NCBI RefSeq assembly: GCF_900188485.1
Contig: NZ_FZPH01000033.1
Coordinates: 1-53,553, forward strand
Origin: Asanoa hainanensis
GTDB lineage: Bacteria; Actinomycetota; Actinomycetes; Mycobacteriales; Micromonosporaceae
DNA: 53,553 nucleotides
Reading direction: 5' to 3'
Positions 1 to 53,553 of this stretch are shown piece by piece. How positions within the stretch are numbered: the first letter of the stretch is position 1; each line of letters begins with the position of its first letter. The position numbers and the translations under genes were made by a program. Below the pieces are notes generated by a model, which did no database searches, was not told the DNA's origin, and worked only from the letters and a program-made list of their open reading frames with translations.

Positions 1-497
1 TTTTCGGTGGTCGCCGCCAGCAGCGTCACGGTCCGGTCCTCGACGGCCGCGAGCAGCGAGTCCTGCTGGGTCTTGGAGAAGCGGTGCACCTCGTCGATGA
101 ACAACACGGTCGGCGGCCCACCGGTCCGGCGCTGCCGCCGCGCGGTCTCGATCACCGCCCGGACGTCCTTGACGCCCGCGTTAAGCGCCGACATCGCCAC
201 AAAACGGCGGTCACTCGCCTGGGCGACCAGATGCGCGATCGTGGTCTTCCCGGTGCCGGGCGGACCCCACAGGATCACCGAAAGCGGCGTCGCCCCGGTG
301 ACGAGTTGCCGCAACGGCGCACCAGGTGCGAGCAGATGGCCCTGCCCCACCAGTTCGTCGACCGTCTGGGGCCGCATCCGCACGGGCAGCGGGGCATCGG
401 CACCCGGCGCCGCGAAGCCGTCAGCGCCGGCGGTGTGCGCGGGCGCGGTGCGCACCCCACCGCCGTCAGCGACCGTGAAAAGGGCGTCGGGCTCCAT
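1..497 (-). CDS. rarA: Replication-associated recombination protein A (MgsA/RarA AAA+ ATPase), 3' end outside window
   Basis: Only the first ~165 residues are in the window; the gene runs off the left edge. The ATG at 497 gives a protein opening MEPDALF. It continues with the RarA signature [17 protein letters not shown], the Walker A motif GPPGTGKTT (about residues 76-84) and the Walker B motif [10 protein letters not shown]. The sequence LLAATTE near the edge is the sensor-1 region. RarA/MgsA is a clamp-loader-like AAA+ ATPase that acts at stalled replication forks with SSB and DNA polymerase, in the cytoplasm. It lies downstream of aspS on the same strand, as in the actinobacterial aspS-rarA-alaS neighbourhood (known order). 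The partial status comes from the window boundary only; nothing suggests a broken gene. Confidence 0.93.
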
Positions 498-534
498 CAG
501 GAAGACAGTACCGGCCGGGTGTTGGGTGCCGGAA

Positions 535-581
535 ATGCGAAGAACCCTGCGCCCCTGGTACGGGCGGAGGGTTCCTCGCAT
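535..581 (-). terminator. Long imperfect hairpin, probable terminator after the small membrane-protein gene
   Basis: The arms are ATGCGA, GAACCCT and CGCCC (535-554) against GGGCG, AGGGTTC and TCGCAT (562-581). They pair over 18 bp with two single mismatches, around a 7-nt loop. The hairpin lies 18 bp beyond the stop of the small membrane-protein gene and just upstream of rarA on the same strand. There is no T tract, which is usual for high-GC actinobacterial terminators. Confidence 0.65.
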
Positions 582-599
582 GATCTCCCAGGCGAGCGG

Positions 600-815
600 T
601 CAGCCGCGACCGGGGCGGCGCCCGTAGAAGCGCCGGCCGGAGCCGGTGCCGGCCCGGGGACCGCTGCCGACCCCGGCGAAGTAGAGGGCGAGCAGCGTCA
701 AGCCGATGAGCACCAGGGTGTTCCAGTTGAACAGGTCCGGCGCGTTGAGATCGGTGTCGAAAAGGTCGAGCAGCAAGGCGAAACCGAAGACGATGGCCGC
801 AGCTACAGCGAGCAT
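600..815 (-). CDS. Small membrane protein, 71 aa, unknown function
   Basis: The ATG at 815 is preceded by an AGGAGG Shine-Dalgarno at good spacing, so I prefer it to the upstream in-frame start at 890. The protein starts MLAVAAAIVFGFALLLDLF and has two hydrophobic segments, about residues 2-17 and 32-47. Between them is an acidic polar stretch (DTDLNAPDLFNW), and a Gly/Arg-rich basic tail follows. This looks like a two-helix inner-membrane hairpin with a positively charged cytoplasmic tail. I do not recognise a family with certainty. It lies between the GNAT gene (opposite strand) and rarA. Confidence 0.7.
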   Translation of the reverse strand: MLAVAAAIVFGFALLLDLFDTDLNAPDLFNWNTLVLIGLTLLALYFAGVGSGPRAGTGSGRRFYGRRPGRG

Positions 816-924
816 CTCTATCCTCCTGAAAGCGGCTCCGCCCGAGGGGTTCGAGCGGGTGGCCGGGTCAATACCCACTCGGGTCACCACGCAATCCCGA
901 TGATCGATCGGCTACGTTGCCGCC

Positions 925-1629
925 ATGGCTGAACCCCTCGTCGGCCGGGACGCGGTGCTGGCCGCGGTGGGCGCGCATCCGTACGCCCGCCTCACCACCG
1001 GCGACACCGACGACGTCACGGGCGTCCGCGTCGGGTCCACTGTGGTCTGGGTCACCCGGTCCGGCACGGCGGTCTGCGCCCTGGGAGACGGCGCCGTCGC
1101 CGCTTCGGCGATTCCGTTGGTCGCCGCGGGGAGCGCGCGCTGGTGGCACCTGCCGCGCATGGCCGGCGCCCTGCCGGCCGAAGTCCAGGTCAAGTTCCGC
1201 GACGAGTGGGACTTCCGCTGGACCTCTGAGCCGCCGCCCATCCGCGCGGGCGAGGAGCGGGCGGAGCCGGTCGAGGACGACGCCGCCATCTCGGCGCTGC
1301 TGGACGTCGCGTTCCCGAGCACGACGACGCGACCCGGCGATTCCCGGGTACGGACCTGGTGGGGCATCCGCGACGGTGCCGACCTGGTCGCGTGCGCGGC
1401 CGACCGCAGTCGCGGTGGCGTCGGTTTCCTGTCCGGCATCGCGGTCCACCCGTCCGCCCGCGGCCGAGGTTTGGGCGCCGCGCTGACGGCGGCGTTGACC
1501 CGGAGGTTGGTCGCGGAGCTCGGGATCGCCGCCCTAGGCGTGATGACCGACAACGTGCCGGCGAACACGATGTACGAGGCATTGGGCTACACGTCGTCAA
1601 TCCCGCGTACGAGCGTCGGCCTCGCGTAG
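925..1629 (+). CDS. GNAT-family N-acetyltransferase
   Basis: A 234-aa protein with a C-terminal GNAT fold. Residues ~170-195 hold the acetyl-CoA pyrophosphate-binding motif A (VHPSARGRGLGAAL, the R-G-x-G-L-G loop), following the beta strand GFLSGIA. The C-terminal DNVPANTMYEALGY is the usual motif B/alpha-4 region (N-x-x-A-x-x-x-Y-x-x-x-G-F/Y). The N-terminal ~110 residues are a separate, less conserved domain (WHLPRMAGALPAEVQVKF), as in two-domain GNAT proteins that acetylate small molecules or peptides. The substrate cannot be inferred. The gene is divergent from the small membrane-protein gene and convergent with the reductase gene. Confidence 0.85.
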   Translation: MAEPLVGRDAVLAAVGAHPYARLTTGDTDDVTGVRVGSTVVWVTRSGTAVCALGDGAVAASAIPLVAAGSARWWHLPRMAGALPAEVQVKFRDEWDFRWTSEPPPIRAGEERAEPVEDDAAISALLDVAFPSTTTRPGDSRVRTWWGIRDGADLVACAADRSRGGVGFLSGIAVHPSARGRGLGAALTAALTRRLVAELGIAALGVMTDNVPANTMYEALGYTSSIPRTSVGLA

Positions 1630-1651
1630 CAGCGCCCGACGAACGCGTTGA

Positions 1652-1691
1652 GTGTTCCAGGAACACGGGCGTCGCCACTGCGGCAACGCCC
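1652..1691. terminator. Two tandem hairpins between convergent genes
   Basis: The first hairpin is GTGTTC/GAACAC (1652-1657 and 1661-1666, 3-nt loop). It is followed directly by GGGCGTCGCC/GGCAACGCCC (1667-1676 and 1682-1691, 9 of 10 pairs, 5-nt loop). They sit between the stop of the GNAT gene and the stop of the reductase gene, so they could terminate transcription from both sides. Confidence 0.55.
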
Positions 1692-1704
1692 GGCACGTGA
1701 TGCC

Positions 1705-2538
1705 CTAGCTCTTCGCGGCGGCCAGGATCTCCTCGGCTGGGCGGAATCGGGTCTTCAGGACCTCCGCCGCGCGGGTCGTGTCGAGGACGACTCGCGCCGG
1801 GCGGGTCAGGCCCGACTCGGCGATCGTCGAGCTGCGTAGGGCCGCGGGATCGAGGCCGTGTGCGCGGGCGACGAGCTCGCCGAGCTCCAGCCGGCTCAGG
1901 GCCTCGGGCCCGGCCACGTTGAGCATCCCCGCGTAGTCGCCTTCCGCCAGCTCCAGCAGCGCCGTGGCCAGATCGCCGACCCCGACCGGAACGCGGATCT
2001 CGTCGGTGAACAGGCGCACGCCGGAATCCGGCGATAGGGCCTCCAGGCAGAGCGACACCTGCTGCGACCGGGCGTCGGGCCCGATGATCAGTGAGCAGCG
2101 GACCACCGCCGCCCGCGGCGCGACGAGGCGGACAGCGGTCTCGGCCGCCGCCTTGGCCGCGCCGTAGGCGTAGACCGGTGTCGGATCGACGTCGTCGCCG
2201 TAGGGTGCCGGCCGTCCACCGTGGACAGCATCGCTCGACACGTGCACCAGCCGCGCGCCGACCCGCTCGGCGGCGGCCGCCACGTGCGCCGCGCCGGTCG
2301 CGGTGACGGCCCACTCGGCGTACGCGTAGGCGGTCGTCACCACCGTCCGCGGCCGCACCTCGTCGACGAGCCGGTCGACGGCGGCGCGGTCGCGCACGTC
2401 GACCCGGTGCCATCGCGTGCCCGGCACGGAACCGGGCCCGCGATGGTAGGTCGCCGCGACGTCGAAGCCCGCCGCGACCGCTTGCCGGCACACCTCGCCG
2501 CCGAGGTAGCCGCTCCCGCCGACGACCAGCAGCGTCAT
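1705..2538 (-). CDS. NAD(P)-dependent sugar-nucleotide-type reductase/epimerase (RmlD-like SDR)
   Basis: 277 aa from the ATG at 2538. The protein opens MTLLVVGGSGYLGGEV, a Rossmann GGxGYLG nucleotide-binding loop of extended short-chain dehydrogenases. Further on are VHVSSDAVHG (the catalytic Ser strand), and PVYAYGAAKAAAE, which carries the YxxxK active-site pair. The layout and length fit the RmlD/dTDP-4-dehydrorhamnose-reductase-like group better than classical SDRs. The substrate is unknown, and no other sugar-nucleotide genes lie nearby. It starts 22 bp after aspS on the same strand and is probably cotranscribed with it. An upstream in-frame start at 2685 would read back into aspS and lacks support. 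Confidence 0.8.
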   Translation of the reverse strand: MTLLVVGGSGYLGGEVCRQAVAAGFDVAATYHRGPGSVPGTRWHRVDVRDRAAVDRLVDEVRPRTVVTTAYAYAEWAVTATGAAHVAAAAERVGARLVHVSSDAVHGGRPAPYGDDVDPTPVYAYGAAKAAAETAVRLVAPRAAVVRCSLIIGPDARSQQVSLCLEALSPDSGVRLFTDEIRVPVGVGDLATALLELAEGDYAGMLNVAGPEALSRLELGELVARAHGLDPAALRSSTIAESGLTRPARVVLDTTRAAEVLKTRFRPAEEILAAAKS

Positions 2539-2560
2539 CGCGCCGCCGGACCCCGCCCGG

Positions 2561-4366
2561 TCATGGCGTGTGCTCGACGGGCACCGCGACCCCGGCGGTG
2601 CCGACGTGCGCGGCGGGAGCGGGCTTCGGCTTGGCGTCGACGCCGGCCTCCAGCCGCTGCTGCCCGGTGATCGGCGTCGGCGCACCGGTCAGCGGGTCGT
2701 AGCCGCCCCGCGTCTTCGGGAACGCGATCACCTCGCGGATCGAGTCGGCGCCGGCGAGCAGCATGCAGACCCGGTCCCAGCCGAACGCGATGCCGCCGTG
2801 CGGGGGCGGGCCGTACTTGAAGGCTTCGAGCAGGAAGCCGAACTTGTCGGCCGCCTCGTCGTCGGTGATGCCGAGCAGGGTGAACACCCGGCGCTGCACG
2901 TCGCCGCGGTGGATACGGACGGAACCGCCGCCGATCTCGTTGCCGTTGCAGACGATGTCGTAGGCGTAGGCGAGCGCGCGGTCCGGCGCCTCCTCGAACC
3001 GGTCCATCCACTCGGCGTTGGGCGAGGTGAACGGGTGGTGGACGGCCGTCCAACCGCCCTCGTCGTCCTTCTCGAACATCGGCGCGTCGGTCACCCAGCA
3101 GAACGCCCACGCGTCGGGGTCGGCCAGGCCGGCCCGCTTGGCGATCTCGATGCGGGCGGCGCCGAGCAGCTCCTGCGCCTCGCGCGCCTCGGCGGCCGCC
3201 GCGAAGAAGATGGCGTCGCCGGGCTTGGCGCCGACGGCGTCGGCCAACCCTTCGAGGTGGCCCGCGCTGAGGTTCTTGGCGACCGGACCGCGCGCCTCGC
3301 CGGTCTCGGCGTCGAGCACGACGTAGGCCAGGCCCCGGGCACCACGCGCCTTGGCCCAGTCCTGCCAGCCGTCGAGCTCCTTGCGACTCTGCGCCGCGCC
3401 GCCGGGCATGACGACCGCGCCGACGTAGCCGCCGGCCTCGATCGCGCCGGCGAACACCCGGAACTCGGTGCCGCGCAGGTAGTCGGTCAGCTCGGTCAGC
3501 TCGACCCCGTAGCGCAGGTCAGGCTTGTCGGAGCCGTAACGCGCCATCGCGTCGTGCCAGGTGATCCGCGGGATCGGCCGGTCGATGCGGTGGCCGGCCA
3601 GCTCCTCCCACAGCGCACCGACGATCGCCTCGCCCAGGTCGATCACGTCGTCCTGGGTGATGAACGACATCTCGATGTCGAGCTGGGTGAACTCGGGCTG
3701 GCGGTCGGCGCGGAAGTCCTCGTCGCGGTAGCAGCGGGCGATCTGGTAGTAGCGCTCCATGCCCGCCACCATCAGCAGCTGCTTGAAGAGCTGCGGCGAC
3801 TGCGGCAACGCGTACCAGCTGCCGGGTTGCAACCGCACCGGGACCAGGAAGTCGCGGGCGCCCTCGGGCGTCGACCGGGTCAGGGTCGGCGTCTCGATCT
3901 CGTTGAAGTCGCGGTCGTGCAGGACGCGGCGCGCGATCTGGTTGGCCTTGCTGCGCAGCTTGAGCGCGTTGGACGGCCCGCTGCGGCGCAGGTCGAGATA
4001 GCGGTGACGGAGCCGGATGTCGTCGCCCGCGTCGATGTTGTCGTCGACGGGCAGCGGCAGCGGAGCGGCCTCCGAGAGCACCTCGAGGACGGTCGCGTTG
4101 ACCTCGATCGCGCCGGTCGGTAGCTCGGGGTTCTCGTTGCCGGCCGGGCGCGCGGCGACGTCGCCCTCGACCCGGACGCAGTATTCGTTGCGGAGGTGGT
4201 GGGCGTCTTCCTCGCGGAAGACCACCTGGACCACGCCCGACGCGTCACGGAGGTCGACGAAGATGACCCCACCATGATCACGACGGCGGGCCACCCACCC
4301 GGCCAAGGTCACCGCGCTGCCGGCGTCCGTGGCACGCAGGCTTCCGGCATCATGGGTACGGATCAC
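2561..4366 (-). CDS. aspS: Aspartyl-tRNA synthetase (bacterial type)
   Basis: Charges tRNA(Asp) in the cytoplasm. The N-terminal OB-fold anticodon-binding domain is [23 protein letters not shown]. The class II catalytic core includes [22 protein letters not shown] and [19 protein letters not shown] (motif 2 with its arginine). Motif 3 is [10 protein letters not shown] near the C terminus. The bacterial-type GAD insertion lies between motifs 2 and 3. The GTG at 4366 ([11 protein letters not shown]) has an AGGAGA Shine-Dalgarno 9 nt upstream and gives 601 aa. The in-frame ATG at 4387 would put that ribosome site inside the gene, so I rejected it. Whether it also charges tRNA(Asn) (non-discriminating type) cannot be decided here. 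It is divergent from the SWIM gene. Confidence 0.97.
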
Positions 4367-4450
4367 GACGGTCGCTCTCCTCGACATTGGGGTACGGCGT
4401 TGCGGGGTCGATTCTCGCAGGGCTGGTTGGTGGCGGAAGCCCGCACCCCC

Positions 4451-4493
4451 GGCCTGTGGATAAGGTTTGGTGTCTCGCGGTTATCCACAGGCC
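4451..4493. promoter_or_regulatory. Inverted pair of perfect DnaA boxes (13-bp inverted repeat)
   Basis: GGCCTGTGGATAA at 4451-4463 is repeated exactly as TTATCCACAGGCC at 4481-4493, with a 17-bp spacer. Each arm contains the full consensus DnaA box TTATCCACA. The pair lies in the divergent intergenic region between aspS and the SWIM/DUF5691 gene, about 40 bp before the latter's start. It could be a DnaA-controlled promoter element or a DnaA titration site. It could also simply act as a hairpin. No dnaA, dnaN or gyrase gene is near, so it is not oriC. Confidence 0.7.
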
Positions 4494-4530
4494 GCCAAAA
4501 TTCGTCGTACATGAGTTCTAAGGTTTGCGC

Positions 4531-7506
4531 GTGTCCGTCGAACGCTGGTCTCCCGACAAGGTGCTCTCGCTCGCGCCCGACCAGGGCGCGGCCAAGAGCG
4601 GCCGTGGTCTGATCACCGCTGCCCACTGGGCAGGCCAGGGCCGTTTCGACGACATGCTCTGGGGCCTGTGCCGAGGCTCGGGTGCGCGGCCTTACCAGGT
4701 CTGTGTCGATTTGACCGGTCCGGCCTACCGCTGCACCTGCCCGAGCCGCAAGATCCCCTGCAAGCACACCCTCGGGTTGCTGCTGCGCTGGGCCAACGGC
4801 GGCGTTCCCGACGACGAGTCGCCACCCGAGTGGGCGACGGAGTGGCAGGCGGAGCGCGCGGCCCGCTCGCAGCGCGCGCCTCGGGCGCCGCGCACGGCCG
4901 GCGAGGGCCTGGCAGATCCGGCAGCCGCCGCACGCCGGGTCCAGCAGCGCGCCGACCGGGTCGAGGCAGGGCTGGTCGAGCTCGACCGCTGGCTGACCGA
5001 CCAGATCGAGCAGGGTCTGGCGGCGGCCGAGCAAGCCGGTTACCGGCCCTACCAGACGATGGCCGCCCGGCTGGTCGACGCACAGGCACCGGGCATCGCC
5101 GGCGGCGTCCGCCGGCTGGGCTGGGTCGTCGGCGTCGGCACCAACTGGGCCGACCGCCTCCTGGGCGAGCTCGCCCTGCTCCGGCTGCTGATCGTCGCCC
5201 ACGGCCGGCTCCCGGCGCTGCCACCGGGGCTGGCGGCGACCGTCCGCACCCGCGTCGGCTACCCGGTGGCCACCGACGACGTGCTGGCCGAGCCGGAGAT
5301 CCGCGACCGGTGGGAGGTGCTGGGCCGCCTGGACACGGCCGACGACCGGCTGACGAGCCGACGCACCTGGCTACGCGGCGAGCTGAGCGGACGGTTCGCG
5401 CTGGTCCTGGCCTTCGCGCCGGCCGGCCAGACCCTGCCGACCGACCTCGAGCCCGGCACGGTGCTCGACGCCGGCCTGTGCTTCTATCCGGCCGCCGTGC
5501 CCAGGCGGGCGCTGGTCAAGGTCCGCTACGGCGAGCCGGTCCCGGTCTACACCACTCCACCGGGCGCGGTCCCGATCCGCGCCGCCGTGACTGAGCACGC
5601 GCGCGCGGTCGCCGCCGAGCCCTGGCGCGAGTCGACCCCGATGCTGCTCGCCGACGTGACGCCCACCGACGACGGCCACCTGGTCGACCCCGCCGGCGAC
5701 GCGGTCGCCCTGCACCCCGACGACGACCAGCCGTGGTGGCTCATCGCGGCCGCGGGCGCCCGCCCGGTCGTGGTGGCCGGCGAATACGGCCACACCGGCT
5801 TCCGCCCGTTGGCAGCCTGGCCCGACGGTCGCCACGTCCCCGCGGCACCGGGCGAGCCGCGGGCGGCCGCCTCGGGCGGCGGTCCCGAGCTACCGGCCGA
5901 CCTGCTGTCGGCCGCGCTGGTGGGCACCGCCCGCCGGCCATGGTCGGCCGCACGCCTCGACGTCGGCGGCGGCCACCGCCTTTCCCTCTCGATCCCGGCC
6001 AACCTCCACACCGAACCCGCCGGCGAGCCCGAAGACGCCGATGTGGTCGGCCAGGGCCGCGCAGGGGATGGAGACGGTGGGTCCGGTGGGTCGGCGCGCG
6101 CGCTGCTCGAAGCGGCGGCGGTCGCCCTCACCTACCGGCGGGCGGCGGAGACGCCGCTGGTCGGTCGGCCGACGATCCCTCCGGCGCCCGACGAGGTCCG
6201 CCCCGTCGTCCCGCCGCCCGCGGCCGCCCGGCTCGACCTGCTGCTCACCGAGGGCGCGACCGGCTGGGGTGGGCCCGCGCAGCGGGCCGTTCTCGGGCAG
6301 TGGCTGGTCGAGGCCGGCAAGCGGCAACTGCTCGCGCCGCCGGAGACGCTGCCCATCCTGCTCGACCTCGGCCGACGCGACACCGGGCTGCGGCCGGCGC
6401 TGGGCGCGGTCGCCGGGCGGCGCGGCCACTGGCTGGCGCAGCGCCAGGCCGACTGGCGCTACTTCCGGGACGTGGGCGGTGAGGTGGCCGCCGCCGACTC
6501 GCAGGACTGGTTGACCGGCACGCCCGGCGAACGGCTCGCCTATCTCGTGGCGCTCCGCGCCGGCGACCCGGCCAAAGGCCTCGAGCTGCTCACCGAGACC
6601 TTCGACGCGGAGCCGCCGCACGACCGGGTGCTGCTGCTCGGCGCACTCGAAACCGGGCTCCACGTGCGCGACGAGGCGCTGATCGAGCACGCGCTCGACG
6701 ACCGGCGGCGCGAGATCCGCCAGGTCGCCGCCGAGTTGCTGCGCAAGTTGCCCGGGTCCGCGCTGGGCGAGCGGATGGCCACCCGCACCGCCGCCAGCGT
6801 CCACTTCGCCGACGGCGCGCTGGTGGTCACGGCACCGTCCACCATCGACGCGGCGATGCTCCGCGACGACATCGACCCGTCGCCGCCCCGGGGCGTCGGT
6901 CTCGGTGCCTGGCTGCTGGAAGAGATCGTTTCGGCGACACCGCTGGAGTTCTGGACCACGCTGACAGGCCGCGACCCTGGCGGCGTCATCACGTCCCCGG
7001 TCGCCGACGGATGGCAGCCGGTGCTGCTCCGGGGGCTCGCCCGGGCCACCGCTGCCCAGCACGACCCGGTGTGGGCCGCCGCCCTGCTCGACCTCGCCGA
7101 CGCGGCACCGGCCGAGCTCAACGGCGACGGGCTCGGCGACCGGCTGACCTGGCCGCTGCTCGAGGTGTTGCCGGGCGGCGAGCGGGGCCGGCGGGTGGCC
7201 GCCGCCCTACGCCGGGACACCGCGGCCGGCATCCGGTTGCTGCACTTCTGCGCCGGCGACTGGTCCGACGAGCTGGCGTCCGCGGCGTTGCGGGCGATGG
7301 CGATACTCGCGCCCGACAACGCCTGGCAGCTCTCCGAGCTCTGCCGGCTGGCCATGCCCGCCATGCCCACCTCGTTCGTCGGCCGGGTCGAGACCTTGAT
7401 CCGGTCCCTCGACGGGCTGCCGGAGGGCCGCCGCTCCGCCCGCTACCTGGCCCAGCTTGCCGCCGTGCTCAGCTTCCGCAACGAGATGATCGAGGAGTTC
7501 GAATGA
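4531..7506 (+). CDS. SWIM zinc-finger domain protein fused to a DUF5691-type C-terminal region
   Basis: 991 aa from the GTG at 4531, which has AAGG 7 nt upstream; the TTG at 4525 is too close to it. An N-terminal SWIM zinc finger is clear: C68-x-C70-x6-C77-x-H79 (YRCTCPSRKIPCKH). Such fingers bind DNA or protein partners. Residues ~120-430 form a helical, charged region. After a Gly-rich hinge near 440 and PELPADLLSAALVGTARRPW, the remaining ~540 residues look like the helical-repeat DUF5691 type usually annotated as a separate neighbour gene; that assignment is from memory. The stop overlaps the MoxR start (ATGA), so the four genes to 12095 form one translationally coupled operon. Function unknown. 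Confidence 0.8.
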   Translation: MSVERWSPDKVLSLAPDQGAAKSGRGLITAAHWAGQGRFDDMLWGLCRGSGARPYQVCVDLTGPAYRCTCPSRKIPCKHTLGLLLRWANGGVPDDESPPEWATEWQAERAARSQRAPRAPRTAGEGLADPAAAARRVQQRADRVEAGLVELDRWLTDQIEQGLAAAEQAGYRPYQTMAARLVDAQAPGIAGGVRRLGWVVGVGTNWADRLLGELALLRLLIVAHGRLPALPPGLAATVRTRVGYPVATDDVLAEPEIRDRWEVLGRLDTADDRLTSRRTWLRGELSGRFALVLAFAPAGQTLPTDLEPGTVLDAGLCFYPAAVPRRALVKVRYGEPVPVYTTPPGAVPIRAAVTEHARAVAAEPWRESTPMLLADVTPTDDGHLVDPAGDAVALHPDDDQPWWLIAAAGARPVVVAGEYGHTGFRPLAAWPDGRHVPAAPGEPRAAASGGGPELPADLLSAALVGTARRPWSAARLDVGGGHRLSLSIPANLHTEPAGEPEDADVVGQGRAGDGDGGSGGSARALLEAAAVALTYRRAAETPLVGRPTIPPAPDEVRPVVPPPAAARLDLLLTEGATGWGGPAQRAVLGQWLVEAGKRQLLAPPETLPILLDLGRRDTGLRPALGAVAGRRGHWLAQRQADWRYFRDVGGEVAAADSQDWLTGTPGERLAYLVALRAGDPAKGLELLTETFDAEPPHDRVLLLGALETGLHVRDEALIEHALDDRRREIRQVAAELLRKLPGSALGERMATRTAASVHFADGALVVTAPSTIDAAMLRDDIDPSPPRGVGLGAWLLEEIVSATPLEFWTTLTGRDPGGVITSPVADGWQPVLLRGLARATAAQHDPVWAAALLDLADAAPAELNGDGLGDRLTWPLLEVLPGGERGRRVAAALRRDTAAGIRLLHFCAGDWSDELASAALRAMAILAPDNAWQLSELCRLAMPAMPTSFVGRVETLIRSLDGLPEGRRSARYLAQLAAVLSFRNEMIEEFE

Positions 7507-8564
7507 CCGCCCTGCGTCCGCACGCGGAAGAGTTCTACGCGGAAGAGCTGGCCGCGCTGGCCGCCGACGACGACCGTCCCCGCCCGCCCGGCTGGCGGCT
7601 GTCGCCGCAGGCGGTGGTCACCTATCTGCTGGGCGACGGCGGCAAGATCACGCCGAAGTACGTCGGGTCCCGCCGGCTGATGGAGGTCGCGGTCGCCACC
7701 CTAGCCACCGACCGCGCGCTGCTCCTGCTCGGCGTGCCAGGCACCGCCAAGACCTGGGTTTCCGAGCATCTCGCCGCCGCGATCTCCGGTGACTCGACAC
7801 TGCTCGTCCAGGGCACCGCCGGCACGCCCGAGGAGGCGATCCGCTACGGCTGGAACTACGCCCGGCTGCTCGCCGAAGGCCCGTCGCCGGCGGCGCTGGT
7901 GCCGAGCCCGGTTCTGCGCGCGATGGAGACCGGCGCGATCGCCCGGGTCGAAGAGCTCACCCGGGTTCCCTCCGACGTCCAGGACGCGCTGATCACGATC
8001 CTGTCCGAGAAGACGCTGCCGGTTCCCGAGCTCAACACCGAGGTCCAGGCCCAGCGCGGCTTCAACGTGATCGCGACCGCCAACGACCGTGACCGGGGCG
8101 TCAACGAGCTGTCCAGCGCCCTGCGGCGCCGGTTCAACACCGTGGTGCTGCCGGTGCCGGCCACGTTCGACGAAGAGATCGACATCGTCACCCGCCGGGT
8201 CGCGCAGCTCGGCCGTTCCCTCGATCTACCCGAGACCACGACGGCGCTCGACGAGATCCGGCGCGTGGTCACCGTGTTCCGTGAGCTACGCGACGGCCAG
8301 ACCGACGACGCCCGCACCAAGCTCAAGTCACCCACCGGCACGATGTCGACCGCCGAGGCGATCTCGGTCGTCACCAACGGCATGGCGTTGGCCGCCCACT
8401 TCGGCGACGGCGTACTCCGCGCCGGCGACGTGGCCTCCGGCATCGTCGGCGCCGTCATCAAGGACCCGGTCTCCGACCGCGTCGTGTGGCGTGAATACCT
8501 GGAGACGGTGGTCCGCGAACGCCCAGGGTGGGCCGACTTCTACCGCGCCGCCCGCGATGCCTGA
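7503..8564 (+). CDS. MoxR-like AAA+ ATPase
   Basis: 353 aa. It is a MoxR-family AAA+ ATPase with Walker A GVPGTAKT (residues 77-84). The Walker B-equivalent region is EELTRVPSDVQDALI (~150-164), which aligns with the usual DEINRAPxxVQxALL but has Glu in place of the first Asp. Sensor 1 is FNVIATAND (187-195), and ALRRRFNTV (206-214) carries the arginine-finger region. MoxR ATPases work with VWA-domain partners as chaperones for metal insertion or protein remodelling, and a VWA gene lies two genes downstream. The ATG at 7503 overlaps the previous stop by 4 nt, and the gene overlaps the next start by 8 nt. The ATPase should be the motor of this operon (inference). Confidence 0.93.
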   Translation: MTALRPHAEEFYAEELAALAADDDRPRPPGWRLSPQAVVTYLLGDGGKITPKYVGSRRLMEVAVATLATDRALLLLGVPGTAKTWVSEHLAAAISGDSTLLVQGTAGTPEEAIRYGWNYARLLAEGPSPAALVPSPVLRAMETGAIARVEELTRVPSDVQDALITILSEKTLPVPELNTEVQAQRGFNVIATANDRDRGVNELSSALRRRFNTVVLPVPATFDEEIDIVTRRVAQLGRSLDLPETTTALDEIRRVVTVFRELRDGQTDDARTKLKSPTGTMSTAEAISVVTNGMALAAHFGDGVLRAGDVASGIVGAVIKDPVSDRVVWREYLETVVRERPGWADFYRAARDA

Positions 8565-10908
8565 GCGCTACTACGGCATCCGCCACCACGGGCCAGGCTC
8601 CGCCCGTGCGGTCCTCCGTGCCCTCGAAGAGCAGCGACCCGACATCCTGCTGGTCGAGGGCCCACCCGAGGCCGACGACCTGATCGCGTGGGCGGCCGAC
8701 GACCGGCTGCAGCCGCCGGTGGCCCTGCTCGGCTACGCCGCCGACAACCCCCGCCGGGCCGCCTTCTGGCCGTTCGCCGTCTTCTCTCCGGAATGGCAGG
8801 CCATCAAGTGGGCAGTCGCCAACGGCGTCCCGGTCCGCTTCTTCGACCTACCGTTCGCGCACCGCCTCACGTCCCGCAAACCCACCACCAACGACCACAC
8901 GCCCGCTGAAGTGCCCACATTGGACTCGCCGGCCGGCCGCGAGCCCGCCGCGCCGGAGGCAAAACCAGACAGAGCGGGCGGAGACGGATCCGAAACAAAC
9001 GGTCCGGGCGGGCCTGCGGCGGACTCCGATCCGGATGGGTTGGACGACGACGGGCCGATGCCGGGGCCGCCGGCGCCGGAGTTGCGGCCGGTCGATCCGA
9101 TCGGTGAGCTTGCCGCCGCCGCGGGCTACGACGACCCCGAGCGCTGGTGGGAGGACGTGGTCGAGCACCGGCAGGCACCCGCGTTCGAGGCGATCGAGGA
9201 GGCGATGACCGAGGTCAGGGCAGGTGCGCTGGAGGACCCCTACGACCTCGTGCGCGAGGCGCACATGCGCACCGTCCTGCGCCAGGTGCGCCGCACTCAC
9301 AACGAGATCGCCGTGGTCTGCGGCGCGTGGCACGTGCCCGCGCTCCGCGCGAAAGTCACTGCCGCCCACGACGCCGCGCTGCTCAAGGGTGGCAAGCGCC
9401 GCGGCAAGGTGCGGTTCACCTGGGTTCCGTGGACCTACGGGCGGCTGGCCTCGTGGCAAGGCTATGGCGCGGGCGTCGACTCGCCAGGCTGGTACCACCA
9501 CCTCTTCACCACCACCGACGAGGTCGTGCCGCGTTGGCTCGTCGGCGCGGCCGGCGTGCTCCGCGACGAGGGCGTAGACACCTCCCCCGCGCATGTCATC
9601 GAGGCGACGCGGCTGGCCGAGGCGCTCGCCACCATGCGTGGGCGCCCGCTCGCCGGCCTGGCCGAGGTCACCGACGCGTCGGGTGCCGTGCTCTGCGAAG
9701 GCGACGACCTCCGCCTGCAGCTCATCGGGCGCAAGCTGGTCGTCGGCGAGCGGCTGGGCGAGGTGCCCGAGGGCGTACCGACCGTTCCGCTCGCCCGTGA
9801 CCTGGAGGCCCGCCAACGGGCCGCCCGCCTCAAACCGTCGGCGCTCGACCGGGCGCTGGACCTCGACCTGCGCAAGGACACCGACCTCGCGCGCAGCCAC
9901 CTGCTGCACCAACTCCGTTGCCTGGACGTGCCCTGGGGCGAGCCCGAGGAACGGCGGGGCAGCACCGGCACCTTCCGCGAGGAGTGGGCGCTGCGCTGGC
10001 AGCCGGAGTTCTCGATCCGGCTGGTGGAGGCGAGCGGTTACGGCACCACCGTGGTCGGCGCGGCCACCGCACAGGTCTCGGCCGCGGCGGCCAAGGCGAC
10101 GACGCTGGCCGAGGTGACCGCCCTGCTCGAGACCTGCCTGCTCGCCGACCTGCCCCTCGCGCGGCCGGCGGTGCTGCGCGCCCTCGACGCCCGGGCCGCC
10201 GAGGACGCCGACGTAACCCACCTGATGGCCGCGATCCCCGCCCTGGCGCGCACGGTCCGCTACGGCGACGTCCGCCGCTCCGACGTCGCCGCCGTCGCCG
10301 CCGTGGTGAAGGGGCTGCTGGCCCGGGTCTACGCCGCACTCCCGCCGGCCGCCTCGGGCCTGTCCGACGAGGCCGCCGCCGGCCTGCGGGACCACATCGA
10401 CGCCGTGCACACCGCGGTCGCGTTGCTCGGCGACGACGCCGAACGCACCAGGTGGCTCGACACCCTCACCGCGCTGACCACCCGCGACGACCTGCACGGG
10501 CTGCTGGCCGGCCGGCTCACCCGCCTGCTGCACGACGCCGGCCGGCTGTCCACAAGGGACGCCGGGCTGCGGCTCGGTCGCGCGCTGACCGCGGGCGTGC
10601 CGGCGGCGACCGGCGCGGCCTGGGTCGAAGGCTTCCTCGCCGGCGGCGGCCTGCTCCTGATGCATGACGACAGCCTGTTGTCACTCGTCGACGACTGGCT
10701 CGCGGCCATCCCGGCGGACGCCTTCACCGAGGTGCTACCCCTGCTCCGCCGCACCTTCGGCACCTTCGCGACCGGCGAGCGCCGCGGCATCGGCGAGCGG
10801 GTCGCCGGCGGGGGCGCGACGAGAACAGCCACCGCCGTACTGGACCACGACACGGCGGCGCTCTCCCTGCCCACCTTGAGCGCGCTCCTGGGACGGAGGA
10901 TCGAATGA
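8557..10908 (+). CDS. DUF5682-type protein with TraB/ChaN/EreA-like motifs
   Basis: 783 aa. The N terminus RYYGIRHHGPGSARAV (His10, His11) is followed by RPDILLVEGPPEADD (Glu34). After an Asp/Pro-rich low-complexity insertion (~105-180), NEIAVVCGAWHVPAL holds His259. This H...E...GxxH order resembles the TraB/TIKI/ChaN/erythromycin-esterase-like superfamily, whose members are metal-dependent hydrolases or haem/iron binders; the link is my inference from motifs. The C-terminal ~500 residues are mostly helical with no motif I recognise. MoxR-VWA operons of actinobacteria often carry such a gene. It overlaps moxR by 8 nt and the VWA gene by 4 nt, so it should be made in step with them. Confidence 0.8.
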   Translation: MPERYYGIRHHGPGSARAVLRALEEQRPDILLVEGPPEADDLIAWAADDRLQPPVALLGYAADNPRRAAFWPFAVFSPEWQAIKWAVANGVPVRFFDLPFAHRLTSRKPTTNDHTPAEVPTLDSPAGREPAAPEAKPDRAGGDGSETNGPGGPAADSDPDGLDDDGPMPGPPAPELRPVDPIGELAAAAGYDDPERWWEDVVEHRQAPAFEAIEEAMTEVRAGALEDPYDLVREAHMRTVLRQVRRTHNEIAVVCGAWHVPALRAKVTAAHDAALLKGGKRRGKVRFTWVPWTYGRLASWQGYGAGVDSPGWYHHLFTTTDEVVPRWLVGAAGVLRDEGVDTSPAHVIEATRLAEALATMRGRPLAGLAEVTDASGAVLCEGDDLRLQLIGRKLVVGERLGEVPEGVPTVPLARDLEARQRAARLKPSALDRALDLDLRKDTDLARSHLLHQLRCLDVPWGEPEERRGSTGTFREEWALRWQPEFSIRLVEASGYGTTVVGAATAQVSAAAAKATTLAEVTALLETCLLADLPLARPAVLRALDARAAEDADVTHLMAAIPALARTVRYGDVRRSDVAAVAAVVKGLLARVYAALPPAASGLSDEAAAGLRDHIDAVHTAVALLGDDAERTRWLDTLTALTTRDDLHGLLAGRLTRLLHDAGRLSTRDAGLRLGRALTAGVPAATGAAWVEGFLAGGGLLLMHDDSLLSLVDDWLAAIPADAFTEVLPLLRRTFGTFATGERRGIGERVAGGGATRTATAVLDHDTAALSLPTLSALLGRRIE

Positions 10909-12095
10909 CCGCCGACGACGAACGGCGCCGGAGATGGCGGCTGGCGCTCGGTGAGCCCGCCGACGAGTCGCTGGGCCAGCCGAACGGGCGCGACGCCGCC
11001 ATGGACGCCGCGATGGCCGCCCTCTACGACAGGGGTCCCGACGGTGCGGGCAACGGCGAGCCCAAGGAAGGCAGCCGCCGCAGCGCCGGCCTGGGCGCCT
11101 CCGCGCCACGGGTGGCCCGCTGGCTCGGCGACATCCGGGAGTACTTCCCGCAGAGCGTCGTCCGCGTCATGCAGACCGACGCGATCGAGCGGCTCAACCT
11201 CACCCGCCTCCTGCTCGAGCCGGAGATGCTCTCCGCCGTCGAACCCGACGTCCACCTGGTCGGCACGCTGCTCTCGCTCAACTCGGTGATGCCCGACAAG
11301 ACCCGCGACCTGGCCCGGCAGGTGGTCCGCCAGGTAGTCGACGACCTGGAGAAGCGGATCGCGCAGAAGGCACGGGCCGCGGTCACCGGCGCGCTCAACC
11401 GGGCCAGCCGGATCGAGCGCCCCCGCCACGGCGACATCGACTGGAACCGCACCATTCGCGCGAACCTGCGCCACTACCAACCGGCCTATCGCACCGTCGT
11501 TCCCGAGCGGCTCATCGGGTACGGGCGGCGCGGCAACGCCGTACAGCGGGACGTGATCCTCTGTGTCGACCAGTCCGGGTCGATGGCGTCGTCGGTCGTC
11601 TACTCCGGCGTGTTCGCGTCCGTGCTGGCCTCCCTGCGTACGCTGCGGACCTCGTTGGTCGTCTTCGACACCTCGGTCGTCGACCTGACCGAGCACCTCA
11701 ACGACCCGGTCGACGTGCTGTTCGGCACCCAGCTCGGCGGCGGCACCGACATCAACCGTGCCATCGCCTACAGCCAGCGGCTCGTCACGCGGCCCCGGGA
11801 AACCATCTTCGTGCTGGTCAGCGACCTCTACGAAGGTGGCGCACGCGACGAGATGCTGCGCCGGGTCGCCGACCTGGTCGGTGCGGGAGTCCAGGTCGTC
11901 GCTTTGCTGGCGCTGTCCGACGACGGTGCGCCCAGCTACGACCACGACAACGCGGCCGCGCTGGGCTCCCTCGGCGTGCCGGCGTTCGCGTGCACACCGG
12001 ACATGTTCCCGGAGTTGATGGCCGCCGCGATCCAGCGGCATGACCTGCGGGCGTTCGCGGAACGGGAGGGCGCGCAACGGGCGCACGGAAGCTGA
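10905..12095 (+). CDS. VWA-domain protein with MIDAS motif, MoxR partner
   Basis: 396 aa. The N-terminal ~210 residues are helical and charged. The VWA domain follows with a complete metal-ion-dependent adhesion site: DQSGS at 222-226, the Thr of GGGTDI (~281) and the Asp of VSDLYEGG (~307). In MoxR systems such proteins bind the target or an effector through the MIDAS metal and are remodelled by the ATPase. The start overlaps the stop of the preceding gene (ATGA). It has no signal peptide or membrane segment, so it should be cytoplasmic. It closes the four-gene operon; the next gene starts 64 bp later. Confidence 0.92.
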   Translation: MTADDERRRRWRLALGEPADESLGQPNGRDAAMDAAMAALYDRGPDGAGNGEPKEGSRRSAGLGASAPRVARWLGDIREYFPQSVVRVMQTDAIERLNLTRLLLEPEMLSAVEPDVHLVGTLLSLNSVMPDKTRDLARQVVRQVVDDLEKRIAQKARAAVTGALNRASRIERPRHGDIDWNRTIRANLRHYQPAYRTVVPERLIGYGRRGNAVQRDVILCVDQSGSMASSVVYSGVFASVLASLRTLRTSLVVFDTSVVDLTEHLNDPVDVLFGTQLGGGTDINRAIAYSQRLVTRPRETIFVLVSDLYEGGARDEMLRRVADLVGAGVQVVALLALSDDGAPSYDHDNAAALGSLGVPAFACTPDMFPELMAAAIQRHDLRAFAEREGAQRAHGS

Positions 12096-12159
12096 ACAAC
12101 GATCACCATCGGTGCTAGGGTTCACGCCCGACCGGCGCGCTCGGAAAATGGGGGGTCTG

Positions 12160-13194
12160 ATGAGCGCCTTCGACGCGATACCCAAGCCAATGCCACCGGC
12201 GGAGCTGAAGGACGCGGTCGACGCGCTCCGGCAGGCCGTGACGGCGGCGACCGCGACCGTCTCCACACCGGACGGTGCTGTCGAGGTCACCGCCGGGCCC
12301 GGCAACTCCATCGTCGGGCTGGGTTTCGGGCGGGCGGCCTACCGCTACAGCCCGGAGCGGCTCGGCGCACTAGTCGTCGACACGGCGCGCGAGGCGACCG
12401 CCCAGGCCACCGGCTCGATGGCCGAGGCCGTCCGCACGGTCCGCCACGGCCGCGCGGAACTGCCCGGCCTGCTCGGCGGCACGCTGCCCGAGGTGCCCAC
12501 GTTCGACCCGCCGAATTTCGACGACGTCCCAGGCGACGGTCCGCGCAACGGCACTGGCACCGCCCCGGGCAACGCTTGGGGCAACGGCTTGGGCGACGGT
12601 CCGCGCGACGAAACGGCAGGCGGCCCGGGCAACGGCCCAGCCAACGCTTGGGGCAACGGCCTGGACAACGCCCTTGGCAACGCGCGGGGCGACGGACCGA
12701 GCAACGGCCCCGGCAACGCCTGGGGCAACGCCGCTGGCGAGGCGCGAGGCGACAGCCCAAGCACCGCGCGAGGCAATGGCCAGGACAACGCGCGACGCAA
12801 CGGTGCGGGCAAACGCCCCGCCGACGGCGAGTTCCAGCACGCCGACCAGGTGCTGCGTCGGGTCAGCGAGGACTCGCAACGACAACTCGCCGGGTACGCG
12901 GAGCTACGCACCGAACTGGCCGACCTGACCGCGACCGCACGATCGGCCGACGGTGGCGTGTCGGCCCAGGTCCGGGCCGGCGGCGAGCTGCTGGCCGTCC
13001 ACATCAGCAACGGCCAGCTCCGACACGACCCGGCGACCCTGGCGGGCATCGTCCACACGACGGTGATGACCGCGAGCGCGCGGGCCGCGATGCTGATGGC
13101 CGAACGCGTACAACAGCTGACCGGTCCACGCCTCGACATCCGGTCACTGGTCGAGAGCTACCAGACCCCCGACGACGACCCCCATCGGAGCTGA
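12160..13194 (+). CDS. Double YbaB/EbfC-domain protein with Gly/Asn-rich linker
   Basis: 344 aa from the ATG at 12160, which follows a G-rich stretch; an ATG at 12148 is possible. The N-terminal ~100 residues (LKDAVDALRQAVTAATATV ... DTAREATAQATGSMAEAVR) and the C-terminal ~110 (HADQVLRRVSEDSQRQLAGY ... VHTTVMTASARAAMLMAERV) both have the strand-helix layout of YbaB nucleoid-associated proteins. Between them lies a ~100-residue low-complexity segment rich in GN, GD and AWGN repeats. Proteins of this kind are often placed beside ESX/type VII substrates in actinobacteria, as here. The role may be DNA binding or a chaperone-like one; the sequence does not decide. Confidence 0.75.
   Translation: MSAFDAIPKPMPPAELKDAVDALRQAVTAATATVSTPDGAVEVTAGPGNSIVGLGFGRAAYRYSPERLGALVVDTAREATAQATGSMAEAVRTVRHGRAELPGLLGGTLPEVPTFDPPNFDDVPGDGPRNGTGTAPGNAWGNGLGDGPRDETAGGPGNGPANAWGNGLDNALGNARGDGPSNGPGNAWGNAAGEARGDSPSTARGNGQDNARRNGAGKRPADGEFQHADQVLRRVSEDSQRQLAGYAELRTELADLTATARSADGGVSAQVRAGGELLAVHISNGQLRHDPATLAGIVHTTVMTASARAAMLMAERVQQLTGPRLDIRSLVESYQTPDDDPHRS
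12570..12730 (+). repeat. In-frame 72-bp-period repeat coding for the Gly/Asn-rich linker
   Basis: The motif CAACGCTTGGGGCAACG, with one base changed in the last copy, recurs at 12570, 12642 and 12714, exactly 72 bp (24 codons) apart. Shorter copies of GACGGTCCGCGC occur at 12535 and 12595. The units encode NAWGNGL-type peptides. The regular spacing points to expansion of a minisatellite inside the gene. Confidence 0.75.
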
Positions 13195-13202
13195 GCAACC
13201 AC

Positions 13203-13517
13203 ATGTCAGGCTTTCGCACCGACGTCGACGAGATCATGGTGTGCCGGTCCCGGCTCGCCGAGATCCGTGAGCGCGCGGCCGACATCCTCACGCTCGCCGA
13301 GGACGCGAACCCGGAGTGGTACATCTGGGGTCTGGTCGGCGCGCCGTTCGCCGCCTGGTACTGGACGTACGCGGACGACACCTACGAGCACCTGGCGATG
13401 ATGGGCGAGTCGTTGCAGGACAAGGTCGACGCGTTGGACTGCACGGTGGACAACTACAAGCAGACCGACCAGGAGATCGCCCAGGCGCTGGCGTCGATCC
13501 GCGAACTGCTGGGCTGA
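13203..13517 (+). CDS. EspC/WXG100-like small protein (type VII secretion-associated)
   Basis: 104 aa from the ATG at 13203, 8 bp after the YbaB gene. It has the layout of EspC-like ESX-associated proteins: an N-terminal helix (FRTDVDEIMVCRSRLAEI), a central aromatic turn (WYIWGLVGAPFAAWYW), and a C-terminal helix (LQDKVDALDCTVDNYKQTD) ending in an Ile/Leu-rich segment. Members of this group are secreted or escort WXG-type effectors as helical hairpins. It is followed 6 bp later by the WXG effector-like gene, its likely partner. No ESX ATPase or membrane core lies in the window. The family call rests on pattern, not a strong motif. Confidence 0.6.
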   Translation: MSGFRTDVDEIMVCRSRLAEIRERAADILTLAEDANPEWYIWGLVGAPFAAWYWTYADDTYEHLAMMGESLQDKVDALDCTVDNYKQTDQEIAQALASIRELLG

Positions 13518-13523
13518 TCCGCG

Positions 13524-14621
13524 ATGGCCGAAGGACGACTCGAGGACAGCGACGTCACCAACGACGTCACCGACTACGGCACCAAGGACGGCGGCGTCGA
13601 CGCGACGGCCGACTGGGACGGGTACGGCGGTGCCGGGTCGGTCAGTGTCGGCGGGTACGACGTGCTGCGCCTCGACCCGGTCAAGGACTTCGCCGGCGTG
13701 GCCGGCCTGCCGCAGGCGGTTTCCGGCGCGGCGAAGCTGGCCCAGGGCGACAGCGACTGGGGCGAGCTCTTCAACATCGCCGGCAGTGTCGGCGACCTCG
13801 GCATCAACATCGCGATGTACGCGGTCGACCCGCTCAACGCCCTCATCTCCGCCGGTCTCGGCTTCCTGATCGACGTCGTCCAGCCGCTGGAGGACCTGCT
13901 CGGCCTCGTCACCGGCAACCCGGAGCGGATGGAAGGCGAGATCGGCAAGTGGGAGCGCGTCGGCAACGCGCTCGAACCGCTCGCCAAGGAGATCCTCGAA
14001 GCCACCCAGCAGGGCCTCGTCGGCTGGCAGGGTGCCGCCGCCGATGCCGCCCGCGCGCGGATGGAGGAGTTCGCCGGGGGCGTCGCCGGCATCCAGGGTG
14101 ACGTCCAGCAGCTGGTCTTCATCCTCAACACCGCCAAGCTGCTGATGGACGTCGCGCAGGCGTTCGTGATCGGCCTGATCGCGACGTTCATCGAATGGCT
14201 CATGTTCACGTGGGTTCCGGCGATGGCCGCGGCGGTGCCGACCGCGGGCGCGTCGACGGCCGCCGCCGCCGCGGCGACGACCGCGCAGGGCGCCATCGTC
14301 ACCACCCGGGGCGTGACCTTCGTCCAGAAGGTCGCCCAGATCCTGCTCCGGCTCCGCCGGGTGCTCTACCGGATGCACCCGCGGATCATGCGTCGGGTGC
14401 AGACGTCGTTCCGAATGCGCGGCACGAACGGCCGGTTCGTGCGCGGTTGGATCGGCTCGGGACGGGCGCTGCGCGAGTCGGCGACCGACTACCGCACCTG
14501 GCTCGGACCCGCCGACAAGCTGCTCAACACCGGCGCCAACGAGGCGAAACGAGCCGTCGAGGCGTCCGGTGAGTCCATGTCCGACGAGGAGCTGGATCGC
14601 CGTCTTGACCCCGACAGGTAG
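13524..14621 (+). CDS. WXG-domain type VII effector-like protein
   Basis: 365 aa. Residues ~135-215 form a helical WXG module with LVGWQGAAADAARARMEEF at its centre (the W-x-G turn between two helices). Upstream (60-135) is a Gly/Ala-rich helical region. Downstream are one or two hydrophobic stretches (LMDVAQAFVIGLIATFIEW) and an Ala-rich run (GASTAAAAAATTAQG). The last ~90 residues are basic (RLRRVLYRMHPRIMRRV) and could be a small C-terminal effector domain, but I recognise no catalytic motif. There is no signal peptide, as expected for ESX/T7SS substrates. It sits directly after the EspC-like gene with 6 bp between them. Confidence 0.65.
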   Translation: MAEGRLEDSDVTNDVTDYGTKDGGVDATADWDGYGGAGSVSVGGYDVLRLDPVKDFAGVAGLPQAVSGAAKLAQGDSDWGELFNIAGSVGDLGINIAMYAVDPLNALISAGLGFLIDVVQPLEDLLGLVTGNPERMEGEIGKWERVGNALEPLAKEILEATQQGLVGWQGAAADAARARMEEFAGGVAGIQGDVQQLVFILNTAKLLMDVAQAFVIGLIATFIEWLMFTWVPAMAAAVPTAGASTAAAAAATTAQGAIVTTRGVTFVQKVAQILLRLRRVLYRMHPRIMRRVQTSFRMRGTNGRFVRGWIGSGRALRESATDYRTWLGPADKLLNTGANEAKRAVEASGESMSDEELDRRLDPDR

Positions 14622-14868
14622 CCCCAAGCCCAAGCGGGTGGACGCCCGCCGCGTCCGCACGCGCATGCCCGCGCCGGCCGCCGTCGTCGGCGCCCTCGGC
14701 ATCGCGATGGCTGGCCTGCTGGTCGTCCTCACTCCGATGGTCGCTGCCGGCGCCGACGGGATCCTGGCCCTCGTGATCGGCGCGGTGGTCGGCCTGGCCG
14801 CCGGCACCACCTTCTTCGTGACCTGGTGGCGCCGCGACCCGAAACGCCGCCGCCGCACCCGCCGCTGA
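14605..14868 (+). CDS. Small two-helix membrane protein, possible immunity or accessory protein
   Basis: 87 aa if started at the TTG at 14605; a GTG at 14569 (99 aa) or a GTG at 14638 are alternatives, so the start is uncertain. The 3' part is solid: a basic N terminus (KPKRVDARRVRTRM), two hydrophobic helices (AAVVGALGIAMAGLLVVL and ILALVIGAVVGLAAGTTFF), then a strongly basic tail (RRDPKRRRRTRR). It overlaps the 3' end of the WXG gene or lies directly after it, so it should be cotranscribed. Small membrane proteins in this position are often immunity proteins for the effector upstream; here that is only a guess. Confidence 0.55.
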   Translation: MTPTGSPKPKRVDARRVRTRMPAPAAVVGALGIAMAGLLVVLTPMVAAGADGILALVIGAVVGLAAGTTFFVTWWRRDPKRRRRTRR

Positions 14869-14913
14869 CGCCAACCGCCGGGCCAGCCCGCGCGGATCAG
14901 GCCGAAAGCGGCC

Positions 14914-15723
14914 TCAGCGGCCGATCCGGGCCAGGTACCGGTCCGCCGACGCGCGCACCCGCTCCTTCGCGCCGCCCGCGACCACTCGGCCCCACCACCC
15001 CCCGTACACGGTGTCGTAGGGCAGCTCGTCCACAAGGGACACCGCGCGCAGGATCGTGTCCGGGTGTTCCGGGATCAGGTTGGGGTAGCTGTACATGAAG
15101 CTCACCCAACGCCGGTCCATCACGACGGTGAAGATGTCGCCGGTGCACAGCGCGCCGTTGCCGTCGAGTCCCGGCCAGTGCAGCACCGAGCCGCCCGGGA
15201 AGTGGATGCCGCAGTTGACCAGCGTCCGCTCGGGGAGGATCTCCTGCCGCTCACCCTCCCAGAGGACGATGTTCCCGGATCGCGGCACCCAGCTGGCGTC
15301 GGACGCGTGCACGTACACCGGGATGTCCCCGAACGCCTTGCTCCACTCCACCATGGACCCGTAGAAATGGGGATGCGAAAGGGCGATCGCGGCCAGCCCT
15401 CCGACGGCCTCGACCGCCTCGACCGTCTCGTCGTCCACATAGGGCACACAGTCGAACAGCACGTTGCCACCCGGGCCGGGCACCACCAGCGCCCGTTGGC
15501 CGATGCAGATGCTCGGTTCGACACCGACGCCCCAGAGGCCCGGCGACTCCTGCCGCACCACGCCGCGGAAGCCCTCCGCGTGCAGCTCGGTGATCGACAC
15601 CCATCGCTGCCCGCCCCACCCTACGTACTGCCGCTCGTCGGCACAGATCGGACAGACGGTGCGGTCCGCGTCGGTCGCGCGCTGAACCCCACAGGTGCGG
15701 CAGATCGGGTGGTGACGGTCCAT
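14914..15723 (-). CDS. MBL-fold metallohydrolase with N-terminal zinc ribbon
   Basis: 269 aa from the ATG at 15723. The N-terminal CRTCGVQRA ... CPICADE has two CxxC pairs that can bind one zinc. The rest looks like a metallo-beta-lactamase fold: VVPGPGGNVLFDCVPY, ALSHPHFYGSMVEW (the region of the HxHxDH motif, here SHPHFYGS, so metal ligands differ from the classical set), and NGALCTGDIF (the later Asp ligand). Proteins of this layout in databases are usually just called hydrolases. The active site seems divergent, and the substrate is unknown. It is convergent with the small membrane-protein gene and divergent from ureA. Confidence 0.75.
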   Translation of the reverse strand: MDRHHPICRTCGVQRATDADRTVCPICADERQYVGWGGQRWVSITELHAEGFRGVVRQESPGLWGVGVEPSICIGQRALVVPGPGGNVLFDCVPYVDDETVEAVEAVGGLAAIALSHPHFYGSMVEWSKAFGDIPVYVHASDASWVPRSGNIVLWEGERQEILPERTLVNCGIHFPGGSVLHWPGLDGNGALCTGDIFTVVMDRRWVSFMYSYPNLIPEHPDTILRAVSLVDELPYDTVYGGWWGRVVAGGAKERVRASADRYLARIGR

Positions 15724-15811
15724 TTCTCGAAGGGTACGACCTTGGTCGATCGCACCCGACCCCGGCCCAGTGGATCACGCGCGGATCGGGCGCGCCGTGC
15801 CGCGCCAAGGC

Positions 15812-15838
15812 GTAACCGGTGCGTAACGTTCTGGTGTC
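15812..15838 (+). promoter_or_regulatory. GlnR-like box upstream of the urease operon
   Basis: GTAAC at 15812 and GTAAC at 15823 are separated by exactly 6 bp. A further 6 bp on is GTGTC at 15834. This matches the spacing of actinobacterial GlnR sites (GTNAC-n6-GAAAC type), and urease operons are known GlnR targets in streptomycetes. TAACGT at 15824 could also act as a -10 box. The site is 28 bp before the ureA start. Confidence 0.45.
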
Positions 15839-15866
15839 ATGCTCGCGTACCCGTGGAGGTGAGCCC

Positions 15867-16169
15867 ATGTTTCTGAGCCAGCACGAGCAGGAGCGCCTGC
15901 TCGTCCACGTCGCCGCCGACGTGGCGCGCAAACGCCGCGAGCGCGGGCTGCGGCTCAACTATCCAGAAGCGACCGCCGTCATCACCGCCTTCCTGCTGGA
16001 GGGCGCGCGCGACGGGCGGACGGTAGCCGAGCTCATGTCGGAGGGGCGCACGGTGCTCGGCCGCCACGACGTCATGGCGGGCGTGCCGGAGATGCTCACC
16101 GAGGTCCAGGTCGAGGCGACGTTCCCGGACGGCACGAAGCTGGTCACCGTCCACGAGCCGATCCCATGA
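15867..16169 (+). CDS. ureA: Urease subunit gamma
   Basis: 100 aa, the normal length for UreA. The ATG at 15867 has GGAGG 7 nt upstream, so the in-frame upstream start at 15819 is not needed. The sequence is standard: [40 protein letters not shown], and [20 protein letters not shown] near the end. UreA is the small structural subunit of the nickel enzyme that hydrolyses urea to ammonia and carbamate in the cytoplasm. It is first in the ureABCFGD operon; ureB starts 10 bp later. Confidence 0.97.
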
Positions 16170-16179
16170 GGACCGTGCG

Positions 16180-16503
16180 GTGATCCCCGGCGAGATCGTC
16201 TTCGGCGACGGCCCGATCGAGCTCAACGCCGGCCGCCCCGTGCTCACCCTGACCGTGGTCAACACCGGCGACCGCCCGGTCCAGGTCGGCTCCCACTACC
16301 ACTTCGCGGAGGCCAACCCGGCGCTCGACTTCGACCGGAGCGCCGCCTGGGGTCACCGGCTGGCCGTGCCCGCCGGCACCGCGGTGCGCTTCGAGCCGGG
16401 CATCGACCGCGACGTCGACCTCGTGCCGCTCGCGGGGCGCCGGATCGTGCCGGGCCTGCGCGGCGAGTGTGCCGGTCCGCTCGACCAGGGTCCGTCGGCG
16501 TGA
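16180..16503 (+). CDS. ureB: Urease subunit beta
   Basis: 107 aa from the GTG at 16180. It begins [20 protein letters not shown], has the family stretch [20 protein letters not shown] and ends around [19 protein letters not shown]. UreB is a structural subunit that packs on the alpha subunit near the active-site flap. Its stop overlaps the GTG of ureC, so the two are translationally coupled. Length and sequence are ordinary. Confidence 0.96.
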
Positions 16504-18203
16504 GCACGATCGACCGGGCGAAGTACGCCGCGCTCTACGGGCCGACCACCGGCGACCGGATCCGGCTCGCCGACACCGACCTGTTCGTGGAGGTCGAGGA
16601 GGACCGCTGCTCGCACGGCGACGAGGCGGTCTTCGGCGGCGGCAAGGTGATCCGGGAGTCGATGGGCCAGTCGGCGGTCAGCCGCGGCGACGGCACCGTC
16701 GACACCGTGATCACCGGCGCGGTGGTGCTCGACCACTGGGGCGTGGTCAAGGCCGACATCGGCATCCGCGACGGGCGGATCGTCGCGCTGGGCAAGGCCG
16801 GCAACCCGGACACGATGGACGGTGTGCACCCGGACCTGGTGATCGGCCCGGGCACGGAGGTGATCGCCGGCAACGGAAAGATCCTGACGGCGGGCGCGGT
16901 CGACAGCCACGTACACCTGATCTGCCCGCAGGTCCTCTCGACCGCGCTGGCCAGCGGCGTGACTACCGTGATCGGCGGCGGCACCGGCCCGGCCGAAGGC
17001 ACGCGGGCGACCACCGTGACGCCGAACCAGTGGCACCTCGCGCGGATGCTGGAGGCCGTCGACACCTGGCCGGTCAACGTGCTGCTGCTCGGCAAGGGCA
17101 ACACCACGAGCCAGGAGGCGATGTGGGAGCAGCTGCGCGGCGGTGCGGGTGGGTTCAAACTGCACGAGGACTGGGGTACGACGCCCGCCGCGATCGACGC
17201 CTGCCTGCGGGTCGCGGACGCCAGTGGCGTGCAGGTCGCGATCCACACCGACACGCTCAATGAGGCGGGGTTCGTCGAGGACACGCTGCGGGCGATCGGT
17301 GGCCGGTCGATCCACGCGTACCACACCGAGGGTGCCGGTGGCGGGCACGCACCCGACATCATCACCGTGGCCGGCCAGCCCAACATCCTGCCGAGCTCGA
17401 CCAACCCGACCCGGCCGTACACCCGGAACACGCTCGACGAGCACCTCGACATGCTGATGGTCTGCCACCACCTCAACCCCGCCGTGCCCGAGGACCTGGC
17501 GTTCGCGGAGAGCCGGATCCGCCCGAGCACGATGGCGGCGGAGGACGTGCTGCACGACCTCGGCGCGATCTCGATCATCGGCTCCGACTCGCAGGCGATG
17601 GGCCGGGCGGGTGAGGTGGTGCTGCGCACCTGGCAGACGGCGCACGTGATGAAATCGCGGCGGGGGTCGCTCGGCGGTCCGGCGGACAATCTACGCGCTC
17701 GCCGCTATATCGCGAAATATACGATCTGTCCGGCGGTCGCGCACGGCATCGCGGGCGAGGTCGGCTCGGTCGAGCCCGGCAAGCTCGCCGATCTGGTGCT
17801 CTGGGATCCAGCCTTCTTCGGCGTACGCCCGCATCTGGTCATCAAGGGCGGCATGATCGCGTGGGCGCAGCTGGGTGACGCGAACGCGTCGATCCCGACG
17901 CCGCAGCCGATGCTGCCGAGACCCATGTTCGGCGCGTACGGCGTGGTGCCGGCCCAGACCAGCGTCGCCTTCGTCGCACCGGCCGCGATCGACGCCCTGC
18001 TCGGCGACCGGCTGGCGGTGGCCCGGCGGCTGGTGCCGGTCGCGGACACCCGCTCGCTGACCAAGGCGGACCTGCCGCTCAACGACGCGCTGCCGCGCAT
18101 CGAGGTCGACCCGGACACGTTCCGGGTCACCATCGACGGCGAGGTGGTGCCGCCCACGCCGGCGATGGAGCTGCCCATGGCCCAGCGCTACTTCCTGTTC
18201 TGA
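16500..18203 (+). CDS. ureC: Urease subunit alpha (catalytic)
   Basis: 567 aa from the GTG at 16500 ([19 protein letters not shown]). The catalytic features are present: the nickel ligands in SHVHLICPQ, the carbamylated lysine in [20 protein letters not shown], the [10 protein letters not shown] region, the flap with its histidines in MVCHHLNP, and the nickel-binding aspartate in [12 protein letters not shown]. It should therefore form an active binuclear nickel centre. It overlaps ureB by 4 nt, and ureF follows after 1 nt. The upstream in-frame start at 16467 would lie inside ureB and is rejected. Confidence 0.98.
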
Positions 18204-18204
18204 C

Positions 18205-18939
18205 ATGTCGCTGTCGACCCTGCTGGTGCTGGCCGATGGCCGACTGCCGTCCGGCGCACACGCCCACTCGGGCGGCGTCGAGGCGGCGGTGTCCGCGGGC
18301 CGGATCCACGACCTGCCGACCTTGGAGTCCTTCCTGGTCGGCCGCACCGCCACGACCGGCACGGTCGCCGCGGCGTTCGCGGCCGCGACGTGCCGCGCAT
18401 TGACTTCGGGACGATCCGGCGTCGGAACCGTCCCGCATGCGCGCGACGAAGCGACCCCGTCCGACGGCGACGGTGCCCGGCTCGCGGAGCGGGTCGCCGC
18501 GCTGGATGACGGCATCGACGTGCGCACCGCGTCGCCGGCGTTGCGGGTCGCGTCGCGGGCACAGGGGCGGGCGTTGCTGCGGGCCGTCACCCGCATCTGG
18601 CCCGCCGCCACCAACCCGGCCGGACCCAACCCGCACCATCCGATCGCGACCGGGATCGCCGCCGCGGCGGCCGGGCTCGGTCCAGGCGATGCGGCGTTGG
18701 TGGCGGTCTACGGCGGCCTCACGGGATCCGCCTCGGCGGCGGTGCGGTTGTTGGGCCTCGACCCGTACGCGGTGCATGCGCTCGTCGCCCGTCTCGCGCC
18801 CGAATGCGATCGCGTGGCGGCCGACGCTGCCGCGCGTGCCGACGATCCGGTGGACGACCTGCCCGCCGGCTCAGCGATCCTGCTCGACCTCGACGCCGAG
18901 CAGCATGCCATCTGGGAGGTGCGTCTCTTTGCGTCCTGA
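18205..18939 (+). CDS. ureF: Urease accessory protein UreF
   Basis: 244 aa. It starts [20 protein letters not shown], the typical UreF opening (LLxLxDxxLPxGxxxHSxG). The rest is helical and Ala-rich as in the family, with [16 protein letters not shown] in the middle and [18 protein letters not shown] near the end. UreF joins UreD (UreH) and UreG on apo-urease and gates GTP-dependent nickel delivery. It overlaps ureG by 11 nt. Confidence 0.93.
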
Positions 18940-19594
18940 CAACCGTGCGGTACGGATCGGGATCGGCGGCCCGGTCGGGTCCGGCAAGACCGCGCTCGTC
19001 GCGGCACTGTGCCGGCTCCTGGCCGGAGAGCTGCGACTGGCGGTGGTGACGAACGACATCTACACGACGGAGGACGCGGACTTCCTCCGTCGGGCCGGGG
19101 TGCTGCCCGACGACCGGATCCGGGCCGTGGAGACCGGCTGCTGCCCACACACCGCGATCCGCGACGACATCAGCGCCAACCTGGACGCCGTCGAGGAACT
19201 GGAGGACCGTCTCGGCCCGCTCGACCTGGTCCTGGTCGAGAGCGGCGGCGACAACCTGACGGCGACGTTCAGCAAGGGCCTGGTCGACCACCAGATCTTC
19301 GTGGTCGACGTCGCCGGCGGTGACAAGGTGCCGCGCAAGGGCGGGCCGGGTGTGACGACAGCCGACCTTCTCGTCATCAACAAGACCGACCTGGCCCCGC
19401 TGGTCGGCGCCGACCTCGGCGTGATGGCCCGCGACGCACGAGCCCGCCGCGGCGACCTGCCGACGGTGTTCCTTTCGCTCGTCGGCGAGCCCGGTGCGGC
19501 GCCGGTGGCCGACTGGGTACGCGAGCGCGTCGCCGAGCCCCACCACACACCGCGAGACCACGACCCAGCCCCGGCACACACCCACGGACCGTGA
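18929..19594 (+). CDS. ureG: Urease accessory GTPase UreG with His-rich C-terminal tail
   Basis: 221 aa from the TTG at 18929, with GGGAGG 9 nt upstream; no ATG or GTG is available in frame. The P-loop is [12 protein letters not shown], followed by [15 protein letters not shown], the metal-binding CPH in [20 protein letters not shown] and the NKTDL guanine-specificity motif. UreG is the SIMIBI-class GTPase that carries nickel to urease. Unusually, the C terminus is a His-rich tail ([17 protein letters not shown]). In other actinobacteria His-rich stretches are usually N-terminal, and here no ureE nickel chaperone is present. The tail may store nickel (inference). Confidence 0.96.
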
Positions 19595-19631
19595 GCGATG
19601 CCGTCCCACGACGACCGCGCGAAGCCCGTCG

Positions 19632-20393
19632 GTGCGGGCTGAAGCGCGCCTGGTAGCCGAGGCCGACGGCCACGGTGGCACCCGGCTGTCCACGGTGTAC
19701 GGCGAGCCACCCCTGCTCCCCCGCCGCACGGGCCACCAGCAAAACCAAACCGCGGCCGAGGTCCATCTGGTCGGCGGTGCCGCGGGCCCACTCGGTGGCG
19801 ACGACCTGCGCATCCACCTCACCGTCGGGGCCGGCGCCCACCTCGTCGTCCGTACCATCGCTGCTTCTCTCGCCCAGCCCAGCCACCCGCCCGCACCGAG
19901 CACACTGACCATCACCGCGCGGGTCGCCGCCGGCGCCATCCTGGACTGGCTGCCCGAGCCCACCGTCGCCGTCAGAGGTTGTGACCACCTCAGCCGGTCC
20001 ATCGTGGACCTCAACGAGGGCGCCACGCTCCGCTGGCGCGAAGAGCTCGTCGCCGGCCGGCACGCCGAAGCACCGGGCGACCTGCGGCTCGAGACAACCG
20101 TTCGTTATGCCGGCCGGACGATCCTGCGCCACGACCTCGCGATCGGCCCGCGCGCGAAAGGCTGGCACGCGATGCTCGGGCGCGCCGCCGGCACGCTGTT
20201 GCTGGTCGGGAAGGACGCCGCGACCGCCGGGCCGCGGGCCGTCAACCGGATGCCCCTGGCATGCGGCCCCGCCGCCCTGGTGAGCGCCACGGGCCCGGAC
20301 GCCCGGACGGTACGCGCGGCCCTGGATGAGGGTGCTGCTAACACCCTGGCTCATGATCCAGATGCTAAACCCGGCAATTGGCGCAAAGGCTGA
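19632..20393 (+). CDS. ureD: Urease accessory protein UreD (UreH)
   Basis: 253 aa from the GTG at 19632 (VRAEARLVAEADGHGGTRL), 37 bp after ureG. Family features are LTVGAGAHLVVRTIAASLA, AGAILDWLPEPTVAVRGCDH and LRWREELVAGRHAEAPGDL, which form the all-beta UreD scaffold that docks on urease and passes nickel through a tunnel. It is the last gene of the urease operon. The GTG and ATG at 19591 and 19598 are in other frames. Confidence 0.92.
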   Translation: MRAEARLVAEADGHGGTRLSTVYGEPPLLPRRTGHQQNQTAAEVHLVGGAAGPLGGDDLRIHLTVGAGAHLVVRTIAASLAQPSHPPAPSTLTITARVAAGAILDWLPEPTVAVRGCDHLSRSIVDLNEGATLRWREELVAGRHAEAPGDLRLETTVRYAGRTILRHDLAIGPRAKGWHAMLGRAAGTLLLVGKDAATAGPRAVNRMPLACGPAALVSATGPDARTVRAALDEGAANTLAHDPDAKPGNWRKG

Positions 20394-20461
20394 GGCTCCC
20401 GTCTACGTTCTGTGGGTGTGGGCGGTCGCGTGGGGCGGCCGTGCCTCGGAGGGAGCTGGCA

Positions 20462-20740
20462 ATGGCTATCAGCGACAAGTTCGGTGACGCCGTCGACAAG
20501 GCCAAAGAGAAGATCGCCGACAAGGACGAGCGCGACCAGCGCATCGACCAGGCCGGGGACGCGATCGACGCCAAGACCAACGGCAAGTTCGCGGACAAGG
20601 TCGACCGGGCCCAGGACGCCGCGCGCAAGGGTGGCGACCAGATCACCCAGGAGCGGACCGGTCAGAGCCGGAACGGCCAGAACCGCAACAACAACAGCCA
20701 GAACCGCGGCAACAACCGCAACAACAACCGCAACCGCTGA
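20462..20740 (+). CDS. MT0933/Rv0909-like antitoxin-type protein with Asn/Arg-rich tail
   Basis: 92 aa from the ATG at 20462, with GGAGGGAG just upstream. The N-terminal ~55 residues (SDKFGDAVDKAKEKIADKDE, IDQAGDAIDAKTNGKFADKV) match the short helical pattern of the MT0933 antitoxin family. The remaining tail consists almost only of Asn, Arg, Gln and Gly (QNRNNNSQNRGNNRNNNRNR), low-complexity and basic. In Mycobacterium this antitoxin is paired with a polyketide-cyclase-like toxin (Rv0910), but no such gene lies beside it here. It may be an orphan or have taken another role. A terminator follows. Confidence 0.7.
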   Translation: MAISDKFGDAVDKAKEKIADKDERDQRIDQAGDAIDAKTNGKFADKVDRAQDAARKGGDQITQERTGQSRNGQNRNNNSQNRGNNRNNNRNR

Positions 20741-20783
20741 CCGCGGTTTCCGTTCCCGGCGGGCACACCGGGAAACGGCGGGC

Positions 20784-20819
20784 AGGCGGGCCGCGCGCTT
20801 GGGGGCGCCCGGCCCGCCT
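20784..20819 (+). terminator. GC-rich hairpin terminator after the MT0933-like gene
   Basis: AGGCGGGCCG (20784-20793) pairs perfectly with CGGCCCGCCT (20810-20819) around a 16-nt GC-rich loop. A weaker hairpin (CCGTTCCCGG against CCGGGAAACGG) lies just before it at about 20750-20777. Together they lie 10-80 bp after the stop codon. Confidence 0.65.
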
Positions 20820-20876
20820 TGCCACATCAGCCCGTCGGCGGGCGCCTGGCCCTTGCGGCTCCAGAAAGGCAATGAC

Positions 20877-20953
20877 CATGTCCCGGGTCCGCGGTGGTCC
20901 GGACCGCTGCTCCCGTCGGGGACCGCTCCACTTCGTTCCGCTGCCAGGTCCGC
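20877..20953. repeat. Dispersed intergenic repeat, copy A
   Basis: This copy shares the identical blocks CATGTCCCGGGTCCGC (16 bp, at 20877) and CTGCCAGGTCCGC (13 bp, at 20941) with copy B at 51492-51574, with a similar distance between the blocks. The part between them is related but diverged. Confidence 0.65.
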
Positions 20954-21272
20954 AGTAGTCAAGGCCAACCCACCCCGAAAGACAGAACGCGGGGACGCGC
21001 CCTGAACGCGGACCGCGCGCCATTTGGCGTGGAGGACGGGCGCGGATCCGGGGACGCCCTTGGACGAGTAAGTCCGAAGTACCCGCCGAGTTGGGGTGCA
21101 TGACGATCGTCCGTCGTGTAACTACGTCCTGGCTGGTCCCGCGCCGCGAGGCGCGTGTCGCAGGGTCTCGATGGCTGTCTCGTGCGGCGCTCTCCTGACG
21201 GCCACAGCCGCCAGAAAGCGCCTCGCTCACAGATCGTGTGCGGCACATCGAGATCCGGCACCTTTGCCCGCA

Positions 21273-21335
21273 TGATCGGGTGAGCTTGGTCGAGTCGCCG
21301 CACGGCGTGTCGACCAGATCAGACACACCCGATCA
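21273..21335. repeat. Nested inverted repeat (cruciform-like)
   Basis: The outer arms TGATCGGGTG (21273-21282) and CACCCGATCA (21326-21335) are perfect. Inside them TGGTCGA (21287-21293) pairs with TCGACCA (21310-21316). Innermost is CGCC-GCAC-GGCG. A further direct copy of CACACCCGATC lies just downstream near 21366. Confidence 0.6.
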
Positions 21336-21539
21336 CTCCCCACACCGCTGATCTCCCAGGTGTCGCACACCCGATCTCTGCCAGCCTTGGCATCCGCCCG
21401 AGCCGGCCCAGCTTCCACAGGCGCGCCCTGGACGATCAGCGTGCTCGCCGCGCGGACACCGACCGACGTCGGATCAACCAGGCCCAGGGACGCCGGGCGC
21501 AGGCCGCACAGAACGCGGGCCACAGGGCGGGAAGCTCGC

Positions 21540-21690
21540 CCCAGGCGACAGGCCACAGCCCACGGGCACAGGCCCGGCCAAAGGGTGCGGGCCACAGGAC
21601 GCCGGACGCGGGCCATAGGACGCCGGACGCTGGACGCGGACCACAAGACGCGGGCCATAAGACGCGGGCCACAGCGGGAAGGGGGCACAC
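21540..21690. repeat. Imperfect short tandem repeats
   Basis: The stretch is built from loosely repeated units such as GACGCGGGCCATA and GACGCCGGACG, with GGGCCACAG recurring. The units are 11-18 bp and imperfect. They give artefactual repetitive open frames on both strands. Confidence 0.5.
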
Positions 21691-21755
21691 CCCAGGCCAG
21701 GGGGTCTAGGCGCGGTTGCACGTCAGGCCACAGGGCGCTGGCCGCCGAGTGTGGA

Positions 21756-22235
21756 TCAGGAACGGCGGCGGGCTCCGGGGCCTGGGCGGGCGATCACGTC
21801 GCGTGGGTTGTCGACGTCGTGGCCGGCCGCGCAGCGGAGCACCGAGGTCACCTGCTCGCCGCAGTCGCGATGCACTGTCGTCAGCGGTGAGCCGATCGGG
21901 TCCGCGAGGTAGCGGTCGCCCCACTGCAGGACCGCGACGATCACCGGCCAGAGGTCGAAGCCCATCTCGGTAAGGCGGTACTCGTGGCGGACCCGGGCGC
22001 CCGGGTCCTGGTAGGGCTCCTTGCGCAGTACGCCGCTGTCGACCAGCAGGGTCAAGCGGTTCGTCAGCACCTGGCGCGGGATGTTGGTGCGCACCCGCAT
22101 GTCGTCGAAGCGCCGGATGCCGTTGGCGATCTCGCGCAGCACCACGAACGTCCAGCGCTCCCCGAGGATCTCCATCGCCCGGCCCACGGTGCAGTTGTCG
22201 ACGGACCATTCGAGGGCTTCCGGTCGCGCGCTCAT
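21756..22235 (-). CDS. HxlR-family winged-helix transcriptional regulator
   Basis: 159 aa from the ATG at 22235 (MSARPEALEWS). Features of the HxlR family are CTVGRAMEILGERWTFVVLR (the conserved Cys and helix 1), GIRRFDDMRVRTNIPRQVLT (recognition helix region) and LRKEPYQDPGARVRHEYRLT (wing). The extra C-terminal ~40 residues contain two Cys (HRDCGEQVTSVLRC), a layout often seen in HxlR proteins. It is divergent from the thioesterase gene, with only 56 bp between them, and probably controls it and itself through the inverted repeat at 22262-22290. Confidence 0.92.
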   Translation of the reverse strand: MSARPEALEWSVDNCTVGRAMEILGERWTFVVLREIANGIRRFDDMRVRTNIPRQVLTNRLTLLVDSGVLRKEPYQDPGARVRHEYRLTEMGFDLWPVIVAVLQWGDRYLADPIGSPLTTVHRDCGEQVTSVLRCAAGHDVDNPRDVIARPGPGARRRS

Positions 22236-22261
22236 GCCGACCACCCTAAGTCTCGTTGACA

Positions 22262-22290
22262 GACCCAGCAACTGGCTGCGACGCTGGGTC
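22262..22290. promoter_or_regulatory. Candidate HxlR operator (inverted repeat)
   Basis: GACCCAGC (22262-22269) and GCTGGGTC (22283-22290) form a perfect 8-bp inverted repeat with a 13-bp spacer. It lies in the 56-bp region between hxlR and the thioesterase gene and ends 1 bp before the thioesterase ATG. A TTGACA at 22256-22261 directly precedes it and could be the -35 of a leaderless thioesterase transcript. Confidence 0.55.
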
Positions 22291-22291
22291 C

Positions 22292-22801
22292 ATGACTCAG
22301 ACGCAGGTCGAGCGCAGCCGTACCTTCTCCTGGTCCGACCCCGCCACCAACGCCGCGCTCATCGGCAAGACCAGCGGCCTGAGCCTGCTGCGGTCGATGA
22401 TCGCCGGCGAGCTGCCGCCGCCGCCCGTCATGGCGCTGCTCGGGATGACCCGGCTGACCGCCGAAGAAGGGCGGGTCACGGTCGAGATGCCGCCGCGGGA
22501 GTACCACTACAACCCGCTTGGCACCGTCCACGGTGGCATGCTCGCCACCCTGCTCGACACCGCGGCCGGCTGTGCCGTGCACACCACTCTTCCGGCCGGG
22601 GTGGGCTACACCTCGGTCGACCTGTCGGTGAAATACCTGCGCCCGGTCACTGTCGGCTCCGAGATGCTGACCTGCGTCGGCACCGTGATCCAGCGCGGCC
22701 GCCGCACCGCACTGGCCGAGGCCAGGCTGACCGACGCCACAGACCGACTCGTCGCCCACGCGACGTCGACCTGCCTACTCTTCGAGATCCCCACGAGTTG
22801 A
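22292..22801 (+). CDS. Hotdog-fold (PaaI-like) acyl-CoA thioesterase
   Basis: 169 aa from the ATG at 22292. The hotdog signature is clear: YHYNPLGTVHGGMLATLLDT (N/HGG motif with the catalytic-region Asp) and TSVDLSVKYLRPVTVGSEM. Proteins of this group hydrolyse aromatic or short acyl-CoA esters. The natural substrate is unknown. It is divergent from hxlR and likely under its control; no Shine-Dalgarno is evident, which suits a leaderless mRNA. Its stop lies in the first unit of a short repeat array that runs toward hisS. Confidence 0.87.
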   Translation: MTQTQVERSRTFSWSDPATNAALIGKTSGLSLLRSMIAGELPPPPVMALLGMTRLTAEEGRVTVEMPPREYHYNPLGTVHGGMLATLLDTAAGCAVHTTLPAGVGYTSVDLSVKYLRPVTVGSEMLTCVGTVIQRGRRTALAEARLTDATDRLVAHATSTCLLFEIPTS

Positions 22802-22938
22802 TCAAGGAGATAGGACCGGCAAGTGGTGCGGACGCCCCACCAAATCCGACAGGCCCCCCGCTAGTCGATCAAGAAAACGGGGCAGACACGTGGTACGGAC
22901 CCCCACCAAGCCGACGGGCTTCCGCTAGTTGATCAAGG
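22795..22938. repeat. Imperfect ~65-bp direct repeats starting GTTGATCAAG
   Basis: AGTTGATCAAGG at 22796, AGTCGATCAAG at 22863 and AGTTGATCAAGG at 22927 begin units of about 65 bp. The first two also share GTGGTRCGGAC and CCCCACCAA further in. A fourth AGTTGATC lies at the end of hisS (about 23021). The first unit overlaps the thioesterase stop. Confidence 0.6.
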
Positions 22939-23016
22939 CGAGGAAGCTCGGCAAGCGGTGCCCGGCCGACCAACGCAACCCACGACGGGCAGCCGCGTTG
23001 ATCGGCCGGTCGCGCC

Positions 23017-24342
23017 CTAGTTGATCGTTGGGTGCAGGTCTGCCGCGGGCGGGGTCCAGGTGCCTGGGTCGGCCTCTTCCTGGGTCCCAGAGCGGATGTC
23101 CTTGATCGAGTCCGGATCGCCCGGGAACCAGACGAACGGGATGCCGCGCCGTTCGGCGTACCGGATCTGCTTGCCGTATTTCGCCGCCGTCGGTGAGACC
23201 TCGGTCGGGATGCCGCGCCGGCGCAGCGCCGAGGCGATGCCGTCGGCCGAGCGGCGGTGGGCCTCGTCGGAGAGGGCTACCAGCACGCAGGTCGGCACCG
23301 AACGCGAGATCGCCAGCTTGTCCGCGCCGAACAGCAGGCCGAGTACTCGGGTCAGGCCGATCGAGATGCCCACGCCCGGGAAGCGTTCGTTGCCCGACGT
23401 GGCCAGGTTGTCGTAGCGGCCGCCCGAGCAGATCGAGCCGAACCGCTCGAAACCGGCGAGCTGCGTCTCGTAGACCGTGCCCGTGTAGTAGTCCAGGCCA
23501 CGCGCGATCTTCAGATCCGCGACACACAGACCCGGCGCGTACGCCGCGGCCGTCTCGACCACCTGGACCAGCTCGGCCAGGCCCTCGTCGAGCAGCGGGT
23601 CGCTGACCCCGAGCGCACGGACCGCGTCGGCGAACGAAGCATCCGCGGACGAGATCTCGGCCAACGCCAGCACGGCCTTGGCCTGGGCCGGCGTCGCGCC
23701 GGCCGCCTCGACCAGCAGCTCGGTGACCCGGGCCGGCCCGATCTTGTCCAGCTTGTCGACGGCCCGCAGCACCGCCTCCGGGTCGCCCAGGCCCAGCCCG
23801 CGGTAGTAGCCCTCGCACACCTTGCGGTTGTTGACCTGGATGGTCACCGGCGGGATCGGCAGGGCGCCCAACGCGTCACCGATCACCAGCGGCATCTCGG
23901 CCTCGTAGTGCGCCGGCAGCGTGTCCCGGTCGACCACGTCGATGTCGCACTGGACGAACTCGCGGTAGCGCCCCTCCTGGGGCCGCTCCCCCCGCCACAC
24001 CTTCTGGATCTGGTAGCGCCGGAACGGGAAGTTCAACTTCCCCGAGTTCTCCAACACATAACGTGCAAAAGGCACAGTCAGGTCGAAGTGCAGCCCAAGG
24101 GAGTCATCAGGGGTAGAAGAAGCGTCTTCCTGGAGCCGGCGCAACACGTAGACCTCCTTCGAGGTCTCGCCCTTGCGCAGCAACTGGTCCAGCGGCTCGA
24201 CGGCCCGGGTCTCCAGCGGCGCGTACCCGTACAACTCGAAAACGCTCTTGATCTTGTCAAGGAAGCGCTGCTCGATCATGCGTTGCGGCGGCGACCACTC
24301 CGGGAAGCCGGAGATCGGCCGTGGCTTGCTCATCTTGGTCAT
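23017..24342 (-). CDS. hisS: Histidyl-tRNA synthetase
   Basis: 441 aa. The class II motifs are present: PISGFPEWSPPQRMIEQ at the start, the motif 2 region FRRYQIQKVWRGERPQEGRY with REFVQCDIDVV, and the histidine-specific block ARGLDYYTGTVYETQ. SICSGGRYDNL follows, and GVGISIGLTRVL is motif 3. The C-terminal anticodon domain holds RRRGIPTEVSPTAAKYGKQI. The ATG at 24342 overlaps the stop of the upstream hydrolase gene (ATGA); an ATG at 24333 is possible. The MBL hydrolase-hisS order is conserved in actinobacteria (known). Confidence 0.97.
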   Translation of the reverse strand: MTKMSKPRPISGFPEWSPPQRMIEQRFLDKIKSVFELYGYAPLETRAVEPLDQLLRKGETSKEVYVLRRLQEDASSTPDDSLGLHFDLTVPFARYVLENSGKLNFPFRRYQIQKVWRGERPQEGRYREFVQCDIDVVDRDTLPAHYEAEMPLVIGDALGALPIPPVTIQVNNRKVCEGYYRGLGLGDPEAVLRAVDKLDKIGPARVTELLVEAAGATPAQAKAVLALAEISSADASFADAVRALGVSDPLLDEGLAELVQVVETAAAYAPGLCVADLKIARGLDYYTGTVYETQLAGFERFGSICSGGRYDNLATSGNERFPGVGISIGLTRVLGLLFGADKLAISRSVPTCVLVALSDEAHRRSADGIASALRRRGIPTEVSPTAAKYGKQIRYAERRGIPFVWFPGDPDSIKDIRSGTQEEADPGTWTPPAADLHPTIN

Positions 24343-25043
24343 AGCCCTCTGGTCGGGGCCGGTCGCATGACTTCCAGGAGAAACGGGTTGGTCGCGCGTT
24401 CCCGGCCGATCGTGGTCGCCTCGCCGTGTCCCGGCAGGACGATGGTGTCGTCGGCTAGCGGGAGGATCCGATCACGAAGGCTGGCCGTCATCGCCGTCAT
24501 GCTCCCTCCCGCCAGGTCGGTGCGCCCGATCGAGCCGGCGAAGAGCACGTCACCGGAGAGGCAGACTTCGTCCGCGTCCCAGCCCCGTGCGGCGCCGGCC
24601 GGCAGCCGGAAGAGCACCGACCCGCCGGTATGGCCGGGGGCGTGGTCGACGGTGATCTCGAGCCCGGCGATCGTCAGCGCCTCGCCGTCGATCAGCGGGG
24701 CGACGTCGTCGGGCTCGGTGTAGGTGAACCGGCCGCCGAACAGCTTCGCCGGGTCCATGGACAGCGCCTTGGCCGGGTCGGCGAGCAGCTCGCGGTCGGC
24801 GGGGTGCACGTAGGCCGGGATGCCCTTGGCACCGCACACGGGCGCGACGGAGAAGGTGTGGTCGAGGTGACCATGGGTCAGCAGCACCGCGGCCGGGTGC
24901 AGGCGGTGCTCGGCGAGGACCTCGTCGAGCCGCGCAGAGACGCCGATGCCGGGGTCGACGATCACGCACTGCTCGCCCGGCGCCGTCGCCACCACGTAAC
25001 AGTTGGTGCCGAAGACGTCGGACGGGAAACCCGTGATCAGCAC
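24339..25043 (-). CDS. Glyoxalase II-like MBL-fold hydrolase
   Basis: 234 aa from the GTG at 25043 with GGAAGGGG upstream. The metal-binding motif is LLTHGHLDHT (HxHxDH), followed by DHAPGHTGGSV, LSGDVLFAGSIGRTD (the bridging Asp) and VLPGHGEATTIGRE (last His). This is the single-domain glyoxalase II-like group with a binuclear metal site; hydroxyacylglutathione or another thioester may be the substrate, but actinobacteria use mycothiol, so the true substrate is open. It is coupled to hisS through a 4-nt overlap, matching the mycobacterial arrangement. Confidence 0.9.
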   Translation of the reverse strand: MLITGFPSDVFGTNCYVVATAPGEQCVIVDPGIGVSARLDEVLAEHRLHPAAVLLTHGHLDHTFSVAPVCGAKGIPAYVHPADRELLADPAKALSMDPAKLFGGRFTYTEPDDVAPLIDGEALTIAGLEITVDHAPGHTGGSVLFRLPAGAARGWDADEVCLSGDVLFAGSIGRTDLAGGSMTAMTASLRDRILPLADDTIVLPGHGEATTIGRERATNPFLLEVMRPAPTRGL

Positions 25044-25232
25044 AGTCGTCCCCTTCCGGTCGCTGTGACCAGCCTAGCGGGCGGCGCACGCCGATTACCG
25101 GCAGGCAGGCACCCCCGGTAATCACGATCTTTGATCGCTCAAACCGCAGGACCTCTCACCATGCTCCCAGCGTTTGCCCGTATGCTCTCCCGGACGTTTG
25201 TGGCGCGAGGCACACCCGAAAGAGGAGCACCG

Positions 25233-26165
25233 GTGGCATCCAGCAGAGATCGGCAGCGCAAGCTCGCGCGTGCCAAACTCGACCGGCAGTTGGCCCGCCG
25301 GGCCGCCGGCCTGCGCCGCAAGCGCCGGGTCCAGGCTGGCCTCGGTGGCGCGCTCGCCCTGGTGCTGATCGGCCTCGGTGCCTTCTGGGCCTTCGGCGGC
25401 TTCGACAAGGAGCCGGTCAACACCGCGACCGACGTCTGCGTGTGGACGCCGCAGGAGCCCGGGGTCAACGTCGACGCCCAGGACGTGGGCCTGCCGTCGG
25501 CCACCGACGTGCCGACCTTCGGCACCCGAGACATGAACCTCACGACGAACCAGGGCAACGTCACGGTCGAGCTCGACCTGGCCACCGCGCCCTGTGGCGG
25601 CGCGAGCCTGGCCTACCTTGCCGGCAAGAACTTCTACGACAACACCAAGTGCCACGAGATCACCACCGAGGGCGCGGTGCACTGCGGCGACCCGAAGGGC
25701 ACCAACCTGGGTGGGCCGACCTACACGTTCTCCAACGAGAACGTGCCGACGAACGCGCCGACCCCGTCGCCGTCGGCCTCTCCCGCACCGGGCACCCCGG
25801 CCACGTACCCGGCCGGCACCGTCGCGCTCTACCCGAACCCGCCGGGCGCCAACGGCAGCCAGTTCCTGATCTTCTTCAAGGACTTCACGCCCACCACCGA
25901 GCCGGCGTACGCCATCGTGGGCAAGGTCACGACCGGCCTCGACGTGGTCGAGAAGATGGGCAAGATCAGCACGGTGGACGACGGCAACGGCAACAAGGTC
26001 AAGCCCTCGACGGACATCACGATCCAGTCGCTGACCGTCGGCGCCGTCAAGAGCGACCCGAGCGACAACCCCGTGCCGCCGTCACCGGCCAACCCCTCGG
26101 CCACCCCGTCCGCGACCGCGCCGCCGACCGGCGCGCCGTCGGGCACGCCGTCTAACGCGAGCTAA
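25233..26165 (+). CDS. Membrane-anchored cyclophilin-type peptidyl-prolyl isomerase homologue, active site degenerate
   Basis: 310 aa from the GTG at 25233 with AGAGGAG 5 nt upstream. A basic cytoplasmic start (RQRKLARAKLDRQLARRAAG) precedes one membrane helix (GGALALVLIGLGAFWAFGG), so the cyclophilin domain is extracellular. The domain is recognisable (GNVTVELDLATAPCGGASL, GSQFLIFFKDF, AIVGKVTTGLDVVEKM), but the block normally read as FHRxxPGFMxQGGD is CHEITTEGAVHCGD. The catalytic Arg is Glu here and the substrate-binding residues are changed, so activity is doubtful. A Pro/Ala/Thr/Ser-rich tail ends the protein. Its paralogue follows 47 bp downstream. Confidence 0.87.
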   Translation: MASSRDRQRKLARAKLDRQLARRAAGLRRKRRVQAGLGGALALVLIGLGAFWAFGGFDKEPVNTATDVCVWTPQEPGVNVDAQDVGLPSATDVPTFGTRDMNLTTNQGNVTVELDLATAPCGGASLAYLAGKNFYDNTKCHEITTEGAVHCGDPKGTNLGGPTYTFSNENVPTNAPTPSPSASPAPGTPATYPAGTVALYPNPPGANGSQFLIFFKDFTPTTEPAYAIVGKVTTGLDVVEKMGKISTVDDGNGNKVKPSTDITIQSLTVGAVKSDPSDNPVPPSPANPSATPSATAPPTGAPSGTPSNAS

Positions 26166-26212
26166 GGTCACCCCGGAAACGCCCTGAGCGCGGAAGCAGG
26201 AGGAGAGTCCCC

Positions 26213-27043
26213 GTGACGTCCACGAGAGAGCGGCAACGCGCGGCGGCGCGGGCCCGACTCGCGCAAGAGATGGCCGACCGCCAGGCCGTCGCACACAAGC
26301 GTCGCCAGCGGCAGGCCTACATCGGTGCCGGCGTGGCGCTGCTGGTCCTCGTGGGCGGCGTGGTCTGGCTGGTCAGCAGCATGGGCGGCGACGACAAGTC
26401 GACCGCCAGCGGCGACCCCTCGGCCGCGGCGATCTCCTGCGTCTGGAGCGAGGTCCCGGCCGACCAGCGGCAGCCGACCACCAAGGACGTCGGCGTCCCG
26501 CCGACCACCACCCCGCCGAGCAGCGGCACCCAGGTGATGACGGTCGACACGAGCTTCGGCCCGGTCGAGGTCACGATGGACCTGGCGAAGTCGCCGTGCA
26601 GCGCCGAGAGCTTCAGCTACCTGGCCAGCAAGAACTTCTGGGACGGCACCAAGTGCCACCGGATGTTCCCGGGCATGCTGCAGTGCGGTGACCCGTCGGC
26701 CAAGGGCAAGGGCTACCGCGAGTCCGACGGCACGGGCGGCCCGAGCTACCGCTACGCCAACGAGAACCTGCCGGTCGACCAGCGTCCGGCGTACCCGGAG
26801 GGCGTGGTGGCCCTGGCCAACAGCGGCCCGGACACCAACGGCTCGCAGTTCTTCTTCATCTACCAGGACGTCGAGCTCTCGCCGGACTACACGGTGCTCG
26901 GCAAGGTCACCAAGGGCCTGGAGAACATCAAGAAGGCCACCGAGGCCGGCCACGACGGCGCCTTCGACCCGTCGCCCGGCGGCGGCCACCCCAAGAGCGA
27001 CATCGAGATCAAGACGCTGACGGTGGCCGCTCCGGCCTCCTGA
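26213..27043 (+). CDS. Membrane-anchored cyclophilin-type peptidyl-prolyl cis-trans isomerase
   Basis: 276 aa from the GTG at 26213 with AGGAGGAGAG upstream. A basic N terminus (KRRQRQ) and one membrane helix (YIGAGVALLVLVGGVVWLVS) precede a Ser/Thr/Pro-rich spacer and the cyclophilin domain. The active-site block is CHRMFPGMLQCGD, so the catalytic Arg is kept, and GSQFFFIYQDVEL and YTVLGKVTKGLE follow. It should fold secreted proteins on the outer face of the membrane. Actinobacterial rel loci commonly have such a gene next to rel and hisS. It ends at the strong hairpin shared with rel. Confidence 0.93.
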   Translation: MTSTRERQRAAARARLAQEMADRQAVAHKRRQRQAYIGAGVALLVLVGGVVWLVSSMGGDDKSTASGDPSAAAISCVWSEVPADQRQPTTKDVGVPPTTTPPSSGTQVMTVDTSFGPVEVTMDLAKSPCSAESFSYLASKNFWDGTKCHRMFPGMLQCGDPSAKGKGYRESDGTGGPSYRYANENLPVDQRPAYPEGVVALANSGPDTNGSQFFFIYQDVELSPDYTVLGKVTKGLENIKKATEAGHDGAFDPSPGGGHPKSDIEIKTLTVAAPAS

Positions 27044-27054
27044 TCCGCGAACGA

Positions 27055-27091
27055 CGAAAGCGCCGCCCCTGGAAAGGGGGCGGCGCTTTCG
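27055..27091. terminator. Strong bidirectional terminator between cyclophilin and rel genes
   Basis: CGAAAGCGCCGCCCC (27055-27069) pairs perfectly over 15 bp with GGGGCGGCGCTTTCG (27077-27091) around a 7-nt loop. It lies 12 bp after each of the two convergent stops. The CTTTCG/CGAAAG ends give short A/T-containing flanks in both directions. Confidence 0.9.
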
Positions 27092-27102
27092 TATGTGAGG
27101 AC

Positions 27103-30100
27103 TCAGGCTCCGGAGGTCACCCGGTACGCGTCGAAGACGCCGTCGACCTTGCGGACCGCGGCCAGCAGGTGGCCGAGGTGCTTCGGGTCGGCCATCTCGA
27201 AGCTGAACCGGCTCACGGCCACCCGGTCGCGGGTCGTGGTGACCGTCGCGGACAGGATGTTGACCCGCTCGTCGGAGAGCACCCGCGTCACGTCCGCCAG
27301 CAGCTTGTGCCGGTCGAGGGCCTCCACCTGGATGGCGACCAGGAACGTCGACGCCGACGTTAGCTTCCAGCTCACCTCGAGCACCCGCTCGGGCTGGGCC
27401 TTCAGGTCTTCGGCGTTGGCGCAGTCGTCGCGGTGCACCGACACCCCGCCGGAGCGGGTGACGAACCCGAAGACCGAGTCCGGCGGCACCGGCGTGCAAC
27501 AGCGGGCCAGCTTGATCCAGACGTCGCTGACGCCCTTGACCACCACGCCGGGGTCGTGGCCGGCGGTGCGGCTGCGCGGCGGACGGGTCGCGACGGCGGT
27601 CTCGGCCAGGTCCTCGGCCGCGCCCTCCTCGCCCCCGTAGCCCGCCATCAACCGCTGCACCACCGACTGCGCGGAGACCTGGTTGTCGCCGACCGCCGCG
27701 TAGAGCGAGGCGACGTCGGCCAGGTGCAGGTCGCGCGCGATGGTCATCAGGTTGTCGGTGGTCAGCATGCGCTGCAGCGGCACGCCCTGCTTGCGCATCG
27801 CCTTGACGATCGCGTCCTTGCCGGCCTCGATCGCCTCTTCGCGGCGCTCCTTGTTGAAGTACTGGCGGATCTTCGTGCGCGCCCGCGGCGACTTCACGAA
27901 GCCCAGCCAGTCTTGTGTCGGGCCGGCCGTGTCGGACTTCGACGTGAAGATCTCGATCACGTCGCCGTTGGACAGCGTCGACTCCAGCGGCACGAGCTTG
28001 CCGTTGACCCGGGCGCCGATGCACTTGTGGCCGACCTCGGTGTGCACCGCGTACGCGAAGTCGACCGGGGTCGAGCCCGTCGGCAGCGGTATCACGTCGC
28101 CCTTGGGCGTGAAGACGTAGACCTCCTGGCTGGAGAGGTCGAACCGGAGCGCGTCGAGGAACTCGCTCGGGTCGCTGGCCTCCCGCTGCCAGTCGAGCAG
28201 CTGCCGCAGCCAGGTCATCTCGTCGATGTGGGCCGGCGGGCCGACGATCGTCGCGCCCTTCTGCTCTTTGTATTTCCAGTGCGCCGCGATGCCGAACTCC
28301 GCCGTGCGGTGCATCGCGTACGTCCGGATCTGCATCTCGACGGGCTTGCCGGTCGGGCCGATCACGGTCGTGTGCAGCGACTGGTACATGTTGAACTTCG
28401 GCATCGCGATGTAGTCCTTGAACCGGCCCGGCACGGGCTGCCAGTTCGCGTGGATCACACCGAGCGCCGCGTAGCAGTCCCGGACGGTCTCGACCAGGAT
28501 GCGGACGCCGACGAGGTCGTAGATGTCGTTGAAGTCGCGACCCCGCACGATCATCTTCTGGTAGATCGAGTAGAGGTGCTTCGGCCGCCCGGTGGTCTCC
28601 GCCTTGATCTTCGCGGACCGCAGGTCGGTGTGCACCTTCTGCGTCACCTGGCGCAGCAGCGCCTCCCGCTGCGGCTGGTGCTCGCCGATCAGCCGGTTGA
28701 TCTCCTCGAACCGCTTCGGGAACAGCGTGCCGAACGCGAGGTCCTCGAGCTCCCACTTGATCGTGTTCATACCGAGGCGGTGGGCCAGCGGCGCCAGGAT
28801 CTCCAGGGTCTCCTTGGCCTTCTGCTCCTGCTTGGGGCGCGGGAGGAAGGTCAGGGTGCGCATGTTGTGCAGCCGGTCGGCCAGCTTGATCACCAGGACC
28901 CGCGGGTCCTTGGCCATCGCGACGACCATCTTGCGGATCGTCTCGGCCTTGGCCGCGTCGCCGAGCTTGACCTTGTCGAGCTTGGTGACACCGTCGACGA
29001 GCAGCGCGACCTCACCGCCGAAGTCACCGCGCATCGACTCGAGCGTGTAGTCGGTGTCTTCGATCGTGTCGTGCAACAGCGCCGCGACCAGCGTGGTGGT
29101 GTCCATCCCGAGGTTGGCCAGGATGGTCGCGACCGCCAGCGGGTGGGTGATGTAGGGGTCGCCGGACTTCCGATATTGCCCGGAGTGCCAACGCGCCGCC
29201 ATGTCGAAGGCGCGCTGCAGCAGCCGCGCGTCGGCCTTGGGATGGCTGGCGCGGTGGGTGGCGATCAGCGGCTCGAGCACCTCGCTGACCTGCGGCGCCT
29301 GCCAGGGAGCGTTGAACCGGGCCAGCCTCGCCCGCACCCGCCGCCCGGTAGGCGTGCCGGCCAGCCCGAAGCCGGAGCCGGTCTCACCCGCCGGATCGCG
29401 TGTGGTGCCGGCGCGCTCGCGAAGCTGGACAACGACGCCGTCACTCTCGTCGTCGACCTCGTAAGGAGATCGACCGTTGGCCGGCCACTCGACAGTGTCC
29501 TCAGCGACAGGCTCCTCGGCGGCCTTGTCCGTGATGTCTTGGGCGGCCTTGTCCGTGGGCGAGCTGTTCGCCGCACCCTGCGGCGCCGTCTCAAGATCAT
29601 GAGCCGGAGGGGTGTCTTCGGCGGCCTTGTCCGTGGTGGGCGAGCTGGTCGCCGCAGCCTGAGGCACCGCCTCACGATCATGAGCAGGAGGGGATACGCG
29701 CTGGGCCGCGCGACCGGCATCCTCGGCCGCACTGTCGGCCGTGGTGGCCGCGTCCGAGCCGCGGTGAGCGATGGACCCGCTCCCCGGAACCAGCCGGTCC
29801 GGTGCGGCCTTCGCCGGTGCTGTGCGGCTGGCCGCACCCGTCTTCGCGGTCGTCGCAGGGGTCGCGGCTGTCATCTCAGCGGGGGCCGCGCCGTTCGCCG
29901 ACGCCGCACCTGTCGCGGCGCTCGTCGTGGTGTGGGCTGCGGTGGTCACGGCGGTCACGCCCGCGCCGGCGTCCGCGGGGGCCGCGGCCTTCGTGGTGGT
30001 CGCCCGTCCGGCCGCCGCGCTGTCCGCGCCTGCTGGCGCGACGCCGTTCGCGGCACCCGCCTGCGCGGAGTCCGCGGCGCTCTCGGGCGTCGGGGTTGTG

Positions 30101-30348
30101 CCGTTCGGGGCGGGCTCGCCGTCGGGGTTGACCTTGATCGCTGAGCCGACGTTGCCGCCGGGGCGGGCCGCCGTCACGATCGGGGCGGCCGACGTGCCGT
30201 TGCCCGGCGCCGGGGCCTCCGCCGCAGAAGTCTCAGGGCGTGCTTCGGTGCCGGCCGGGGTCGACTTCGCTCGCCCGGTCGGGTTCTCTGCTGCCTCGCC
30301 GGTCGGGCGCTTCGAGCCCGCCACCGATGGGGCGACGTCGTGGGACAC
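27103..30348 (-). CDS. rel: Bifunctional (p)ppGpp synthetase/hydrolase Rel with long disordered N-terminal extension
   Basis: 1081 aa from the GTG at 30348 (AGGAGG 3 nt upstream); a GTG at 30375 would add 9 residues. The first ~335 residues are Ala/Thr/Pro/Ser-rich and probably disordered. The core follows: HD hydrolase ([26 protein letters not shown]), synthetase ([13 protein letters not shown]), TGS ([16 protein letters not shown]), the helical and Zn-finger-like region ([17 protein letters not shown]) and C-terminal ACT. Makes and breaks the stringent-response alarmone on the ribosome. Usual actinobacterial length is nearer 750-850 aa, so this is unusually long. It follows apt after 147 bp. 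Confidence 0.96.
29518..29690 (-). repeat. Repeats inside the rel N-terminal extension
   Basis: GGCGGCCTTGTCCGTG occurs at 29518, 29542 and 29620. The longer units encode two related peptides, [19 protein letters not shown] and [19 protein letters not shown], each followed by DKAA. An internal duplication of about 30 codons is the likely origin. Confidence 0.7.
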
Positions 30349-30495
30349 CGGCCTCCTCAACACCTCGCGATCCACCGACCGTATCGGGCCGGCAACACCT
30401 GCGCTAGCCAGGTGACGGCGATCCGGGCCGGTCGGGACCGGGCACCCCCAAGTCTACCCGTACGGCCGATCCCGCCCGGAGGGGCAGAGCCGGAC

Positions 30496-31029
30496 CTAAA
30501 CGGTCAAAAGGGCATGTACGTCGCGGGGGGCGAGTCGGTCCCGGCCATTCAAGAACGCCAACTCGATCAACACGCTGAAGCCCGTGACCATTCCCCCGGC
30601 CTGCTCGACCAGGGACAGCGCCGCCTCGGCGGTGCCGCCCGTGGCCAGCAGGTCGTCGACGACCAGCACCCGCTGCGCGGGCTGGAGAGCGTCCCGGTGC
30701 ACCTCGAGGGTGGCCTCGCCGTACTCCAGCGCGTACGACGCGGACAGCACCTCGCGGGGCAGCTTGCCGGCCTTACGCACCGCCAGCGCGCCGGTCCCGG
30801 TCGCGTACGCGATCGCACCGGCGAGGAGGAACCCACGGGCCTCGACCCCGGCGACCACGTCGAACGACGACCGCCCGTGGTGCTCGATGACCGCGTCGAC
30901 GACCTGGCGGAACGCCGGGCCGTCGGCGAACAGCGGCGTGATGTCCTTGAACAGGATGCCGGCGTGCGGGAAGTCGGGCACGTCGACGACGTGCCCGGCC
31001 ACCAGTTCCGCTATCGCTTTCTCGTCCAT
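30496..31029 (-). CDS. apt: Adenine phosphoribosyltransferase
   Basis: 177 aa. It has the Apt signature VPDFPHAGILFKDITPLFAD, GVEARGFLLAGAIAY, and the PRPP-binding loop RVLVVDDLLATGGTAEA. It salvages adenine to AMP in the cytoplasm. It starts 5 bp after secF, so it is probably read from the yajC-secDF message, and it precedes rel, the standard actinobacterial order (secD-secF-apt-rel). Confidence 0.96.
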   Translation of the reverse strand: MDEKAIAELVAGHVVDVPDFPHAGILFKDITPLFADGPAFRQVVDAVIEHHGRSSFDVVAGVEARGFLLAGAIAYATGTGALAVRKAGKLPREVLSASYALEYGEATLEVHRDALQPAQRVLVVDDLLATGGTAEAALSLVEQAGGMVTGFSVLIELAFLNGRDRLAPRDVHALLTV

Positions 31030-31034
31030 CCGGG

Positions 31035-32240
31035 TCAGCGGCGCTTCGCCCCACCGGGGCGGTTGCCACCGGGGCGCCCGCCACGGCTGCCGCCGCCGGA
31101 GCGCTTCGCCGCGTTCGGCCGGGCGCCCACCTTCGGCGCCCCGCCGGCGAGCGCGCCGACCTCGGAGGCCTCGGGAGCGGCCTGCCGCGGCTGGACCGCG
31201 GCCGCGCCGGCCGGCACCGCCTCGCCCTTCTTCGGCGCGACCTCGCCGCGGGCGATCGCCGCACGGCGGGCCAGCACGCGCTTGGTGTGGGCCTGGATCT
31301 TCGGCTCGAACTCCTTGAGCGTGACCAGCACCGGCGTGGCGAAGAAGATCGACGAGTAGACCGCGACCGCCATACCGACGAACAGCACGAGGCCGAGGTC
31401 GGCCAGGGTGCTCGCGCCGGACAGGCCGGCGATCAGCAGACCACCGACGGGCAGCAGCGCCACCAGACCGGTGTTGATCGACCGCATCAGGGTCTGGTTG
31501 ATCGCGAGGTTCGCCGCTTCGCCGTACGTCGTCGTGCTGCTGGCCGTGATGCCTCTGGTGTTCTCCTGCACCTTGTCGAACACCACGACCACGTCATACA
31601 ACGCGAAGCCGAGGATCGTCAGGAACCCGATGATCGTCGCCGGCGTGACCTCGAAGCCGGCTAAAGAGTAGAGGCCCGCCGTCAACACCAGGTTGAGCAA
31701 CAGCGAGGAGACGGCCGCGACCGCCATCCGCCACTCGAAGCGCAGGATCAGGTAGACCATCACCAGCGCCACGAAGATCACCAGGCCGAGCAGGGCGCGC
31801 TCGGTCACCTGCTTGCCCCAGGCCGCGCTCACGCGGCTGTCGGTGATGGTGTTCTCCTGGATGCCCAGGTCCTTGGCGATCTGCGCCTTGACCTCGGTGG
31901 TCTGCTCCGGGTCGAGGATCGAGGTGCGGATCTCGTAGTAGGTGTCGCCGCCCCGGCCGACCTGCGTGGCCGGCAGCGCGGTGGCGTCGCTGGCGTTGTC
32001 GGCCAGCGCCTTGTTGACCGCCGACTGCGCCTTGTCGAGGTCGACGCTCTGGCTCGCCGGCACGATGAACTGGTTGCCACCGGCGAACTCGATGCCGAGC
32101 GAGAACCGGTTGATGCCGAAGCTGAGCAGCGCGACCAGGATCAGCGCGCCAGCGACGCCGAACCAGATCTTCCGCTTGCCGATCAGGTTGAGACCGGCCT
32201 CACCGCGGTAGAGCCGGTTGGCCAAACCCGACTTGGACAT
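31035..32240 (-). CDS. secF: Protein translocase subunit SecF
   Basis: 401 aa from the ATG at 32240 (MSKSGLANRLYRGEAGLNLI), preceded by GAGG and 1 bp after the secD stop. Six membrane segments are visible. The first is KIWFGVAGALILVALLSFG. The P1 start GIEFAGGNQF follows, and later AVAAVSSLLLNLVLTAGLYS, ILGFALYDVVVVFDKVQEN (the SecF RND signature) and LADLGLVLFVGMAVAVYSS. With SecD it uses the proton motive force to help the Sec translocon export proteins. The C-terminal tail is Ala/Pro/Gly/Arg-rich and basic. Confidence 0.96.
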   Translation of the reverse strand: MSKSGLANRLYRGEAGLNLIGKRKIWFGVAGALILVALLSFGINRFSLGIEFAGGNQFIVPASQSVDLDKAQSAVNKALADNASDATALPATQVGRGGDTYYEIRTSILDPEQTTEVKAQIAKDLGIQENTITDSRVSAAWGKQVTERALLGLVIFVALVMVYLILRFEWRMAVAAVSSLLLNLVLTAGLYSLAGFEVTPATIIGFLTILGFALYDVVVVFDKVQENTRGITASSTTTYGEAANLAINQTLMRSINTGLVALLPVGGLLIAGLSGASTLADLGLVLFVGMAVAVYSSIFFATPVLVTLKEFEPKIQAHTKRVLARRAAIARGEVAPKKGEAVPAGAAAVQPRQAAPEASEVGALAGGAPKVGARPNAAKRSGGGSRGGRPGGNRPGGAKRR

Positions 32241-32241
32241 C

Positions 32242-34143
32242 TCAGGCCTCCTTGGCACGACGCGGCGAGCGCGTACGCGGGTTGTCGCCGTCGTCATCGT
32301 TGTGCTGTTCGAGGATCCGGCCGAGGCCACTGACCCGCGGTGAGAGGAACGCCTTCGTGTTGGCGAACATCGTCATGATCGGGTGTCGGAAGAGGAACAC
32401 GACGACCAGGTCGAGGATGGTGGCCATGCCCAGCGCGAAGGCGAAGCCCTTGACCGTGCCGACGGAGACGATGTAGAGCACCACCGCCGCCATGATCGAG
32501 ATCGCGTTGGCCGAGATGATCGTGCGGCGGGCACGGGCCCAGGCCCGGGGCACCGCACTGCGCGGCGACCTGCCTTCACGAATCTCGTCTTTCAGACGTT
32601 CGAAGTAGATGACGAACGAGTCCGCCGCCACACCTAGCGAGACGATGAAGCCCGCGATGCCGGCGAGGGTCAGCGTGAAGCCGATCTGCCGGCCGAGGAA
32701 CACCAGCGCGCCGAAGACCAGACCGGCGGAGAGCACGAGGCTCAGCACGATCACGGTGCCCAGCAGGCGGTAGTAGAAGAACGCGTAGATCGCGACCAGC
32801 AGCAGGCCGATGCCGGCGGCGATCAGGCCCGCCCGCAGGTATTCGGCGCCCAGCGTCGGCGACAGGTTCTCCTGGTCGGCCGGGGTGAAGGTCAGCGGCA
32901 GCGCACCGTAGCGGAGCTGGCCGGCGAGCTCGTCGGAGCTCTTGGCGTCGAAGCTGCCGGAGATCTGCGAGTCGCCGGTCAGGACGCCCTGGATCTCGGG
33001 CGCCGAGATGATCTTGTTGTCGAGCACCACCGCGACGAGGCAGTTGCCGTTCTCCAGCGTCGCCTGGTCACAGGTCTGACCGCTGTTCTGGTACGCCTCG
33101 CGGGTCAGCGCCGTCCACTTCTCCTGGCCGTCGCCCTTGAAGTCGAGGCTGACGACCCACTGGCCCTGCTGGTCGAGCTGGGCGGTGGCGTTGCCCACGT
33201 CGGTGCCGGAGACCTTGGCCACGTCGAGGAGGTATTTCCCGCCGCCCTGGCAGGCGATCGCCTGCTGGTCTTCCTTGCTGATCGAACCCGCCGGCCGCTT
33301 GTCGAGCTGGTTCGCGCAGGTGATCGTGGGCACGTTGAACTGCATCTGCGGCGTCAGCACCGCGACTTCTTCCGGCTTCAGGCTGCCGAACGGCTTGAGC
33401 GACTCGGCCACCGCCGGGTCGGTGCTCGGTGCCTGCAGGGCGCTCGCCGCGGCCCAGGCCGCCGGGCCGACCTTGGCCTCGACCGCCTTGCGCGCCGCCG
33501 CGATGTCGGCGGTCAGCGGTGCCTCGGGGGCGGCGGAGGCGGACGGCGCCGGGTTCGGCGTCGCGGTCGCGGTGGGGGTCGGCGTCGGGGTGGCGGGCGC
33601 CTCGGCGCCGCCGCCCGTGCCGCCGGTGCCGGGCGTCGCCGTGGCCGACGGCTGGCCGGTGGCGGCCGGCGGCGCCGACGGGGAGCCGCTCGGGTTCGGG
33701 GTGGCCGAAGCGCTGGGCGCCGCCGACGGGGCAGCGGTCACGCCGGTGCCGTCGGTGATGTTGATGACCTTGCGGAACCGCAGCTCAGCGGTCTGGGCGA
33801 TGCCGCTCAGGTCGGCGTTCTCGCCCGGCAGGGAGACGATGATGTTCCGGTCGCCGTCGGTGACCACCTCGGCCTCGGACACGCCCTGGGCGTTGACCCG
33901 CTGCTCGATGATGTCGCGGGCCCGGTCGAGCGACTCGGGCGACGGCGGCTGGCCGTCGGCGGTCGTCGCCTGGAGCGTCATCCGGGCGCCGCCGACCAGG
34001 TCGAGACCCAGCTTCGGATGCAGCCGATCCTGCACGCTCCCGTGGGCTCCGGCGAAGAACACCAGGGAGTAGAGGATGACGAAGATGCCCGCGAGGACGG
34101 CTATCTGCCGTCCGGGGTGCATCTGTCGCTGAGGTGGTGCCAC
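32242..34143 (-). CDS. secD: Protein translocase subunit SecD
   Basis: 633 aa from the GTG at 34143 (VAPPQRQMHPGRQIAVL). The first membrane helix (IAVLAGIFVILYSLVFFAG) and P1-type start LGLDLVGGARMTLQA are typical. The later membrane half contains GIGLLLVAIYAFFYYRLLG, AGIAGFIVSLGVAADSFVIY and ALGMATILDLVVVFLF. Residues ~150-210 form a Pro/Ala/Ser/Thr-rich insertion in the extracytoplasmic domain, a common feature of actinobacterial SecD. Its stop is 1 bp before secF. Confidence 0.96.
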   Translation of the reverse strand: MAPPQRQMHPGRQIAVLAGIFVILYSLVFFAGAHGSVQDRLHPKLGLDLVGGARMTLQATTADGQPPSPESLDRARDIIEQRVNAQGVSEAEVVTDGDRNIIVSLPGENADLSGIAQTAELRFRKVINITDGTGVTAAPSAAPSASATPNPSGSPSAPPAATGQPSATATPGTGGTGGGAEAPATPTPTPTATATPNPAPSASAAPEAPLTADIAAARKAVEAKVGPAAWAAASALQAPSTDPAVAESLKPFGSLKPEEVAVLTPQMQFNVPTITCANQLDKRPAGSISKEDQQAIACQGGGKYLLDVAKVSGTDVGNATAQLDQQGQWVVSLDFKGDGQEKWTALTREAYQNSGQTCDQATLENGNCLVAVVLDNKIISAPEIQGVLTGDSQISGSFDAKSSDELAGQLRYGALPLTFTPADQENLSPTLGAEYLRAGLIAAGIGLLLVAIYAFFYYRLLGTVIVLSLVLSAGLVFGALVFLGRQIGFTLTLAGIAGFIVSLGVAADSFVIYFERLKDEIREGRSPRSAVPRAWARARRTIISANAISIMAAVVLYIVSVGTVKGFAFALGMATILDLVVVFLFRHPIMTMFANTKAFLSPRVSGLGRILEQHNDDDGDNPRTRSPRRAKEA

Positions 34144-34255
34144 GGCAGCGGGTCTCCCTGTGCTGAGGCCGTCGCGGGCGCGGCGGCGCGGGTCGATGCA
34201 GCGGTCACGCCGGGCAGGCGTGGTGCGCCGGCTCTGCGGGGACGGAGCCAGCGCG

Positions 34256-34261
34256 ATTATC
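34256..34261 (-). promoter_or_regulatory. Possible -10 box for secD
   Basis: GATAAT on the minus strand lies 113 bp upstream of the secD start, in the 219-bp yajC-secD spacer. No good -35 was found. A 7-bp inverted repeat (GATCGGG/CCCGATC, 34277-34297) lies just upstream of it. Weak evidence only. Confidence 0.25.
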
Positions 34262-34362
34262 CATCACAGTCGATCGGATCGGGGGGTGAGCCCGATCTTG
34301 ACGCAAGGCTATGCCGGGGCCGCTGGGAGTTTGCTGCCGACCCCGGTCCACAGCCTCACGAG

Positions 34363-34740
34363 TCAGTCCTTGACGGGCTCGACCGGCGAGGTGATCGTCT
34401 CCGCGGCCGGCGGCGACGCGGGCTCGGGCACCTCGTTCTTGCTGCTGATCACCCGGGCGACGGCCTGGCGCGCGTACTTCAGGTGCGTGCCGGGCGCGGC
34501 CTCGAGGGTGACCGTCTCCGCGTCGGTCTCGACGACGGTGCCGTGCAGGCCACCGATCGTGACGACCTCGGAGCCGGGGCCGAGGGTGGACTGCATCTGC
34601 TGAGCTTCGCGGCGACGCTTCTGCTGGGGGCGAATCATCATGAAATACATGACGCCGAACAGCAGAACGATCATGAGGAGCGGCAGGAAGCTGCCGCCAC
34701 CGGAGGCGGATGCTGCGAGCACGATTGAAAACCTTCCCAT
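34363..34740 (-). CDS. yajC: Preprotein translocase subunit YajC
   Basis: 125 aa from the ATG at 34740. The single N-terminal helix FLPLLMIVLLFGVMYFMM is followed at once by the family motif IRPQQKRRREAQQMQSTL, then the small cytoplasmic domain SEVVTIGGLHGTVVETDAET. YajC associates with SecDF in the inner membrane. A Pro/Glu/Ala tail ends the protein. It lies between ruvB and secD, on the same strand. Confidence 0.95.
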   Translation of the reverse strand: MGRFSIVLAASASGGGSFLPLLMIVLLFGVMYFMMIRPQQKRRREAQQMQSTLGPGSEVVTIGGLHGTVVETDAETVTLEAAPGTHLKYARQAVARVISSKNEVPEPASPPAAETITSPVEPVKD

Positions 34741-34857
34741 TGGCCTTTGCCGGGCTGGGGGTCGCCGGGCGCAGGCAAAAAAGTCGTCCCCTACGGACCG
34801 CGGCGAGTCTAGTCGGTCTGGCTGAGAACGCCGAATGCCGCGCGGGTCACTTTCGGA

Positions 34858-35898
34858 TCACGGAAAACGCTGGTCGGAGCCGAAGAGATCGGCGGGGGCA
34901 TTCGACCCCGCGGGCGGGGTCCGACCGAGGTGCGTCCAGGCCGCGTCGGTGGCCACCCGACCCCGGGGCGTACGGGCCAGCAGCCCCGCCCGGACCAGGA
35001 ACGGCTCGCACACCTCCTCGACGGTGTCCGGCTGCTCCCCGACCGCCACGGCCAGCGTCGACAGGCCCACCGGGCCGCCCTTGAACGAGTCGACCAGGGC
35101 GCGCAGCACGGCCCGGTCGAGCCGGTCGAGGCCGAGCGCGTCGACGTCGTACACCGTCAATGCCTCCCGGGCCGTGGCCAGCGTGACCGTGCCGTCGCCG
35201 CGGACCTCGGCGTAGTCGCGGACCCGGCGCAGCAGCCGGTTGGCGATCCGGGGAGTGCCCCGGGACCGACCCGCGATCTCGACGGCACCCTCCTCGGTGA
35301 TCGGCACGCCGAGGATCCGCGCGGACCGGTGCAGCAGCGCCTCCAGGTCGGCGGCGGCGTAGAAGTCGAGGTGGGCGACGAACCCGAACCGGTCGCGCAT
35401 CGGCCCGGTCAGCAGGCCGGACCGGGTCGTGGCGCCGACCAGCGTGAACGGCTCGACGTCGAGCGGGATCGCGGTGGCACCGGGCCCCTTGCCGACCACC
35501 ACGTCGACCCGGAAGTCCTCCATGGCCGAGTAGAGGAGCTCCTCGGCGGGCTTGGCGATCCGGTGGATCTCGTCGATGAACAGCACGTCGCCCGTCGCCA
35601 GGCTGGTCAGGATGGCCGCGAGGTCGCCGGAGCGCTCGATCGCCGGCCCACTGGTCACCCTGATCCCACTGCCGAGCTCCGCCGCGACGATGTTGGCCAA
35701 CGTGGTCTTCCCGAGGCCGGGCGGCCCCGACAAAAGGATGTGGTCCGGCGGGGTTCCCCGGCCCATGGCGCCGCGCAGCAGCAGGTCGAGCTGGTCGCGG
35801 ACGCGGTGCTGGGCGATGAACTCGGCCAGTCGCTTCGGCCGGACGGTCGCCTCGGCGTCCTGCTCGCCGTCGGCGACGTACGCGGAGACCTCGTTCAT
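34858..35898 (-). CDS. ruvB: Holliday junction branch-migration ATPase RuvB
   Basis: 346 aa. RuvB hallmarks: [12 protein letters not shown], Walker [13 protein letters not shown], Walker [10 protein letters not shown], sensor 1 [11 protein letters not shown] and the arginine finger PMRDRFGF, followed by the winged-helix C-terminal domain ([20 protein letters not shown]). It forms the hexameric motor that moves Holliday junctions with RuvA. It overlaps ruvA by 4 nt. Confidence 0.98.
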
Positions 35899-36494
35899 CG
35901 GGTCCGGCCGAGCAGCTGGATCGCCATCTTGAGCAGGGTCGGCACAGGCTCGGAGCCGGTCGCCTTCTCGGCCACCGCGGCCACCGCCTGGTCGGCCTGC
36001 GACGCCGACCAGCCCAGCCCGACCAGACCCTGGCGGACCTGCTCGGGCCAGACGGCGCCGACCACACCGGACGCTCCGTCGGCGCCGACCGCGATCGGGC
36101 CGATCCGGTCGCGCAACTCCAGCACCAGGCGTTCGGCGCCCTTCTTGCCGATGCCCGGCACCCGGGTCAGGGTCGCGGTGTCGGCGTTGGCGATCGCCTT
36201 GCGCACCACGTCGGGGTGGTGCACGGCGAGCACCGCCTGGGCCAGCCGCGGCCCGACGCCGCTGGCCGTCTGGAGCAGCTCGAAGAGGTGCTTCTCGTCG
36301 TCGTCGGCGAACCCGTAGAGGGTCAGCGAGTCCTCCCGGACGACCAGGCTGGTCGCCAGCCGGGCCGGCTGGCCCAGCCGCAGGCCGGCCAGGGTGCCGG
36401 GAGCACAGTGCACGGCCAGGCCGACGCCGCCGACCTCGATGACCGCGCCGTCCGGAGACACCGCGGCGACGACCCCGCTCACGCTGGCGATCAC
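35895..36494 (-). CDS. ruvA: Holliday junction-binding protein RuvA
   Basis: 199 aa from the GTG at 36494 ([15 protein letters not shown]). The OB-fold domain I comes first. Domain II has two helix-hairpin-helix motifs ([17 protein letters not shown] and [19 protein letters not shown]). The flexible C-terminal domain III ([16 protein letters not shown]) contacts RuvB. It overlaps ruvC by 4 nt and ruvB by 4 nt, so all three are translationally coupled. Confidence 0.98.
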
Positions 36495-37018
36495 CTTCGA
36501 CCTGCCCTTCTGACGGCGGTGGCCGCCGCCTCGATCTTCGCTTTCGTGCCGCCCCGCCAGACGTGGCAGATCGCCAGCGCCAGCGCGTCGGCCGCGTCGG
36601 CCGGCTTCGGTGGCGCGTCGAGCCGGAGCAGCCGGGTCACCATCGCGGTCACCTGGGCCTTCTCGGCCTGGCCGGAGCCGGTGACGGCGGCCTTGACCTC
36701 GCTCGGCGTGTATGTCGACACGGGCAGCCCGGCCCGCGCCCCCGCCAGCACCGCGACCGCGCTGGCCTGCGCCGTGCCCATCACCGTGCGCACGTTGTGC
36801 TGGCTGAACACCCGCTCGACCGCGACGCTGGCCGGCTGGTGCTCCGCGACCAGGTCACCGAGGGTGCGGTCGAGGTGCAGGAGGCGCAGCGCGAGGTCGT
36901 CGGCGGGGTCGGTGTAGACCACGTAGTAGGCGACCAATGTGCACGGTCGACCGGGCACACCCTCGACCACGCCGACGCCGCAGCGCGTCAGCCCCGGGTC
37001 GACGCCGAGCACCCGCAC
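36491..37018 (-). CDS. ruvC: Crossover junction endodeoxyribonuclease RuvC
   Basis: 175 aa from the GTG at 37018, with a GGGGGAGGG ribosome site 6 nt upstream. The acidic catalytic residues are in [14 protein letters not shown] (first Asp), VAVERVFS (Glu) and [15 protein letters not shown] (last Asp pair). It resolves Holliday junctions. In many actinobacteria yebC lies close upstream of ruvC; here about 13.5 kb of other genes separate them. It is divergent from the MetRS paralogue. Confidence 0.97.
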
Positions 37019-37117
37019 GTGATCCCTCCCCCTGTACGTGTGTTCGACACCTTACGGGTCGCCCCAGCGGGCGTGGGGCGGACACACCGGGCCCCGAAAT
37101 CCGGTGGCACGGCTCAC

Positions 37118-37123
37118 TAGCGT
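37118..37123 (+). promoter_or_regulatory. -10 box of a leaderless promoter (MetRS paralogue)
   Basis: TAGCGT lies 7 nt before the GTG start at 37131, with no Shine-Dalgarno in between. This is the standard actinobacterial leaderless layout. Confidence 0.55.
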
Positions 37124-37130
37124 TGACGGT

Positions 37131-38666
37131 GTGGAGAAGACCGGATTCATTTCGACGACGATTCCGTACGTCAATGCGCGCCCCCATCTCGGTCACGCGC
37201 TGGAGTTCGTGGAGACCGACGCGTACGCGCGATTCATGCGCACGAAGCTCGACGACGTCTTCTTCCTCACCGGATCCGACGAGAACGCGCTGAAGAATGT
37301 GTTGGCCGCGGAAGCCGCGGGAATGTCGACCGCCGATCTCGTCGCCCGCAACGCGCTCGCCTTCCAGGACCTCCAGTCGGCCCTGCTCTGCGCGCCCGAC
37401 CATTTCGTCCGCACCAGCGTCGACCCGCTGCACCTGGCCGGCGCGACGGAGCTGTGGCGGCGCATGGAGGCGGCCGGCGACCTCTACCCGCGGGCCTACG
37501 AGGGGCTCTACTGCGTGGGCTGCGAGCAGTTCTACGAGCCCGCCGAGCTCGCCGACGGTCGCTGCCCGGAACACCTGACCGAGCCCGAGCGCGTACGCGA
37601 GCAGAACTGGTTCTTCCGACTCTCCCGTTATCAGGACGACCTACTCAAATGCCTTGAGTCGGGCGCACTGGTCATCCACCCCGAGACGCGCCGCAACGAG
37701 GTCATCTCGTTCGTCCGCGCGGGCCTGCAGGACATCAGCGTGTCCCGGTCCGCGACGCGCGCACGCGGCTGGGGCATCCCCGTTCCCGGCGACGACAGCC
37801 AGGTCATGTACGTCTGGATCGACGCGCTGACCAACTACACCAACGCGCTCGGCTGGACCGCCGACGACCCGCGCTACCAGCGGTTCTGGGCCGACGCGAC
37901 GCAGCGCGTACACGTCATGGGCAAGGGTGTGATCCGGTTCCACGCCGTCTACTGGCCTGCGATGCTGCTCTCCGCGGGCCTGCCGCTGCCCACCGACCTG
38001 GTCGTGCACGGCTACATCACCGCCGGCGGCCGCAAGCTCGGCAAGAGCCTCGGCAACGCGGTCGACCCCGAGGACCTCATCGACCGGTACGGCGCGCGGG
38101 CTGTCCGATATGCACTGCTCGCCACTTTCGCCCCGTTCGGTGACGGCGACGTCACCGAGGAGCGGATCGTCGCCGCCTACAACACCGACCTCGCCAACGG
38201 CCTCGGCAACCTGGTCAGCCGGGTGACCAGCATGATCGCCCGCTATCGGGGCGGCGTTGTGCCGTTTGGTTCGGTGGCCGGCGGGCTAGGCGAGGCGGTC
38301 GGGGTCGCGGCGGGCGCCGTCGACGCGGCGATGACCGGCTACGACCACCGCCTCGCCGTGCAGCACCTCAACACCCTGGTCGGGCAGGCCAACGCGTACG
38401 TCGACGAGCACGCGCCCTGGCACCTGGCCAAGAACCCGGAGGACGCCGACCGGCTCGACACCTGCCTGCTGCACATCGCGGGGGCCGTCCGCGCCCTGGC
38501 CGCACTGCTGCGGCCGTTCTTACCCGACGCGGCCGAAGAGATCCTGGTCGCGCTGAACCAGCCGGCCGACTGGCGGCTCGGGGGCGACTGGCTCGCCGGG
38601 ATGGCCGGCACCGCGGTCCAGAAGCCCGCCGCGATCTTCCCGCGCATCGACGCCCCTGCCACATAA
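37131..38666 (+). CDS. Methionyl-tRNA synthetase-like protein (short paralogue)
   Basis: 511 aa from the GTG at 37131. It is a class I synthetase with a HIGH-type motif HLGH in IPYVNARPHLGHALEF and a KMSKS-type motif KLGKS in GGRKLGKSLGNAVDPEDL. One knuckle (CVGCEQFY ... CPEH) is where MetRS binds zinc. The anticodon-binding helices (LVSRVTSMIARY) are present, but the extra C-terminal tRNA-binding domain of many MetRS is absent. It could be the only MetRS or a second, stand-by enzyme; the accessory surroundings favour the latter. Such second copies can give resistance to MetRS inhibitors (inference). It is divergent from ruvC. Confidence 0.9.
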   Translation: MEKTGFISTTIPYVNARPHLGHALEFVETDAYARFMRTKLDDVFFLTGSDENALKNVLAAEAAGMSTADLVARNALAFQDLQSALLCAPDHFVRTSVDPLHLAGATELWRRMEAAGDLYPRAYEGLYCVGCEQFYEPAELADGRCPEHLTEPERVREQNWFFRLSRYQDDLLKCLESGALVIHPETRRNEVISFVRAGLQDISVSRSATRARGWGIPVPGDDSQVMYVWIDALTNYTNALGWTADDPRYQRFWADATQRVHVMGKGVIRFHAVYWPAMLLSAGLPLPTDLVVHGYITAGGRKLGKSLGNAVDPEDLIDRYGARAVRYALLATFAPFGDGDVTEERIVAAYNTDLANGLGNLVSRVTSMIARYRGGVVPFGSVAGGLGEAVGVAAGAVDAAMTGYDHRLAVQHLNTLVGQANAYVDEHAPWHLAKNPEDADRLDTCLLHIAGAVRALAALLRPFLPDAAEEILVALNQPADWRLGGDWLAGMAGTAVQKPAAIFPRIDAPAT

Positions 38667-38719
38667 CACCCGGGGGCAGTGTGTGGTGGCACGCCATGGG
38701 CGCCACCCCGCCACGCTCG

Positions 38720-38725
38720 TAGATT
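38720..38725 (+). promoter_or_regulatory. -10 box of a leaderless promoter (SDR gene)
   Basis: TAGATT lies 8 nt before the ATG at 38734, with no ribosome site between them. Confidence 0.5.
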
Positions 38726-38733
38726 CATGCGCC

Positions 38734-39516
38734 ATGGCAGCAGATCGGGTGGCTGACCACCACGTCGTACGGCTGGACCTCACCGGACGCACCGCGCTGG
38801 TGACGGGTGGCGGCAGCGGGATCGGGCGCGCCTGCGCGACCCGGCTCGCCGCCGCCGGCGCCAAGGTGGTCGTCGTCGACCGCAACGCGGCGGCCGCCCA
38901 GGAGGTGGCCGGCGCGATCGGCGGCGTCGCGGTCGAGCTCGACCTGACCGACGGCGACGCCGTCGACCGGATCGACGCCGACGTCGACGTGCTGGTCAAC
39001 AACGCCGGCTTCCAGCACGTCGCTCCCCTGCCCGAGTTCCCGCCGGACACCTTCACGGCGTTGCAGCGGGTCATGGTCGAGGCGCCGTTCCGGCTGGTCC
39101 GGCGCGCGCTGCCGCACATGTACGAGCGGGGCTGGGGCCGCGTCGTCACGATCTCCTCGGTGCACGGGCTGCGCGCGTCCGCGTACAAGTCGGCCTATGT
39201 CACTGCCAAGCACGGCGTCGAGGGCCTCTCCAAGGTGATCGCGCTGGAGGGCGCTCCACACGGGGTCACCGCCAACTGCGTCAATCCCGGGTACGTGCGT
39301 ACGCCGCTCGTCGAGGGCCAGATCGTCGACCAGGCCCGCAGCCACGGGATCCCCGAGTCCGAGGTGCTCTCGTCGATCCTGCTGGCCCGCTCCGCGCTCA
39401 AACGCCTGGTCGAGCCGGCCGAGGTCGCCGAGCTGCTGGCCTACCTGTGCACCCCGGCGGCATCCTTCATCACCGGGGCCTCGATCGCCATGGACGGGGG
39501 ATGGACGGCAAGCTGA
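38734..39516 (+). CDS. 3-hydroxybutyrate dehydrogenase-like short-chain dehydrogenase
   Basis: 260 aa from the ATG at 38734. Classical SDR motifs: TGGGSGIGRA (cofactor loop), VLVNNAGFQHVAPL (NNAG), TISSVHGLRASAYKSAYVTAKHG (catalytic S, Y and K), NCVNPGYVRTPLVE. The sequence NNAGFQHVAP, with the His-Val-Ala set, and HGLRAS are characteristic of D-3-hydroxybutyrate dehydrogenases, which convert 3-hydroxybutyrate to acetoacetate with NAD. A GAF/PucR-type regulator follows 5 bp later on the same strand, an arrangement I know from other actinobacteria. The pair may respond to hydroxybutyrate or polyhydroxybutyrate breakdown (inference). Confidence 0.88.
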   Translation: MAADRVADHHVVRLDLTGRTALVTGGGSGIGRACATRLAAAGAKVVVVDRNAAAAQEVAGAIGGVAVELDLTDGDAVDRIDADVDVLVNNAGFQHVAPLPEFPPDTFTALQRVMVEAPFRLVRRALPHMYERGWGRVVTISSVHGLRASAYKSAYVTAKHGVEGLSKVIALEGAPHGVTANCVNPGYVRTPLVEGQIVDQARSHGIPESEVLSSILLARSALKRLVEPAEVAELLAYLCTPAASFITGASIAMDGGWTAS

Positions 39517-39521
39517 ACGCC

Positions 39522-41402
39522 ATGACTGGAGAGTTTCTCGAACTGCTGGCGCGGGAGGCCGCGGCGGTCGAGTTCGAGGGTCCGCTGCTGGCCGCCCGCG
39601 CGGCCGGGCTGCCACCCGACCAGGTCGCCGACCTCGAGCGCGCCAAACTGGCCGCGCTGCGGGTGCGCTCCCTGCTGGAACGCCGCCGGCAGCGCGAGGT
39701 CGAGCTCTCCGGGCTGGTCGACACCGCCGCCGACCTCGCCGGCCTGCGCGACGTCGACGACGTGCTGCGGGCCATCGTGCACCGGGCCCGGACCCTGCTC
39801 GGCGCCGACGTGGCCTACCTGACGCTCAACGACGACGACCGCGGCGACATCTACATGCGGGTCACCGACGGCTCCGTTTCGGCCCGCTTCCAGCGGCTGC
39901 GGCTCCCCCTCGGCGCCGGCCTCGGCGGGCTGGTCGCGCAGACCGGGACGCCGTACGTGACGGCCGACTACCACGTCGACGAGCGCTTCCGGCACACGGG
40001 CGAGATCGACGCCGGCGTGGGCGAAGAGGGCCTGGTCGCCATCCTCGGCGTACCCCTGCGGCTCGGCTCGTCGTCGTTGGGTGTGCTCTATGCCGCCAAC
40101 CGGTCGGCCCGGCCGTTCGCCCGCGAAGAGGTGGCCCTGCTCGGCTCGCTCGCCGCGCACGCGGCGGTGGCCCTGGACACCGCGCGGCTGCTCACCGAGA
40201 CGCGGGTGGCCCTCGCCGAGCTGTCGGCCGCCAACTCGACGATCCAGGCGCACAGCAGCTCGGTGGAACGGGCGGCGTCCGCGCACGACCGGATGACCGC
40301 CCTGGTGCTGCGCGGCGGCGGGGTCGAGGACGTGGCCGCCGCGGTGACCGAGGTGCTGGGCGGCTCGCTGCTGGCGCTCGACGCGGACGGCCGCGAGCTG
40401 GCCCGGGTCGGCTCGATCACCGAGCCCGACCGCGCCACCCTGGCCGAGGCCGTCGCGGCCTCCCGCGCCGAGCGGAGATCGGTCCGGCGCGGCGACGGCT
40501 GGTACGCGGCGGTGGTCGCCGGGACCGAGGACCTCGGTGCGCTGGTGCTCCGCCCGACCGCGGAGCTGGTCGACGCGGACCAGCGGATCCTGGAACGGGC
40601 CGCCCTCGTCACCGCGCTGTTGTTGCTGTTCCGCCGCACCGTCGCCGAAGCCGAGGGTCGGGTCCGGGGCGAGCTGCTCGACGAGCTGGTCTCCCGGCCG
40701 GTGCGCGACGCGGAGTCGCTGCGCTCGCGGGCCCGGCGGCTGGGTGTCGACCTGGACGCGCCCCAGGTGTTGGTGGCGGTGGGGGACGACACCGCTGGGC
40801 GGCAGCGGGTGCTGTCCTGGGCCACGTCTTATGCGTTGTCCCGCGGTGGGTTGGCCGCCGCCCGCGACGGACGCATCCTGCTGATGCTGCCGGGCAGCGA
40901 TCCCGGGGCCGCGGCCCGGCTGGTCGCGAAGGACGCCGCGCGGGTGTCCGGGCGACCGATGACCGCGGGCGCGGGTGGGCCGTCTTCGGGGCCTGCTGCC
41001 CTGGGCGCCGCGTTCGCGGAGGCCGACCGGTGTCTGTCGGCGTTGACGGCGCTGGGCCGGGTCGGCGAGGGCGCGGGTGCGTCGGAGCTGGGCTTCGTCG
41101 GGCTGTTGCTGGGCACGACCGGGGCGGCGGGCGACGGCGAGGTGGCCCGGTTCATCGCGTCGGCCATCGGGCCGGTGGTCGACTACGACGTGCGACGCGG
41201 GACAGCGCTGGTCCGCACACTGGAGGCGTACTTCGGGGTGGGCGGCGGGCTGGCCAAGGCGGCGGAGCTGCTGCACGTCCACGTCAACACGGTGACGCAG
41301 CGCCTGGAACGGGTGGGCCAACTGATCGGCCCGGACTGGCAACAGCCCGAGCGGGCGCTGGAAGTGCAGCTCGCGCTCCGGCTGCACCGGTTGCGCAGCT
41401 AG
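39522..41402 (+). CDS. GAF-domain, PucR-type helix-turn-helix transcriptional regulator
   Basis: 626 aa from the ATG at 39522; an ATG at 39501, overlapping the SDR gene, is equally possible. Residues ~75-225 form a GAF domain (VDDVLRAIVHRARTLLGADV ... VAILGVPLRLGSSSLGVLYA). A second sensor-like region follows (~270-370). The C terminus ends in the PucR-type HTH (LVRTLEAYFGVGGGLAKAAE, then LLHVHVNTVTQRLERVGQL), which binds DNA. It is probably the regulator of the dehydrogenase it follows, sensing a small metabolite through GAF. The start codon choice is the main doubt. Confidence 0.85.
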   Translation: MTGEFLELLAREAAAVEFEGPLLAARAAGLPPDQVADLERAKLAALRVRSLLERRRQREVELSGLVDTAADLAGLRDVDDVLRAIVHRARTLLGADVAYLTLNDDDRGDIYMRVTDGSVSARFQRLRLPLGAGLGGLVAQTGTPYVTADYHVDERFRHTGEIDAGVGEEGLVAILGVPLRLGSSSLGVLYAANRSARPFAREEVALLGSLAAHAAVALDTARLLTETRVALAELSAANSTIQAHSSSVERAASAHDRMTALVLRGGGVEDVAAAVTEVLGGSLLALDADGRELARVGSITEPDRATLAEAVAASRAERRSVRRGDGWYAAVVAGTEDLGALVLRPTAELVDADQRILERAALVTALLLLFRRTVAEAEGRVRGELLDELVSRPVRDAESLRSRARRLGVDLDAPQVLVAVGDDTAGRQRVLSWATSYALSRGGLAAARDGRILLMLPGSDPGAAARLVAKDAARVSGRPMTAGAGGPSSGPAALGAAFAEADRCLSALTALGRVGEGAGASELGFVGLLLGTTGAAGDGEVARFIASAIGPVVDYDVRRGTALVRTLEAYFGVGGGLAKAAELLHVHVNTVTQRLERVGQLIGPDWQQPERALEVQLALRLHRLRS

Positions 41403-41405
41403 CCT
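41400..41405 (+). promoter_or_regulatory. -10 box of a leaderless promoter (epoxide hydrolase gene)
   Basis: TAGCCT lies 8 nt before the GTG at 41414. Its first three bases are the stop codon of the preceding regulator gene. The gene may therefore have its own promoter as well as read-through. Confidence 0.45.
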
Positions 41406-41413
41406 TCTGCCTC

Positions 41414-42580
41414 GTGACCGACGCAGCCATCAGCCCGTACCGTCTCGATGTCGACCAGGCCGAGCTGGACGATCTGTGGGAGCGGCTCGACCGCACCCGG
41501 TGGCCGTCGGCGCTTCCTGGGGTCGGCTGGGCTTACGGCGTGCCGCGCGACTACCTCGAGGAACTGGTCCGGTACTGGCGGTTCGATTATGACTGGCGGG
41601 CCGCTGAGACACGGCTGAACGAGTGGCCGCAGTTCACGACCACGATTCTTGGGGAGCGGGTTCACTTCGCACACCTCCGCTCGCCCGTGCCCGGCGCCAC
41701 TCCGCTGATCATTACCCACGGCTGGCCCGGTTCGATCGCCGAGTTCACGCGGATCGCCGGGCCGTTGGTCGATCCCGCCGCGCACGGTGGTGATCCCGCT
41801 GACGCGTTCGACCTCGTGCTGCCGCACATTCCTGGCTTCGGGCTGTCGGGGCCGACCCACTCGACCGGTTGGGGCCCGACCCGGGTCGTGGAGGCGTTCG
41901 CCGCGCTGATGGAGCGGCTCGGCTATCCCCGCTACGGCACCCAGGGCGGCGACTGGGGGGCGGTGATCTCCCGCGAGCTCGGGCGGACCCGGCCGGAGCA
42001 GGTCATCGGCGTACACCTCAATCTGTTGTCGGCCGCCCGCGTGACGAGCCCACCGGACCTGGCCGCGCTCGACCCGGCCGACCGCTGGGGTGACCTGGCC
42101 TCCTGGCGGCAGAGCCAGGAGTGGGACCGCGACCACGCGGGCTATGCCGCAATCCAGTCCACCCGGCCGCAGACTCTCGCCTACGGGCTGACCGACTCCC
42201 CCGTCGGGCAGCTGGCCTGGATCGCGGAGAAGTTCGAAGCCTGGAGCGACCCGCACTCCCGCCCCGTCGACCGGGACGACCTGTTGACCAACGTGATGCT
42301 CTACTGGCTGACCGGCACGGCGGGGTCGTCGGCCCGGATCTACTACGAGCGTGCACACGACACCTCGTGGGACGCCTCCGCGCCGTCGACGACTCCTACC
42401 GCCGTGGCGGTCTTCCCGCACGACAACTTCAGGCCGCGGCGACACATCGCCGAGCGGAGCGACAACATCGTGCGCTGGACGGAGTACGACCGCGGCGGGC
42501 ACTTCGCCGCCATGGAACAGCCCGAGCTCCTGGTCTCGGACATCCGCGCCTTCTTCCGCGCGCTGCGCCCGGCAGGCTGA
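41414..42580 (+). CDS. Epoxide hydrolase (EHN-domain alpha/beta hydrolase)
   Basis: 388 aa from the GTG at 41414. The N-terminal EHN lid (ISPYRLDVDQAELDDLWERL, RYWRFDYDWRAAETRLNEWP) is typical of microsomal-type epoxide hydrolases. The alpha/beta core has the oxyanion motif THGWPGS, the nucleophile Asp in TQGGDWGAVI, and the catalytic His in RGGHFAAMEQPE near the C terminus. YERAHDTSW is a further conserved stretch. It converts epoxides to diols; the physiological substrate is unknown. It follows the regulator gene by 11 bp. Confidence 0.93.
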   Translation: MTDAAISPYRLDVDQAELDDLWERLDRTRWPSALPGVGWAYGVPRDYLEELVRYWRFDYDWRAAETRLNEWPQFTTTILGERVHFAHLRSPVPGATPLIITHGWPGSIAEFTRIAGPLVDPAAHGGDPADAFDLVLPHIPGFGLSGPTHSTGWGPTRVVEAFAALMERLGYPRYGTQGGDWGAVISRELGRTRPEQVIGVHLNLLSAARVTSPPDLAALDPADRWGDLASWRQSQEWDRDHAGYAAIQSTRPQTLAYGLTDSPVGQLAWIAEKFEAWSDPHSRPVDRDDLLTNVMLYWLTGTAGSSARIYYERAHDTSWDASAPSTTPTAVAVFPHDNFRPRRHIAERSDNIVRWTEYDRGGHFAAMEQPELLVSDIRAFFRALRPAG

Positions 42581-42592
42581 GCCCGCCCCGTT

Positions 42593-42609
42593 CGCCGGCG
42601 CCGCCGGCG
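42593..42609 (+). terminator. Short GC hairpin after the epoxide hydrolase gene
   Basis: CGCCGGC (42593-42599) pairs with GCCGGCG (42603-42609) around a 3-nt loop, 12 bp after the stop. It lies between two convergent genes. Confidence 0.4.
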
Positions 42610-42683
42610 TGGGCGCGGTGCGGCACACCCGCTAAGGCGTCCTAGGAAGGATCGCGCACGCCCTCGTTCGGTTCGTGGTTTGG

Positions 42684-43577
42684 TTACATCCGGCCGGTGG
42701 CTCGGAGGTTGGTCAGGGCGGCCAGCAGCAGGATCACCCCGACCACCGTGGCGACCCGCTTGCGTCGACGTTGCGCCACGTATGCGTGCCACCAGGCGAT
42801 CGCCGCCTCCGCGATCGGTGCCGGCGGGCGCCGTTTCGGGCTCAGGAACCTGGCCTGGCGCAGGCCGATGCTGCTGCGCCCCGGTCCGGTCCGGCGGTAT
42901 CGCGCCAGGCCGGCGCTCGACGTGGTCGACTGGCCGGCCGTGAACGGCGCCGCGGGGAGCCGGCTCGACTGCCGCTCAGCCTCCGATATCGGTGCGAAGA
43001 AACCCCGATCGTCGCGGCCCTCTGTTGTCGGGTCGCCGTCGGCTGACCAGCGCGTCGCCGGTCTCCGACCCGGCGAGCCTGTAGGTGTCGGGCTCGGCCC
43101 CGCCGAGCCTGTAACTATGCCGGGCGAGCCGCCATGGCGAGGCTCCGCACCCGACCAGCCGCCCCGGTCGGGCTCCACGCCCGACCTGCCGCCATGGCCG
43201 CCACCCAGGTCGGGCGAGGCACCGATCGCCGGACACGGCTCCGCCACTCCGTCCGCAGCCTCCGCGGGGTCGGCGCGCAGGACCACCATCTCGACCTCGT
43301 AGATCTGCTCGGCCCGCCAGCGCTTGGCGCGGCTCGCCAGCACCTGGCGCAGGTAGTCGTCCGCCGCGCCGGGTCGGCCGAACCAGTGCGCGCGCAGTTC
43401 GAGCCACTGCCACCGGGCCGCTACGTCGGTCAGGGCCTCGGGATAGATCTCCTCCGCGTGCCAGGCGTCGCCGGCGAGTTGGGCCGACTCCAGGCGCAGT
43501 GCGGTGAGGTGGCGGCCGACGAACGACACGTACCCGTCCGGCGCCTCGGGGGCCATCTTCGGTAGCAGGTCGACCAC
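42684..43577 (-). CDS. Sigma-factor-region-2-like protein with C-terminal membrane anchor
   Basis: 297 aa from the GTG at 43577, with GGAGGAGGG 4 nt upstream; the ATG at 43598 would place that site inside the gene. Residues ~12-95 (GYVSFVGRHLTALRLESAQL, AEEIYPEALTDVAARWQWLE, DDYLRQVLASRAKRW) follow the helix pattern of ECF sigma factor region 2, with the SigE-like FVxxRxxxLxxxAxxLxGDxxxAEE spacing. No region 4 HTH is seen. A Gly/Pro/Arg-rich spacer follows, and one hydrophobic helix (VATVVGVILLLAALTNL) near the end would anchor the protein. The sigma link is my inference; promoter binding without region 4 is doubtful. Confidence 0.6.
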   Translation of the reverse strand: MVDLLPKMAPEAPDGYVSFVGRHLTALRLESAQLAGDAWHAEEIYPEALTDVAARWQWLELRAHWFGRPGAADDYLRQVLASRAKRWRAEQIYEVEMVVLRADPAEAADGVAEPCPAIGASPDLGGGHGGRSGVEPDRGGWSGAEPRHGGSPGIVTGSAGPSPTPTGSPGRRPATRWSADGDPTTEGRDDRGFFAPISEAERQSSRLPAAPFTAGQSTTSSAGLARYRRTGPGRSSIGLRQARFLSPKRRPPAPIAEAAIAWWHAYVAQRRRKRVATVVGVILLLAALTNLRATGRM

Positions 43578-43662
43578 GGCGCCCTCCTCCACGCGCATCC
43601 CCCACCATCATCGCCGCCCCGGCCGGCCCCGCAAGCCCCAGTCGTGACGGCGCTCACAAGTT

Positions 43663-43683
43663 GATACGAGACCGTTCCGTATC
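43663..43683. promoter_or_regulatory. Candidate TetR operator 1 upstream of the MFS gene
   Basis: GATACG (43663-43668) and CGTATC (43678-43683) form an inverted repeat with a 9-bp spacer. Its sequence is closely related to operator 2, 51 bp downstream (about five helical turns). Confidence 0.6.
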
Positions 43684-43713
43684 GCATCTCCCAGGCGTAC
43701 CTTTCCCATGCGA

Positions 43714-43735
43714 TACGAACCTGTGCCGTTTCGTA
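43714..43735. promoter_or_regulatory. Candidate TetR operator 2 upstream of the MFS gene
   Basis: TACGAA (43714-43719) and TTCGTA (43730-43735) form an inverted repeat with a 10-bp spacer. The flanking GA and ATC extend the likeness to operator 1. It lies 33 bp before the MFS start, where a repressor would block the promoter. Confidence 0.6.
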
Positions 43736-43768
43736 ATCAGAACTAAGAACTATCGGGGGGAGACGGAC

Positions 43769-45340
43769 GTGGAGCAATCCGCCAACACCGGACATCCGAG
43801 GCGCTGGGCGATCCTCGGTGTGCTGGTGGTGAGCCTGCTCGTCGTCGTACTGGACAACACGGTCCTCAACGTCGCCCTGCGTACGCTCGCCGACCCGGTG
43901 CACGGGCTCGGCACGACGCAGAGCGAGCTCGAATGGGCGATCAACTCGTACACGCTGGTGTTCGCGGGTCTGCTCTTCTCGTTCGGCGTGCTCGGTGACC
44001 GCTTCGGGCGCAAGCGGTTCCTGCTGGTCGGCCTCGCGCTCTTCGGCCTGGCGTCGCTGCTCTCGGCGTACGCGCACAGCCCGGCCCAACTCATCGGCGC
44101 CCGCGCGCTGATGGGCGTCGGCGGTGCGGCGATCATGCCGGTGACGCTGTCGATCATTTCCAACGTCTTCGACCCGCGCGAGCGGGGCAAGGCGATCGGT
44201 GTCTGGTCCGGCGCGGTCGGCCTGGCCATCGCGATCGGCCCGATCCTCGGCGGCACGCTGCTCGAGCACTTCTGGTGGGGCTCGGTCTTCCTGATCAACG
44301 TGCCGGTCGTCATCGTCGGCCTCATCGCGGTCGCGCTGCTGGTGCCGGAGTCGCGCAACCCACGCCCCGGCCGGATCGACATCCTCGGCGTGCTGATGTC
44401 GGTGGTGGGCCTGGTCGGCCTCACCTACGGCATCATCAAGGGCGGCGAGGACGGCTTCGGCCAGCCCGAGGTGCTGATCACCGGCCTGGGCGGCCTCGCG
44501 GTCCTGGCGGCGTTCGTCTGGCACGAGTCGCGGGTCGCGTTCCCGTCGCTCGACGTACGCCTGTTCAAGAGCCCGCGTTTCTCGGCACCGATCGCCGCGA
44601 TCGGCCTGACGTTCTTCGCGTCGATGGGCGTGTTCTTCTTCAGCTCGTTCTACCTGCAACTGGTGCGCGACTACTCGCCGCTGCAGACGGGCCTGCTGTT
44701 CCTGCCCTTCGCCATCGCTCAGCTGATCTTCGCGCCGCGCAGCCACGCCATGGTGCAGCGGTTCGGCGCGAAGGCGGTCACCGCCACCGGCCTGTCGCTG
44801 GTGACGCTGTCGCTGATCGGCTTCGTCTTCGTCGACGCGCAGACCGCGGTCTGGTTCCTGCTGCTGGACTTCTTCGTCCAGGGCGTCGGCATGGCCAACA
44901 TCATGGCGCCGGCCACCGAATCGATCATGTCGGCCCTCCCCCGCGAGAAGGCGGGCGTCGGCTCGGCGGTCAGCAACACGATCCGCCAGGTCTCCAGCGC
45001 GCTGGGCATCGCGATCCTGGGTTCGATCCTCGCGGCCGTCTACCGTGGCCAGATCGAACCGACCACGACCGCCCTGCCCGGACCGATCCGCGAGGTGGCC
45101 AACGAGTCGATCTCCGGCGCGTACGGCGTCGCATCCGGAGCGGGCGCGGCCGGCAACAACCTGATCGCGGCGGCCAACGACGCGTTCATGACCGCGATGC
45201 ACTGGGCGGCTGGCGGAGGCGCCATCATCCTCGCCGTCGGCATCGTCGCGGCGCTGGTCTGGATGCCGGGCCGCCAGGCGGGCGCGGATCACGTCCAGCC
45301 CGTCGAGGTGGAGGCCGAAGAGTTGGCCACGGCCGGCTGA
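43769..45340 (+). CDS. MFS multidrug exporter, EmrB/QacA (DHA2) type
   Basis: 523 aa from the GTG at 43769 with GGGGAG about 8 nt upstream. The first helix (WAILGVLVVSLLVVVLDNTV) ends in the DHA2 motif D1-type LDNTVLNVAL. Motif A is GVLGDRFGRKRFLLVG, and motif C is GAVGLAIAIGPILGGTL. Length and helix count (about 14) fit proton-driven drug exporters. The last ~35 residues are an acidic cytoplasmic tail. The tetR gene follows 11 bp later. Two inverted repeats upstream suggest direct repression by that TetR. The drug substrate is unknown. Confidence 0.93.
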   Translation: MEQSANTGHPRRWAILGVLVVSLLVVVLDNTVLNVALRTLADPVHGLGTTQSELEWAINSYTLVFAGLLFSFGVLGDRFGRKRFLLVGLALFGLASLLSAYAHSPAQLIGARALMGVGGAAIMPVTLSIISNVFDPRERGKAIGVWSGAVGLAIAIGPILGGTLLEHFWWGSVFLINVPVVIVGLIAVALLVPESRNPRPGRIDILGVLMSVVGLVGLTYGIIKGGEDGFGQPEVLITGLGGLAVLAAFVWHESRVAFPSLDVRLFKSPRFSAPIAAIGLTFFASMGVFFFSSFYLQLVRDYSPLQTGLLFLPFAIAQLIFAPRSHAMVQRFGAKAVTATGLSLVTLSLIGFVFVDAQTAVWFLLLDFFVQGVGMANIMAPATESIMSALPREKAGVGSAVSNTIRQVSSALGIAILGSILAAVYRGQIEPTTTALPGPIREVANESISGAYGVASGAGAAGNNLIAAANDAFMTAMHWAAGGGAIILAVGIVAALVWMPGRQAGADHVQPVEVEAEELATAG

Positions 45341-45351
45341 GGTCAGCAACA

Positions 45352-45963
45352 ATGGACCACATGCCAGCTGCCGAGGAAGCTCCGCGGGCGCCGGGTCGCC
45401 CGCGGAGCCTCCGCGTCGACGAGGCCATCATCTCGGCGACCCTCGACCTCCTCGCCGAGGGCACGTCGGTCGAGGTCCTGTCGATCGAGGCCATCGCCAC
45501 CCGGGCGGGGGTCGGCAAAGCGACGATCTACCGCCGCTGGCCGGGCAAGGAGGCGCTCCTCCACGACGCCCTGGCCACCCTGAAGCACCCCGGTGACGAG
45601 GTGGCCGGCGAGTCGGTCCGCGCCGACCTGATCACGCTGCTCAGCCAGGTCGGCCCGGCCAACCACGACCCGCGCTTCGCGAAGATCATGCCGTGCATCG
45701 TGCCGCACCTGATGCGGAGCGAAGAGCACTACCAGGCATACCAGGACATCATCGAGCCCCGCCGCAACCGGGTACGCGAGGTCCTGCGCCGTGGTGTGGA
45801 AAACGGCGAGCTGCGGGCGGACCTGGACATCGAGCTAGTCCTGGCGATGCTGATCGGCCCGATCCTGGTGCAACGCGTACTGCGCTGGCACCCGGACCTG
45901 GACGCCGACAAAATGCCGGAGCAGGTCATCGACGTCCTGATGGCGGGAATAGCGCCGCAATAG
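45352..45963 (+). CDS. TetR-family repressor of the MFS exporter
   Basis: 203 aa from the ATG at 45352, with GAGGT 8 nt upstream; an ATG at 45361 is also in frame. The N-terminal HTH is clear: VDEAIISATLDLLAEGTSVE, LSIEAIATRAGVGKATIYRRW (the recognition helix) and GKEALLHDALATL. The C-terminal ligand-binding region is like the TetR_C_11/33 type (ADLITLLSQVG, PRRNRVREVLRRGVENGELR). It most likely binds operators 1 and 2 before the MFS gene and releases them on drug binding. Confidence 0.92.
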   Translation: MDHMPAAEEAPRAPGRPRSLRVDEAIISATLDLLAEGTSVEVLSIEAIATRAGVGKATIYRRWPGKEALLHDALATLKHPGDEVAGESVRADLITLLSQVGPANHDPRFAKIMPCIVPHLMRSEEHYQAYQDIIEPRRNRVREVLRRGVENGELRADLDIELVLAMLIGPILVQRVLRWHPDLDADKMPEQVIDVLMAGIAPQ

Positions 45964-45981
45964 CTGCGCTGTCGCGGGTTG

Positions 45982-47010
45982 TTAGCGGGACAGTGCTTCG
46001 AGTGTCAGGTCGACGTCGTGGTCGGTCGAGTAGACGTGGAAGCTCGCGCGGACCCGCCCGGCCCGCACGGCGGCGCGGATGCCCGCGCGCTCCAGTTTGG
46101 CCTTGGCGTCGGGCACGTCGACGGTGACGATCGCGCTGCCCGCCGGCGGCTTGCCGAGCCCGACCAGGAACCGGTCGGCGAGCCGCACGTTGTGGTCGCG
46201 GATCGCGGCGACACCGATCTCCTCGATCAGCTCGAGCGCCGGCGCCGAGCCGACGAAGCTGTGCCAGGCCGGCGAGATGTCGAACCGCCGCGCATCGTCG
46301 GCGAGCCGCAACGGCAGGCCGTAGTAGGATGCGTGCGGATCGGCACCCGCGTACCAGCCGGCCGCCGACGGCGTCATCCGCTCCCGCAGCGCCGGCGAGT
46401 AGTAGCCGTAAGCCGTGCCGCGCGGCCCCATCAGCCACTTGTAGCCGCCGGTCAGCACGGCGTCCGCGAGCGAGCCGTCGAACGGCAGCCACCCGCAGGC
46501 CTGCGTACCGTCGACGACGACCAACGCACCCGCCGCCCGCGCCGCGGCGACGATCTCCTCGTAGGCCGCGATCACGCCGTCGGCCGACTGCACCAGGCTG
46601 AACGCGACCACGTCGACACTCGGGTCGACCGCGCCGGCCAGCTTCTCGACCGGCACCGCGACGACGTCGAGGCCGTGCGCCGCCCACGGAAACACGATCG
46701 AGGTGAAGTCGACGTCGGCCACCACGACCTTGCCACCGGCCGGAATCGCGGCCGCGACCGGCGCCACGAGCTGCGAGACCGCACTGCCGACAGAGACGTG
46801 CGAAAGCGGCACCCCGATCATCCGCGCGTACGCCGCCCGACAGCGCTGGGTCGCCTCGTCCCACGGCTCCCACGAGGTGCGCCCAACCCGCCAGTCATCG
46901 AGCGCGACCTGAAGAGCGTCCCAGGCGGGCTTCGGCGGCAGTCCATAGCTGGCGGTGTTGAGCCAGCCCGGGATCGGCTCCCAGAGCTCCTGCGCAGCAG
47001 CAAGATCCAT
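45982..47010 (-). CDS. Class V aminotransferase / cysteine desulfurase-like PLP enzyme
   Basis: 342 aa from the ATG at 47010; the TAGCGT box 7 nt upstream supports a leaderless start. The PLP fold is seen in VSVGSAVSQLVAPVAAAIPA, LVVVDGTQACGWLPFD (Asp that pairs with the pyridine N) and LTGGYKWLMGPRGTAYGYYS with the Schiff-base Lys. The usual cysteine desulfurase Cys loop is not seen, so a general class V aminotransferase or lyase is more likely. It starts WLNTASYGLPPK, like kynureninase/isopenicillin epimerase-type members. Substrate unknown. It converges with tetR. Confidence 0.83.
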   Translation of the reverse strand: MDLAAAQELWEPIPGWLNTASYGLPPKPAWDALQVALDDWRVGRTSWEPWDEATQRCRAAYARMIGVPLSHVSVGSAVSQLVAPVAAAIPAGGKVVVADVDFTSIVFPWAAHGLDVVAVPVEKLAGAVDPSVDVVAFSLVQSADGVIAAYEEIVAAARAAGALVVVDGTQACGWLPFDGSLADAVLTGGYKWLMGPRGTAYGYYSPALRERMTPSAAGWYAGADPHASYYGLPLRLADDARRFDISPAWHSFVGSAPALELIEEIGVAAIRDHNVRLADRFLVGLGKPPAGSAIVTVDVPDAKAKLERAGIRAAVRAGRVRASFHVYSTDHDVDLTLEALSR

Positions 47011-47017
47011 GCGTACG

Positions 47018-47023
47018 ACGCTA
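47018..47023 (-). promoter_or_regulatory. -10 box of a leaderless promoter (class V aminotransferase)
   Basis: TAGCGT on the minus strand ends 7 nt before the ATG at 47010, with no Shine-Dalgarno. Confidence 0.55.
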
Positions 47024-47095
47024 TCCCCCACCCTCACCGGCCCACACAGTCCAATTCCGGATCCCTGGTTTCAGGACGACCGTGCCGCGTTGCGG

Positions 47096-48682
47096 TCAGA
47101 GGGCGTAGATGCCGTAGCCGAAGCCGTCGATCTTCACCTCCGTCTCGGCGAGCCGGGCGCCGTTTACCTCGAGCGCCCGCACCCCGTCGCCCACCAACCC
47201 GGCCGGCAGCGACGCGGTGGCCGGTTCCCGGCGGGGGTTGATCGCCACCAGGTGGGTGCCGCCGCGCGTGTAGACGAACGGGTAGCCGGAGTGCAGCACC
47301 TCCACTGGCGACGAGCTGCCCAGCGCCGGCGTGGCCCGGCGTAGGGCGATCAGCCGCCGGACCAGGTTGAGCAGCGAACCCTCGTCCTCCCGTTGGGCGG
47401 CAACCGTCGGGCGGGCCGGGTCCGGGTCGATCGGTAGGTAGAGCTGCTCGGCCGGCGCCGTCGAGAAGCCGGCGTTGGGCGACGCGTCCCACTGCATCGG
47501 GGTGCGCGAGCCCGTGCGGTTGTTGAGCGGCGCCAGCATGCTGCCCTCTTTGTCGGGCAGGTCCGGGATGTAGCGCATGCCGATCTCGTCGCCGTAGTAG
47601 ATCGTCGGGAGGGTCGGCCAGGTCATCAGGAACGCGTACGCGGCGCCGACGTGCTCGCGGGACCTGCTGCCCGTGACCAGGCGGGCGTAGTCGTGGTTGG
47701 CCGTCGGCAGCGCGATCTGGCCGGTGCCGCCGATGACCTCGGCCGCGTTCTGCCACTGGGTGACGAACTCGGTGATCGCCCCGAGCCCTTCGGCGTCGAA
47801 GAAGGCGGGCTCCGCCGGCCACGCCGGGTCGGCCGTCCCGACGCCGAGGTGCCACAGCGACAGCAGCGCGTTGCCCCGGAAGTGCAGGAAGAAGTCGGCG
47901 TGGAAGCCGGCCGGCACCGCGACCGCGGGGTCACCCCACTCGGGAATCAACACGTTGTCGGGATAGGCGCGGTCGATCCAGGTGCGCATCTCGCCCCAGA
48001 GCCGGCCCGTCTCCACGTACCCGGGATCGTCCTTGACCAGAGACGACGCCATGTCGACCCGGAAGCCACTGATGCCCCGGTCGAACCAGAACGCCATGAT
48101 CTCGCGCAACGCCTCGCGGTTGGCCCGCGGCCCGGGCGCGTCGACCGGCTGCCGCCAGGGCTCGCGCGCGTCGTCGCGGGCATAGCCGAAGTTGAGCGCC
48201 GGCTGGCACGGATAGAAGTTGAGCATGAAGTAGCCGCCGCGGCTCCCCGGCGTCGGCGCCCACGCACCAGCCGGCGAGCCCACCTTCGGCGACCAGATGT
48301 AGCGGTCGTCGGCCGGATCGTCGGCCCACGCCCGGAACCACGGGTGCTGGTCGGACGTGTGCCCGGCGACCAGGTCGAGCATGACCCGGATGCCCCGCGA
48401 CCGCGCGGCCTCGGCGACGGCGACCAGGTCGTCGTTGCCGCCGTAGCGCGGTGCGACCGACAGGTAGTCGCTCACGTCGTAGCCCGCGTCGGCGAACGGC
48501 GAACGGAACAACGGGCTGAACCACACGGTGTCAACACCCAGCCACTGCAGGTAGTCAAGCCGCTCGAGAACGCCGGCGAGATCACCGATCCCGTCGCCGT
48601 TGGAGTCGGCGAAGCTCTGCGGATAGATCTGGTAAAGGATGGCGTCGGCCAACCAGGCGGGTGCGGTGCGCGGCTCGTTCAC
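47096..48682 (-). CDS. GH13-family alpha-glucosidase / oligosaccharide hydrolase
   Basis: 528 aa from the GTG at 48682, chosen because TAACGT lies exactly 7 nt upstream; a GTG at 48691 overlaps that box. GH13 regions: ILYQIYPQSFADSNGDGIGD (start), region I VMLDLVAGHTSDQHPWF, region II ISGFRVDMASSL (nucleophile Asp), the acid/base Glu in LIPEWGDP, and region IV LPTANHDYARLV. A domain C follows, ending VKIDGFGYGIYAL. It cleaves alpha-glucosidic bonds, probably of short malto-oligosaccharides or sucrose-type sugars, in the cytoplasm (no signal peptide). No transporter lies beside it. Confidence 0.92.
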   Translation of the reverse strand: MNEPRTAPAWLADAILYQIYPQSFADSNGDGIGDLAGVLERLDYLQWLGVDTVWFSPLFRSPFADAGYDVSDYLSVAPRYGGNDDLVAVAEAARSRGIRVMLDLVAGHTSDQHPWFRAWADDPADDRYIWSPKVGSPAGAWAPTPGSRGGYFMLNFYPCQPALNFGYARDDAREPWRQPVDAPGPRANREALREIMAFWFDRGISGFRVDMASSLVKDDPGYVETGRLWGEMRTWIDRAYPDNVLIPEWGDPAVAVPAGFHADFFLHFRGNALLSLWHLGVGTADPAWPAEPAFFDAEGLGAITEFVTQWQNAAEVIGGTGQIALPTANHDYARLVTGSRSREHVGAAYAFLMTWPTLPTIYYGDEIGMRYIPDLPDKEGSMLAPLNNRTGSRTPMQWDASPNAGFSTAPAEQLYLPIDPDPARPTVAAQREDEGSLLNLVRRLIALRRATPALGSSSPVEVLHSGYPFVYTRGGTHLVAINPRREPATASLPAGLVGDGVRALEVNGARLAETEVKIDGFGYGIYAL

Positions 48683-48689
48683 GCTGCTC

Positions 48690-48695
48690 ACGTTA
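48690..48695 (-). promoter_or_regulatory. -10 box of a leaderless promoter (GH13 gene)
   Basis: TAACGT on the minus strand ends 7 nt before the GTG at 48682. Confidence 0.5.
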
Positions 48696-48735
48696 CCGGC
48701 GGACGGGAGAAGTCTCGCGTTCGACCACTGTGGAC

Positions 48736-48744
48736 TGTGGATAA
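48736..48744 (-). promoter_or_regulatory. Single consensus DnaA box
   Basis: TGTGGATAA, the complement of TTATCCACA, occurs at 48736-48744. It lies between the GH13 start and the end of the frameshifted membrane-protein gene. It is the only further full match to the 9-bp consensus I noticed besides the pair at 4451-4493. Confidence 0.45.
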
Positions 48745-48753
48745 CCCAACAAG

Positions 48754-49235
48754 TCAGTCCGGCGCCTTGGCGGCCGCGCCGGCGACGCAGAAGAACCCCG
48801 CGACGACGCTGCCGACGACCAGGACTGGTCCGTACCACCACGCGTAGCGAGCGGCCTCGTCGTTGGCCAGCGCACCCACGACGAGAACCACCGGCCCGAC
48901 CAGAACAAGGGCCGGCAGGGCATAGCTGACACCGACGGCGGTACGCGGCCCGCCGGTGAGCCGGCCAAGGGGCCGGCAAGGAGCGCGGCCACCGCCATCA
49001 GCAGAGCGCACAGCAAGGTCCACGCGCCGACGAATGCCGGGATCGCCGCCCGATCACCCTCCTCACCAGTGAAGGGAAACGAGGTGCCGGCGGCGACCTC
49101 CTGCTGAAACCAGACTGTTGTCAGCCGCGTCAGCAACCAACTGCACGCGAAAAGACCCAGACAGATCGCGGGCGCCAGCCACCGCAACCGCCCGAGCAGT
49201 CGCCAACGCGCCTCAGTCCACTCGATCCCGCGCAC
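48754..49235 (-). pseudogene. Frameshifted small membrane protein
   Basis: The first part, from the GTG at 49235 (VRGIEWTEARWRLLGRLRW), encodes two membrane helices up to ALLMAVAALLAGPL. It then runs into hydrophilic nonsense in its own frame. The hydrophobic continuation (TAVGVSYALPALVLVGPVVL ... SVVAGFFCVAGAAAKAPD) is in the next frame and ends at 48754. Adding one base in the 4-base run at 48969-48972 (GGGG on the plus strand) restores one ~160-aa, four-helix protein. So this is either a 1-nt deletion or a homopolymer sequencing error. TAAGGT (49242-49247, minus strand) lies 6 nt before the start. Function unknown. Confidence 0.65.
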
Positions 49236-49241
49236 CGACCC

Positions 49242-49247
49242 ACCTTA
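49242..49247 (-). promoter_or_regulatory. -10 box of a leaderless promoter (frameshifted gene)
   Basis: TAAGGT on the minus strand ends 6 nt before the GTG at 49235. Confidence 0.35.
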
Positions 49248-49301
49248 GGAGGGCCGCGCGACCGGCGGGCGTCACGAGCCGGAGCCCACGTACGACGTGG
49301 A

Positions 49302-49778
49302 TCATGCGCGCGAAGACCGACCGCGAACTGGCCGAATGACTGAGACGAACACCGGGAACACGTGCTCGGGTGCGGTGTCGCCAGCGGTGGCCGGCTCCAG
49401 ATCTGACCAGGCCACAACTCCGGGATGCGGATCGGCCGCGATCAGCGCCACGACCGGAGACGGGTCGAGCACCACTTCGAAGCGACCGCCGAAGGGCAAC
49501 GCGTCGGGACCCGTCGAACGCATCGAACAGCGAAGCTGGCCAGCCTGCTCGTCGTACCAGGCATAGAACGTGGCAGTCCCGTCGTCGCCACCGTGGCGCG
49601 CGCGCAGCCCCGCGCCGACGTCGACCAGTGCCTGGGAGACCAGGTCAGCATCGACAGGCCCCGGCGGAATTCCGAACCACACGGTGTTCGCCGGCGACTC
49701 TCGCTCCGGGTTCGCGGGGTCGAGGACCGTCCACTCATCGAGGTAGGACCGGATCAACCCGGCCAGATCAGCTGACAC
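49302..49778 (-). CDS. Hypothetical protein, 158 aa
   Basis: From the GTG at 49778 (VSADLAGLIRSYLDEWTVL), preceded by a G-rich stretch. It is soluble and acidic with alternating short strands and helices: TATFYAWYDEQAGQLRCSMR, LPFGGRFEVVLDPSPVVALI, EHVFPVFVSVIRPVRG. I recognise no family or motif. The pattern resembles small cytoplasmic immunity-like or regulatory proteins of actinobacterial accessory regions, but that is not evidence of function. It lies just beyond the duplicated yebC fragment (49803-49834), the proposed edge of the vapBC islet. Confidence 0.6.
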   Translation of the reverse strand: MSADLAGLIRSYLDEWTVLDPANPERESPANTVWFGIPPGPVDADLVSQALVDVGAGLRARHGGDDGTATFYAWYDEQAGQLRCSMRSTGPDALPFGGRFEVVLDPSPVVALIAADPHPGVVAWSDLEPATAGDTAPEHVFPVFVSVIRPVRGRSSRA

Positions 49779-49802
49779 GCCCCGCCCCCGCCTAAGCCGA
49801 AT

Positions 49803-49834
49803 GCGTCGATCAGGGCCATCACGTCGTCGGACAC
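49803..49834. repeat. 32-bp direct repeat: displaced copy of the yebC 3' end
   Basis: These 32 bases are identical to 50608-50639, which encode the last residues of YebC (SDDVMALID). Here they lie 17 bp beyond the vapC stop and are not in a gene. Likeness stops sharply on both sides. The two copies bracket the 0.8-kb vapBC segment like attachment sites. Confidence 0.85.
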
Positions 49835-49850
49835 CTCCGACGAGGCGAGA

Positions 49851-50255
49851 TCACAACCCTATGGATATCCGATGCTGCGCCAGTTGTGGGATCAGGCGCG
49901 CTGCGGTCTCGAAATCGGCGTCCTCGTGCAGCACGACGAGCTTGAGACGAATCGCGGTGGCGCACACGAGATGGTCTGCGACGGAAAGTCCTTGATGCCG
50001 GCTCTGCGACGCCAGCTCACGTCGCACGGATGTGACCATGGCCCACACGTCGTCCGGCACAGGAACCCAGGGGTAGGCGGCTCGGAGCTCCTCCTCGGCC
50101 CGGGCGTAGCTCTTGGCGTCGGCGATCGTGAGCGTCTCGACGAGCACGGGATCACAGATAGCGACAAGCCCTCGATCGACCGCGTCATACCAAACCGGAT
50201 CGACCTGACGCCGAATGATTCGGACCAGCGCGCTCGTGTCGACGAGGTACTTCAC
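49851..50255 (-). CDS. vapC: VapC-type PIN-domain ribonuclease toxin
   Basis: 134 aa from the ATG at 50255. The PIN acidic residues are in MKYLVDTSALVRI (Asp6), DPVLVETLTIADA (Glu), SVADHLVCATA (Asp) and VVLHEDADFETAA (Asp). VapC toxins cut tRNA or rRNA and are blocked by VapB. It overlaps vapB by 4 nt (ATGA), the usual type II layout. The pair sits between yebC and a stray copy of the yebC 3' end. The target RNA cannot be predicted. Confidence 0.93.
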   Translation of the reverse strand: MKYLVDTSALVRIIRRQVDPVWYDAVDRGLVAICDPVLVETLTIADAKSYARAEEELRAAYPWVPVPDDVWAMVTSVRRELASQSRHQGLSVADHLVCATAIRLKLVVLHEDADFETAARLIPQLAQHRISIGL

Positions 50256-50464
50256 TTGTCGAGCTCGTCGAGCCGGTCGAAGTCGAACCCACCCTCATCC
50301 GCGAGGCGCTGCAGGCTTTCCAACGCCACGCGTCGGCGTTCCCGCGAAGACTCGACCGCTTGCCGCAGCGCCTCGTTCACCGTGTCTTTCTTCGTCGCGG
50401 TGCCCAGAGCCGTCGTTGCTTCCGCAAGAAGATCATCGTCAACGTCAATCAGGGTCTTCGCCAT
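50252..50464 (-). CDS. vapB: VapB-type antitoxin
   Basis: 70 aa from the ATG at 50464, with GGAGG 8 nt upstream. The N terminus MAKTLIDVDDDLLAEATTAL, followed by GTATKKDTVNEALRQAV, is a ribbon-helix-helix DNA-binding domain of the VapB/DUF2191 type. The C-terminal LADEGGFDFDRLDELDK is the toxin-neutralising tail. It should repress its own operon with VapC through the GGATATCC boxes at 50484-50530. Confidence 0.92.
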   Translation of the reverse strand: MAKTLIDVDDDLLAEATTALGTATKKDTVNEALRQAVESSRERRRVALESLQRLADEGGFDFDRLDELDK

Positions 50465-50483
50465 TCCAACACCTCCAAGCGGA

Positions 50484-50530
50484 GGATATCCACGACCCTA
50501 ACGGATATCCAGCCGGCAGCCAGGATATGC
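50484..50530. promoter_or_regulatory. vapBC promoter with repeated palindromic operators
   Basis: The palindrome GGATATCC occurs at 50484-50491 and 50503-50510. A partial copy GGATATGC is at 50523-50530. They are 19-20 bp apart, two helical turns. A minus-strand -10 box TAGGGT (50495-50500) sits between the first two. VapBC binding there would block the promoter. Confidence 0.6.
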
Positions 50531-50557
50531 GTGTGACCTGCCTGCCAATTGAGATGA

Positions 50558-50587
50558 CAAGACCCCCGAGTCTCGTCGGGGGTCTTG
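50558..50587 (-). terminator. yebC terminator hairpin
   Basis: CAAGACCCCCGA (50558-50569) pairs perfectly over 12 bp with TCGGGGGTCTTG (50576-50587) around a 6-nt loop. It starts 16 bp after the yebC stop and lies before the vapB promoter. Confidence 0.85.
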
Positions 50588-50603
50588 GGAGCGAATCCGT
50601 GCG

Positions 50604-51356
50604 TCAGGCGTCGATCAGGGCCATCACGTCGTCGGACACGTCGAAGTTCGCGTACACGTTCTGGACGTCGTCGCAGTCTTCGAGCACGTCGATCAGCTTG
50701 AAGATCTTGCGGGCGCCTTCCTCGTCGAGCGGCACGTTGACGCTCGGCACCAGCGACGACTCGGCCGACTCGTAGTCGATCCCCGCGTCCTGCAGCGCCG
50801 TCCGCACCGGCACGAGGTCGGTGGGCTCGGAGACGACCTCGTACGCCTCGCCCAGGTCGTTGACCTCTTCCGCGCCCGCGTCGAGGACGGCCAGCAGCAC
50901 GTCGTCCTCGGAAAGCCCGGTCTTCGGGACGATCACGACACCCTTGCGCGTGAACATGTACGACACGGAGCCGGCGTCCGCGAACGAGCCGCCGTTGCGG
51001 GTCAGCGCGGTGCGCACCTCGGTCGCCGCCCGGTTGCGGTTGTCGGTCAGGCACTCGATCAACAGGGCGACACCGTTGGGGCCGTAACCCTCGTACATGA
51101 TCGTCTGGTAGTCGGCCCCGCCGGCCTCGAGCCCCGACCCACGCTTGACCGCGCGGTCGATGTTGTCGTTGGGAACGGAGCTCTTCTTGGCCTTCTGAAT
51201 AGCGTCGTACAGCGTGGGGTTACCGGCCGGATCGCCACCACCGGTGCGCGCCGCGACCTCGACGTTCTTGATCAGCTTGGCGAACATCTTGCCGCGCTTG
51301 GCGTCGATGACGGCTTTCTTGTGCTTGGTCGTCGCCCACTTTGAGTGGCCGGACAT
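50604..51356 (-). CDS. yebC: YebC/PmpR-family protein (TACO1 homologue)
   Basis: 250 aa from the ATG at 51356, with GGAGG 7 nt upstream. The family opening is [20 protein letters not shown], with [20 protein letters not shown] and [11 protein letters not shown] later, and the C-terminal domain [19 protein letters not shown]. YebC was long called a transcription regulator; recent work on the family points to relief of ribosome stalling at proline runs. The last codons ([10 protein letters not shown]) are repeated at 49803-49834, beyond vapC. In most actinobacteria it lies between pdxT and ruvC; here accessory genes intervene. Confidence 0.96.
50608..50639. repeat. 32-bp direct repeat: 3' end of yebC
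   Basis: Identical to 49803-49834. This copy is the functional end of yebC. The two copies are 805 bp apart and enclose the yebC terminator, the vapBC promoter and the vapBC genes. Confidence 0.85.
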
Positions 51357-51757
51357 GGATGACCTCCGAAATAACCCCAGTTGGGCAGCGGAAACGGGCG
51401 GGCTGGGCTGCCCAAGCCACCAAGTCTACCGACGAGACGCGTGCACGACCCAGCCGGCTTAGCCGAGATGATCCAAGAACAAGATCAAGGTCATGTCCCG
51501 GGTCCGCCGTGGGCGCGACCGTCGCTCCCGGGGACCGGGCCGGGCCCGAGGGGGCCCGACCCTGCCAGGTCCGCCGTGGGAAAGCTCAAAGACACAAGCC
51601 GCGACGCGAAGCGGACCTCCGACGCAGCGCAGAGTCACACCCAACCCGGCACATTCGCTGGCCAGCGACAGCGGGCAGCTCCTCGCCCAACGTAACCGGA
51701 TGGACCGGCGACCCGGACGGTGCCAAGCGCGAGGGATCGCTGCCCGGAAACCCGTAC
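51357..51757. other. Gene-free 400-bp stretch with a dispersed repeat
   Basis: No plausible gene was seen. It holds the yebC ribosome site, repeat copy B (51492-51574) with a strong hairpin, and otherwise unremarkable sequence up to the pdxT stop. The open frames across it lack ribosome sites and recognisable products. Confidence 0.6.
51492..51574. repeat. Dispersed intergenic repeat, copy B, with hairpin
   Basis: Shares 16-bp and 13-bp identical blocks with copy A (20877-20953). Positions 51501-51527 also match copy C (53455-53481) at 25 of 27 bases. A hairpin lies inside: GGGCCGGGCCC (51537-51547) against GGGCCCGACCC (51552-51562), 10 of 11 pairs, 4-nt loop. Confidence 0.7.
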
Positions 51758-52375
51758 TCAGGCCGCTTCCCGGACCATCTCCACGAAGAGCCCGTGCAGG
51801 CGAAGGTCTCCGGTCAGCTCAGGATGGAACGACGTCGCCAGCGCCGCTCCCTGCCGCACCGCCACGACGTGCGGCGCGCGTACCCCGTCGGCGCCCGCGC
51901 GCGAGATCGAGCCCAACACCGACACCTCGTCGCCCACCGACTCCACCCACGGCGCCCGGATGAAGACGGCGTGGAACGGGTCGGACAGGCCCGAGACCGA
52001 CACCGGCGCCTCGAACGAGTCCACCTGCCGACCGAACGCGTTGCGTCGCACCGTCATCGAGATCGCACCGAAGCTGCGCTGGTCGGGACGCCCGTCCAGC
52101 ACCGACGAGGCCAGCATGATCATGCCCGCGCACGAGCCGTAGACGGGCATCCCGTCGGCGATCCGTTTCGCGATCGGGTCGTACAGTCCGAAGTCGACGG
52201 ACAGCTTGCTCATCGTCGTCGACTCGCCGCCCGGGATGACCAGGCCGTCGACGTCGTCGAGCTCGGCGGGCCGGCGCACCGGCACGGCGGTGGCGCCACC
52301 GGCGGTCAGCGCGCGTACATGCTCACGCACGTCGCCCTGCAGGGCGAACACGCCGACGACGGGGCGACCGCTCAC
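51758..52375 (-). CDS. pdxT: Pyridoxal 5'-phosphate synthase glutaminase subunit
   Basis: 205 aa from the GTG at 52375, overlapping the pdxS stop (GTGA). Class I glutamine-amidotransferase features: [26 protein letters not shown], the nucleophile Cys in [12 protein letters not shown] and the His-Glu pair in [10 protein letters not shown]. PdxT supplies ammonia from glutamine to PdxS for the one-step synthesis of pyridoxal 5'-phosphate. The gene lies upstream of yebC, as in the known actinobacterial order. Confidence 0.96.
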
Positions 52376-53277
52376 CAGCCACGCTCGGCGAGTCGGTGCG
52401 GCTGCGGGATCTCGTCGACGTTGATGCCGACCATGGCCTCGCCCAGGCCGCGGGACACCTTGGCGAGCACGTCCGGGTCGTCGTGGAAGGTCGTCGCCTT
52501 GACGATCGCGGCCGCGCGCTCGGCCGGGTTGCCGGACTTGAAGATGCCGGAGCCGACGAACACGCCCTCGGCACCCAACTGCATCATCATCGCCGCGTCG
52601 GCCGGGGTGGCGATGCCGCCTGCGGTGAACAGGACGACGGGCAGCTTGCCGGTCCGCGCCACCTCGACGACGAGGTCGTACGGGGCCTGCAGCTCCTTGG
52701 CCGCCACGTACAGCTCGTCGGAGGACAGCGACGTCAGCCGCCGGATCTCCCCACCGATCTTGCGCATGTGGGTCGTCGCGTTGGAGACGTCACCGGTGCC
52801 CGCCTCGCCCTTCGACCGGATCATCGCGGCGCCCTCGGTGATCCGCCGCAGCGCCTCACCCAGGTTGGTGGCGCCGCACACGAACGGCACGCTGAACGCC
52901 CACTTGTCGATGTGGTTGCTGTAGTCGGCCGGCGTCAGCACCTCGGACTCGTCGACGTAGTCGACCCCCAGCGCCTGCAGGATCCGCGCCTCGACGAAAT
53001 GCCCGATCCGAGCCTTGGCCATCACCGGAATCGAGACGGCGTTGATGATCCCGTCGATCATGTCGGGATCGCTCATCCGCGAAACCCCACCCTGAGCCCG
53101 AATATCAGCCGGCACCCGCTCGAGCGCCATGACCGCGACGGCCCCCGCGTCCTCAGCGATCTTGGCCTGCTCCGGCGTGACCACATCCATGATCACACCA
53201 CCCTTGAGCATCTCGGCCATCCCACGCTTGACCCGCGACGTACCGGTGACGCCGCCCTGCTCGGTGGACTCGGTCAC
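52372..53277 (-). CDS. pdxS: Pyridoxal 5'-phosphate synthase lyase subunit
   Basis: 301 aa from the GTG at 53277 ([20 protein letters not shown]), with AAGGAG 10 nt upstream; a GTG at 53286 or TTG at 53313 would extend the start. The barrel enzyme shows [20 protein letters not shown] (with active-site Lys/Asp), [20 protein letters not shown], and the phosphate-binding [13 protein letters not shown] and [10 protein letters not shown]. It condenses ribose 5-phosphate, glyceraldehyde 3-phosphate and ammonia to PLP, with PdxT. It is one of the best-conserved bacterial proteins, and the sequence here is ordinary. Confidence 0.97.
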
Positions 53278-53553
53278 TGTGGCCACACTCCTTCTCGCCG
53301 AAACCTTCGCCAAGCCAGAGTAGTGGGGAATTGGCCCCTAACCGATATCCAATCAACCCCCCGGTGGCCTGCCTAACACCCATAGACCAACCAACATCAC
53401 ATTCGGCTCCCGAGCCGGGCCCAAACGACAGATCAACACCAAATTCGGCTCCCAGGTCCGTCGTGGGCGCGACCGTTGCTCATTGGGTGATCCTGGTGCT
53501 GCCTGGTTGTTGGATGGCCGGGTAGCACCTGGGCCGTTAGATCATCGCCAACC
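53278..53553. other. Upstream region of pdxS to the window edge, no gene seen
   Basis: 276 bp without a recognisable gene. ATTCGGCTCCC occurs twice (53401-53411 and 53443-53453), and repeat copy C lies at 53455-53481. The pdxS ribosome site is the only element assignable to a gene. Confidence 0.55.
53455..53481. repeat. Dispersed intergenic repeat, copy C (partial)
   Basis: 27 bp matching 51501-51527 of copy B at 25 positions; the two differences are C-to-T changes. It continues weakly into CTGCCTGG about 20 bp later, similar to the second block of the other copies. Confidence 0.6.

Follow-up and report, generated by a model that had tools for sequence, protein, structure and literature searches.

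The 32-bp piece of the 3′ end of yebC that recurs exactly on the far side of a vapBC toxin-antitoxin pair points most probably to an attR scar, left by a serine-integrase element that targeted yebC, with vapBC remaining beside it. Specifically, we hold with a probability of about two in three that the distal copy and an adjoining 25-bp arm are the relic attR of a large serine recombinase (LSR) element that used the yebC 3′ end as its attB, that the element was mostly lost with vapBC left behind, and that the yebC tail was restored. The attR scar is the best reading because the arm matches the end of an LSR island and because open LSR genes lie directly after yebC in relatives. It builds on the repeat itself, the likeness of the arm, the LSR genes at yebC in another genus and the swapped yebC tail of a close relative (G003); from these we infer the origin of the copy by LSR integration, the status of vapBC as cargo and the restoration of the tail.

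An exact repeat of the yebC end around vapBC

The window is the whole stretch of DNA analysed here, 53,553 bases long, and all positions refer to it unless another locus is named. The features of the islet are as follows.

49302..49778, minus strand: 158-aa open reading frame of unknown family, just past the distal copy (no Pfam or NCBIfam match)
49803..49834, minus strand: distal 32-bp copy, putative attB half of attR (displaced yebC 3′ end), without a stop codon (repeat and arm likeness)
49834..49858, minus strand: arm GGTTGTGATCTCGCCTCGTCGGAGG, putatively one half of an LSR element's attP, with one base in common with the distal copy (21/25 against the G136 arm)
49851..50255, minus strand: vapC toxin, PIN domain, stop codon within the arm (PF01850, E 8.6e-12, above the Pfam cut-off)
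50252..50464, minus strand: vapB antitoxin (PF09957, E 1.5e-9, above the Pfam cut-off)
50558..50587, minus strand: perfect 12-bp hairpin in the yebC-vapB interval, probably a terminator (-23.5 kcal/mol on folding, z -4.6)
50604..51356, minus strand: yebC (TACO1/YebC family; PF01709, PF20772), its last ~36 bp the proposed attachment region, attB (tail swap in the genus)
50608..50639, minus strand: proximal 32-bp copy, inside yebC (exact repeat)

Direct comparison confirmed what a sequence-only reading of this DNA had claimed, namely that an exact repeat flanks vapBC: 49803-49834 and 50608-50639 are identical at 32/32 bp, and their starts are 805 bp apart. Taking in three further positions on the side that lies within yebC, one of them a mismatch, brings the likeness to 34/35. 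No longer exact direct repeat is present across the window, and Markov shuffling of the 2.9-kb region (300 replicates) gave longest exact repeats of 11.8 bp on average and 16 at most. At up to three mismatches the 32-mer has exactly two sites in the 8.64-Mb draft genome (44 contigs), both of them here. The repeat had also been described as the coding end of yebC. It does come from the yebC 3′ end, but it stops one base short of the stop codon: counted back from -1 at the final stop-codon base, it spans -36 to -5, leaving uncopied the TGA (50604-50606) and the third base of the preceding Ala codon (50607), so that the distal copy has no in-register stop codon.

The only genes between yebC and the distal copy are vapB and vapC, whose reading frames share 4 bp; the islet is thus free of an integrase, as had been stated. 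vapC matches the NCBIfam VapC model at E 1.5e-11, under that model's cut-off, and for vapB no NCBIfam match was found at E<=0.01. The terminator earlier placed inside the islet corresponds to the 12-bp hairpin, whose folding energy was matched by none of 200 shuffles; a similar hairpin is visible in a relative (G005), and a terminator scan requiring a T-run did not return the one at 50558-50587. The 158-aa frame has no Pfam or NCBIfam match, and tblastn does not find it within 3.5 kb behind yebC in the five remaining genomes of the genus. Further on, at 48693-49235 on the minus strand, overlapping 180- and 89-aa frames appear by eye to be the two parts of a frameshifted gene for a single small membrane protein.

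A tyrosine integrase was also considered. PF00589 has no match anywhere on the window's contig, and in G003 and G005 the nearest same-contig match is >180 kb from yebC. With no tyrosine integrase at the site, a tyrosine-integrase island was rejected, and the dyad CCTCGTC-N-GACGAGG was dropped as a tyrosine-recombinase site once LSR genes were found there.

Variation behind yebC in the genus and the family

Six genomes of the genus were compared, the window's included, and what lies in the interval from yebC to an amylase gene, the next conserved one, differs among all of them. G001 is insert-free, only 72 bp separating its yebC stop from the amylase-side homology; this is the empty site, with one copy and no vapBC, that had been suggested as a check. 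G002 has ~0.8 kb with two short ORFs, and G004 a single gene for a small membrane protein (M). The second ORF of G002 (L034, G002:C136, about 3290-3935) has weak matches, below cut-offs, to MobA/RelB models, and the pair is possibly another toxin-antitoxin-like one. In G005, vapBC (with vapC internally deleted) is followed by the first part of the arm, no tail copy, and then M. In the closest relative by flanking DNA, G003, M is followed by the arm, by 32 bp that exactly copy this genome's yebC tail, and then by an apparent remnant of a second M. The yebC tail of G003 is spelled differently from the window's and the cargo is different too, so that an exact tail repeat around another cargo favors the earlier proposal of integration at the yebC 3′ end. 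vapBC is missing at the yebC site in 4/6 of these genomes.

The sequence-only reading had suggested that vapBC may be a minimal cassette whose insertion made the repeat, and had named as evidence against itself a relative with vapBC here and no repeat. G005 is such a relative. Its vapB and the 5′ part of its vapC are 89-90% identical to the window's, most flanking DNA is 87-88% identical, and the spacer preceding vapB 74%. Since vapBC is shared at background divergence with a genome that has no repeat, it need not have made the repeat. As the divergence is close to background and both pairs abut the arm, the cassette looks older than the split between the window and G005, and judging from these alignments it is probably older than the identical tails.

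The tail of yebC itself has been exchanged. The yebC genes of the window and G003 differ at 34/717 positions over bases 1-717 and at 12/36 positions at the end (Fisher p 2.7e-7). Numbering the last stop base as 0, G003 still has the window's bases at -51 and -45 but diverges from -33 onward, which sets the boundary of the swap between -45 and -33. The tail of G004 shows a weaker excess (7/36 vs 45/717, p 0.009). Ordinary tails are seen in the window, G005, G001 and G002, with 2-4/36 differences between them, the last 36 bp of the window's yebC being of the native type (2/36 vs G005 and 2/36 vs G001). As far as sequence comparison goes, then, the last 36 bp of yebC can be swapped within the genus, and a swap of a gene's final stretch alone is the trace expected from integration there.

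Across the Micromonosporaceae, 3 kb after yebC were scanned for tail copies in 108 regions, four of them duplicates. The set used later comprised 109 regions (five regions added, G332 left out, the four duplicate loci removed, and G247 and L044 taken as one contig); G107 was added for scoring of the arm and attP′, making 110. Clear second tail copies were present in seven genomes: the window's, G003, G281, G140, L044 (M. gifhornensis), G212 (M. andamanensis) and G317; weak copies in G223 and G268 were excluded from the seven. In different lineages the copies start at about the same point, ~36 bases upstream of where the stop codon ends. In G212 and G281 the order is yebC - M1 - decayed copy - vapBC - decayed copy - M2, vapBC being itself decayed in G281, and in G317 it is yebC - M1 - one copy - M2, without vapBC. 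On the M1 side G317 agrees well with G281 (276/295 positions) and with G212 (277/295), and on the M2 side at 47/60 and 38/60 (ungapped). A vapBC unit has thus been gained or lost between tail copies.

Several Micromonospora have vapBC after yebC with no tail copy above noise, again at odds with vapBC as the maker of the repeat. vapBC lies <= about 1 kb after yebC in 15/109 regions, a count that is not a frequency, the set having been partly picked through VapC. The yebC tails of these 15 look native. In most of them VapC is 73-78% identical to the window's (PdxT, 69-72%), and two have a more distant pair, with VapC 57-63% identical. In M. tuberculosis, VapBC41 adjoins yebC. A consensus of the yebC tail, searched at <=3 mismatches in 354 genomes, was never found twice in one genome; it occurred once each in 102, and 252, the window's genus included, had no match. 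At another locus, in Catellatospora sp. KI3 (L045, 4690-5440), a vapBC relative directly follows another gene, by eye GntR/FCD-like, and 13 bp from the end of this gene, ACCTCGACCCGGC, are repeated just past vapC.

Serine recombinase elements at yebC and the arm

LSR genes are located at the yebC 3′ end in three genomes, broken in G136 and open in G315 and G295, and this bears out the view of the site as a target of integration. G136 and G107 were reached by inspection of yebC genes with odd tails. In G136, which belongs to another genus, yebC has a foreign tail, and a broken LSR frame (Resolvase PF00239, E 1.7e-18) starts ~10 bp past the stop. The island, a decayed one, is 3.3 kb long and of lower GC, and it ends with GGTTGTGATTCCGTCTCGTCTGAGG and a native-type yebC end with its stop. 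A search with the LSR protein matched 25 of 354 family genomes at E<=1e-30. The closest relatives were those of G315 (71%) and G295 (69%), both Micromonospora, and among the loci returned only G136, G315 and G295 had the LSR next to yebC. In the two Micromonospora the gene lies directly after yebC, which has a foreign tail nearly as in G136. The G315 protein has Resolvase, Recombinase and zinc-ribbon domains. Its element is located as follows.

L202 (G315:C12:1-19999), about 500-9460, reverse strand: element at the yebC 3′ end, ~8.9 kb

Besides the LSR it encodes an endonuclease VII-like protein, an AAA protein, a Phage_capsid-family protein and an HTH protein, and with this content it looks like a small phage or a satellite of one. 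Its far end is GGTTGTGAAACCGTGTCGCAC followed by GACGTCTCCGACGACGTCATGGCCGCGGTCGACGCCTGA, the latter being the original yebC end; the contig of G295 stops short of the far end. G107 probably has a further decayed element behind yebC: its yebC ends in a foreign, AT-rich tail, like the other foreign tails by eye only, followed by ~2 kb with a GntR-type (GntR/UTRA) regulator (L173, G107:C3:161700-181699, about 830-2930). The yebC tail of G102 (L146), DETLALLDM, is in register with attP′-type tails, with a score of 17/25 that is within noise. In 328 genomes drawn from the order, G214 alone had an LSR relative at E<=1e-90 (44% identical). In sum, sequence evidence indicates that elements do integrate at the yebC 3′ end in Micromonosporaceae.

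How the window relates to these elements depends on the arm. The 25-bp arm of G136, a query independent of the window, was compared without gaps with the 110 yebC downstream regions (3,000 bases per region, G136's own arm lying outside that span). The window and G003 each scored 21/25, in both cases directly before the yebC-tail copy. The next best region scored 17/25, the other strand 16 at most and shuffled queries 17 at most. With the G315 arm the window scored 16/25, the best other regions 17 and shuffled queries up to 18; this arm does not single out the window, and the link therefore rests on G136. The arm derived from the window and G003 was exact at these two loci only among 61 genomes, with three other places at 2 mismatches. 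A joint pattern of window and G136 occurred at 6 places in 5 of 354 genomes, with 0 mismatches at both sources (by construction), 2 in G003, and 3 at three places in G125 and G332. By eye, shorter remnants of the arm start follow vapC in G005, G120 and M. gifhornensis.

Serine integrases recombine attP and attB into the hybrids attL and attR, and the attP sites of the A118 integrase family are described as pseudo-palindromic with 25-bp half-sites (PMC3783163). Read as attP halves, the arm and the foreign yebC tail of G136 form a dyad that 11/2000 shuffles equal; the corresponding dyad of G315 is not significant (318/2000). The window has what is expected of attR, an attP-like half-site joined to a displaced attB half, as scored with the G136 arm; the G315 arm alone does not detect it. 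What is expected of attL, a yebC with an attP′-derived tail, is not seen: the tail is native and scores 14/25 against the attP′ half, within noise (shuffled maximum 18). Nor is there an LSR gene in or beside the locus, and the genome to which the window belongs showed no LSR relative at E<=1e-30 among the 9 of 22 first-look candidates that were scored. A reading of G003 as a tandem element was dropped, its distal tail being unlike the attP′ half (14/25, noise).

Origin of the islet and comparison with known systems

Integration would have joined an attP half to the displaced original end of yebC, forming attR on the far side, and yebC would have received a new, element-encoded tail, forming attL. 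The arm and tail copy of the window would then be P + B′, i.e., attR. The recombinase and nearly the whole element would subsequently have been lost in the window's lineage, and vapBC, with its stop codon in the arm, would have stayed as the last gene of the right end. Since the yebC tail is native today, the attL side would have to have been restored or replaced. The simplest route may be homologous recombination with a sibling chromosome in which yebC was untouched; it would yield identical tails and would require homology to the right of yebC, for which vapBC is a guess. With no attP′ half at the yebC tail, only one junction of the expected pair is seen, and restoration has to be assumed. 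The status of vapBC as cargo is drawn from its abutting the arm, the LSR loci examined having no vapBC. It does not fit this history that the window has a native tail, the same as the far copy, where a foreign one is expected; in G003 both tails are identical as well, though of another type. The 32/32 exactness suggests a young duplication, whereas vapBC and the arm start are shared with G005 at background divergence.

Other histories were weighed as well. The original proposal, a minimal recombinase-less vapBC cassette recently inserted in trans at the yebC 3′ end (attB - vapBC - attR), would give the exact repeats of the window and, with other spelling and cargo, of G003, and it agrees with the absence of vapBC in most of the genus, with the G212 and G281 pairs set between two decayed copies, and with the single copy of G317. 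Also, tblastn at E<=1e-3 finds no relative of this vapBC in the 20-kb G315 stretch, G295, G136 or G107, so vapBC may have its own history. We nevertheless consider it unlikely: the cassette looks older than the split from G005, serine integrases are reported to need a directionality factor for reactions beyond attP × attB (PMC3783163), and the patterns and settings used disclosed no free copy in viral, plasmid or phage collections. Three yebC-tail patterns had 0 matches in viral contigs, an arm-core pattern had 14 that by eye are not followed by yebC ends, and arm plus tail matched 6 plasmid and 5 phage records, none covering 80% of the query. Movement in trans found no direct evidence either; the recombinase that did turn up is an element-borne serine integrase. 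An extended form seems rather improbable to us: the yebC 3′ end would have arrays of cassettes without recombinases, with short genes such as vapBC or those for small membrane proteins as cargo, and each cassette would end in an attR-type site made of an element half and a yebC half. The serine integrase of a phage-like element would move them in trans, in the order attB-cargo-attR instead of attL-cargo-attR. If true, it would be a cassette system outside integrons.

Recombination may also be left out altogether. vapBC could be a long resident after yebC, the repeat having arisen by duplication, slippage or gene conversion without a recombinase, and the 15 regions with native-looking tails and a VapC about as conserved as PdxT would fit. 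We find this quite doubtful because copies in different lineages start at about one place, and because conversion does not account for an arm that two lineages share with an LSR island. Least probable of all appears to be the idea that the tail copy was kept for a hairpin of arm and tail that would end vapBC transcription (TCGTCGGA-GGTG-TCCGACGA). Such a hairpin is predicted (-18.9 kcal/mol over 48 nt, z -2.0, 6/200 shuffles as good), but it leaves the origin of the copy in the yebC end and the LSR islands at the site unaccounted for.

On the preferred reading, a relic attR, the yebC 3′ end is a likely attB for a family of serine-integrase elements in at least two genera of an actinomycete family, and the open recombinase genes are possible integration tools for hosts of this kind. 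We found no report in the literature tying yebC to an integrase site, and "yebc" has 0 occurrences in the main text of an LSR survey (PMC10083194).

Considered as a toxin-antitoxin module, the window's pair is like other type II VapBC modules, with a PIN toxin frame overlapping that of a VapB-type antitoxin, and nothing unusual was seen in it except its position. A cis-mobilizable element (CIME) is defined as a decayed element that keeps both attL and attR (PMC5704250). The islet is like a CIME in being a remnant at the 3′ end of a housekeeping gene, its integration and transfer genes lost and only vapBC left between yebC and the distal copy, and differs in that the attR-like side alone is recognizable. 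LSR elements have the recombinase gene directly at the attachment site, as in G315, G295 and G136; the window differs in having neither that gene nor the attL side, and is like them in its attR-like junction of an element half-site with a displaced gene end. It thus offers a worked example of a short islet with a repeat that can be read, via its relatives, as the probable scar of a lost element.
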